From contig JAAYAH010000078.1 of the NCBI GenBank assembly GCA_012719445.1, positions 1 through 38,817 on the forward strand: 38,817 bases of DNA, given 5' to 3'. The translations under genes and the position numbers were made by a program. The first letter of the stretch is position 1, and each line of letters opens with the position of its first letter. The notes under the pieces were generated by a model. The model was not told where the DNA came from and made no database searches. It was given only the letters and a program-made list of their open reading frames with translations. Origin of the DNA: Actinomycetales bacterium. Lineage in GTDB: Bacteria > Actinomycetota > Actinomycetes > Actinomycetales > Kineosporiaceae. Positions 1-38,817 of the stretch are shown here, one piece after another.

Positions 1-42
1 GGCTACGCCATCGCCGCCGCCGTCATGCGGGTGCTCGGCTAG
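1..42 (+). CDS. 3' end of an unidentified CDS (partial)
   Basis: Frame 1 is open from the window edge and ends at TAG (40-42), giving the last 13 residues GYAIAAAVMRVLG. This is too short to identify. It converges on the sugar permease gene, whose stop is only 10 bp away. A small inverted repeat, GGTGCT (30-35) and AGCACC (41-46) around a 5-nt loop, spans the stop codon and could help terminate transcription. Proximity to a sugar importer hints at carbohydrate metabolism, but that is a guess. Confidence 0.45.
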   Translation, partial: GYAIAAAVMRVLG

Positions 43-52
43 CACCGGCCCG

Positions 53-1300
53 TCAGCGAGCGGCGGCGCGCCGCTTGTTGTAGATGTCGAAGGCCACGGC
101 CAGCAGCAGGACCAGGCCCTTGACCACGGACTGCATCGACTGGTCGATCCCCATGAGCTGCATGCCGTTGCTCATCACGGCCATGATCAGACCGCCGACC
201 ATCGCCCCGACCACCGTTCCGACACCCCCGGTCACCGCCGCGCCACCGATGAAGGCCGCCGCGATGGCGTCGAGCTCGAACATGTTGCCCGCCGCCGGTT
301 GGGCACCGTTCGACCGCGCGGAGAAGATCACCCCCGCGACCCCGGCCAGGGCGCCCATGTTCACGAAGATCCAGAAGTTGACGACCCGCACCTTCACCCC
401 GGACAGCACGGCCGCCGACCGGTTGCCCCCGATCGCGTAGATCTGGCGCCCGAAGACCGTCCTCTTGGTGACGAGGCCGTAGGTGATGACGAGGGCGGCC
501 AGGATGATCAGCACCACCGGCAGGCCACGGGCGTGGGCGAGCTGCCACGCGAAGCACATGACGACCAGCCCGACCAGCACGACGCGGGTCACGAACAGGG
601 GGACGGACTCCACCGGCTGGGCGTAGGACACCCTGGCCGACCGGGTGCGGAAGGCGCCGACCGCGTAGCCGCCCACCGCCACCGCGCCGATGAGGAGGGT
701 GAACACGTCGTAGCCCTGACCACCGAGGAGGCCGTTGAGGAACCCGCTCGCGACGAACTGGTAGTCCGGCGGGAACGGCGACAGCGAGATGTTGTCGAGC
801 ACCTGGAGGGTCAGGCCACGGAAGAGGAGCATCCCGGCGAGGGTCACGATGAAGGCGGGGATGCCGACGTAGGCCACCCACAGCCCGTGCCAGACGCCGA
901 CGGCGACCCCCGCGGCCAGCGCCGCGACGAGCCCGACCCACCAGGGCATCCCCCGCTGGATGACGAGCACCGCCGAGATGGCACCGGTCAGGGCGACCAC
1001 CGACCCGACCGACAGGTCGATGTGTCCCGCGATGATCACGATGACCATGCCGATGGCCAGCACCAGGATGTAGGAGTACTGCAGCACGATGTTCGTGATG
1101 TTGCCCGGGCTCAGCAGCACCCCGTCGGTGAGAACGGCGAACAGCGCGACGATTGCGACGAAGGCGACGTAGATGCCGCTCTGCCGGAGGTTGCGGGTGA
1201 GCAGCACGCGGACGTTGCTCGTTCCGACGGGCAGCGTCCCGGACGTGGTCGTGGTCCTCACCGCGGCGAGGTCCGTCCGCGTCGGAACGGTTCCGGTCAT
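53..1300 (-). CDS. mmsB: Multiple-monosaccharide ABC transporter permease (GguB/MmsB-like)
   Basis: Inner-membrane permease of a CUT2-family sugar importer, 415 aa. It has about ten hydrophobic segments. The conserved BPD_transp_2 stretch near the C-terminus ([13 protein letters not shown] through [16 protein letters not shown]) and the N-terminal [15 protein letters not shown] motif are typical of ribose/xylose-type permeases. At over 400 aa it is longer than RbsC (about 320 aa) and matches the GguB/MmsB subgroup that transports several monosaccharides. The start is ATG at 1298-1300, overlapping the ATPase stop as ATGA, so the two are probably translationally coupled. Extending the frame further upstream would run it into the ATPase gene. 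The substrate (arabinose, galactose, xylose or glucose) cannot be read from the sequence. Confidence 0.88.
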
Positions 1301-2835
1301 GTGCGGGACTCCCTCTCCATGGTCATCAGGGCCATCAGGCCTTCCTGGGTGGCCTCGCCCGCCGGGACCTCCCCGGTGATCCGACCGGCCGACAGGGTGT
1401 AGATGCGGTCGCAGGTGCCCAGCAGTTCGGGCAGTTCGGAGGAGATGACCAGCACGGCCTTCCCCGCCGCGACCAGGCGGTTGACGATCGTGTAGATCTC
1501 GTACTTGGCTCCGACGTCGATGCCGCGCGTCGGCTCGTCGAGGATCAGCACCTCGGGGTCGGCGAACAGCCACTTCGACAGCACGACCTTCTGCTGGTTG
1601 CCGCCGGACAGCTTGGCCACGGCGCTCATCACGCTGGGCGCCTTGATGTTCATGGCCCGACGGGAGTCCTCGGCGATGCCGATCTCGGCGTTGCCGTTGA
1701 CCCAGCCGCGCCGCGACACCTTGCCGAGGGCTGCGGCCGACACGTTCGTCCGGATGTCCCCGAGGAGGTTGAGGCCGTACCGCTTCCGGTCCTCCGTGGC
1801 GTAGGCGATGCCGGAGGTGATGGCCTCGGCGACGGTGCGGGGCCGGACCTCCCTGCCGCGCACGAACAGCCGACCGGAGATGTCCCGCCCGTAGGAGCGC
1901 CCGAAGACGCTCATCGCGAACTCGGTCCTGCCGGCCCCCATCAGCCCGGCGATGCCCACGACCTCCCCGGCCCGCACGGTCAGGCTCACGCCGTCGACGA
2001 TCCTGCGGTCCTGGACCGGGTGCCAGACCGTCCAGTCCTCGACCCGGAGCACCTCCTCGCCGATGGCCGGCTCCCGCCCCGGGTAGAAGCTCTCCAGGTC
2101 ACGGCCCACCATGCCCCGGATGATCCGGTCCTGGGTCGCGGCCGGGTCGCGCATGTCCAGGGTCTCGACCGTTCGCCCGTCCCGGAGGACGGTCGTGCGA
2201 TCCGCGACCGCGGTGAGCTCGTTCAGCTTGTGCGAGATCATGATCGCGGTGATCCCCCGCCCGGGCAGCCGGCGCAGCAGGTCCAGCAGATGCGCGGAGT
2301 CGGCGTCGTTGAGCGCTGCCGTCGGCTCGTCCAGGATCAGCAGGCGCACGTCCTTGGACAGCGCCTTGGCGATCTCCACCAACTGCTGCTTGCCGACCCC
2401 GAGCTCACCGACCGGCGTGACGGGGTTCTCGTGCAGGCCGACCTCGTCGAGGAGCCGTGCCGCTGCGGCGTTGGCCCGGTTCCAGTCGATCAGCCCGCCC
2501 GCGCCGGTGACCTCGTTCCCCAGGAAGATGTTCTCGGCGATCGACAGGTACGGGACCAGGGCGAGCTCCTGGTGGATGATCACGATGCCGAGACGCTCGC
2601 TGTCCCGGATCCCGTGGAACCGGACGGACCGGCCGTCGTAGACGATCTCGCCCTCGTAGCTGCCCGCGGGGAAGACCCCCGACAGCACCTTCATCAGGGT
2701 CGACTTGCCCGCGCCGTTCTCCCCGCAGATCGCATGGATCTCCCCGCGGCGGACGTCGAAGTGCACGTCGGACAGGGCCGTGACGCCGGGGAACGTCTTG
2801 GTGATGTCCCGCATCTCCAGGATGTGGTCGTCCAT
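1297..2835 (-). CDS. mmsA: Multiple-monosaccharide ABC transporter ATP-binding protein (GguA/MmsA-like)
   Basis: Cytoplasmic energising subunit of the sugar importer, 512 aa, with two tandem ABC domains as in RbsA/XylG/GguA. The N-terminal domain has a full Walker A (GENGAGKST, about residues 38-46), a [13 protein letters not shown] signature and Walker [12 protein letters not shown]. The C-terminal domain has the degenerate Walker A ([10 protein letters not shown]) usual for CUT2 ATPases but an intact [15 protein letters not shown] signature and [16 protein letters not shown] at 2833-2835 follows a strong AGGAGGG ribosome site. An in-frame start 23 codons further up (2904) adds a Pro/Thr-rich tail and is less likely. 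It lies between the binding-protein gene (81 bp upstream) and the permease (4-bp overlap). Confidence 0.92.
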
Positions 2836-2916
2836 GGGCTGCCCTCCTGTCGTGGTCGGCGGGGGTTGGGTGCCACGGCGGGAGGGCCGGTCCGAGGGAG
2901 ACACCGGGCGATGCCG

Positions 2917-4068
2917 TCAGTCGGCCTTGCCCGAGGCGACCTCCTGGGCGGTGTAGTACCCGGTGTCGACGAGCGCGGTCTTGATGGTGTCCCGGTAGAC
3001 GGTCTCGACCGGCAGCAGGAACGACGGGACGACCTTGACGCCGTTGTCGTAGGTCTTCGTGTCGTTGGCCTCCGGCGTGCCGCCCTCGAGGAACGCCTGT
3101 GCCGCCCTCGCGGCCTGCTCGGCCAGCTTCCGGGTGTCCTTGAAGATCGTCGACTGCTGCACGCCGTCGGCGACCAGCTTGACCGAGGCGATCTCTGCGT
3201 CCTGCCCGGTGACGACGGGCATCGGCGTCTCGGCGTCCGCCGTCGGCCCGTAGCCGGCGTTCTGCAGCGCGGTGATGATGCCACGGGAGAGGCCGTCGTA
3301 CGGGGACAGCACCCCGTCCACCCGCCTCCCGTCGTTGTACGTCGAGGTCAGCAGGTCCTCCATCCGCCGCTGCGCCGTCTCCTGCTGCCAGCGCAGGATG
3401 GCGGCCTGCTCGATCTTCGTCTGACCGCTCTCGACGACCAGGGTGCCGTCGGTGATCAGCGGCTTCAGGACCGACATCGCCCCGTCCCAGAAGAAGACGG
3501 AGTTGTTGTCGTCCAGGGAACCGGCGAACAGCTCGACGGCGAAGGGCCCCTTCGCGGTGCCGTCCGACCCGTCGGCCTTCCGGAGCCCGAGCCCGGTGAG
3601 CAGCGCGTTGGCCTGGGCCACCCCCACCTTGAAGTTGTCGAACGTGACGTAGAAGTCGGTGTTGGGGGTGTTCCGGATCAGCCGGTCATAGGAGATCACC
3701 GGGATGCCGGCGTCCTTCGCCGCCTGCAGCTGGCTGCTCAGCGCGGTGCCGTCGATCGCCGCGATGATCAGCGCGTCCGCGCCCTGAGTGATCATCTGAT
3801 CGATCTGCTGCGACTGGGTCGGGATGTCGTCGTTGGCGTACTGGAGGTTGACCCCGTAGCCGGCGTCCTCCAACCGCTCCTTCACGGAGTTCCCGTCGGC
3901 GATCCACCGTTCCGAGGTCTGGGTCGGCATCGACACCCCGACCATGGCGTCCTTCGAGGCCGCACCACCGGCGTCCCCGGCTCCGCCGGCTCCCTCACCA
4001 CTGCACGCCGTCAGGCCGAGACACAGCACAGCCCCTGCCGCGACCACTGCTGCCGATGTGCGTCTCAC
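2917..4068 (-). CDS. chvE: Monosaccharide-binding lipoprotein (ChvE-like)
   Basis: Extracytoplasmic substrate-binding protein of the importer, 383 aa. The N-terminus is a lipoprotein signal: RR, then a hydrophobic stretch ending in the lipobox L-T-A-C with Cys22 as the lipidated residue. The mature part follows the Peripla_BP_4 fold, with VGVSMPTQTSERWIADG, QIDQMITQGADALIIAAIDG, IPVISYDRLI and VVTGQDAEIASVKLVADGVQQSTIFKD, all characteristic of ChvE and xylose/multiple-sugar binders. I chose GTG at 4066-4068 because it follows a GAGGAGGAGG ribosome site and directly precedes the signal peptide; the frame is open 37 codons further but that part looks non-coding. First gene of the operon, with a LacI-type operator about 70 bp upstream. 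Confidence 0.92.
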   Translation of the reverse strand: MRRTSAAVVAAGAVLCLGLTACSGEGAGGAGDAGGAASKDAMVGVSMPTQTSERWIADGNSVKERLEDAGYGVNLQYANDDIPTQSQQIDQMITQGADALIIAAIDGTALSSQLQAAKDAGIPVISYDRLIRNTPNTDFYVTFDNFKVGVAQANALLTGLGLRKADGSDGTAKGPFAVELFAGSLDDNNSVFFWDGAMSVLKPLITDGTLVVESGQTKIEQAAILRWQQETAQRRMEDLLTSTYNDGRRVDGVLSPYDGLSRGIITALQNAGYGPTADAETPMPVVTGQDAEIASVKLVADGVQQSTIFKDTRKLAEQAARAAQAFLEGGTPEANDTKTYDNGVKVVPSFLLPVETVYRDTIKTALVDTGYYTAQEVASGKAD

Positions 4069-4139
4069 GTCGCCTCCTCCTCGGGAGCCACCTCTCCCGG
4101 CACGCCGCACCTCTCGTCGACGGAGAGATGTTCCGGATA

Positions 4140-4153
4140 TGTTAACGTTAACA
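4140..4153. promoter_or_regulatory. LacI/GalR-type operator upstream of the sugar importer
   Basis: TGTTAACGTTAACA is a perfect 14-bp palindrome with the central CG step typical of LacI-family operators. It sits 72 bp upstream of the binding-protein start, in a locally AT-rich patch inside otherwise GC-rich DNA. No LacI-family gene lies in the window, so the regulator would be encoded elsewhere, perhaps just beyond the left edge. Confidence 0.65.
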
Positions 4154-4316
4154 ACGGCGATTGCACGAATTTTGACCAATTCGTGACCTTCCGGCCGGTC
4201 GGATCCGCCCGCCGGGTGCCTGTTGTCGGCGTCAGGAGCCGCGATCCCCCGTCACCGGGTACCGGTCACCGGACTTCGGGCACCGGTCACGGGCACCGGG
4301 AACCAAGCGCGACCCC

Positions 4317-4358
4317 GTCACCGGTCACCGGTCACCGGTCACCGGTCACCGGTCACCG
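4317..4358. repeat. Six tandem copies of a 7-bp unit (GTCACCG)
   Basis: Six exact copies of GTCACCG stand head to tail, ending 6 bp short of the response-regulator stop codon at 4365. Degenerate CACCGG/GTCACC copies spread upstream to about 4250. The array lies in the 296-bp gap between the 3' end of the regulator gene and the 5' end of the sugar operon. The units are almost self-complementary, so the transcript could fold into several alternative hairpins. It may be a slippage-prone microsatellite; no function is evident. Confidence 0.85.
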
Positions 4359-4364
4359 ACGAGG

Positions 4365-5009
4365 TCAACCGTCCAGGTAGGCGAGGACGGCGAGCACACG
4401 CCGGTTGTCGTCGTCGGACGGCGGGAGGTCGAGCTTGGTGAGGATGCTGTTGATGTGCTTGCTGACCGCCTTGTCGGTGACGGCCAGCCGCGCGGCGATC
4501 GCCGCGTTGGACCTCCCCTCGGCCATCAGGGCGAGCACCTCACGCTCCCGGGCGGTCAGCCGCTGCAGCGGGGTCTCCCGGGACCGCCGGGCGAGGAGCT
4601 GTCCGACAACCTCGGGGTCCATGACCGTTCCGCCCGCGGCGACCTGGCGCACGGCGTCGACGAACCGGCCGACGTCGGAGACCCGGTCCTTGAGCAGGTA
4701 CCCGACGCCGCCGGCCCGGTCGGACAGCAGCTCCCGCGCGTAGAGCTGCTCGACGTGCTGGGACAGCACCATCACCGGGAGCCCGGGGAGCTGTGCCCTG
4801 GCCGCGGCCGCGGCCCGCAGACCCTCGTCGGTGAAGGTCGGCGGCAGCCGGACGTCGACGACGGCCACGTCGGGGCGGAGGGTGGTCAGCGCCCTCAGCA
4901 GGGACGGGCCGTTGTCCACCGCCCCGACGACCTCGAGCCCGTACGCGGTGAGCAGCCGGGTCAGTCCGTCGCGGAGCAGGGCGAGGTCCTCGGCGATGAC
5001 TACTCGCAC
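4365..5009 (-). CDS. LuxR-family (NarL-type) response regulator
   Basis: Cytoplasmic two-component transcription factor, 214 aa. The receiver domain covers roughly residues 1-120: the acidic pair is E7-D8, the phospho-acceptor is Asp52 in VVDVRLPP, and the conserved Lys is in YLLKDRV. The C-terminal LuxR helix-turn-helix is at about 150-210 (LTAREREVLALMAEGRSNAAIAARLAVTDKAVSKHINSILTKL). ATG at 5007-5009 overlaps the end of the histidine-kinase gene by 10 bp, so both proteins are made from one message. The likely target is the divergent ABC exporter and its own operon, through the palindromes at 6268-6321 (inference). Confidence 0.93.
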   Translation of the reverse strand: MRVVIAEDLALLRDGLTRLLTAYGLEVVGAVDNGPSLLRALTTLRPDVAVVDVRLPPTFTDEGLRAAAAARAQLPGLPVMVLSQHVEQLYARELLSDRAGGVGYLLKDRVSDVGRFVDAVRQVAAGGTVMDPEVVGQLLARRSRETPLQRLTAREREVLALMAEGRSNAAIAARLAVTDKAVSKHINSILTKLDLPPSDDDNRRVLAVLAYLDG

Positions 5010-6250
5010 GGCAGCTCCATGGTCACGGTGGTCGGACCCCCGGCCGGGCTGACCACGGCAAGGGTTCCGTCGAAGGCGACCAGCCTGCGCCGGACGCCGT
5101 GGAGCCCGCTCCCGGCGTCCGGGTCGGCTCCCCCGACGCCGTCGTCGGTCACGGTCATCGTCAGCCTGCCGGAACGGTGCGCGAGACGGACCTCCGCCTG
5201 CCCGGCTCCGCTGTGCTTGACCACGTTCGCCAGCGCCTCGGCGACGCAGAAGTAGGCCGCGGACTCCAGCGGCGGCTCCAGCCGGCCCGGCAGGTCGAGG
5301 TCGAGGGTCACCGGGAGAGGCAGCGCGAGGGCCAGCGCCTGCACCGCGGGGCCGAGTCCCCGCTCCGCCAGCACGGGCGGGTGGATGCCCCTGACCAGGC
5401 TGCGCAGCTCGGCCAGGGCCTCGCCGCTCACGGTCCTCGCCTCGGCGAGCAGCCGCCTGGCCTCGTCGGGATCGCGGGCGAGCAGTTCCTCGGCCAGCCC
5501 GATGTTCATGCCGAGGGCGGCCAGCCGGGCCTGGGGGCCGTCGTGCAGGTCACGCTCGATGCGCCGGAGCTCCGCCGCCCTGGCGTCCACGACTCCGGTG
5601 CGGCTGGCGGCGAGGTGATCGACCCGTCGGTGCAGCTCGGCGGCGCGGGTCGGGCCGAGCAGGCTCCTGGCGATCAGGGCGTGCAGCCGGAGGATCCACG
5701 GCCCGACGGCGAGCCCGAGCAGCAGCATCGAGGCCCCCGGCAGAGTCGACAGCAGGGCCTCGGCCGGGTTCTCGATCGGCCACACCGCGCCGTACCCGTA
5801 GCCGTCGACCAGCAGCCAGAGGAACGGGGCGACGAAGATGCCCTCCAGCCCCTTGACGATCAGGCAGAACGGGAGCAGTCCCAGCACCAGCCCGAGGACG
5901 ATCTCGACCAGCAGCCAGAGCAGGTCACGCCAGGTGGCGGGATCGGTGAGCACCCACCAGCACCGTCGCCACGCGCCACGGACGCCACCCACCGGCTCAG
6001 AGGGCGACCGGTAGGGCCGGGGGATGTCGACGCCGCTCCAGTCCCTCGCGAGCCGGCGATGCAGGTCGGCCAGGGCCCTGGCCCCTGCGGCGACGACCGG
6101 GACGGCGAGCACGCCGATCCCCAGGGCGACGAACACCACGGCCAGCAGCGATGCGACGACCAGGACGATGGTCACGGTTTGGGACAGCACGGCGAACACC
6201 AGCCCCCGCGCCGCGGCGACCGTCCCGTTGCGGACCCATCCTGTGATCAC
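5000..6250 (-). CDS. Membrane sensor histidine kinase (HisKA_3 type)
   Basis: Senses an unknown envelope signal and phosphorylates the NarL-type regulator, 416 aa. The N-terminal 200 residues hold about four membrane segments with little extracytoplasmic sequence, resembling the 'putative sensor' domain of actinobacterial kinases. The dimerisation/phospho-acceptor helix has His236 in ERDLHDGPQARLAALGMN, and the ATPase domain has N-box EALANVVKHS and G-boxes VTDDGVGGAD and GSGLHGVRRRL. GTG at 6248-6250 has no clear ribosome site but lies 6 nt after a CAGAAT -10-like hexamer, as expected of a leaderless message. The reading frame is open for 81 more codons upstream, but that sequence overlaps the divergent promoter region. 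Confidence 0.9.
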   Translation of the reverse strand: MITGWVRNGTVAAARGLVFAVLSQTVTIVLVVASLLAVVFVALGIGVLAVPVVAAGARALADLHRRLARDWSGVDIPRPYRSPSEPVGGVRGAWRRCWWVLTDPATWRDLLWLLVEIVLGLVLGLLPFCLIVKGLEGIFVAPFLWLLVDGYGYGAVWPIENPAEALLSTLPGASMLLLGLAVGPWILRLHALIARSLLGPTRAAELHRRVDHLAASRTGVVDARAAELRRIERDLHDGPQARLAALGMNIGLAEELLARDPDEARRLLAEARTVSGEALAELRSLVRGIHPPVLAERGLGPAVQALALALPLPVTLDLDLPGRLEPPLESAAYFCVAEALANVVKHSGAGQAEVRLAHRSGRLTMTVTDDGVGGADPDAGSGLHGVRRRLVAFDGTLAVVSPAGGPTTVTMELPCE

Positions 6251-6256
6251 GCGACC

Positions 6257-6262
6257 ATTCTG
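6257..6262 (-). promoter_or_regulatory. Possible -10 box of the histidine-kinase operon
   Basis: On the minus strand CAGAAT lies 6 nt before the GTG start codon, which places transcription initiation at or next to the start codon. The divergent side has the same CAGAAT hexamer at 6343-6348. No convincing -35 is seen; the palindrome at 6268-6281 occupies that zone, as at activator-dependent promoters. Confidence 0.35.
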
Positions 6263-6267
6263 GGCCA

Positions 6268-6321
6268 CCACCGATCGGTGGATGGTGGTGCTGGCACCAC
6301 CGAGATCAGGTGGATTCCACC
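6268..6321. promoter_or_regulatory. Three GGTGG/CCACC palindromes in the divergent kinase/exporter promoter
   Basis: Three separate inverted repeats follow one another. CCACCGATCGGTGG (6268-6281) is a perfect 14-bp palindrome. GGTGGTG-CTGG-CACCACC (6284-6301) has 7-bp arms. GGTGGATTCCACC (6309-6321) has 6-bp arms around one base. All are built from the same GGTGG/CCACC half-site and lie between the kinase start and the exporter. The likely ligand is the NarL-type regulator encoded by the minus-strand operon (inference). Confidence 0.6.
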
Positions 6322-6480
6322 CCTGCCCCGTGCCCGCGGTGCCAGAATGATCAACACATGACATCACGCAACACCCCGCCCGGACCCGCGGCCGGAGTGC
6401 GCGGGACCGGGCGGGCACGTCGCGCCGGGGCCCGGGTCGTCGGGGGGATCGGGACCAGCCCGGAGAAGAGGAACCACGTC

Positions 6481-7479
6481 GTGGCATCGACACCTGACTT
6501 GCCTGTCTCGGTCCGTGGCCTGCGCAAGTCGTACGGGAGCGTGCACGCGGTCCGTGATGTCTCGTTCGACGTCGCGCCGGGGGAGATCGTCGGGATCCTG
6601 GGTCCGAACGGGTGCGGGAAGACCACTACCGTGGAGTGCCTCCAGGGCCTGCGCCGCCCGGACGCCGGCGAGATCGCGGTGCTCGGCCTGGATCCGAGGA
6701 CCCAGGCGACCGCGCTGCGCCGCCGGATCGGCAGCCAACTCCAGGACTCCGCGCTGCCGGACCGGATCCGGGTGCACGAGGCGATCCGGCTGTTCGGCTC
6801 GGTCGGCAGCTCCCCCGTGCCCGTCGACCGGCTGCTGGACGACTGGGGACTCACCGCGAAGCGCCGGGCCGCCTTCGGGAGCCTCTCCGGCGGGCAGCGG
6901 CAGCGGCTCTTCGTCGCGCTGGCCCTGGTCAACTCCCCGGAACTGGTCTTCCTCGACGAGATGACGACGGGCCTCGACCCGGCGGCCCGGCGGGAGACCT
7001 GGCGACTCCTCGAACGGGTGCGCGATCTCGGCACCGCCGTGGTGCTGGTGACGCACTTCATGGACGAGGCGGAGCGGCTGTGCGACCGGCTGGTGGTGAT
7101 GCTCGAGGGTGAGGTGATCGAGACCGGGACCCCCGCCGAGCTGATCAGGCGACACGGCGGCGGGATCACCGCGACGTTCACCGCCGACGGCGTCGAGGTC
7201 GGTCTCGTCTCCGGGCTCCCCGGGGTGCGCTCGGTGCGGCGCCGGGCCGGTTCGCTGGAGGTCAGCGGCGAGCCGGAGGCGTTGCTGCACCTCGGTCACG
7301 CCCTCGTCGGGGCCGGCTCGTTGCCCTCCGATCTCCGGGTGCGACAGCCGAGCCTCGAGGACGCGTTCTTCACCCTGGTCGGTGAGGGGTCCCGTGGGAG
7401 ACCCGGCGACGGTGCAGGGTCCGGGGACCCGGGGTCCGAGGGCTGGGCGACGGCCGGGACGAGGGAGGGTGTCGCGTGA
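6481..7479 (+). CDS. ABC-2 exporter ATP-binding protein
   Basis: ATPase of a two-gene ABC-2 (drug or antimicrobial) exporter, 332 aa. Walker A is GPNGCGKTT at about 41-49, the signature is SLSGGQRQRLFVAL, and the switch His lies in VLVTHFMDEAERL. Walker B reads VFLDEMTTGLDP, with Met where most family members have Pro, a modest oddity. The C-terminal ~100 residues form the usual accessory domain. The chosen start is GTG 6481 (AGAGGA lies upstream), where similarity to other ABC ATPases begins. An ATG at 6358 would add 41 Arg/Gly-rich residues and sits 9 nt after a CAGAAT hexamer, so a leaderless longer form is possible. The stop overlaps the permease start by 4 bp. Confidence 0.9.
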   Translation: MASTPDLPVSVRGLRKSYGSVHAVRDVSFDVAPGEIVGILGPNGCGKTTTVECLQGLRRPDAGEIAVLGLDPRTQATALRRRIGSQLQDSALPDRIRVHEAIRLFGSVGSSPVPVDRLLDDWGLTAKRRAAFGSLSGGQRQRLFVALALVNSPELVFLDEMTTGLDPAARRETWRLLERVRDLGTAVVLVTHFMDEAERLCDRLVVMLEGEVIETGTPAELIRRHGGGITATFTADGVEVGLVSGLPGVRSVRRRAGSLEVSGEPEALLHLGHALVGAGSLPSDLRVRQPSLEDAFFTLVGEGSRGRPGDGAGSGDPGSEGWATAGTREGVA

Positions 7480-8225
7480 CCGGGCGGGTGCTCCGGGAGG
7501 CCAGCCGGGTGGAGCTGGCCCTGCTGCTGCGTGAACCGGTGGCGCTGGTGTTCGCGCTGGCGTTGCCGGTGGTGAACGTCGTCGTCCTCGGCGCGGTCTT
7601 CGGGGACCAGCCGGACCCGACCGAGGACGTCTTCCGCGGGGTCAGCGGCTCCACCTACTACACCCCCGCCTACATGTCCCTGGTCGCGGCGGCGGTCGGA
7701 CTCATCGTCACCCCGACCCAGCTCGCCGGGTACCGGGAGCGGGGCGTGCTCCGCCGGATCAGGGCCTCCGGCCTGCCGGTCTCGGCGGTGCTGGTCTCCC
7801 AGGTCGTGGTCGGGCTGGTGCTGGCCGTCGTGGGCGCGGCTCTGGTCCTTGCGGTCTCCTTCGCCTCGAACGAGCCCGACGTGCCGGCCGACGTCTTCGG
7901 GGTGCTGGTGGCGTTCCTGCTGGGGACGGTGGCGCTCACCCTGCTCGGGCTGGTGCTCGGGGCGCTGCTGCCGACGGCGAGGGCGGCCCAGGGCGCCGGG
8001 GTGATGCTCTGGTTCGTGGTACTGATCCTCGGTGGTGCCGGTCCGCCGCCCGATGTGCTGCCGGACGCGATGGGGGTCGTCGGCACCTTCACCCCGTTGC
8101 GGCCGCTGGTCATCGCTCTGCAGGACCCCTGGTTCGGTAACGGCTGGAACGTCGTCCAACTGCTCGTCCTGCTCGGCCTGGGGGTGGCGTCCGGTGCCGT
8201 GGCTGCCGTCCGGCTGCGTCGCTAG
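7476..8225 (+). CDS. ABC-2 type exporter permease
   Basis: Membrane partner of the preceding ATPase, 249 aa with about six hydrophobic segments. The first is in PVALVFALALPVVNVVVLGAVFG and the last in VVQLLVLLGLGVASGAVAAVRL. The YMSLVAAAVGLIVTPTQLAGYRERGVLRRIRASGLPVSAVLVSQV stretch is the typical ABC2_membrane coupling region. Translation starts at GTG in the GTGA overlap with the ATPase stop. The pair diverges from the kinase/regulator operon, so the exporter is the probable output of that sensor. It converges with the MerR gene 35 bp away. Confidence 0.88.
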   Translation: MTGRVLREASRVELALLLREPVALVFALALPVVNVVVLGAVFGDQPDPTEDVFRGVSGSTYYTPAYMSLVAAAVGLIVTPTQLAGYRERGVLRRIRASGLPVSAVLVSQVVVGLVLAVVGAALVLAVSFASNEPDVPADVFGVLVAFLLGTVALTLLGLVLGALLPTARAAQGAGVMLWFVVLILGGAGPPPDVLPDAMGVVGTFTPLRPLVIALQDPWFGNGWNVVQLLVLLGLGVASGAVAAVRLRR

Positions 8226-8260
8226 GACCGGGTGACCGTCCGGTGGGTCCGGCGCCGGGA

Positions 8261-9085
8261 TCACTGCCACGTCGCGGAGTCGGGGTCGATCCCGTTCCTC
8301 GCGGCGTTGGCGTCGATGGCGTTGCGCAGCCACCGGGTCAGACCCGGCTGGAGCCCGTCGTAGTAGGCGGAGAAGCCGGGGTCGCAGGCGTACATCCGGC
8401 CGAGGCAGACGTGCATGGAGTGGGTGCAGTCGAAGTAGGCGCCCATGGCGGCCCGGTGTCGTTCGACCAGGGCGCCCGCCGCGGCGCCGGCCGGGTCGAC
8501 GCCGGTACGTGCTGCCGCCGCGAGGTCGGCGTTGAGGTCCGTCATGGCGTCGTTGATCCGCCGCCAGTCGGAGGTGGTCATGGTGGCCGCGTTCTCGGCG
8601 TACTGCGCCCACTGGCCGGTGTCGCCCCACCGTCGCCGGGCCTGGGAGTACCAGGACGGCTGCCAGTCCCTGCCGAAGATCTCGACCTGCTCCTCAGGGG
8701 TGAGCACGGTCCCGGTCTCCCGCGCCTGGACGAGACGGTCGACGGCCTCGACCATGCCCTGCAACTGGGCGATCCGCTCCAGCAGCAGGGCCCGTTGCCG
8801 CCGCAGGGAGTCGTCCGGAGAGGACCGGTCGTCGAGCAGTTCGCCGATGCTGCCCAGTGACAGGCCCAGCTCACGGTAGATCAGTACCCGGTGGATCCGC
8901 GCGAGGTCACCGGCGGAGTAGAGCCGGTAGCCGGCCACCGTTCGTCCCGACGGTCGGACCAGCCCGATCCTGTCCCAGTGGTGCAGGGTCCGCACGGTCA
9001 CCCCGACCGCCGAGGCCGCTGCCCCGACCGTCAGGCCGTCGTCCGTCAGGCCGGCGTCCGCGGCGGCGTCGGCGGGCGCGGTCAT
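8261..9085 (-). CDS. MerR-family regulator with TipAS effector domain (TipAL-like)
   Basis: Transcription regulator of 274 aa. The N-terminal MerR winged helix (about 18-85) is LTVGAAASAVGVTVRTLHHWDRIGLVRPSGRTVAGYRLYSAGDLARI. A coiled dimerisation helix follows (RRQRALLLERIAQLQGMVEAVDRL). The C-terminal TipAS-type globin-like domain (about 130-270) contains RRRWGDTGQWAQYAEN and a Trp-rich helix. TipAL proteins bind thiopeptides or other hydrophobic multicyclic drugs and activate efflux or self-protection genes. I chose ATG at 9083-9085 because the frame further up overlaps the VOC gene. No ribosome site is seen; CAGACT lies 7 nt upstream, so the gene may be leaderless, or it may be read through from the VOC gene 41 bp upstream. 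Confidence 0.87.
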   Translation of the reverse strand: MTAPADAAADAGLTDDGLTVGAAASAVGVTVRTLHHWDRIGLVRPSGRTVAGYRLYSAGDLARIHRVLIYRELGLSLGSIGELLDDRSSPDDSLRRQRALLLERIAQLQGMVEAVDRLVQARETGTVLTPEEQVEIFGRDWQPSWYSQARRRWGDTGQWAQYAENAATMTTSDWRRINDAMTDLNADLAAAARTGVDPAGAAAGALVERHRAAMGAYFDCTHSMHVCLGRMYACDPGFSAYYDGLQPGLTRWLRNAIDANAARNGIDPDSATWQ

Positions 9086-9126
9086 GGCGGTCAGTCTGGC
9101 AGCCGGGGGCGACGCGGACGCCGTGC

Positions 9127-9642
9127 TCAGTCCTGACCGGTCCGTTCCGGGCTGAGGATGCCGATGGCCTCCAGGTTGCGGGCCTGTTCGCTGCCCGGCT
9201 CCAACTGCCGGGCGGCGGTGAGGATCACCCGGGCGTTCTCCGGCGTGATGACCTGGAGGTCGACGGTGTTCCACGGCGTCGGTGCAGGCCCGGTCGTGCA
9301 GCCGGGCAGCAACGACTCACACGCCTCGGCGACGGCGTCGAGCTGGCCGAGCACGCACGCGAAGCTGACGCTCGTCGCGGGCACCTCGCCGGCCCCACCG
9401 GAGACCAGTAACGCGTCCTGGAAGGCCCACCGGCGCAGGTGGGTGAGCCGGCCGGGGATGGTGAACAGGTCGAAGAAACCCAGACCACGCACCCAGAAGT
9501 CGACCGAGACGGCCAGGTCGGAGGTCGGGATCGTGACGAACATCGGCATCGCGTAGATCCCGCGGTAGACCTCCGGCGGCTTCACGTCGGGACCGGGTGC
9601 AGGTACCGGACTGATCTCGAAGGCGTTGTCGTAGTCGGCCAT
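9127..9642 (-). CDS. VOC-superfamily (glyoxalase/bleomycin-resistance fold) protein
   Basis: Small cytoplasmic protein of 171 aa. The central part fits one vicinal-oxygen-chelate module pair: VTIPTSDLAVSVDFWVRGLGFFDLFTIPG, then WAFQDALLVSGG, then PWNTVDLQVITPENARVILTAARQL. Members bind a metal and either isomerise/cleave substrates or sequester drugs; the exact role cannot be read. ATG at 9640-9642 follows GGAGGGTGACCGC, a good ribosome site. The C-terminal ~30 residues are an extra polar tail. It stands 41 bp upstream of a TipAL-like regulator in the same direction, which suggests drug sensing or sequestration (inference). Confidence 0.78.
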   Translation of the reverse strand: MADYDNAFEISPVPAPGPDVKPPEVYRGIYAMPMFVTIPTSDLAVSVDFWVRGLGFFDLFTIPGRLTHLRRWAFQDALLVSGGAGEVPATSVSFACVLGQLDAVAEACESLLPGCTTGPAPTPWNTVDLQVITPENARVILTAARQLEPGSEQARNLEAIGILSPERTGQD

Positions 9643-9657
9643 GCGGTCACCCTCCGG

Positions 9658-9674
9658 CCTGACGCGACGTCAGG
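9658..9674. promoter_or_regulatory. 17-bp palindrome upstream of the VOC gene
   Basis: CCTGACG-CGA-CGTCAGG is a perfect 7-3-7 inverted repeat 16 bp before the VOC start codon and 44 bp after the amidotransferase stop. It could be an operator for the VOC/MerR pair or, less likely, a small terminator hairpin for the upstream amidotransferase transcript. MerR proteins usually bind longer palindromes inside a 19-bp spacer, so the adjacent MerR gene is not an obvious match. Confidence 0.45.
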
Positions 9675-9717
9675 GTCAACCCGGATCGCCGGCGGGCCTG
9701 TTATCCCGGCATCTGGT

Positions 9718-10521
9718 TCAGGTTCCGGTGAGGCTGGCCTCGGGAGGCGCGGACAGCTCGGGCTCCCCGCCCACCGGCTCCGGGCCGGCGTACCGGGCGA
9801 CGAAGGCGCGCAGGATCTCGGGCGGGTGGACGACGGCGCTGCGCCGGGCCTCCGCCTTCAGCGTCTCCGTCTCCTCCGGCGCGAAGTACCCCGCGTTCCG
9901 GTAGACGTCGATCCGGGTGCACAGTCCCGCCACGTCGAGCTCGGGGTGGAACTGGGTGGCGTAGACGTTGTGGCCGACCCGGAACGCCTGCACGGGGCAG
10001 CCGGGAGCCGTCGCGAGCAGGTCGGCGTGCGGGGGGAGCTCGCTGATCGCCTCCTTGTGCCCGACGAAGGCGTCGAACGTCGCCGGAAGCCCGCGCAGCA
10101 GCGGGTCCCGGCGTCCCTCCGGCGTGAGCGTCACCGGGACGGCGCCCACCGGCTCCGGGTATCTGCGGTCGACCACGGCACCCTGGTGGGACCCCAGCGT
10201 GCCGATGGCGTAGCAGGCGCCGAGGAACGGGAAGTCCGCCGCGACCACGAGGTCGAACAGGGCGCGCAGGTCGGCCTCCACCCGTCGCTGCACCGGGGAC
10301 TTGGCCTGCTCGGGGTCGCTGGCGTTGAACGGCCCGCCGCCGAGCAGGACCCCGGACCAGTCCCGCAGGTCGACCTCCCCCAGCGCGCGCCGTTCCAGCC
10401 TGACCCGGCGCAGGTCACGCTCGTCGAGGCCGGAGAAGGTCAGGAACGACCGGTACTCGTCGTCGGCGGCCTCGTCCTCGGCTCTGGTCGCCAGGAGCAG
10501 GAACGGCTTCACGAGGGTCAC
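9718..10521 (-). CDS. Class-I glutamine amidotransferase domain protein
   Basis: 267 aa with a class-I GATase fold. The nucleophile elbow is FLGACYAIG (Cys103), preceded by the oxyanion-type GVLLGGGPFN, and the catalytic His is in YATQFHPELD. These proteins release ammonia from glutamine or hydrolyse gamma-glutamyl bonds; no synthetase domain is fused, so the acceptor is unknown. The frame begins at GTG 10519-10521. A second GTG at 10510-10512, preceded by AGGGTGA, is an equally good start. It begins only 18 bp after the Pnkp stop on the same strand, so it is probably co-transcribed with the RNA repair genes. Relatives are annotated as GMP-synthase-like amidotransferases. Confidence 0.85.
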   Translation of the reverse strand: MTLVKPFLLLATRAEDEAADDEYRSFLTFSGLDERDLRRVRLERRALGEVDLRDWSGVLLGGGPFNASDPEQAKSPVQRRVEADLRALFDLVVAADFPFLGACYAIGTLGSHQGAVVDRRYPEPVGAVPVTLTPEGRRDPLLRGLPATFDAFVGHKEAISELPPHADLLATAPGCPVQAFRVGHNVYATQFHPELDVAGLCTRIDVYRNAGYFAPEETETLKAEARRSAVVHPPEILRAFVARYAGPEPVGGEPELSAPPEASLTGT

Positions 10522-10539
10522 CCTACGTGAACGGCAATC

Positions 10540-13122
10540 TCACAGCCGGGGGTCCACCGGCTCCGACTCCAGGGCGAGCACGGCGAAGACGCACTCGTGC
10601 ACCCGCCACAGCGGCTCCCCCCGCGCCGCTCGCTCCAGGGCCTCCAGCCCGAGGGCGTACTCCCGTGCGGCGAGCGCCCGCTTGCGCCCGAGGCCGCGGG
10701 ACCGCAGCCGGTCCAGGTTGACGGGTTCGGTGTAGTCGGGACCGTAGATGATCCGCAGGTACTCGCGACCGCGCACCTTCAGCCCGGGCTGGACCGGTCC
10801 GCGCTGCCCGGGGACGAGGTTAGCCGCGGGCTTGACCACCATGCCCTCTCCCCCGCCGGCCGTCAGCGCCTCCCACCAGGCGGTCCCCTCGGCCGTCGAG
10901 CCGGGGTCCGTCGTGTCCACGGCCAGCCGACGGGTCGGCGTGACCAGGTCGGGAGCGGCGGTGACGAGCCGGTCGGCGAGGTCGAGGTGCCACGGGTGCG
11001 GACGGTCGTGGAAGGTCCTGCCCTCGGCTGCGAGCACCTGGAACGGGGCGATCCGGACACCGTCGAGGCCCTGCGTCGGCCAGCAGTACCGCCGGTAGGC
11101 CGCGGTGAACGCCTCGGCATTGACCACCCGGTCCCTGCTGCGGGTGAGCAGGTCGGTGACGTCGAAGCCGTTCCCTGCGGCTCGTTCGAGGGCGGCGACG
11201 GCCGGGGGCAGCGCGGCGCGGGCCGCGGCACCGACGGCGGCGTACTGGTGACGCAGCAGGTCCTCGGCCTTGACGCTCCACGGCAGCAACTCGGTGTCCA
11301 GGAGCACCCAGGAGGTGTCCAGCTCGGCGAACACCCCGGCGTCCTCGATCGCGTCCCGGAGCCGGGCGACGAGGTCCGCGGTGAGCCCGCCGGGGAGGAA
11401 ACCCCGGCCGGTGCGGGTCCACACCGCTCCGATCGCGTCGTCCGGCGCGCCGAAGCGGGCCCGCGCCGCGGCCAGGTCCCGACAGACCAGGGCGACGGCC
11501 CGGGAGCCCATGTGCTTCTCCTCGCAGACCACGGCCCCGACCCCGTCCGCACGGTAGGTGTCGAAGGCCTCGTCCGGATGCTCCAGCAGCTCGGTGCGGG
11601 TCGAGGTGGCCACGGGGCTCATCGTCGGCGGCAGGTACAGCAGCCACCGGGGGTCCACCGCGAACCGGCTCATCACCTCCAGCGCCGCCGCGGCGTTCGC
11701 CGCCCGCACGGTGACCCGGCCGAGGTGGCGGGTGTGCACCACCCGGTCGCCGGTGACGTCGGTGAGGTCGAGCACCTCGGGGTCCCTGCGGGCTGCCCTC
11801 GGCTCGGCCCCGGCGGCGGCGGGGAACGGCCGGACGGGATCGGCGTGGACCTGCCGGGCCGGGACGGCGACCAGCTCGCGCTCGGGGTAGCGCAGCGCGG
11901 TGAGACGTCCGCCGAAGACGCAGCCGGTGTCCAGGCACAGGGTGTTGTTGACCCACTCCGGTTCGACGACGGGGGTGTGCCCGTAGAGGACCGTTGCGCT
12001 GCCCCGGTACTCCTCCGCCCAGGGATAGCGGACCGGCAGCCCGTACTCGTCGGACTCCCCTGTCGTCTGCCCGTACAGGCAGAAGTCCCTGACCCGGCCG
12101 GAGGCCCGGCCCTGGTACCGCTCGAGGAGTCCGGCGTGCGCGACGACGAGGCGGCCGCCGTCCAGGACGTAGTGCGAGACCAGGCCGTCGAGGAAGCGCT
12201 CGACCTCGGCCACGAAACCGGCCGGCTCGGCGGCGAGCTGTTCCAGCGACTCGGCGAGTCCGTGGGTGACCTGCACCTTCCGGCCCCGCAGGGCGCGCAG
12301 AAGCTTGTTCTCGTGGTTGCCCGGCACGCAGAGCGCATCCCCCGCGGCGACCATCCCCATGACCAGCCGCAGCACCCCGGGGGTGTGGGGTCCTCTGTCG
12401 ACCAGGTCGCCGAGGAGGACAACGCGCCGCCGGTCGGGGTGGCTCGCCCCGACCGGACGGCCGTCCGCGTCGCGCCCGAGCCGGTACCCGAGCCGGGTGA
12501 GCAGCTCCTCCAGCTCCTCCAGGCACCCGTGCACGTCGCCGACGACGTCGAACGGCCCGGTCTCGTGCCGGAGGTCGTTGTACAGCCTGGTCCGGGTGAC
12601 CACGGCCGCGGAGGCCTCGTCCTCCGACCGGAGCACGTGCACGCCCCGGAACCCCTCCCGGGCGAGCCCCCGGAGTCCCCGGCGCAGCTGACCGTGCTGG
12701 CGACGGAGGACGTGCGCGCCGAACCGGCGGTCGGGCCGGTCGGCGTTGCGGGCGGCGCAGACCCGCTCCGGGAGGTCGAGGACCACCGCCACCGGCAGCA
12801 CGTCGTGCTCTCTCGCCAGGGCGATGAGGTCCCTGCGGGCCTCACGCTGCACGTTGGTGGCGTCGACGACGGTGAGCCGGCCCGCGGCCAGCCGCTTGGC
12901 GGCGATGTACCGGAGCACGTCGAAGGAGTCGGCCGAGGCGGCCTGGTCGTTCTCGTCGTCCGAGACCAGCCCCCGGCAGCGGTCGCTGGACAGCACCTCG
13001 GTGGGGGCGAAGTGGGTCCTGGCGAAGGTGGACTTGCCCGAGCCTGTCGTGCCGACGAGGACGACGAGGCTCAGCTCCGGGATCGCGATCTCCCGTCGAT
13101 CCGTCGTGGGAACGTCGATCAC
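10540..13122 (-). CDS. pnkp: Bacterial Pnkp: polynucleotide kinase / 2',3'-phosphatase / ligase
   Basis: Trifunctional RNA end-healing and sealing enzyme, 860 aa, close to the roughly 870 aa of the Clostridium thermocellum enzyme. The kinase domain has P-loop GTTGSGKST at 24-32 and phosphorylates the 5'-OH. The binuclear metallophosphoesterase domain has GDVHG at 195-199, LLGDLVDRGPHTPG, VPGNHENKLL, VAHAG and YGHTPV, and removes the 2',3'-cyclic phosphate. The C-terminal nucleotidyltransferase (ligase) domain has motif I EKHMGSRA with the adenylation Lys536 and a later GGEGMVVKP motif. GTG at 13120-13122 follows GAGGAGG and overlaps the Hen1 stop as GTGA. In this system Pnkp needs Hen1 to complete ligation, in agreement with the tight coupling. 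Confidence 0.96.
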   Translation of the reverse strand: MIDVPTTDRREIAIPELSLVVLVGTTGSGKSTFARTHFAPTEVLSSDRCRGLVSDDENDQAASADSFDVLRYIAAKRLAAGRLTVVDATNVQREARRDLIALAREHDVLPVAVVLDLPERVCAARNADRPDRRFGAHVLRRQHGQLRRGLRGLAREGFRGVHVLRSEDEASAAVVTRTRLYNDLRHETGPFDVVGDVHGCLEELEELLTRLGYRLGRDADGRPVGASHPDRRRVVLLGDLVDRGPHTPGVLRLVMGMVAAGDALCVPGNHENKLLRALRGRKVQVTHGLAESLEQLAAEPAGFVAEVERFLDGLVSHYVLDGGRLVVAHAGLLERYQGRASGRVRDFCLYGQTTGESDEYGLPVRYPWAEEYRGSATVLYGHTPVVEPEWVNNTLCLDTGCVFGGRLTALRYPERELVAVPARQVHADPVRPFPAAAGAEPRAARRDPEVLDLTDVTGDRVVHTRHLGRVTVRAANAAAALEVMSRFAVDPRWLLYLPPTMSPVATSTRTELLEHPDEAFDTYRADGVGAVVCEEKHMGSRAVALVCRDLAAARARFGAPDDAIGAVWTRTGRGFLPGGLTADLVARLRDAIEDAGVFAELDTSWVLLDTELLPWSVKAEDLLRHQYAAVGAAARAALPPAVAALERAAGNGFDVTDLLTRSRDRVVNAEAFTAAYRRYCWPTQGLDGVRIAPFQVLAAEGRTFHDRPHPWHLDLADRLVTAAPDLVTPTRRLAVDTTDPGSTAEGTAWWEALTAGGGEGMVVKPAANLVPGQRGPVQPGLKVRGREYLRIIYGPDYTEPVNLDRLRSRGLGRKRALAAREYALGLEALERAARGEPLWRVHECVFAVLALESEPVDPRL

Positions 13123-14597
13123 CTGGGTGCCTCCTCGTCCGATCCGGTCCGGCTGAACACCGCGAGCTGGGTCGGCGGTCCCACCTCGGGGTCGACCGGT
13201 CCCACGGGCAACAGCCGCACCCGGTAGCCGAACCGGTCGGCCACGCGGTGCGCCCAGTCGCCGAACTCGGCCCGGGTCCATTCGAACCGGTGGTCGCGGT
13301 GCCGGAGGGCGCCCTCGGCGAGGCCGTCGAACCGCACGTTGTACTCGACGTTGGGCGTCGTGACGATCACCGTTCCCGGCGCCGCCGCCCCGAACACGGT
13401 GGTCTCCAGGGCTGCCAGCCGCGACGGGTCGACGTGCTCGACGACCTCCATGAGCACCGCGGCGTCCAGTCCGGTGAGCCGGTCGTCGCGGTAGGTCAGC
13501 GAGGACTGGAAGACCCGCAGCCGTTGCCGTCTCCGCTCCGGCATCCGGTCCAGCCGGAGCCGGCGCCCCGCGATCTCCAGTGCCCGGACGGACACGTCCA
13601 CAACCACGATCTCGGTGAAGGAGGGCTCCGCCAGGAGCGCCGGCACCAGGTCGCCCTGGCCGCAGCCGAGGTCACCGACCCGCCGGGCTCCCGCCGCCCG
13701 CAGAGCGGCCAGCACCGCACCCTGACGCTGTCGGGCCAGCGGCACCGGCCGGTCCGGCTCGTCACCGATCTCCGCGGTGTCGACGGCGTCGTCCAGCGCG
13801 TCGGGGTCGGCGTCGTCGACCTCGGCCAGCCGGGCGAGCGCGGATCGGGTGAGCCCGGAGCGGTGCGCGAGGTAGCGGCGGGTGATGAGCTGCTTGTCCG
13901 GGTGGGCGGCCAGCCAGCCGGTCCCGGCCCGGACCAGCTTGTCCACCTCCTCGGGGCTGACCCAGTAGTGCTTGGCGTCGTCCAGCACGGGCAGCAGCAC
14001 GTACAGGTGGTTGAGCGCGTCGGCGAGCCTCAGCTCCCCCGAGAGCCGGAGGTCGACGTACCGCGAGTCACCCCATGCGGGCACCGTCTCGTCGAGGGGC
14101 ACCGCGGTGGCCGTCACCTGCCAGCCGAGCGGGGCGAACAGCCGGTGCGCGAGCTCGGGCCCGCCCCGGCACGGCAGCGCCGGGACGTGGAGCTCCAGGG
14201 GCAGTCGGTCGGCCGCGAGCTCCGGGCGGGCGGAGCACCGACCCCGCATCGCGGTCCGGAAGACCCGGCCGATCGCCGTGGCGAGCATGCTCGAGGCGGC
14301 GTAGGGCCGGTCGTTGACGTAGTGCCAGAGGCTGACGTGCTGGTCCCGGTGCTCGCCGCGGCCGCGGACCAGCCCCACCGGGTCGACCTCCAGCAGCAGG
14401 GCGGCCGTGCAGCGGTCCTCGGTCGCCTCGGGGAAGAACACGTGTGCCGTGCCCGTCGCCACCTCGAACGCCTGCACCCGGTGCGGGTGCTTGTGCAGCA
14501 GGAAGCCCAGGTCGGTGGTCGGCGGGCGGTCCTGGGACGTCGCAGGGTGGTCAGGTCTCGTCGCCGGAGGGCGGCGCAGGGTCACGGTCACGAACAC
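13119..14597 (-). CDS. hen1: Hen1: 3'-terminal RNA ribose 2'-O-methyltransferase
   Basis: SAM-dependent enzyme of 492 aa that methylates the 2'-OH at a broken RNA 3' end before ligation, making the repaired site resistant to the same ribotoxin. The bacterial N-terminal domain (LGFLLHKHPHRVQAF through about residue 250) stimulates Pnkp ligase activity. The C-terminal methyltransferase has the SAM site VGDLGCGQGDLVPALL and the Hen1 metal ligands Glu384, Glu387 and His388 (MEVVEHVDP) plus His436 (HRDHRFEW). As I recall them, the C. thermocellum ligands are E366, E369, H370 and H418; all four are shifted here by exactly 18. GTG at 14595-14597 starts the typical MxxTxTLRRPPATD N-terminus, with GAGG about 10 nt upstream. 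Confidence 0.96.
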   Translation of the reverse strand: MFVTVTLRRPPATRPDHPATSQDRPPTTDLGFLLHKHPHRVQAFEVATGTAHVFFPEATEDRCTAALLLEVDPVGLVRGRGEHRDQHVSLWHYVNDRPYAASSMLATAIGRVFRTAMRGRCSARPELAADRLPLELHVPALPCRGGPELAHRLFAPLGWQVTATAVPLDETVPAWGDSRYVDLRLSGELRLADALNHLYVLLPVLDDAKHYWVSPEEVDKLVRAGTGWLAAHPDKQLITRRYLAHRSGLTRSALARLAEVDDADPDALDDAVDTAEIGDEPDRPVPLARQRQGAVLAALRAAGARRVGDLGCGQGDLVPALLAEPSFTEIVVVDVSVRALEIAGRRLRLDRMPERRRQRLRVFQSSLTYRDDRLTGLDAAVLMEVVEHVDPSRLAALETTVFGAAAPGTVIVTTPNVEYNVRFDGLAEGALRHRDHRFEWTRAEFGDWAHRVADRFGYRVRLLPVGPVDPEVGPPTQLAVFSRTGSDEEAPR

Positions 14598-14630
14598 AAG
14601 AGATCATCCTCGCCGAACGCCCGGGCACCG

Positions 14631-14981
14631 TCACACGACTTTCCCTGATGTCCGCCACGCCCGTGTCCCGCCGGTGCCGGGGACGTCGACGACGAGGTTC
14701 GAGGCCTCAGCGACGGCAGGTCCCCGAGCCACACCTCGGTCCGTCGGCAGGACCGGTCCCAGCCGCATCGTCGCCCAGTGGCGGACCCGCCGGGTCGCGA
14801 GATCCAGGCGGTGGATGTCGACGAGGCCCTCGCCGTGGACGAGGAGCAGGGCGCATCCCCCGTGGTCCGCCATCACCACCTGGTCCGCCGGGACGTCCCA
14901 GCGGGCGCGTTCCCTCCCGTCTCCGGTCAGCAGCCGTACTCCGAGGTCGCCGAGGGCGACGAGCACCCCGCCGGGTGCCAA
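14631..14981 (-). CDS. Short beta-propeller-like ORF, possibly frameshifted at its start
   Basis: 116 aa from TTG 14979-14981. The sequence GDLGVRLLTGDGRERARWDVPADQVVMADHGGCALLLVHGEGLVDIHRLDLATRRVRHW reads like one or two beta-propeller blades, and resembles the bpX propellers of MoxR-vWA ternary systems (from memory, weak). The frame stays open upstream to a TGA at 15018-15020 (first sense codon 15017), adding ELPAATTISDTAL without a good start. The natural ATG at 15019-15021, overlapping the Clp-N stop as TAATG, is in another frame, so a 1-nt change would join it to this ORF. It is either a damaged gene, a sequencing slip or a TTG-started protein. Hen1 starts 33 bp downstream. Confidence 0.5.
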   Translation of the reverse strand: MAPGGVLVALGDLGVRLLTGDGRERARWDVPADQVVMADHGGCALLLVHGEGLVDIHRLDLATRRVRHWATMRLGPVLPTDRGVARGPAVAEASNLVVDVPGTGGTRAWRTSGKVV

Positions 14982-15020
14982 CGCGGTGTCGCTGATCGTC
15001 GTGGCAGCCGGTAGCTCTCA

Positions 15021-15716
15021 TTAGGCGGAGCGGCGGAGCCCGGATTCCACGACCGTGCGCAGCTGTGCCGTGGGCACCGCCAGCCGTCCCAGCACCGCCG
15101 CCGCGGTGCCCTCACCGGTGCGGAGCAGGCCCAGCAGCAGGTGCGCTTCGGTGATCTCCCTGCTGCCGAGCCGGATCGCCTCCCGCAGGGCGAGTTCCAG
15201 CGCCTTCCTCGCGGCCGGGGTGAAGGGGAGGTGCCGCCTTCCCTCCCCGCTCGTGCTGCGGAGCAGGTCGAGCTCCCGCACCGGTCGCCCTCTCCCCCGG
15301 CGGCGACCTCCGCGACGGCCCAGCAACCTGCCGAGCCCGCGCCGGCCGGAGGCGCCGCCGGAGACGGGCCTGTCGAGAACGCCCTCACCGAACCGGCTCT
15401 CGACGGCCTCCCGGATCCGGTCCAGGTCGATCCCGATCGCCGCGAGCGCCGCGGCGTCGTCGATGGCGACGTCACCGCGCCACTCCGTCGGTGTGCCCGG
15501 CGCCGTGGTGACGGCGTCGAGCAGGGCGGTGAGCTCCCGCTCCACCGAGACGGCGGTCACCCCGTTCCCGGCGAGGGCGTCGGCGACCCGACCGGGACGG
15601 TCGGTGACGGCGAGCAGCAGGTGCACGGTGCCGATCGCGGGGTGCCCGAGCCGGGCGGCCGTCTCCTGCGAGCCGACGACCGCGTCGCGGGCGGTGCGGG
15701 TGAAGTGTTCGAACAC
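15021..15716 (-). CDS. Clp N-terminal-domain protein without ATPase module
   Basis: 231 aa containing the two Clp-N repeats that in ClpA/ClpC bind substrates or adaptors. Repeat 1 is FEHFTRTARDAVVGSQETAARLGHPAIGTVHLLLAVTD; repeat 2 is LPFTPAARKALELALREAIRLGSREITEAHLLLGLLRTGEGTAAAVL. Between them lie an acidic helix and an Arg/Gly-rich linker (about residues 125-150). There is no Walker A or AAA+ domain, so it cannot unfold proteins itself; a role as adaptor or decoy for ClpC1 is inference. GTG at 15714-15716 follows GGAGG. The HTH gene ends 2 bp upstream and the propeller-like ORF follows immediately. HTH plus Clp-N pairs are common in actinomycetes. Confidence 0.85.
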   Translation of the reverse strand: MFEHFTRTARDAVVGSQETAARLGHPAIGTVHLLLAVTDRPGRVADALAGNGVTAVSVERELTALLDAVTTAPGTPTEWRGDVAIDDAAALAAIGIDLDRIREAVESRFGEGVLDRPVSGGASGRRGLGRLLGRRGGRRRGRGRPVRELDLLRSTSGEGRRHLPFTPAARKALELALREAIRLGSREITEAHLLLGLLRTGEGTAAAVLGRLAVPTAQLRTVVESGLRRSA

Positions 15717-15718
15717 GG

Positions 15719-15931
15719 CTACCTCCGGCGGCTGTGCTTGCGGTGGACGGTCTGCTTGGTGACGCCGAGCTCGTCGGCGATGTCCTGCCATGACCAGCCG
15801 AGGGCCCTGGCGTTGTCGACCTGGAGCGCCTCGATCCGTTCGAGCAGCTGGCGCAGGGCCGCCACGGCTCTCAGCCCGAGCCGGGGGTCCTGGTTGTCGA
15901 GATCCTTGGCGAGGTCCGCTGCTGGGATCAT
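15719..15931 (-). CDS. Small helix-turn-helix regulator
   Basis: 70 aa. A helix (DPRLGLRAVAALRQLLERIEALQVDNARALG) precedes a clear HTH (WSWQDIADELGVTKQTVHRKH) and a basic tail. I take ATG 15929-15931 (MIPAADLAKDLD) as the start. The upstream in-frame ATG at 15970 lies inside an operator and in front of the -10, and no ribosome site precedes 15931, consistent with a leaderless message starting at that ATG. It is the first gene of a run with the Clp-N, propeller, Hen1, Pnkp and amidotransferase genes, and the two palindromes over its promoter suggest autoregulation (inference). Confidence 0.85.
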   Translation of the reverse strand: MIPAADLAKDLDNQDPRLGLRAVAALRQLLERIEALQVDNARALGWSWQDIADELGVTKQTVHRKHSRRR

Positions 15932-15935
15932 GCTC

Positions 15936-15978
15936 GTCAGCTTATGCTGACACTCGCCGATCGTCAACATATGCTGAC
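15936..15978 (-). promoter_or_regulatory. Promoter with twin operators for the HTH/Clp-N/RNA-repair run
   Basis: Two related 16-bp palindromes lie 27 bp apart: GTCAGCTTATGCTGAC (15936-15951) and GTCAACATATGCTGAC (15963-15978), with half-site GTCAgCAT. On the minus strand a -35 TTGACG (15962-15967) sits at the edge of the distal copy and a -10 TAAGCT (15939-15944) lies inside the proximal copy, with a 17-bp spacer. Seven bases separate the -10 from the ATG of the HTH gene, so transcription should start at or next to the ATG. A protein binding both copies would block both promoter elements. Confidence 0.7.
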
Positions 15979-16091
15979 GCCGATGGGGGGTCCGCCGGGG
16001 GCGTTGCGGACCGCCCCGATCAGGGCCCGCACCGGGAGACCCTCCGGCGTCTCGCCCTGCTCGCCGAGGGACGGGCCGGCGGGGCCGGCGT

Positions 16092-17702
16092 TCACCGGTC
16101 GCCGTAGACGACCCTCATCCCGGCCTCGGCGAGCCACCGCCGGGGGGCGCCGCGCACCCCGGCCGCCCGCAGGGCCGACGTGGCCGCGATCCAGCCGCAC
16201 CCTCCGTGCACCCCTCCCCCGGGATGGGTGGACGCCCCGGCGAGGTACAGCCCCCGGAGCGGGGTCTCGGGCCTGCCGAGCGTCGGCCGGAACACCAACT
16301 GCTGGTGCAGTTGGGCGGAGCCGCCGTTGACGGCGCCCTGGTACAGGTTCCGGTCCTGCGCGTACAGGTCCCCCGGCCGCTGCACCACCCGGCCGCGCAC
16401 CCTGGCGCCGAACCCGGGGGCGAAGGCCTCGACGGTCGCCTCCAGCCGCTCGACGACCCGGTCCACGTCCCCGGCGTCGGTCCTCCCGACCGGCAGATGG
16501 GTGTAGGCCCAGGCACTCTCGGTCCCCTCCGGGGACCGGGTGGCGTCCGCGGTGGTCATCTGCCCGACCAGGGCGAACACCTGCTCCGGGCTGCGACCGG
16601 TCAGCAGGTCGCCCGACCAGCGGACCAACCCGGCCAGCCCGGCGCCGACGTGCACGGTCCCGGCCGACCGGGCCTCGCGCGCCGTCCACGGGATGCCGTC
16701 GGCGACCAGCCAGTTCACCTTGACCGTCGGCAGGTCCCACTGGAACCGGGCGAGGTCGTCCCGGAACCGGGTCGGCAGCTCCGCCCAGCCCACCAGCTCC
16801 CCGAACAGGGTTGGCGCGTCGACGTCCGCGAGCACCGCCCTCCGGGCCCGCACGGCGTGCCCCGCCGCGGTCCGCACCCCGAGGGCCCTGCCGTCGCCGA
16901 CCACGATCGAGGTCACCCGGTCGCCGGTGACGATCCGCGCCCCGGCCGACGTCGCGGCCGCGGCGAGCGCCTCGGCCAGCCGGCCTGCGCCTCCCCTCGG
17001 CACCGGGAACCCGACGTCCTGGGCCAGCATCGCGAGCAGCCAGCCGAACAGTCCGCTGCCCGCGGCGTCCATCGGCACGTCGGCGTGCATGGCGTTGCCG
17101 GCCATCAGCAGCTTCGGGGCGTCGCCGGTGAACAGTTCGTCGCCGAGCCGCGACATGGGCAGCAGCAGCATCCGGGCCAGGCGCAACGCGTCGGCCGTGC
17201 CCAGCCGGCAGAGCACCCGGAGCACCTGCGCCACCGGTGGCAGCGGCGTGGTCAGGGCTCCCAGTACCGGGGACCGGACCAGCCGCCACTGCCGGCACAG
17301 GTCCAGCCAGACCTGGCCGTCGCCGGGGGACGCGGCGTCGAGGGCGGCCGCGGTCGTCTCGGGGTCCGGGTGGATGACCGGGCAGTCGGCGTCGGCGGCG
17401 TCGGCGCAGTGCGCGAGTACGGTGGGCGCCGAGGTCCAGGTCAGGCCGTGACGCTCCAGTTCCAGCGAGCGGATCGCCGGGGACGCCGCGGCGAGCGGGT
17501 AGAAGGCGCTGAACAGGTCGGCGGTGACCCCCGGCCACAGCTCGGCGGAGCGCACCGCGCCGCCGACCCGGTCGTTGGCCTCGACGACGACGACGTCCCA
17601 GCCGGCCCGCGCCAGCACCGCCGCGGCGACGAGCCCGTTGGGTCCTCCGCCGACGACCACCGCGTCCGCCGTCTCACCCCGCCCGAGCTCCCTCGCCGCC
17701 AC
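16092..17702 (-). CDS. FAD-dependent phytoene-desaturase-like oxidoreductase (PYROXD2-like)
   Basis: 536 aa flavoprotein. The N-terminal dinucleotide-binding motif is AVVVGGGPNGLVAAAVLARAGWDVVVVEANDRVGGAVRS. Mid-chain VPRGGAGRLAEALAAAATSAGARIVTGDRVTSIVV and the C-terminal FAD contact GLYLAGASTHPGGGVHGGCGWIAATSAL are typical of CrtI-related amine-oxidase-fold enzymes. The PYROXD2-like group has no assigned bacterial substrate, and no other carotenoid gene (crtB, crtE) is near, so I do not call it CrtI. GTG at 17700-17702 follows GGAGGAGGCCG, an excellent ribosome site. Confidence 0.88.
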   Translation of the reverse strand: MAARELGRGETADAVVVGGGPNGLVAAAVLARAGWDVVVVEANDRVGGAVRSAELWPGVTADLFSAFYPLAAASPAIRSLELERHGLTWTSAPTVLAHCADAADADCPVIHPDPETTAAALDAASPGDGQVWLDLCRQWRLVRSPVLGALTTPLPPVAQVLRVLCRLGTADALRLARMLLLPMSRLGDELFTGDAPKLLMAGNAMHADVPMDAAGSGLFGWLLAMLAQDVGFPVPRGGAGRLAEALAAAATSAGARIVTGDRVTSIVVGDGRALGVRTAAGHAVRARRAVLADVDAPTLFGELVGWAELPTRFRDDLARFQWDLPTVKVNWLVADGIPWTAREARSAGTVHVGAGLAGLVRWSGDLLTGRSPEQVFALVGQMTTADATRSPEGTESAWAYTHLPVGRTDAGDVDRVVERLEATVEAFAPGFGARVRGRVVQRPGDLYAQDRNLYQGAVNGGSAQLHQQLVFRPTLGRPETPLRGLYLAGASTHPGGGVHGGCGWIAATSALRAAGVRGAPRRWLAEAGMRVVYGDR

Positions 17703-17840
17703 CGGCCTCCTCCGAACCCCTGACCGGATCCGGTGACCCCGGCCCGGTGACCGACCCCTGACCCGGCAACTCTCGCCGAGGGACCTCCCGGCCGCACGTC
17801 GAGGGGCACCCCGCGGCGCGGTCGTCGGGCTCCCGGCCCA

Positions 17841-17893
17841 GGTCCGGCGGGACGGGTCCGGCGGGACGGGACCGGCGGGACGGGACCGGCGGG
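17841..17893. repeat. 14-bp tandem repeat, 3.8 copies
   Basis: Unit GGTCCGGCGGGACG (copies 1-2) or GGACCGGCGGGACG (copies 3-4), lying just before the RNase Z stop codon (17902) in the spacer between RNase Z and the oxidoreductase gene. It looks like replication-slippage DNA; no function is suggested. Confidence 0.85.
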
Positions 17894-17901
17894 CGTGCGG
17901 G

Positions 17902-18816
17902 TCAGCGCCGCGCCGGCAGCGGGATCCGGTCCAGGTCGGCGGCCACCACGATGTCTCCCGCGAAGTGCTCGGCAGCCTCGGCCCCGAACGCCCGCGTGTC
18001 CTCGTACCGCTGCGAGAAGTGGGTGAGCACGAGCGTCCGTACCCCGCACCCGGCGGCCACCCCGGCCGCCTGCGCCGCGGTGAGGTGGCCGTGCTCCCGG
18101 GCCAGCGCGACGTCGGCGTGCAGGAAGGTCGACTCGACGACGAGCACGTCCGCGCCGTCGGCGAGGGTGTGCACCGCGTCGCAGAGCCGGGTGTCCATGA
18201 CGAAGGCGAACCGCTGACCGCGCCGGACCCGGCTCACCTCCTCGAGGGTCACCGGTCGGCCGGCGACGTCGAGGCGTCCCTCCCGCTGCAACCGGCCGAC
18301 CGCCGGGCCGGTGATCCCGTGCTCGGCCAGCCGCTCGGGCAGCAGGCTCCGCCCGTCCGGCTCGACCAGCCGGTACCCGAACGTCTCGACGGGGTGGTCC
18401 AGCCGGTGCGCGGACAGGGTTCCGAACCGCCCCGTCGCCACCACCCCGTCCGCCGTGACCGGCTCCTCGCGCAGCTCTGCCGTCTCGTGGAAGGCAGAGG
18501 CGTGCCGCAGCCGGGCGAGGAACGCCGCACCCGAGGCCGGGTAGTGGACCGGCACCGGATGCGGCACCCGGTCCAGGGACAGCCGCTGGACGACGCCGGG
18601 GATCCCGAGGCAGTGGTCGCCGTGGAAGTGGGTCAGGCAGATTCGGGTGATGTCGGTCGCGGACACCCCGGCGTGGCTGAGCTGACGCTGGGTGCCCTCC
18701 CCCGGGTCGAACAGGATCCCCTCGCCGTCCCAGCGCAGCAGGTAGCCGTTGTGGGCCCGGTCCCGGGTCGGCACCTGGCTCGCGGTGCCCAGCACGACCA
18801 GCTCACGAAGCGACAC
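17902..18816 (-). CDS. rnz: Ribonuclease Z (tRNase Z)
   Basis: Endonuclease of 304 aa that cleaves pre-tRNA 3' trailers after the discriminator base. The metallo-beta-lactamase zinc motif is [10 protein letters not shown] (His63, His65, Asp67, His68). Further ligands and motifs follow in the family order: [36 protein letters not shown] and LTHFSQRY. Length matches the short RNase Z form. GTG 18814-18816 has no ribosome site, but a good actinobacterial -10 (TAGGGT) ends 6 nt upstream, so the transcript is probably leaderless. It diverges from a Cys-tRNA(Pro) deacylase gene. Confidence 0.94.
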
Positions 18817-18822
18817 CCCGCG

Positions 18823-18828
18823 ACCCTA
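18823..18828 (-). promoter_or_regulatory. -10 box for leaderless RNase Z transcript
   Basis: TAGGGT on the minus strand, six bases before the GTG start. This fits the actinobacterial TANNNT -10 consensus, with transcription starting at the start codon. No clear -35 was found. Confidence 0.5.
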
Positions 18829-18902
18829 CGACCCCTCGCGCCGCAGCCCGCGTCGCCGCCCGCGTCACCGGTCGTCCGGCCAGGGCCGTGCTCCGGCGTG
18901 GA

Positions 18903-18908
18903 TAGGAT
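18903..18908 (+). promoter_or_regulatory. -10 box upstream of the YbaK-type deacylase
   Basis: TAGGAT on the plus strand, a strong TANNNT match, leaves an untranslated leader of about 43 nt that carries AGGAG before the GTG at 18958. No clear -35 is visible. Confidence 0.45.
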
Positions 18909-18957
18909 CACCGACGGCGTCACCCGCGTCACCCGCATCCCCCGCAGGAGCCGCCCC

Positions 18958-19431
18958 GTGAGCATCAGCAGGCGCGCCCGGCGGTTCCAGGAGCTGCTCC
19001 GGGACCGCGGCCTGGACCTGACGGTCGTCGAGCTCCCTGCGTCCACGAGGACGGCCGACGACGCCGCGAGGGCGCTGGGCTGCGCGAAGGCCCAGATCGT
19101 CAAGTCGATCGTCTTCCGGGTCCTGGCCACGGACGAGCCGGTGGTGGTCCTGGCCAGCGGCCCCAACCGGATCGACGAGAGCGCCGTCGCCGAGGTCGTG
19201 GGAGGCGAGATCGGCAAGGCCGACGCCGACTTCGTGCGCAGGACGACCGGCTACAGCATCGGTGGGGTGCCGCCGGTGGGGCACCCGCAGCCGCTGCGCA
19301 CCGTCGTCGACGAGGACCTGCTGGCCCACGACGAGGTGTGGGCTGCGGCCGGAACCCCGAACGCGGTGGTGAGGATCACCGGGAAGATCACCGACGTCCT
19401 CCCCGCGCACACGGTGATCCGGGTCCGGTAG
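18958..19431 (+). CDS. ybaK: YbaK/EbsC-family Cys-tRNA(Pro) deacylase
   Basis: 157 aa trans-editing protein that hydrolyses mischarged aminoacyl-tRNA, typically Cys-tRNA(Pro). Family signatures in order are RTADDAARALGCAKAQIVKSIVF (with the catalytic-site Lys in QIVKS), VVVLASGPNRIDESAVAEVVG, GYSIGGVPPVGHPQPLRTVVDEDLL and AAAGTPNAVVRITGKITDVL. GTG at 18958-18960 follows AGGAG at 8 nt. Longer upstream frames run antisense to RNase Z and are not real. The exact tRNA specificity (Cys or Ala-type editing) cannot be settled by eye. Confidence 0.9.
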   Translation: MSISRRARRFQELLRDRGLDLTVVELPASTRTADDAARALGCAKAQIVKSIVFRVLATDEPVVVLASGPNRIDESAVAEVVGGEIGKADADFVRRTTGYSIGGVPPVGHPQPLRTVVDEDLLAHDEVWAAAGTPNAVVRITGKITDVLPAHTVIRVR

Positions 19432-19435
19432 GGGT

Positions 19436-19470
19436 CGCCGGCCGCACGGCGGTGCGCCGGTCGGCCGGCG
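19436..19470. terminator. GC-rich hairpin between convergent genes
   Basis: CGCCGGCCG (19436-19444) pairs with CGGCCGGCG (19462-19470) around a 17-nt loop. It lies 5 bp after the deacylase stop and 23 bp from the stop of the convergent GerMN gene. There is no T tract, as is common in high-GC actinobacteria. Confidence 0.5.
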
Positions 19471-19492
19471 GCAGGTCGGCCCGTCGGGACGA

Positions 19493-20422
19493 TCAGGGCT
19501 CGAGGCACTCCGGGACGGAGTCGCTGCGCCCGGTGGGGTGCTCGGTGGTCCCGTCCGGGGCGTAGATCTTCACCCAGGACACGCTCGGGAACTGCTTGAG
19601 GGTCGGCACCACCAGCCCGGCGACGGTGAAGGTCGACCCCCCGCTGGTGCAGCCCCCGGTCAGCCGGACCTTGGCCACGCCGTCGACGATCGACAGGTCG
19701 GAGAACCCCTTCGCCCCGGAGGAGACCAGGCGCAGCCCGGCGTCCTGCTCGGCCTTGGTCGGCCCGGCGAACAGGCGTTGCAGGGCCCCGCGCGCGGTCG
19801 CAGGCGGCAGCACCTGGCGGGTGACGGCCCGCACGTCCGGGTCGCGGCCGGCGACGTAGGCGGGCAGGTCCTGGAAGTAGGTGCGGACCCCGACGGTGCG
19901 GAAGCCGGCGTCGAGGTCGACGACGATGCGGGACGGCGAGGTGAGGGTGAACAGCCGCACCGGGGCCCGCTGGGACACCCCGACCAGGAAGCTCATCGAC
20001 GCCTCGAAGTCGTCGTTGTTCACCACCTGCATGATGTTGGGCAGGGCGAAGGCCCTGCTGCGCGGGCCGTAGGTGATGCCCCCGCCGAGGTCTCCTTCCG
20101 GGTGGCTCCATGCCTCGTAGAAGAACACCTCCAGGTAGGCGTTGCCCGAGATCGGCACCAGGCCGACCTCCTCGACGTCCGCTGTCCCGTAGCGCGGCTC
20201 GGTCTCCCAGGACAGGCCGTAGTGCTCCGGCACCGGCCCGGTGAACTCGAAGACCAGGCGGTCGTAGGCCGCCCGGCCGGCCGCAGCCGGATGGTGGGCC
20301 GCGCGGACGTCGACAAGGGTGGGGATGTCGTCGTGGGCGACGGCGCTGCCGGGCGCGGCGACCAGGGCGGCGCCGGTGATCGCGGCGACGGCGCAGCGGA
20401 TGAACCGGGGTGTGGCACGCAT
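19493..20422 (-). CDS. Secreted AMIN-like / GerMN domain protein
   Basis: 309 aa exported protein. A signal peptide (RFIRCAVAAITGAALVAAPGSAVA) ends near residue 29. The middle part (YDRLVFEFTGPVPEHYGLSW through RIVVDLDAG) is an AMIN-like domain of a kind tied to the cell envelope. The C-terminal ~90 residues (SIVDGVAKVRLTGGCTSGGSTFTVAGLVVPTLKQFPSVSWVKIYAPDGTTEHPTGRSDSVPECLEP) are a GerMN domain. Sporulation is not implied: these proteins are widespread in non-sporulating actinobacteria. Two Cys (TGGC and PEC) may form a disulfide. ATG at 20420-20422 has GGAAGGG upstream. Confidence 0.87.
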   Translation of the reverse strand: MRATPRFIRCAVAAITGAALVAAPGSAVAHDDIPTLVDVRAAHHPAAAGRAAYDRLVFEFTGPVPEHYGLSWETEPRYGTADVEEVGLVPISGNAYLEVFFYEAWSHPEGDLGGGITYGPRSRAFALPNIMQVVNNDDFEASMSFLVGVSQRAPVRLFTLTSPSRIVVDLDAGFRTVGVRTYFQDLPAYVAGRDPDVRAVTRQVLPPATARGALQRLFAGPTKAEQDAGLRLVSSGAKGFSDLSIVDGVAKVRLTGGCTSGGSTFTVAGLVVPTLKQFPSVSWVKIYAPDGTTEHPTGRSDSVPECLEP

Positions 20423-20768
20423 GGGGGTGTCCCTTCCGCTCGACGTGCCTGCGGCTCTCCGGGTGGGAGGGACCGGCAGGCCGGGAGCGCGTCGCCGACG
20501 TCACGGCTGACCCGGACGTCACGGGTGAAGGAGGTGGGCCCGCCGAGCGACGGGCCCACGGAGGCAGGCGCTCGCGAGCGAACGGTCCTGCGGAACCGGG
20601 AGGTCGGGGATCCCCAGCACCCGAGAAACGGGATGCACTGGTAACAACGGGACGGTGAGCCTCCGCGTTACATCGATCGGGTGCCCGTCCCGCCGGTACG
20701 GTTCACGCGGACGTGCCGACGGCACCCTTCCCGGTGCCCCCTCCCCCAGGTGATCGCCGGAGGCCACC
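20423..20768. other. Divergent intergenic region (346 bp) with a hairpin and a direct repeat
   Basis: No convincing gene. GTGGGCCCG (20534-20542) and CGGGCCCAC (20551-20559) form a strong 9-bp stem with an 8-nt loop. GACGTCACGG occurs twice, 18 bp apart, at 20497-20506 and 20515-20524. Both lie between the divergent GerMN and small membrane-protein genes and may regulate either; which one cannot be told. Confidence 0.5.
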
Positions 20769-21083
20769 ATGAGCATCGACCCCCGATCGGCGACGCCCGA
20801 TCCCCGGGGTGGCGAGCTGACCAGGGCAGTCGTCGTGGCCTGGCTCCCGTGGGACATCCTCGTCCTGCTCGCGATCGCCGGTGCCCTCCTCCTCCCCGAG
20901 GACTGGACGCTGGTCTGCATCGGCACGGCCCTCGTGCTGGCCACGATCGCGGTTCAGCTCCTGCTCCGCCGGGTCGACTCCTCCGGCCTCGACCGGGAGC
21001 TCACCGCACCGGCCCGGCGGAGCATCCGGATGCTGGCCGCCAGCACGTACCTTCTCATCGTGGTCGTCGCGCTGGTCCGTTGA
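20769..21083 (+). CDS. Small two-segment membrane protein
   Basis: 104 aa, not recognised. It has hydrophobic segments at about 25-43 and 46-66 and another near the C-terminus (MLAASTYLLIVVVALV), and a basic loop RRVDSSGLDRELTAPARRSIR. The ATG follows CGGAGGCCACC, a clear ribosome site, and the codon bias fits coding sequence. It is a single gene between divergent and convergent neighbours; no function is suggested. Confidence 0.75.
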   Translation: MSIDPRSATPDPRGGELTRAVVVAWLPWDILVLLAIAGALLLPEDWTLVCIGTALVLATIAVQLLLRRVDSSGLDRELTAPARRSIRMLAASTYLLIVVVALVR

Positions 21084-21129
21084 CCGCGCAGCCTGCCCTG
21101 GCGGCCTCGCTCGGACCCCGCCGGACGGC

Positions 21130-22305
21130 TCAGTCCTCGGCGCGCCAGGCCTGGCGCAGGGTCACCCGGCCGCCGGACTGCAGCAGCGATCGGCGGTAGA
21201 TCCGCTCCCCGACGAGCACGGTGAGCGCAGCGCAGGCCAGCAGCAGGACGAGGGCCAGCACGACCTCGTACCAGGCGGCGGCGTGCTCCAGCAGCCGGAT
21301 CGGCATCAGCACCGCGGACAGCGGCGGCACGAACGAGCCGACGGTGCGCGCGGTCCCCTCCAGGAGGAGACCGCCGAAGAAGACGACCATGATGAGCATC
21401 GTCAGCGGCGTCGTCGTCGACTGGAGGTCCTCGCTGCGGCTGGCCAGCGACCCGGCGACGGCCCACAGGCAGGCCAGGGCGACGAACCCGGCGAGGAAGA
21501 AGGCGACGAACCACACCACCGGCCCGGAGATCCCGGTGACGAGACCGCTGAACTCGGTGAAGGCCAGCCCCACCAGCCCGACGGCCACGTAGAGGGCGAG
21601 CTGGACCACGGCCAGCACGGTGTTGCCGACGACCTTGCCCGCCAGCAGGTGTCGGACCGGGATCGAGCTGGCGATGATCTCCACGACCCGGGACTGCTTC
21701 TCCTCCAGCACGCTGTTCGCCAGGGCGACCCCGAACAGGATCGAGGCCATGTAGAACAGGAAGCCGAAGGCGAAGCCGACGATGGTCACCAGCTGGGCGC
21801 GCTGGGCGTCGCCCTCCAGCAGCTCCGGCCGCAGCTCGCTGCCCCGCTGCAGGTCAGCGACCGACACGCCGGCCGCCGCGGCATTGGCCTGGACGGTGGC
21901 GTCGCGCACGATGCCGGTCACCACCGCCTGGAGCGCCTCCTCCGGCTGGGACTTCGTGGTGAGCACCCACGTCCCGCCCTCCTGGTGCAGCATCGCGTCG
22001 GCCGACTCGTCCGCCACCGCGGCCCGGCCCGCCGCGTCGCCCGTGACGGCCAGGAGCTCGACGACGACGTCCTCGTCGATCCCGGTCGCCCGGTCCCGCA
22101 CCGTCTCCGCCATGGCGGTCGCCGCCGGCGGGACCGCGACCGTGTAGGTCTCGGTCCGGGAGGCGAAGACGGCCTGCACCGCGATGAGCCCGGCGATGAT
22201 GGCGATGGTGACCAGGGTGCCGACGAGGAAGGAGCGGTCGGTGACCCTGACCATCACCTCCCGGCGGGCCACCAGCAGCCAGGCGCCACCGGTGCTCCCG
22301 GTCAT
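21130..22305 (-). CDS. ABC-2 exporter permease (NatB-like)
   Basis: 391 aa membrane protein. It has an N-terminal segment (FLVGTLVTIAIIAGLIAVQAVF), a large extracytoplasmic domain of about 150 residues, then five membrane segments including FAFGFLFYMASILFGVALANSVLEEKQSRVVEIIASSIPVRHLLAGKVVGN, the ABC2_membrane_3 hallmark found in NatB-type sodium or drug exporters. ATG at 22303-22305 overlaps the ATPase stop as ATGA and follows GGAGGTGG; longer frames are antisense or out-of-context extensions. It is the last gene of a kinase-regulator-ATPase-permease series. Confidence 0.9.
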   Translation of the reverse strand: MTGSTGGAWLLVARREVMVRVTDRSFLVGTLVTIAIIAGLIAVQAVFASRTETYTVAVPPAATAMAETVRDRATGIDEDVVVELLAVTGDAAGRAAVADESADAMLHQEGGTWVLTTKSQPEEALQAVVTGIVRDATVQANAAAAGVSVADLQRGSELRPELLEGDAQRAQLVTIVGFAFGFLFYMASILFGVALANSVLEEKQSRVVEIIASSIPVRHLLAGKVVGNTVLAVVQLALYVAVGLVGLAFTEFSGLVTGISGPVVWFVAFFLAGFVALACLWAVAGSLASRSEDLQSTTTPLTMLIMVVFFGGLLLEGTARTVGSFVPPLSAVLMPIRLLEHAAAWYEVVLALVLLLACAALTVLVGERIYRRSLLQSGGRVTLRQAWRAED

Positions 22306-23210
22306 GCCGCCACCTCCCGGTACAGCTCGCTCAGCGGCGGGACGACCGGACCGAACTCGAGGACGGTGTCGCGCCGGACGGCCTCCCGGAGCAACGCCTG
22401 CAGCGATGCCGCGACCTGCCCGTCGGCTCCCGGGTCGCCGTCCTCCGCCTCGACCAGGGCGGTGCCCCCGTCGACGTCGACGACGTGCACGCCGCGGACG
22501 TCGCGGGTCCAGCCGGCGTCCCCGGCCACGACGAGCCGGTGCCGCGGGGGGAAGCCGGCCCGCAGCTCGTCGACGGTGCCGGCGGCGACGACCCGACCCC
22601 GGGCCATGATCACCAACCGGTCGCACAGCCGGTCGACGAGGTCCAGCTGGTGGGAGGAGAACAGCACCGGCACGCCGCGCCGGGTGTGCTCGCGGAGGAG
22701 GTCCGCCATGGCGTCGACGGCGGTGGGGTCGAGCCCGGAGAACGGCTCGTCGAGCACCATGGCGACCGGGTCGGCCAGCACGGCGCCGATGATCTGTACC
22801 CGCTGCTGGTTGCCGAGGGACAGCTTCTCGACCTTGTCCCTCGCCCGGTCCGCGAGCCCGAACCGGTCCAACAGCCCCGCGGCCGAGCGCCGCGCGGCCA
22901 CGGCGCTCATGCCGGCGAGCTGACCGAGGTAGACCAGCTGGTCGAGTACCCCCTGCTTGGGATAGAGACCGCGTTCCTCCGGCATGTACCCGAACCGGCG
23001 CCGGTCGGCGGCGGTGACGTCCCGTCCCTGCCAGGTGACCCGGCCGCCGTGGATGCCCAGCACCCCCATCACCATGCGCATGGTGGTGGTCTTGCCCGCC
23101 CCGTTGCCGCCGACGAAGCCGGTCAGCTCTCCGGAGCGGACGCTGATGCTCACCTTGTCGACGGCGGTCACCGGTCCGAAACGTCGGGTGAGGTCGATGG
23201 TCTCCAACAT
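22302..23210 (-). CDS. ABC-2 exporter ATP-binding protein (NatA-like)
   Basis: 302 aa. Walker A is GGNGAGKTTT, the signature is LSLGNQQRVQIIGAVLADP, Walker B is MVLDEPFSGLDP and the switch is SSHQLDLVDRL. The LSLGNQQR form of the signature, the YMPEERGLYPKQ segment and the C-terminal DUF4162-like tail are typical of NatA relatives. I take ATG 23208-23210 (MLETIDLTRRFG) as the start; 13 more codons are open upstream. It begins 73 bp after the response-regulator stop, so it may share that transcript or have its own promoter in the gap. Confidence 0.9.
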   Translation of the reverse strand: MLETIDLTRRFGPVTAVDKVSISVRSGELTGFVGGNGAGKTTTMRMVMGVLGIHGGRVTWQGRDVTAADRRRFGYMPEERGLYPKQGVLDQLVYLGQLAGMSAVAARRSAAGLLDRFGLADRARDKVEKLSLGNQQRVQIIGAVLADPVAMVLDEPFSGLDPTAVDAMADLLREHTRRGVPVLFSSHQLDLVDRLCDRLVIMARGRVVAAGTVDELRAGFPPRHRLVVAGDAGWTRDVRGVHVVDVDGGTALVEAEDGDPGADGQVAASLQALLREAVRRDTVLEFGPVVPPLSELYREVAA

Positions 23211-23283
23211 GACCGCCACGCTACGAGCGACCGACCGGAGCCGGATCATCCCCGAGGCGGACCTGGGGCACCGCCACGGACCG

Positions 23284-24030
23284 CTACTCCCCCTGCGGGA
23301 TGAGCCCGGCCGCGTGGGCGAGGACCACCGCCTGCACCCGGTCGCGCAGGTGCAGCTTGGACAGACAGTTGGACACGTGGGTCTTCACCGTCGCCTCGCC
23401 GAGGACGAGGGTCGCCGCGATCTCGGCGTTCGACAGGCCGCTGCCCATGAGCACGAACACCTCCCGTTCCCGGTCGGTGAGGAGCCGGAGCTCGGGGTGG
23501 GTCTCCCCGGCCCCGGACGAGGAGGTCCCGGACGGGGGCGCCCCGGACGGCGCGGTGCCGCCGCCGTTCCCCCTGGTCATCCGGCGGATGACCCGCAGCG
23601 TCACCTCGGGCGCCAGCAGCGCGTTGCCGTGCCCGGCCGCCCGGACGGCGTCGAGGAGCTGGTCCGGGTCGGCGTTCTTCAGCAGGAACCCGGTGGCGCC
23701 GGCGTCGAGGGCGTCGAAGAGGTAGTCATCACGGTCGAAGGTGGTGAGGATGACCACCCGGCCGAGTCCCTCCGCGACGATCCTGCGGGTGGCCTCGATC
23801 CCGTCCATGACGGGCATCTGCACGTCCATGAGGATGACGTCGGGCCTCAGCGCCCTGGCGCGCTCCACCGCCCGGCGCCCGTCGGCCGCCTCGCCGACCA
23901 CCTGCAGGTCGGGCTCGGCCGAGAGCATCATGGCGAAGCCCGACCGCACCAGGGTCTGGTCGTCGACCAGCAGCACGGTCAGCGACCGGCCATGCCTCCC
24001 CGCGGCGGTGTCCCCCGTGCCCTCGCTCAT
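23284..24030 (-). CDS. LuxR-family response regulator
   Basis: 248 aa. The receiver domain (about 17-133) has D23-D24, phospho-acceptor Asp69 in VILMDVQMPVMDG and Lys in FLLKNADP. A Gly/Ser/Pro-rich linker (about 155-178) separates it from the HTH (LTDREREVFVLMGSGLSNAEIAATLVLGEATVKTHVSNCLSKLHLRDRVQAVVLAHAAGL). ATG 24028-24030 overlaps the kinase stop as ATGA. The very long open frame that continues upstream past 26 kb runs through the kinase and dehydrogenase genes in wrong frames and is not real. Confidence 0.94.
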   Translation of the reverse strand: MSEGTGDTAAGRHGRSLTVLLVDDQTLVRSGFAMMLSAEPDLQVVGEAADGRRAVERARALRPDVILMDVQMPVMDGIEATRRIVAEGLGRVVILTTFDRDDYLFDALDAGATGFLLKNADPDQLLDAVRAAGHGNALLAPEVTLRVIRRMTRGNGGGTAPSGAPPSGTSSSGAGETHPELRLLTDREREVFVLMGSGLSNAEIAATLVLGEATVKTHVSNCLSKLHLRDRVQAVVLAHAAGLIPQGE

Positions 24031-25424
24031 CCGGCGTCCCCCTCGCGATCGGCTGCCCCGGCCGGCTCGGGCTCGGCCGGCCCCTGCGGCAGCGGGAGCC
24101 GCACCCGGACACGGTAACCGCCGGTGCCACGGGGACCGATCTCCACCTCGCCGCGGTGCGAGGCGACCCGTTCCCGGATGCCCAGCAGCCCGAGCCCGCT
24201 GCCCGAGGTCCCGCCGCGCGGCCGCCCGTCGTCCACGACCTCGATCTCCGCGTACCCGCCAGCCGGGGCCGCCGTCACCCGCAGCACGACCCCGACCCGG
24301 CGCGCCGTGGAGTGCCGCCGGACGTTGGCCAGCGCCTCCTGCGCGGTCCGGTACAGGGTGAGCGCGACCGGAGCGGGAACCCGGGCCGCCGTTCCCTCGG
24401 GGCTCTCGACGAGCTGGTGGCTGACGGTGAAGCCCGGCACCCGGTGGCTGTCCACCAGGGCGGGCAGGTCGGCCAGCCCCGGCTCGGGTGAGCGGTCCTG
24501 CCGCTGCGGGTCGTCCTCTCCGTCGACGGCCCGGAGCGTCCCCAGCAGCCCGCGCATCTGGGTCACGGCCTCCCGGGAGGACCGCTCGACCTCGGTGAGC
24601 GCCCGGGCGGCCGCGTCGGGGTCGCGCGCGAGGACCTTGCGCGCTGCTCCGGCCTGGATGCCGATCACGGACACGTGGTGGGCGACGACGTCGTGCAGCT
24701 CCCTGGCGATGCGCAGCCGCTCCTCGAGGACGGCCCGCTGCCGCAGCCGCTCGCCCTGACTGCGCAGCAGCTCCGCCTGCTCGGCCAGCCGCGCCCGCTG
24801 CCGGGCCCCGCGCCAGGTGAACTGCCCGATGACCACCGCGCCGCCGAAGTACATGACGTTCACCAGCCCGGCCAGCACCAGGCTGGCCGCGACCGGCGAG
24901 ACGACGCCGAAGTCCCCCGCAGCGTCGTCGCCGAGCCCGCGCCGGATCTCGTCCACGCCGCTGCCGAGGGCGAACTGCCAGGCCAGCCAGGTGAACATGA
25001 AGGCGATCACGATGCCGACGACCACGAGCATGTCCCGGCGGGCGCGGGCCCACGCCACCCCGGACATGATGGCGATGAAGTACACGATCTGCAGGGAGAG
25101 CTGGGCCATCACCGCGGGCATGGTGACGCCGACGACGAACATGTGCAGCGCCGCGAGCGCCGTCACCGTGAGCGGCCAGCGGCGGCGGCCGACGAGCAGT
25201 CCCGCGCCGAGCGCGACCGCCAGCCACTGCGTCCATACCGGCTCCGAGGCGTGCTCGAGGACGCCGACGCTGCGGGTCAGCTCGAGGGCGAGCACCGAGA
25301 AGGCCAGGGTGACGGCGCCGACGACCACGTCCCGGCCGGAGACCGTCCCCTGTCGTTCCCACGGGTCGTCGACGGCGAAGAAGGCGGCGACCCGGTCGCG
25401 CGGGCCGGTGCGGATCCCGGACAC
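24027..25424 (-). CDS. Membrane sensor histidine kinase (HisKA_3, DesK/LiaS-like)
   Basis: 465 aa with about six membrane segments in residues 30-200 and no large sensor domain outside the membrane. A coiled segment (RGARQRARLAEQAELLRSQGERLRQRAVLEERLRIA) leads to the phospho-acceptor His244 in RELHDVVAHHVSVI. The ATPase domain has N-box QEALANVRRHS and G-boxes VVDDGRP and GSGLGLLGIRERV. GTG at 25422-25424 lies 6 nt after TAGGCT on the minus strand, so the message is probably leaderless. The downstream regulator and NatAB-like exporter make a sense-and-export unit. Confidence 0.92.
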   Translation of the reverse strand: MSGIRTGPRDRVAAFFAVDDPWERQGTVSGRDVVVGAVTLAFSVLALELTRSVGVLEHASEPVWTQWLAVALGAGLLVGRRRWPLTVTALAALHMFVVGVTMPAVMAQLSLQIVYFIAIMSGVAWARARRDMLVVVGIVIAFMFTWLAWQFALGSGVDEIRRGLGDDAAGDFGVVSPVAASLVLAGLVNVMYFGGAVVIGQFTWRGARQRARLAEQAELLRSQGERLRQRAVLEERLRIARELHDVVAHHVSVIGIQAGAARKVLARDPDAAARALTEVERSSREAVTQMRGLLGTLRAVDGEDDPQRQDRSPEPGLADLPALVDSHRVPGFTVSHQLVESPEGTAARVPAPVALTLYRTAQEALANVRRHSTARRVGVVLRVTAAPAGGYAEIEVVDDGRPRGGTSGSGLGLLGIRERVASHRGEVEIGPRGTGGYRVRVRLPLPQGPAEPEPAGAADREGDAG

Positions 25425-25430
25425 CCCACC

Positions 25431-25485
25431 AGCCTAGGGACGGCACGGCCGACGATGTCCAGGGGCGGCACGGCCGACGATGTCC
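25431..25485 (-). promoter_or_regulatory. Kinase-operon promoter with a 20-bp direct repeat
   Basis: A 20-bp sequence starting CGGCACGGCC and ending GATGTCC is present twice, at 25441-25460 and 25466-25485, with no mismatch and a 25-bp period. On the minus strand the proximal copy covers the -35 zone of the -10 TAGGCT (25431-25436), which stands 6 nt before the kinase GTG. The repeat lies in the 151-bp gap shared with the divergent dehydrogenase gene. It probably binds the cognate LuxR-type regulator (inference). Confidence 0.6.
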
Positions 25486-25575
25486 GGCGACGCGGAGGCC
25501 TGCCTCCCTACGCTGGCTCCTGCGCCCGGGACCCGCCGGTCCCGGGGACGGCGACGACCACGAGACGGGAGTCCG

Positions 25576-26595
25576 ATGAGAGCGGCCCGACTGCACGGTG
25601 TCGGCGACCTCAGGGTCGGCGAGGAACCGGCTCCCGTCCCGACCGGCGAGCAGAGCCTCGTCCGGGTGGGTGCGGTCGGGCTCTGCGGGTCCGACCTGCA
25701 CTGGTACGGGGAGGCGGCGATCGGTGACGCCCACCTGGAGGCCCCGCTCGTCCTCGGCCACGAGTGCGCCGGGGTGGTGGAGGGGGGTCCGCTGGACGGA
25801 CGGCTGGTCGCCGTGGACCCGGCGATCCCGTGCGGGTCGTGCGACACCTGCCGCCGGGGGCACCGCAACCTGTGCCCGGCTGTGGTCTTCGCCGGTCACG
25901 GGTCGTGCGACGGAGGGCTGCGCGAGTACCTCACCTGGCCGACCCGGCTGCTGCACCCGGTGCCCGGGTCCCTGTCCGCGGCCGACGCGGCCATGCTGGA
26001 GCCGCTCGGAGTGGCCCTGCACGCCCTGGGTCTCGCGCACGTCGAGGCGGCCGGGACGGTCGCGGTGATCGGCTGCGGCCCGATCGGCCTGTGCCTGGTG
26101 CAGCTCGCGCGACTGGCCGGGGCCGCGACCGTCGTCGCCGTCGACCCGCTCGCACACCGACGGGAGGCCGCGGCCCGGTTCGGCGCCGACGTCGTCCTGC
26201 CCGCCGAGGGCGCGCCGGTCCGGGCCGGCCTCGACGAGGTCACCGCCGGTCTCGGGGTCGACCTCGCCGTCGAGGTCGCCGGGACCGACGCCGCCGTCGC
26301 GCTGGCGCTGGACGTGGTCCGCCCTGGTGCCCGGGTGGTCCTCACCGGGATCCCGGACGCCGACACCACGACGTTCCGGGCCTCGACGGCACGCCGGAAG
26401 GGGCTGACGCTCCTCCTCGTCCGCCGGATGGGCGACGTCTACCCGCGCACGCTCCGACTGGTGGACCGAGGGCTGGTCGACGTCACCGGCCTGGTGACGC
26501 ACCGCTTCCCGCTGGAGGGGGCGGCGGAGGCGTTCGCCGTCGCGCACGCCAGGACGGGGCTGAAGGTGATCGTCGAACCCCACCGGCAGGCCTGA
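25576..26595 (+). CDS. Zinc-dependent medium-chain dehydrogenase (sorbitol/threonine dehydrogenase type)
   Basis: 339 aa cytoplasmic NAD(P)-dependent alcohol/polyol dehydrogenase. Catalytic zinc ligands are Cys37 (GLCGSDLHWYG) and His62-Glu63 (LGHECAGVV). The structural zinc lobe has Cys86, Cys89, Cys92 and Cys100. The Rossmann motif is VAVIGCGPIGLCLVQLARLAGA. AVDPAIPCGSC and HWYG point to the sorbitol/xylitol dehydrogenase branch. ATG at 25576 follows CGGGAG; the frame open to 25480 covers the direct repeats and is not used. The substrate is uncertain, and no sugar-uptake gene is adjacent. Confidence 0.88.
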   Translation: MRAARLHGVGDLRVGEEPAPVPTGEQSLVRVGAVGLCGSDLHWYGEAAIGDAHLEAPLVLGHECAGVVEGGPLDGRLVAVDPAIPCGSCDTCRRGHRNLCPAVVFAGHGSCDGGLREYLTWPTRLLHPVPGSLSAADAAMLEPLGVALHALGLAHVEAAGTVAVIGCGPIGLCLVQLARLAGAATVVAVDPLAHRREAAARFGADVVLPAEGAPVRAGLDEVTAGLGVDLAVEVAGTDAAVALALDVVRPGARVVLTGIPDADTTTFRASTARRKGLTLLLVRRMGDVYPRTLRLVDRGLVDVTGLVTHRFPLEGAAEAFAVAHARTGLKVIVEPHRQA

Positions 26596-26641
26596 CCGGG
26601 TGCCGGGTGCCCCGGCTCGACCCGGCCGGTCTCTGCTCTGC

Positions 26642-26685
26642 TCGGTCGGTCCCGGGTCGGTCGGTCCCGGGTCGGTCGGTCCCGG
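26642..26685. repeat. 15-bp tandem repeat, three copies
   Basis: Unit TCGGTCGGTCCCGGG, two full copies and a third lacking its last base, about 45 bp after the dehydrogenase stop. It lies in a 290-bp non-coding stretch that otherwise holds only the palindrome at 26794-26810. Short open frames across it encode only GPGSV repeats and are not credible genes. Confidence 0.85.
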
Positions 26686-26793
26686 CTGGTCTCTCGCCCT
26701 GCTCGGCTCGGCTGTGCACGAGCTCACATTCCCGGCCGCCCGGCACCGGTTGAGTGATACCGCTGCCAGCAGGACAATCGTCACGTTCGGTAT

Positions 26794-26810
26794 CGATAAG
26801 TGACTTATCG
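26794..26810. promoter_or_regulatory. AT-rich 17-bp palindrome before the secreted-protein gene
   Basis: CGATAAG-TGA-CTTATCG is a perfect 7-3-7 inverted repeat in an AT-rich island (about 26750-26818), 75 bp before the ATG of the secreted protein. Both the composition and the position suggest an operator within a promoter; the binding protein is unknown. Confidence 0.55.
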
Positions 26811-26885
26811 TTAAACCATGGCGGGTCGACGTCCGATCCGGTGGCTCGCGGACAGGGCACGTCGGCCGCTGCGAGGAGGACATCG

Positions 26886-27773
26886 ATGAGAATCCCCGAC
26901 AGGACGAGCCGCACCATCGGCCCGCTCACCGCGACAGGTGTCCGGCGGCGCCGAGTACGAGCGGTCGCCGTCGCGCTCGCGCTCGTGACGACCCAGTCGG
27001 TGGCCGGCGCCTCGGCGACGCAGGGCATGCCGACGCCGGCAGCCCCCTCGGCGAAGGCGCCGGTGATCACCGTCACCGACACGACCGTCACCCCCTCCGA
27101 CGGGACCCTGGCCTGTCCGGTGTCCCTGGCCCTGTCCGCCGTGGTGAGCGCGGCCGGCCCAGAGGTGGTGCGGTACCACTGGCTGTCCACCGACGGCGGC
27201 CGGATCCCCGGCGGAACCCTCACCTTCACCGAACCGGGGGCCGCTACCGCGACCGGCACGGTGGTGCTCGGCCGCTCCGGGCAGCACCTGCGGGGTGAGA
27301 TCCGACTGGTGGCCCTTGCCCACGGGCGCCGGGTGGTCGGCGAGGCGGCCGGCTACGACCTCCAGTGCCTCGACACGACCCCGCCCAGGGTGAGGTTGTC
27401 CGCGGCCGGGGTCACCGTCGACCGGGAGACCAGCGCGGACCTCGGTGACATCTCGGACCGCGACACCATCACGTTCACCGCGACCGCGACCGATCGGGAG
27501 AGCCCGGTCTCGCAGATCTACATCCACGGTGCGAGCCGCCTGGTCTGCGTCGACGCCACCGGCGACATCTACCACCGCATCTCCCGCGGACGGGCGGTGA
27601 CCGGGACGACGGGCCCGGTCAGCCACACCTGGGAGATCGCCGAGCTGAGGGCCGTGTGCGAGGGGACGACACACCCGACGCTCGTCGAGTTCTTCTTCAG
27701 CGTGATGGCGACGGCGACCAGCGCCGGCGGCAGCACGAGCACGGGCAGCATCACCTTCACCGTCACCGGCTGA
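26886..27773 (+). CDS. Secreted protein of unknown function
   Basis: 295 aa; I recognise no family. The N-terminus is basic (RRRRVR) followed by AVAVALALVTTQSVAGASA, a signal peptide probably cleaved near residue 45. The mature part is Thr/Ser/Val-rich and beta-like, in two modules: about 58-160 (one Cys near each end, LACPV and LQCLD, perhaps a disulfide) and about 165-295 (Cys in RLVCVD and RAVCEG). The DTTPPRVRLSAAGVTVDRE joint resembles spacers between Ig-like extracellular domains. ATG 26886 follows GAGGAGG. The gene stands alone behind a palindromic operator and ends before a strong terminator. Confidence 0.8.
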   Translation: MRIPDRTSRTIGPLTATGVRRRRVRAVAVALALVTTQSVAGASATQGMPTPAAPSAKAPVITVTDTTVTPSDGTLACPVSLALSAVVSAAGPEVVRYHWLSTDGGRIPGGTLTFTEPGAATATGTVVLGRSGQHLRGEIRLVALAHGRRVVGEAAGYDLQCLDTTPPRVRLSAAGVTVDRETSADLGDISDRDTITFTATATDRESPVSQIYIHGASRLVCVDATGDIYHRISRGRAVTGTTGPVSHTWEIAELRAVCEGTTHPTLVEFFFSVMATATSAGGSTSTGSITFTVTG

Positions 27774-27797
27774 ACCCGGCGGTCAGCTCGCCGACAT

Positions 27798-27850
27798 GCC
27801 GGGAACGCCGGGGTACGGGTGTCGCCGCCCGGTGCCCCGGCGTTCCCGGC
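27798..27850. terminator. Bidirectional hairpin terminator
   Basis: GCCGGGAACGCCGGGG (27798-27813) pairs perfectly with CCCCGGCGTTCCCGGC (27835-27850), a 16-bp stem with a 21-nt loop. It sits exactly between the convergent secreted-protein and exporter genes (24 bp and 10 bp from their stops). This is the strongest terminator-like structure I found in the window. Confidence 0.8.
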
Positions 27851-27860
27851 TCGCCCGAGG

Positions 27861-28673
27861 TCAGTTCCCGGTGCTCTCGTAGCTGCGCAGCTGGAAGCGC
27901 CACACCTGGTAGCCGAGGCAGAACCAGATCGCACCGACGAGGGGCGCCAGCCAGGCCACGGTCCCGGACACGCCCAGGCCGTCGGTGGAGTCGAGGATCA
28001 CGGCCGCGGGGACCCAGGCGACGAAGGCGACCGGCACGATCCAGGTCATCACCCACTGGGCGACGGCGCCGAACACCGACAGCGGGTAGGAGCCGAAGTT
28101 CAGCAGGATGTGGTCCGCGAGGTAGCGGGCCGGCCACACCTCGACGAACCGGAACGCCATCGACGAGATGGCGATCGCGAGCCCGCCCTCGATGAGGGCG
28201 CCGCCCAGGACGGCTGCCGCCGCGTACAGGACGGTCATCGGCGTCCAGCGGAGGTCGGCGATGCTGCTGGCGTAGCAGAGGATCCCGACCGCCGTCACGG
28301 TGTCGCCGAGGGAGTTCACGCTGAACCGCCTGGTCAGCACTTGCAGCAGCGGGTTGAGCGGACGGACCAGGAAGCGGTCGAAGGTGCCCTCACGGACCAG
28401 GCTGTCCAGCTCGTTGAGCATGTAGAGCGGCACCAGGTAGACGGCGTGCGCGAGCAGCCGCAGCGCGTACAGCACGGCGATCTGGGGGAACGTCCAGCCG
28501 CCGATGCTCGGGTAGCGGCTCAGCACCACGGCGATGAAGGCGAACCCGCTGCCCTGGTAGGCGATCCCCATCAGGGCGAGGATGACGAAGTTCAGCCGGT
28601 ACTGGGCAGCGCCCCGCACCGCCGCCCTGGTCAGGGCCCAGGTCACCCTGGCGCTGTCGAGCATCGCGCTCAC
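27861..28673 (-). CDS. ABC-2 family exporter permease (PF06182 type), second subunit
   Basis: 270 aa, about six membrane segments. YRLNFVILALMGIAYQGSGFAFIAVVLSRYPSIGGWTFPQIAVLYALRLLAHAVYLVPL and the LVREGTFDRFLVRPLNPLLQVLTRRF loop are hallmarks of the DUF990-related ABC-2 permeases that work as pairs. GTG at 28671-28673 overlaps the upstream permease stop as GTGA; an ATG three codons in (28664) is an alternative. It is the last gene of a three-gene exporter with a single ATPase and two different permeases. Confidence 0.88.
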   Translation of the reverse strand: MSAMLDSARVTWALTRAAVRGAAQYRLNFVILALMGIAYQGSGFAFIAVVLSRYPSIGGWTFPQIAVLYALRLLAHAVYLVPLYMLNELDSLVREGTFDRFLVRPLNPLLQVLTRRFSVNSLGDTVTAVGILCYASSIADLRWTPMTVLYAAAAVLGGALIEGGLAIAISSMAFRFVEVWPARYLADHILLNFGSYPLSVFGAVAQWVMTWIVPVAFVAWVPAAVILDSTDGLGVSGTVAWLAPLVGAIWFCLGYQVWRFQLRSYESTGN

Positions 28674-29578
28674 CCGCCCTGCACCACGACGCGGCGGACG
28701 GCGCGCCTCCAGACGAGGGCGGCTCCCACCCCGAGCAGGACCACCCAGCCCAGCTGGACGCCGACGGCCCGCAGCGCGTCGGCGCCCTCGATCCCACCGA
28801 CGTAGATGCTCGCCGGGACGTAGGTCGTGGCCTGGAACGGCAGCCACTGGACCAGCGTCCTGAGCCCGCCGGGGAACACGCTCACCGGGACCAGCGCCCC
28901 GGAGAGGAAGCTCGACACGAGCACGTAGAGCATGGTCAGCCCGTCCGTCTCCAGGGTCCAGAAGGCGATCATGCCCAGCAGGACCGCCAGCAGCCCGGCG
29001 ATGCAGTACGCGCACAGCAGGGAGACCGGGAACAGCGCTCCCGCCGCGGCGTCCGCCGGTGGCGCGAGACTGCCGGCGACGGCGACGACCGGCAGCGCCA
29101 CCACGATGATCGCGACGGCGCCGCCGAGGGCGCCGACGAGCTGGGCGACGAGCTGCGGGACGAACCCGACCGGCCGCACCAGGTCGAAGACGACCGAGCC
29201 CTCCCGGATCCGCTCACGCAGGTGCCGGGTGACGGTGTGGGTGGGGAAGGACCAGACGATGAGGTTGGCGAGGGTCAGGTAGACGACCAGATCGTGCAGC
29301 GGGACGGCGAGCACGTCCGGCCGGGCGGTGTACAGGGCGCTCCAGACCCGCTTGAGCACGAAGATCTGCACGACGGTGACCCCTAGCAGCAGCAGCATGG
29401 TGTTGCGGTAGGCGAACATGACCGCCGTCCTGGCCCTGGCCACCCTCCGCAGCGCCCGCCACTGCCGCCACCACGGCCGCGGGCCGGCGTCCCCGAGGAG
29501 GACCTCGGCGACGTCGGCCGGGGTCCGCGGGTCCGTCGTTCCCTCGGGCGGATCGCGGACGACGCCGGTCGCCGTCAT
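28670..29578 (-). CDS. ABC-2 family exporter permease, first subunit
   Basis: 302 aa. About 55 polar N-terminal residues precede the first membrane segment (VMFAYRNTMLLLLGVTVVQIFVLKRVW). The HLRERIREGSVVFDLVRPVGFVPQLVAQLVG loop matches the REG-x-FDRFLVRP motif of the partner permease, showing common ancestry. ATG at 29576-29578 overlaps the ATPase stop as ATGA. Substrate unknown. Confidence 0.88.
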   Translation of the reverse strand: MTATGVVRDPPEGTTDPRTPADVAEVLLGDAGPRPWWRQWRALRRVARARTAVMFAYRNTMLLLLGVTVVQIFVLKRVWSALYTARPDVLAVPLHDLVVYLTLANLIVWSFPTHTVTRHLRERIREGSVVFDLVRPVGFVPQLVAQLVGALGGAVAIIVVALPVVAVAGSLAPPADAAAGALFPVSLLCAYCIAGLLAVLLGMIAFWTLETDGLTMLYVLVSSFLSGALVPVSVFPGGLRTLVQWLPFQATTYVPASIYVGGIEGADALRAVGVQLGWVVLLGVGAALVWRRAVRRVVVQGG

Positions 29579-30597
29579 GCCGGCAGCGCCCGTCGGCTGT
29601 AGATCTGCCGGACGACGCCCTCGAGGTCCGGCTCGACGATGGAGACGTCGGCGACGGAGAACTCCGCGGCCAGGGCGGCGATGAGGTCGGAGGCCGCGGT
29701 CCGACCGCCCTCGAACCGGAGCCGGACGGTGTCCGGTTCCGGCTCCTCCCCCTCGTCGGCGACCAGCGCGGCACCCAGCGCGGCGACCCGCTCCGCGGTG
29801 ATCGGCTCCGCCTGCCCGCCGTCGCCCGCGACCCGCACGACGAGGGTGCGGTGCGGCGCGTACCGGGACTTCAGCTCGGCGACGCTCCCGTCGTAGAGCA
29901 CCCGGCCGTGGTCGATGAGGATCACCCGGGAGCAGAGCCGCTCGACGTCGGCCAGGTCGTGGGTGGTGAGCACGACCGTGGTGCCGTGCTCCCGGTTCAC
30001 CTCCTCGATGAAGTCGCGCATGGTCGCCTTGGCCACCACGTCGAGCCCGATCGTCGGCTCGTCCAGGTAGAGGATCCGGGGCTGGTAGAGCATCGCCGCG
30101 GCGAGGTCGCCGCGCATCCGCTGGCCGAGGCTGAGCTGGCGGACCGGCCGGTCGAGGAACTCGGCCATGTCGAGCAGGTCGACGAACCGCCGGTACTGGC
30201 GGCGGTAGGTCTCCGGTGGCATCCGGTACAGGGTGGCGACGAGGTCCAGCGAGTCCCTCAGCGGGAGGTCCCACCACAGCTGGGTCCGCTGACCGAAGAC
30301 CACCCCGATCTGGAGGGCGTTGCGCTGCCGGTCGCGCCACGGCACGACCCCGCCGACGTCGACGGAACCCGAGGTCGGCACGAGGATCCCGGTCATCATC
30401 TTGATCGTGGTGCTCTTGCCGGCGCCGTTGGGACCCAGGTAGCCGACCATCTCCCCGGTGCGGATGTCGAAGGTGACGTCGTCGACAGCGACCGTGCGCT
30501 CGACCTGGCGGGTGACCAGGGTGCGCAGTCCCGCGAACCGCCCGGGTGGCCGTCTCGGCCGGACGAACTCCTTGGTCAGGCCCTCGACCCGGATCAC
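29575..30597 (-). CDS. ABC-2 exporter ATP-binding protein (paired-permease type)
   Basis: 340 aa. A 20-residue insert (RPRRPPGRFAGLRTLVTRQVERT) after the first strand is characteristic of this ATPase group. Walker A is GPNGAGKSTT, the Q-loop is GVVFGQRTQLWWDLPLRDS, the signature is LSLGQRMRGDLAAAM (LSLGQ in place of LSGGQ, normal for the group), Walker B is ILYLDEPTIGLD and the switch is LTTHDLADVERL. GTG 30595-30597 follows GGGAGGG. A polar C-terminal domain (about 235-340) follows. No regulator is adjacent. Confidence 0.9.
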   Translation of the reverse strand: MIRVEGLTKEFVRPRRPPGRFAGLRTLVTRQVERTVAVDDVTFDIRTGEMVGYLGPNGAGKSTTIKMMTGILVPTSGSVDVGGVVPWRDRQRNALQIGVVFGQRTQLWWDLPLRDSLDLVATLYRMPPETYRRQYRRFVDLLDMAEFLDRPVRQLSLGQRMRGDLAAAMLYQPRILYLDEPTIGLDVVAKATMRDFIEEVNREHGTTVVLTTHDLADVERLCSRVILIDHGRVLYDGSVAELKSRYAPHRTLVVRVAGDGGQAEPITAERVAALGAALVADEGEEPEPDTVRLRFEGGRTAASDLIAALAAEFSVADVSIVEPDLEGVVRQIYSRRALPA

Positions 30598-30994
30598 GAG
30601 ACGCGTCCCTCCCCTGCCTCCACGGCCGCCACGGCCTGGCCGCGCCCCCGACCGCCCGGCCCGGCCAGGCTAACCGTGCGGGTACACGCCGCGGCAACGG
30701 GTTATTGGCCCGCCACCGGCCGGATCCGGGGCAGGACCTTCGTCACTGGCCAGCGCCGCGCCCCCGGGATGCGGAGGCGGTGCCGGTGCCATGGCCACGC
30801 GGGTGTTGCCGGGTCAACACTGACGGCGCGCCACGGGTCGATAACATCCGGTGTCGATCCGGGCCCAGGCGACTGGCCACCCCGCTCACCGGAGCCGCCG
30901 CGCCGATGCGACATCGGCCACTCGCCAGTCGGCGTGACGCCTCAGGTCAGCCGCTATTCTCCCGTATCGATCACCGAAGCCCTGCGGAGGCGTG
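30598..30994. other. Divergent intergenic region (397 bp) between exporter and etf operon
   Basis: No gene is supported. GCCGATG-CGA-CATCGGC (30902-30918) is a perfect 7-3-7 palindrome 77 bp before etfB. TATTCT at 30955-30960 is a possible -10 for etfB, though no well-spaced -35 is present. The remaining ~250 bp next to the ABC gene is GC-rich with nothing I can interpret. Confidence 0.5.
30902..30918. promoter_or_regulatory. Palindromic operator candidate for the etf operon
   Basis: A perfect 7-3-7 inverted repeat, GCCGATG-CGA-CATCGGC, upstream of a TATTCT -10-like hexamer and etfB. Actinobacterial fatty-acid oxidation genes are often governed by TetR-family repressors with operators of this size; no such regulator gene is in the window. 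Confidence 0.45.
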
Positions 30995-31780
30995 ATGAGG
31001 ATCGTCGTCCTGGTCAAGTACGTCCCGGAGCCCACGGCACAGTGGCGCTTCGCGGACGACCTCACCGTGGACCGTGCCGGGATCGAGGGACGGCTCTCCG
31101 AGCTCGACGAACACGCCGTCGAGCAGGCGGTCCGGCTGGTGGAGGGCGGCCTCGACGCCGAGATCACCTATCTCACGGTGGGGCCGGTCAGAGCCGCCGA
31201 GGGGCTGCGCAAGGCCCTGGCCATGGGTGGTGACGCCGGGGTGCACGTCGAGGACCCGGCGATCCACGGCTCCGACGCCCTGGCGACCTCGCTGGTGCTG
31301 GCCGAGGCGCTGCGGCGGCAGGGCTTCGATCTCGTGCTCACCGGGATGGCGTCGACGGACGCGGAGATGTCGGTCGTGCCGGCCATGGTCGCCGACCGGC
31401 TGGACGCCGCGCTGGTCTCCTTCGCCTCCGCGCTGACCGTCGACCCGCAGGCGGGCACCGTGACCGTGCAGCGCGACGGCGAGGGCGCCGTCGACGAGGT
31501 CGTCGCCCAACTGCCTGCTGTCGTGGCGGTGACGGACCAGGCCGGCGAGGCCAGGTACCCGGCCTTCCGGGCGATCATGGCGGCCAAGAAGAAGCCCGTC
31601 ACCACCTGGTCCCTCACCGACCTCGGGATCTCCCCCGACCAGGTCGGCCTCGCCGCGAGCTGCGCGGTCGTCACCCAGGCCGTCCCGGCCCCGGAGCGGC
31701 AGGCCGGCACCGTCCTCGTCGACGAGGGCGACGCCGCCGTGCAGGTGGCGGATTTCCTGACCACCCGCGGATTCCTGTAG
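30995..31780 (+). CDS. etfB: Electron transfer flavoprotein beta subunit
   Basis: 261 aa; with EtfA it carries electrons from acyl-CoA dehydrogenases to a membrane oxidoreductase. It opens with the family N-terminus MRIVVLVKYVPEPTAQWRF. Adenine-nucleotide loop residues lie in LVLTGMASTDAEMSVVPAMVADRL, and the beta signature is AVVAVTDQAGEARYPAFRAIMAAKKKPV. ATG 30995 is favoured over GTG 30992 because GGAGG is then better spaced. First gene of etfB-etfA-etfD-acd. Confidence 0.94.
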   Translation: MRIVVLVKYVPEPTAQWRFADDLTVDRAGIEGRLSELDEHAVEQAVRLVEGGLDAEITYLTVGPVRAAEGLRKALAMGGDAGVHVEDPAIHGSDALATSLVLAEALRRQGFDLVLTGMASTDAEMSVVPAMVADRLDAALVSFASALTVDPQAGTVTVQRDGEGAVDEVVAQLPAVVAVTDQAGEARYPAFRAIMAAKKKPVTTWSLTDLGISPDQVGLAASCAVVTQAVPAPERQAGTVLVDEGDAAVQVADFLTTRGFL

Positions 31781-31809
31781 CCCGGACCCTCACCCCAGGA
31801 GGTGACCTA

Positions 31810-32772
31810 GTGTCGGAAGTCCTCGTCCTCGTGCCAGGCGCGGCCGACGCGGTTCGCTCGTCCACGTTCGGGCTGTTGACAGCGGCGCGGCGGCTGGGCG
31901 AGCCGAGCGTCGTCCTCGTCGGCCCCGACGACCCGGAGGCGGTGCGAGCCCTCGGCGAGTACGGCGCGGCGAAGGTCTACGTCGCCGACTCCCCCGAACT
32001 GGCCGAGTACGGCAGTGTCGCCACCGCCGAGGTGCTCGTCGACCTCGCCCGGCGACTCGCCCCGGCCGCCGTCCTGCTGGCCTCCACCCGGCTGAGCAAG
32101 GACGTCGCCGGGATCGTCGCGGTCCGGCTGGGCTCCGGGGTCCTCACCGACGCGGTCGACGTCCGTCCCGGGTCGAGGGGACCGGTGGTGACCCAGTCGG
32201 TGTTCGCCGGCACCCACCTGGTGGACAGCGAGGCCGTCAGGGGCCCGGTGGTGATCACTCTCCGCCCCAACGCCGTCGACCCGGAGCCGGCACCGGTCCC
32301 CCCCGCCGTCGAGCGGGTCGAGGTCACCGTCGGCGAGGCTGCCCGGAGGGTCCGGGTGGTGTCCAGGACCGCCAAGGCGTCGTCGGGCAGGCCCGACCTC
32401 AGCGAGGCCTCGGTCGTCGTCGCCGGTGGTCGCGGGGTCGGCTCGGCGGAGGGCTTCGCCGTGGTGGAGCGGCTGGCCGACCTGCTGGGTGCCGCCGTCG
32501 GCGCGACCCGTCCGGTGACCGACGAGAAGTGGTGCTCGCACGAGTACCAGATCGGACAGACCGGCAGGACCGTCGCGCCCCAGCTCTACCTCGCGACCGG
32601 CATCTCCGGCGCGATCCAGCACCGGGCCGGCATGCAGGGCTCGCGCACCATCGTGGCGATCAACAAGGACCCCAAGGCGCCGATCCTCGCCATCGCCGAC
32701 CTCGGTGTCGTCGGTGACCACCACGTCGTCCTGCCCCGACTCGTCGAGGAGATCGAGAGGCGCACGCAGTGA
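31810..32772 (+). CDS. etfA: Electron transfer flavoprotein alpha subunit
   Basis: 320 aa FAD-binding partner of EtfB. The N-terminal ETF domain spans about 1-190. The C-terminal FAD domain has the family signature [93 protein letters not shown] at 31810 follows a near-perfect AGGAGGTGA ribosome site, 29 bp after etfB. Length is normal for the family. Confidence 0.95.
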
Positions 32773-32809
32773 CCGGACCGAGCACCCCGTCGAGCTCCCG
32801 GGGTGAGGC

Positions 32810-34960
32810 GTGCTGATCCCCCTCCTCGTCGCCCTCGCCATGACCGCCGTGTCGTTCACCCTCGTCGGGCGCCGGCTGCTCATGCTCTACCGGATCGGGA
32901 GGGCGGCACAGCCGGTCGAACCCGGCCGGGTGGGGGGTGGCCGGCGTCTGGCCGCGGCGCTGCGGGCAGAACTCGTCGAGGTGCTCAGCCAGCGCCGGGT
33001 GGTCCGCTGGACCGGCCCGGGGGTCGCGCACGCCGCGGTCTTCTGGGGGTTCCTCATCCTGCTGCTGACCCTCGTCGAGCGGTACGGCGCGCTGTTCCAG
33101 CGCGACTTCGCCCTGCCGGTCATCGGCAGGTGGGCGGTCGTCGGCTTCCTCGAGGACCTCGCCGTCGTGGCCGTCCTCGCGGCCGTCGCGACCTTCGGGG
33201 TGATCCGCTGGCGGCGCTCGCCGAGCCGGGAGGGCCGGGCGTCCCGGTTCTTCGGCTCGCACAACGAGGCCGCGCGGTTCACCCTCGCCATGATCTGCGT
33301 CGAGATGGTGACCCTGCTGCTCTACCGGGCGGCCCAGGTCGCCACCGGCTACTTCCCCTACCCCGACGGGGCCTTCGTCTCCGAGTGGCTCGGCGGCCTG
33401 CTGGAACCCCTCGGCTCCGACGTCCTCGACGTGCTGGAGCCGGTGGCGATCCTGCTGTCCCTCGGGGTGCTCCTCGCCTTCCTCGTGTTCGTCGTGCACA
33501 GCAAGCACCTGCACATCCTGCTGGCCCCGATCAACGTCGCCCTCGCCCGCCGGCCGCGGGCCCTCGGCGCGCTGCTCCCCGTGCACAGCGGCGGGAAGCC
33601 GGTCGACTTCGACGACCCCGGCGAGGACGACCTCATGGGCCGAGGGAAGATCGAGGACTTCACCTGGAAGGGCCTGCTCGACTTCGCGACCTGCGTCGAG
33701 TGCGGTCGCTGCCAGTCGGAGTGCCCGGCCTGGAACACCGGCAAGCCGCTGAGCCCCAAGCTGCTGGTGATGGCGCTGCGCGACCACGCCCTGGCCAAGG
33801 CCCCCGTCCTGCTGGCCGGCTCCGACGCCGAGCGCGCCGCGCTGCCGGCGGACGTGCTCGCCGAGGCCGAGCGGCCGCTCGTCGCTGCCCCGGCCGACGG
33901 CGGGGTGGTCGACCCCGAGGCGCTGTGGGCCTGCACCACCTGCGGTGCCTGCGTCGAGCAGTGCCCCGTGGACATCGAGCACGTCGACCACGTCGTCGAC
34001 CTCCGCCGCCACCAGATGCTCTTCGAGTCGGAGTTCCCGAGCGAGGCCGGCGTCGCGCTGCGCAACCTCGAGCACGCCGGCGACCCCTGGGGCGGCGGGG
34101 CGTCCCACCGGATGGACTGGGCGGCGGACCTCCCGTTCCCGGTCCGGGTGCTCGGCGAGGACGGCGAGGAGCGGCTCCCCGACGACGTCGAGTACCTGTT
34201 CTGGGTCGGCTGTGCCGGGGCCTTCGACGAGACGGCGCAGCGCACCGCGCGGGCCGTCGCGGAGCTGCTGCACCGGGCCGACGTGTCCTTCATGGTGCTC
34301 GGGGAGGCCGAGACCTGCTGCGGCGACACCGCCCGGCGGATGGGCAACGAGTTCCTCTTCCGGGAGCTGGCACGCGCGAACATCGAGACCATGGACGCGG
34401 CCGGGGTCCGCAAGATCGTCGTCACCTGCGCCCACTGCCTGAACACCCTCGGCAACGAGTACCCGCAGTTCGGCGGCAGCTACGAGGTTGTGCACCACAC
34501 CGAGCTGCTGGCCCGGTTGGTGGCCGACGGCAGGCTCACCCCGACCGAGCGGGTCGACGCCACCGTCGCCTACCACGACGCCTGCTACCTGGGCCGGCAC
34601 AACGGGATCTACGACCCGCCGCGGGAGGTGCTCGCCACCGTCCCGGGGGTGCGCCTGGTCGAGCTGCCCCGCAACAGAGAGCGCTCGTTCTGCTGCGGGG
34701 CCGGCGGGGCCAGGATGTGGATGGACGAGACCACCGGCACCAGGATCAACGTCGACCGGACCGACGAGGCGCTGGCCCTGTCCCCGGACCTGATCACCGC
34801 GGCCTGCCCGTTCTGCATCGTCATGCTCACCGACGGGGTGGGCACGCGCCGCCAGCAGGGTGCGGCCGCCGAGCACGTCGAGGTGACGGACGTCGCCCAG
34901 GTGCTGCTCCGATCCACCGCCAACAGCCAGGCAGCAGGAAGCCAGGAGGTAGAGCCGTGA
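32810..34960 (+). CDS. etfD: EtfD-like membrane iron-sulfur oxidoreductase
   Basis: 716 aa, related to mycobacterial Rv0338c, the presumed ETF:menaquinone oxidoreductase. The N-terminal ~250 residues carry about five membrane segments as in heme-binding NarI/HdrE-type domains. Two 4Fe-4S motifs follow: C295-x2-C298-x2-C301-x3-C305-P and C375-x2-C378-x2-C381-x3-C385-P. Two CCG domains then bear C503-C504-G and C628-C629-G. Electrons would pass from EtfAB through the clusters to the quinone pool. GTG at 32810 lies 37 bp after etfA, with GGTGAGG upstream. Its stop overlaps the acyl-CoA dehydrogenase start (GTGA). Confidence 0.9.
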
Positions 34961-36669
34961 CCACCACGACCCAGCACCCCAAGGGGCGGGCCGCAGACGT
35001 CGGACTCGACGCCTCGAGCCTGAAGCTGATGCTGGAGGCGCTCCAGGACTACGTCACCGCAGCTCTCTCTCCGGAGCGGCAGCTGGACCTCGACCACGAG
35101 GACGTCTGTCCCGAGGACATCGTGCGCGGCATGTGCAGCGACGACCTCGGCGTGCACCTCGCCTTCCTGCCCGAGGACGTCGGCGGCATGGGCGGCGGGG
35201 CGCTGGACAGCTACCGGATCTGCGAGCGGATGGCGCGGCTCGACCCCGGCGTGGGCACCGCCGTGTTCGCCAGCTTCCTCGGCTGTGACCCGATCATGGT
35301 CGGTGGGACGCCGGAGCAGCAGAAGGAGTGGCTCGGCCGGATGGCCGAGCAGGGCATCGTCTTCGCCTACGGCGCCACCGAGCCCGACGCGGGCAGCAAC
35401 CTCGGCGGCCTGACGACGACCGCGACCCCGGTGGAGACCGACGGCCGGGTGACGGGCTACCGGCTCAACGGCCGGAAGCAGTGGATCAGCAACGGCTCCA
35501 TCGCCGACGCCTACACCATCCTGGCCGCTGCTCCCGCCGGACCCACGTGGTTCGTCGTCGAGCGGGGCACCCCCGGCTTCACCTCGGCCCCGCCGGAGGA
35601 CAAGCACGGGATCCGGCTGTCGAACACGGCCGCGCTCTTCCTCGACGACGTGTTCGTCCCGGTTGACCGCCTCGTCGGCGGGGTCGAGGGCGAGGGGATG
35701 ACCCAGGCCGGCGAGGTGTTCGGCTACACCCGCCTCATGGTCGCCGCGTTCGGGCTCGGCGGCGGCTGGGCCGCCCTCGACCGGGCGATCGAGTTCTCGA
35801 AGAACCGGGTGCAGGGCGGCTCCGTCCTCTCCCGCAAGCAGGGCTACACCCACAAGCTGATCGTCCCGCACGTCGTCGCCCTCGAGGCCGCACGCTCACT
35901 GAGCGAGGAGATCGCCTGTCGGATCGACGCCGGCGAGAGCGTCAGCTCGCTGTACACCGACAGTGCCATCGCGAAGTACCTGGCGACCGAGGCCGGGAAC
36001 GCGGCGGCGGACGCCGCCATCCAGGCCCACGGCGGCTACGGCTACACCCGGCCGTACCTCGTCGAGAAGATCAAGCGTGACCTGCGGGTGACCACGATCT
36101 ACGAGGGCACCTCCGAGGTCATGCAGATGGCGATCGTCGCCGGTCGCTGGCAGCAGCACCTGCGGACCAAGGGCGAGCACTACCTGGCGGTCGCGGCGGA
36201 CCTGGAGGCCCTGCACGGGCGGCACCCGGAGGTCGGGGCCGGCGTCGTCGCGCTGGCCGCGCGCTCGCTGGCCACCCTGATGACCGCGTACCGGCAGGCC
36301 CGCCTCACCCGCAACCAGCACCTCATGTTCCGGCTCGCGGACCTCATCGCCAAGACGGAGACGGCGGCCAGCTTCGCCCGCCGTGCCGCCGCCACGGCCG
36401 ACGGCACGCTGTCGGAGAAGGTGGACACCCGGTTCGACGCCCCGACGCTGGCCGCGATGAGCCGGGTGTACGCCCGGTCCGTCGCCGCGACCTGTGTCGA
36501 AGAGGCCCAGCGCTGGATGGTCGGCGGGGTCGAGCCGGGGGCCGCCTCCCCTGCGCTCGACGACCTGCTGGCCGCACTGCCCGTCGACGCAGCCCTGGCG
36601 GCGCAGGCCGGTCTGCTCCACGACCTGGACGCCGTCGCCGACGCGATCTACGACCGCAGGGAGGGCTGA
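34957..36669 (+). CDS. Acyl-CoA dehydrogenase
   Basis: 570 aa FAD enzyme that introduces the alpha-beta double bond in acyl-CoA and passes electrons to ETF. The order is the standard one: N-terminal helices, middle strand domain (FAYGATEPDAGSNLGGLTTTATP, KQWISNGSIADAYTILA), C-terminal helices with QAHGGYGYTRPYLVEKIKRDLRVTTIYEGTSEVMQMAI. A 150-residue C-terminal extension makes it longer than MCAD/SCAD (about 380 aa), as in the actinobacterial relatives linked to etfD. GTG 34957 follows AGGAGGT within the end of etfD. The frame is open far upstream (to 32803), but that stretch is out of frame with etfD and not real. Chain-length preference is not readable. Confidence 0.94.
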   Translation: MTTTTQHPKGRAADVGLDASSLKLMLEALQDYVTAALSPERQLDLDHEDVCPEDIVRGMCSDDLGVHLAFLPEDVGGMGGGALDSYRICERMARLDPGVGTAVFASFLGCDPIMVGGTPEQQKEWLGRMAEQGIVFAYGATEPDAGSNLGGLTTTATPVETDGRVTGYRLNGRKQWISNGSIADAYTILAAAPAGPTWFVVERGTPGFTSAPPEDKHGIRLSNTAALFLDDVFVPVDRLVGGVEGEGMTQAGEVFGYTRLMVAAFGLGGGWAALDRAIEFSKNRVQGGSVLSRKQGYTHKLIVPHVVALEAARSLSEEIACRIDAGESVSSLYTDSAIAKYLATEAGNAAADAAIQAHGGYGYTRPYLVEKIKRDLRVTTIYEGTSEVMQMAIVAGRWQQHLRTKGEHYLAVAADLEALHGRHPEVGAGVVALAARSLATLMTAYRQARLTRNQHLMFRLADLIAKTETAASFARRAAATADGTLSEKVDTRFDAPTLAAMSRVYARSVAATCVEEAQRWMVGGVEPGAASPALDDLLAALPVDAALAAQAGLLHDLDAVADAIYDRREG

Positions 36670-36679
36670 CCCGGCCGCC

Positions 36680-36817
36680 TCACGGCAGCGCCTGGAGCTC
36701 CTGGAGCTGCCGTGACAGCCGCTCGAACAGGACGGCGATGTCGGTCATCCCCATGACCGCCGTCGTCAGGACCGCACCCGCCGCGGCCACCATGGTCGTA
36801 CCGACCGTGTTCTGCAC
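36680..36817 (-). CDS. Small ORF, 45-residue putative membrane peptide
   Basis: GTG at 36815-36817 after a GAGGGGGGAGCC ribosome-like site encodes a peptide beginning VQNTVGTTMVAAAGAVLTTA, followed by MGMTDIAVLFERLSRQLQELQALP. Residues 5-24 could span the membrane and the C-terminal half is a plausible amphipathic helix. It is antisense-convergent to the acyl-CoA dehydrogenase gene, whose stop is 10 bp from its own. Length alone makes chance possible; the ribosome site and helix pattern argue for a real gene. Confidence 0.45.
   Translation of the reverse strand: MQNTVGTTMVAAAGAVLTTAVMGMTDIAVLFERLSRQLQELQALP
36681..36714. terminator. Hairpin at the end of the etf operon
   Basis: CACGGCAGC (36681-36689) pairs with GCTGCCGTG (36706-36714) around a 16-nt loop that can itself pair in part (GGAGCTCC). 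It starts 11 bp after the acyl-CoA dehydrogenase stop and may terminate the etf operon. It overlaps the 3' end of the small minus-strand ORF. Confidence 0.5.
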
Positions 36818-37001
36818 GGCTCCCCCCTCGTTCGTGCCCGCTGCCCCGCCCCGCCCACGCTAGGCAGCGTGGTCGGGTCCTCCCGGCCGGCACACCGCCG
36901 CGTCCCGGCTTCCGCCCGATGGGGGGAGCCGGTCATCCTCCGGGCACGTCCGCCGGATCCGACGGATCGGGAGGCGCCCCGACGAACCGCCGAGGAAGGC
37001 A

Positions 37002-37051
37002 GGCCCCCTCGGCGTCCGGCCAGGGTCTCTGTCAGGCCCCTCGGCGTCCGG
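37002..37051. repeat. Imperfect ~32-bp direct repeat near the PiT gene end
   Basis: CCCCTCGGCGTCCGG occurs at 37005-37019 and 37037-37051; CTGTCAG follows or flanks both units. It lies just downstream of the phosphate transporter stop codon (37058) in the 240-bp gap before the small ORF, which otherwise shows nothing. Confidence 0.6.
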
Positions 37052-37057
37052 TCCCTG

Positions 37058-38263
37058 TCAGACGGCGACGGGTTCGGGGGCCGGCTGCTGCGTCGCGACG
37101 GCGCCGGTCGGGACCTGGACCTCGGCGGGAGCCAACCGCCCTGTCCACTCCGCGTTGACGTTGCCCGGATGCACCGGGGCCCGCCGGGAGACCAGCCAGA
37201 TCCCCGCGGCCGCCACCACCGCCAGCACGAACACCGCGACAGCACCGACGGCCGACCCGCCGAGCAGGTGCGAGAGCCCCCACGCACCGGCACCGACCAG
37301 CGCGGCACCCGGCACCGTGCCCAGCCAGGCCAGCACCATCCGGCCTGCGACCGACCAGCGCACCGGAGCCGCCGTCCCGGCAGCCCTGGTCCCGACCCCG
37401 CTGCCCAGCACCGACCCCGTGGCCACCTGCGTCGTCGACAGCGGGAACCCGAAGTGCGACGACACGAAGATCACCGTGGCCGCGGTCGTCTCCGCCGCGA
37501 ACCCCTGCGCCGGTCCCACCTCGGTCAGGCCCTTGCCCAGGGTGCGCATCACCCGCCAGCCCCCCATCGCCGTCCCGGCCCCCATGGCCAGCGCGCACGA
37601 GACGATCACCCAGGTCGGCACCCGGGCGTCCGAGGACAGCGACCCGTGCGCCACCAGGGCCAGCGTGATCACGCCCATGGTCTTCTGCGCGTCGTTGGTC
37701 CCGTGCGCCAGGCTCACCAGCGACGCCGACCCGACCTGGAACACCTTCAGCGCCCGGTCCCGTCGCGCCGCGGCGGCCCGCGAGGTCACCCGCAGCACCA
37801 GCGCCGCCACCACCGTCGCCACCCCGATCGCCACGAACGGCGCCGCCAGCGCGGGCAGCACCACCTTCTGCACCAGGCCCGATCCGATCACCGCGTCGGT
37901 GCCGGCTGCGAACACGGTCGCCCCGAGCACCCCACCGATCAGCGCGTGCGACGAACTGGTGGGGATCCCCAGCAACCACGTGAGCAGGTTCCACAGCACC
38001 GCGCCCAGCAGCCCGGCCAGCACCACCGAGGGAGTGATCACCTCCGCGTCGACGATCCCCTTGGCGATCGTCGCCGCCACCGACAGGGACAGGAACGCCC
38101 CCACCACGTTCAGCACCGCCGACAGCACCACCGCCACCCGCGGCCGCAGCGCCCCCGACGCCACCGACGTGGCCATCGCGTTCGCCGTGTCGTGGAACCC
38201 GTTGGTGAAGTCGAACGCCAACGCCGTGACCACGACCAGGACCACAAGCACCGTCTCCGCCAT
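37058..38263 (-). CDS. pit: Inorganic phosphate transporter, PiT family
   Basis: 401 aa low-affinity phosphate (metal-phosphate) symporter. The family's duplicated signature is present twice: FDFTNGFHDTANAMATSV near the N-terminus and LAHGTNDAQKTMGVI mid-chain, plus LGIPTSSSHALIGG and FPLSTTQVATGSVLGSGVG. About ten membrane segments are predicted, with a polar linker (SRAAAARRDRALKVFQ) and a soluble C-terminal tail of about 35 residues. ATG 38261-38263 lacks a strong ribosome site (AGAAGG lies 15 nt upstream). There is no PhoU-like partner gene next to it. A PHO-box-like array lies 72-115 bp upstream. Confidence 0.94.
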   Translation of the reverse strand: MAETVLVVLVVVTALAFDFTNGFHDTANAMATSVASGALRPRVAVVLSAVLNVVGAFLSLSVAATIAKGIVDAEVITPSVVLAGLLGAVLWNLLTWLLGIPTSSSHALIGGVLGATVFAAGTDAVIGSGLVQKVVLPALAAPFVAIGVATVVAALVLRVTSRAAAARRDRALKVFQVGSASLVSLAHGTNDAQKTMGVITLALVAHGSLSSDARVPTWVIVSCALAMGAGTAMGGWRVMRTLGKGLTEVGPAQGFAAETTAATVIFVSSHFGFPLSTTQVATGSVLGSGVGTRAAGTAAPVRWSVAGRMVLAWLGTVPGAALVGAGAWGLSHLLGGSAVGAVAVFVLAVVAAAGIWLVSRRAPVHPGNVNAEWTGRLAPAEVQVPTGAVATQQPAPEPVAV

Positions 38264-38334
38264 GGCGCCATGGAAACGCCTTCTCGCCTGACAGGAAAGA
38301 GGAATCCGCCCTCCCTTCCGACCTTTTCATCAGG

Positions 38335-38378
38335 CGTCACCACCTGTCCGCCGGGCATTCATCCGCTGTTCACCCGGG
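38335..38378. promoter_or_regulatory. PHO-box-like array upstream of pit
   Basis: Four consecutive 11-bp units start at 38335, 38346, 38357 and 38368: CGTCACCACCT, GTCCGCCGGGC, ATTCATCCGCT and GTTCACCCGGG. The actinobacterial PhoP site is built from 11-bp direct repeats with core GTTCACC; units 3 and 4 match best (ATTCATC, GTTCACC) and units 1 and 2 are degenerate. The array reads on the plus strand while pit reads on the minus strand, which is less usual. Confidence 0.5.
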
Positions 38379-38453
38379 CACCGGACCGCATCGCGGGACG
38401 CCGCACGGAATGGGTTCTCGAATCTCACCGGCGCGAATTCCCGGGGACCGGGA

Positions 38454-38485
38454 CGTGGCGTCGGGATGAACGGGAACACGCCACG
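38454..38485. terminator. Hairpin after the oxidoreductase gene
   Basis: CGTGGCGT (38454-38461) pairs with ACGCCACG (38478-38485) around a 16-nt loop, 41 bp beyond the stop codon of the minus-strand oxidoreductase gene. A terminator role is plausible but unproven. Confidence 0.4.
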
Positions 38486-38526
38486 GAACGGTGATCACCC
38501 GTCGCCGGGAGAACGGGGCCGACTCC

Positions 38527-38817
38527 TCAGCGCCTCGGGGCGGCCACCAGGACGGGGATCTGCCGCTCGGTCCGGATCTGGTAGTCCGCGTACGGGGGGT
38601 AGGCCGCCACCGCGCGGTCCCACCAGGCGCGGCGCTCCGCACCGTCCACCTCGCGCACCGAGACCGGTACCGGCTCGGGTCCGTCCTGGAGCAGCACCTC
38701 GTCCGGATGCGCGACGAGGTTGTGGTACCAGTCCGGGTGCTCGGGAGCGCCGCCCTTCGACGCCACGAACGCGTACTCGCCGTCGTGCTCGACCCGCATC
38801 AGAGCGATCTTGCGCAC
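38527..38817 (-). CDS. Deazaflavin (F420)-dependent nitroreductase family protein, C-terminal part
   Basis: The last 96 residues of a DDN-type split-beta-barrel oxidoreductase; the 5' end lies beyond the window edge. [42 protein letters not shown] is the family core, with SKGGAP and WYHNLVAHP the F420-contact motifs, and the C-terminal [33 protein letters not shown] is conserved. The family usually measures about 140-150 aa. It reduces quinones or nitro compounds with F420H2 in actinobacteria. Confidence 0.88.

Follow-up and report, generated by a model that had tools for sequence, protein, structure and literature searches.

The region between a sensor kinase operon and a divergent ABC exporter operon in the window (the whole 38,817-nucleotide stretch of Kineosporiaceae DNA that was analysed) quite probably serves two divergent activator-dependent promoters as their common operator. 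Judged from its sequence, it would form an autoregulating switch of kinase and exporter, working through one conserved palindrome, P2, and probably through a second, P3. The features of the locus are as follows.

4365..5009, minus strand: NarL/LuxR-type response regulator gene (receiver and GerE domains; Pfam Response_reg, GerE).
5000..6250, minus strand: sensor histidine kinase gene (Pfam Sensor PF13796, N-terminal; HisKA_3; HATPase_c).
6257..6262, minus strand: proposed -10 box CAGAAT of the kinase operon, six bases before GTG 6250.
6268-6281: P1, everted palindrome CCACCGATCGGTGG, arms 7, gap 0; role doubtful.
6284-6301: P2, main operator candidate, GGTGGTGC-TG-GCACCACC (18-mer GGTGGTGCTGGCACCACC; GGTG-N10-CACC), arms 8, gap 2.
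6309-6321: P3, probable second operator, exporter-proximal, GGTGGA-T-TCCACC (GGTGGATTCCACC), arms 6, gap 1.
6343..6348, plus strand: proposed -10 box CAGAAT of the exporter operon, nine bases before ATG 6358.
6358..7479, plus strand: ABC exporter ATPase gene (Pfam ABC_tran), start at ATG 6358 or GTG 6481.
7476..8225, plus strand: ABC-2 type membrane subunit gene of the exporter (Pfam ABC2_membrane).

The regulator is a NarL/FixJ (LuxR-type) response regulator, scoring 54.0 bits for Response_reg (cut-off 30.2) and 47.8 bits for GerE (cut-off 23.5), and the kinase, with its HisKA_3 dimerisation domain and ATPase domain, is a HisKA_3 sensor kinase. The regulator shares 57-77% identity with the 18 other regulators of alignment A1, across which D8, D52 and K107 are invariant. 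Narrower names were rejected. The MadR family model (NCBIfam NF047785) gave the regulator 101.8 bits against a curated 300, below what the MadRS name would call for, and the best NCBIfam matches of both exporter subunits, to DrrAB daunorubicin-type exporters, fell below their curated cut-offs (197.7 bits against 312.45 for the ATPase, DrrA, TIGR01188; 26.0 bits against 223.05 for the membrane subunit). The source genome also holds three paralogous kinase-regulator pairs, on contigs C185, C22 and C153 (L107, L108, L109); the pair on C22 and its relatives (L125, L126, L030) have upstream a motif of another kind, resembling GGGGGTTGTCCCC or its complement. Directly behind the regulator stop codon lies a tandem repeat of the 7-bp unit GTCACCG (about 15 copies with 72% matches, 4251-4358). 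Convergent with the exporter is a TipAS-type MerR regulator gene (8261-9274, minus strand), which probably starts at about 9085, behind a box (CAGACT-N7-ATG) of the type found at the kinase and exporter.

As the first-pass annotation had described, CAGAAT stands at a -10-like position on both divergent sides and a good -35 is missing from both, neither CCATCC nor CCCCTG, which stand 17 bp upstream on the kinase and the exporter side respectively, resembling TTGACA. Both boxes sit inside CCAGAATGRTC, of which these are the only two copies in the window (0.03 expected), and the kinase and exporter boxes agree at 10 of 11 bases. We infer that they are -10 elements, with transcription starting at the sites placed from them. 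The kinase most likely starts at GTG 6250, which we propose is read from a leaderless message (CAGAAT-N6-GTG); a box and start laid out in the same way recur in 35 of 75 relatives, and under a loose rule (NANNNT with an in-frame start) the box took the form [ACG]AGA[AC]T in 26 of the 33 relatives with a match. The exporter may start either at ATG 6358, near-leaderless, or at GTG 6481, with the ribosome-binding site GGAGAAGAGG upstream, and both candidates remained after third-position GC and codon composition were considered. A 16-bp inverted repeat (94%) occupies 6375-6415, in the exporter leader or its N-terminal coding region. RNA structure in this leader was considered and rejected, its fold z-score being 0.19 and its stability no higher than that of shuffles.

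Between the two boxes lie three perfect palindromes which, as first reported, together span 54 bp. When the 107-bp region was put through 5,000 dinucleotide-preserving shuffles, such palindromes numbered 0.15 on average, and three occurred in none. Across the whole window, 19 of 3,871 frames of 107 bp, taken at steps of 10, held at least three; they fall in three places, namely the P1-P3 region, the tandem repeat at 4251-4358 and about 30,050-30,197. The underlying motifs are not themselves enriched. GGTGG-N1-8-CCACC was found at 378 places in the genome against 500 for the reversed control, so that a genome-wide family of GGTGG/CCACC sites was rejected, and the single GGTG-N10-CACC copy in the window compares with 1.83 expected. 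Since the bare motif is common or at chance level, the evidence is conservation, not the motif itself. The idea of P2 as the motif of a multi-gene regulon in the source genome was likewise set aside: it has no other exact copy there, and a copy with one mismatch, on C90 (L110), was matched by none of the kinase, regulator, exporter and TipAS queries.

P2 carries all eight letters of the GGTG-N10-CACC core, as a site of the operator family does, and its conservation upstream of orthologous kinases, the test on which the original proposal had been staked, was borne out. Relatives were gathered by a kinase search (58 genomes, with matches in 56), by the regulator (13 genomes of the family) and by regulator alignment in a species collection (the best 80 of 587 loci, L127-L206). 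Among 68 regions upstream of kinases, 32 held GGGGTG-N10-CACCCC at 11 or more of its 12 letters, where shuffles would lead one to expect 0.6, the relatives not being independent of one another. Other spacers also exceeded chance at this threshold in the 68 regions, namely 7 (19), 12 (8) and 4 (5), which we read as shifts within repeats such as GCACCACC. The identical 18-mer precedes the orthologous kinases of Micromonospora maritima L127 (regulator 82% identical to that of the window) and of L240 (G246; regulator 81%), standing exactly 21 bp before the -10 at each, and also a more distant paralogous system, L119 (regulator 60%); Phytohabitans L136 has a near copy at 21 bp, with the box CACCAT. 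Upstream of the L112 kinase stands a palindrome with 17-bp arms, GGGGGTGGAACCACTTCGTGAAGTGGTTCCACCCCC, a G-rich operator variant beside a near relative of the regulator.

A second search began from the motif. In 296 genomes, GGTGGTGC-NN-GCACCACC was present in 23, at 31 places besides the window, compared with 15 places for the reversed control. Fourteen of these copies are centred on CA/TG, as P2 is, and six of the 14 lie upstream of this kinase-regulator pair; 16 copies have other centres, and none of the 13 examined has the pair (Fisher p 0.016, with other-centre copies examined within 1.5 kb and CA/TG copies within about 3 kb, all six kinase matches lying at 1.5 kb or less). A single TA-centred copy, which had no match, was set aside in this comparison. 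The remaining eight CA/TG copies have no adjoining kinase-regulator pair: L231 shows an ABC and a partial kinase match, L239 an ABC, L238 a regulator (39%) and L235 a TipAS-like match; at L234 the N-terminus of the kinase is matched weakly, and L232, L242 and L244 gave no match. Very probably the cognate NarL-type regulator has P2 as a conserved operator site. A homologue of the window's exporter divergent to the kinase was absent from a set of 20 stretches, 18 of them with the kinase (L109 is cut off upstream of it). Seven Streptosporangiaceae loci do have a P2-type site conserved together with a homologous divergent exporter, whose ATPase and membrane subunit are 47-52% and 31-36% identical to those of the window.

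The position of the site was measured relative to the -10 box. In each relative the -10 was a match to a set box pattern that had an in-frame start codon following at 5-8 bases, and gaps of 0-89 were scanned for the best GGTG-N10-CACC. This anchored 35 of the 75 loci with a kinase, or 37 with L113 and L240 added by hand, and left 40 of the 75 unanchored and unscored. The best site had at least six of eight letters in 32 of the 37 anchored relatives, at gaps of 21-22 in six, of 43-46 in 23 and elsewhere in three; a count conditioned on the site, in which a -10 was sought only at gaps 19-23 and 40-48, gave 43 of 75 loci. On the kinase side of the window, P2 ends 21 bp before the -10 and is in register (21-22 or 43-46 bp). 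On the exporter side, P2 stands at 41 bp, outside 43-46, and P3 at 21 bp, with six of eight core letters; P3 ends 46 bp from the kinase -10. With the first base of the -10 taken as -12, P2 would be centred at about -42.5 for the kinase, a class II position provided that the start site is as we place it, and at about -62.5 for the exporter, a class I position. Two patterns formulated after inspection of the window, the site with NAGAMT at 20-22 bp and at 40-46 bp, each have one copy in the 5.42-Mb genome, in both cases at the window locus, and none in the control.

A site facing both promoters is also found at other loci. In the seven Streptosporangiaceae loci and L158, where sites were picked by eye and the divergent gene of L158 was unlabelled by the queries, all eight have the site at 43-45 bp from the divergent -10, and six have it at 43-46 bp from that of the kinase. 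L165, at 44 bp from the divergent -10 and 21 bp from the kinase one, is much like the window, although only one half of its site fits; at L174 the kinase side has no box by the rule.

These spacings bear on the alternative that best survives, according to which the regulator binds P2 alone and controls its own operon, P3 and the exporter promoter standing outside the circuit. P2 is conserved much better than P3, and the gene across the operator varies, being an MMPL exporter in 14 of 75 loci, an ABC gene in 10, a fatty acid desaturase in two and unmatched by the queries in 49, as one would expect on that account. We nevertheless consider it unlikely, given that P3 lies exactly 21 bp before the exporter CAGAAT, the register of P2 to the kinase box, that the exporter box so closely repeats the kinase box, and that the site keeps its distance from the divergent -10 in all eight loci described above.

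In our preferred reading, in which both operons are under control, P3 is a plausible, and probable, second operator site. It has a 5-base spacer instead of 10, matches six of eight letters in the P2 frame and is centred 22.5 bp from P2. Among 14 relatives of the 21 type or near it, four (L131, L132, L137 and L192) have a loose palindrome, centred on AT, some 23 bp further out than the P2-like site, a clear P3 counterpart being missing in the other 10; the average of 15 rows gives a signal of about two standard deviations at 23-24 bp, with a slightly higher peak at 32.5. Near the 21 register the 45-type loci have a second, degenerate element: upstream of the -10, positions -38 to -36 are G and positions -27 to -25 are C, each in at least 70% of 40 such loci. 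In 23 anchored 45-type loci the 18-mers at gap 21 match only one to four of eight letters, and the second element there is therefore not a P2 copy. The earlier proposal that the cognate NarL-type regulator controls kinase and exporter jointly is in this way upheld for P2 by conservation, while for P3 the grounds are the 21-bp register and the loose counterparts in four of 14 relatives.

The first-pass annotation had treated the three palindromes as equal sites, a description that does not hold for P1. P1 is everted with respect to P2, sits in the interval from P2 to the kinase -10, 5 bp short of the latter, and has a P1-like CCACC..GGTGG counterpart between the P2-like site and the -10 in one of 14 relatives (L113), where it is 4-5 bp nearer the -10; L127 and L240 retain GGTGG alone at that place. 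Its role is doubtful, and by itself it is possibly a chance palindrome or a hairpin. P1 is also where a repressive scheme would find its footing, since a protein bound between P2 and the kinase -10 would block RNA polymerase, and L113 has a similar palindrome in that interval. By that scheme the regulator would repress one or both promoters by covering them from P1 or P2. We regard this as quite unlikely: the interval contains no such palindrome in 13 of the 14 relatives, the registers of 21-22 and 43-46 bp are class II and class I activator positions, and the -35 elements are poor.

The two registers follow the regulator lineage. On a quick tree of 92 regulators, with labels partly assigned by eye, a single change accounts for the distribution of the 21 label (11 rows) and the 45 label (40 rows), against about 10 on average in 500 label shuffles, none of which came as low as one; strict labels (7 versus 40, or 7 versus 23 rows) gave one change as well. 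The 11 rows of the 21 type include L138 and L141 (five of eight letters), L136 (box CACCAT) and L181 (tied with gap 15), and omit L133 and L134. Nineteen regulator residues differ between the groups by the rule applied, including K180, S183 and I186 in the DNA-binding domain.

This pattern, together with the way the site tracks the kinase-regulator pair across many actinobacteria, makes it very unlikely that the palindromes are operators of some other regulator, such as the TipAS-type MerR protein or one of the three paralogous NarL-type regulators. Such a role would be in keeping with TipAS-query matches near the exporter in L165 and near the 18-mer copy in L235, and with the similar G-rich palindromes of paralogous systems (regulator about 60%), among them L119 with its identical 18-mer. 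The region upstream of the TipAS gene has no P2-like site by eye, and nothing in it suggests that the TipAS protein uses P1 as an operator of the MerR type, an assignment that was rejected. Last, that the palindromes arose by chance or are transcribed hairpins is barely credible, common as GGTGG/CCACC palindromes are in the genome by the simple pattern, given that no shuffle produced three, that P2 is conserved, that they lie upstream of both proposed starts and that 4000 to 9300 contains no Rfam match. These likelihoods, like that of the favoured explanation, are partly overlapping, and their total is not one.

The shared operator, in short, would work as follows. The phosphorylated NarL-type regulator would bind P2 as a dimer, probably together with P3. 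At the kinase promoter P2 would occupy the -35, in the class II position, with P3 about 23 bp further out; at the exporter promoter the roles would be swapped, with P2, at 41 bp from the -10, as the distal site and P3, at 21 bp, as the proximal one. In this manner a pair of sites would serve both sides, coupling positive autoregulation of the sensor operon to joint induction of the exporter on the kinase signal. Binding, its dependence on phosphorylation and activation are predicted from the layout of these sites, and cooperativity between P2 and P3 is suggested by their spacing of about 23 bp and by the precedent of DevR. The signal is probably membrane-related, and the recurrence of MMPL exporters and desaturases opposite the kinase would fit membrane or envelope stress.

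The exporter appears to have a history of its own. The window ATPase is 34-36% identical to the divergent ATPases of L131, L132 and L137, whose regulators branch with or near the 21-type rows, compared with the 47-52% seen for the Streptosporangiaceae loci, five of which are labelled 45 type, the other two lying in the same part of the tree. Since the window ATPase is thus nearer to loci of the 45-type part than to ATPases found with 21-type regulators, exporter and regulator seem to have been re-paired at this locus. A joint reading, which we offer tentatively and rate slightly below an even chance, would be that a widespread actinobacterial sensor-regulator family uses one operator in two registers (21 and 45 bp), that the register shifted once, with the regulator lineage, and that the opposite gene (ABC exporter, MMPL exporter or fatty acid desaturase) has been exchanged. 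The window would then be a hybrid in which a 21-type regulator is joined by an exporter that, among the loci found, has its nearest relatives in the 45-type part of the tree, its two palindromes placing a site near the proximal and the distal register of both promoters.

The analysis provides a sequence-level layout of operator and promoter for a large actinobacterial two-component family with many members in Streptomyces, and the predicted targets of this regulator family are ABC and MMPL exporters and desaturases. As regulator lineage and promoter position changed together, the family also offers a natural case for the residues that contact RNA polymerase in class I versus class II activation, with the 19 differing residues as candidates.

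A description of a P2-type operator was not found among matches in the open PMC literature, outside which most subscription journals lie. SCO5784/5785 of S. coelicolor was considered as a characterised counterpart and rejected, the available part of the source (PMC3276577) giving no binding site. The closest precedent in mechanism is DevR/DosR of Mycobacterium. According to the available portions of two reports (PMC3029386, PMC7018068), shared sites serve the divergent promoters tgs1-Rv3131 and narK2-Rv1738, the proximal site overlaps the -35, and DevR binds cooperatively to a site and an adjacent weaker one. As far as those portions go, the window shares with that system a NarL-type regulator, a proximal site at the -35 and sites common to divergent promoters, the measured likeness in the window being that of site spacing only. 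It differs in regulator and signal and in the sites themselves, which here are GGTG-N10-CACC with P2 and P3 centres 22.5 bp apart.

In gene arrangement the window resembles ChrSA-hrtBA of Corynebacterium. The accessible sections of one account (PMC3353115) place hrtBA of C. glutamicum immediately upstream of ChrSA (CgtSR8), in opposite orientation and with a LuxR-type regulator, and state that the hrtBA exporter genes of C. diphtheriae are activated by ChrSA. As there described, both loci have an exporter divergent to a two-component system with a LuxR-type regulator; unlike the window system, ChrSA-hrtBA is a heme system. The YfiJK-YfiLMN system of Bacillus subtilis, later named LnrJK-LnrLMN, is a less close parallel. 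The available part of its description (PMC4672918) has the YfiJK kinase/regulator pair inducing the adjoining ABC transporter YfiLMN and protecting against linearmycin, a lytic linear polyene. On that description it too sets a kinase/regulator pair beside an ABC transporter, but in Firmicutes and with the transporter genes downstream of the pair rather than divergent. By analogy with these systems, the window is best read as a variant of a known arrangement, DevR-like in its shared sites and ChrSA-hrtBA-like in the exporter that faces its two-component operon.
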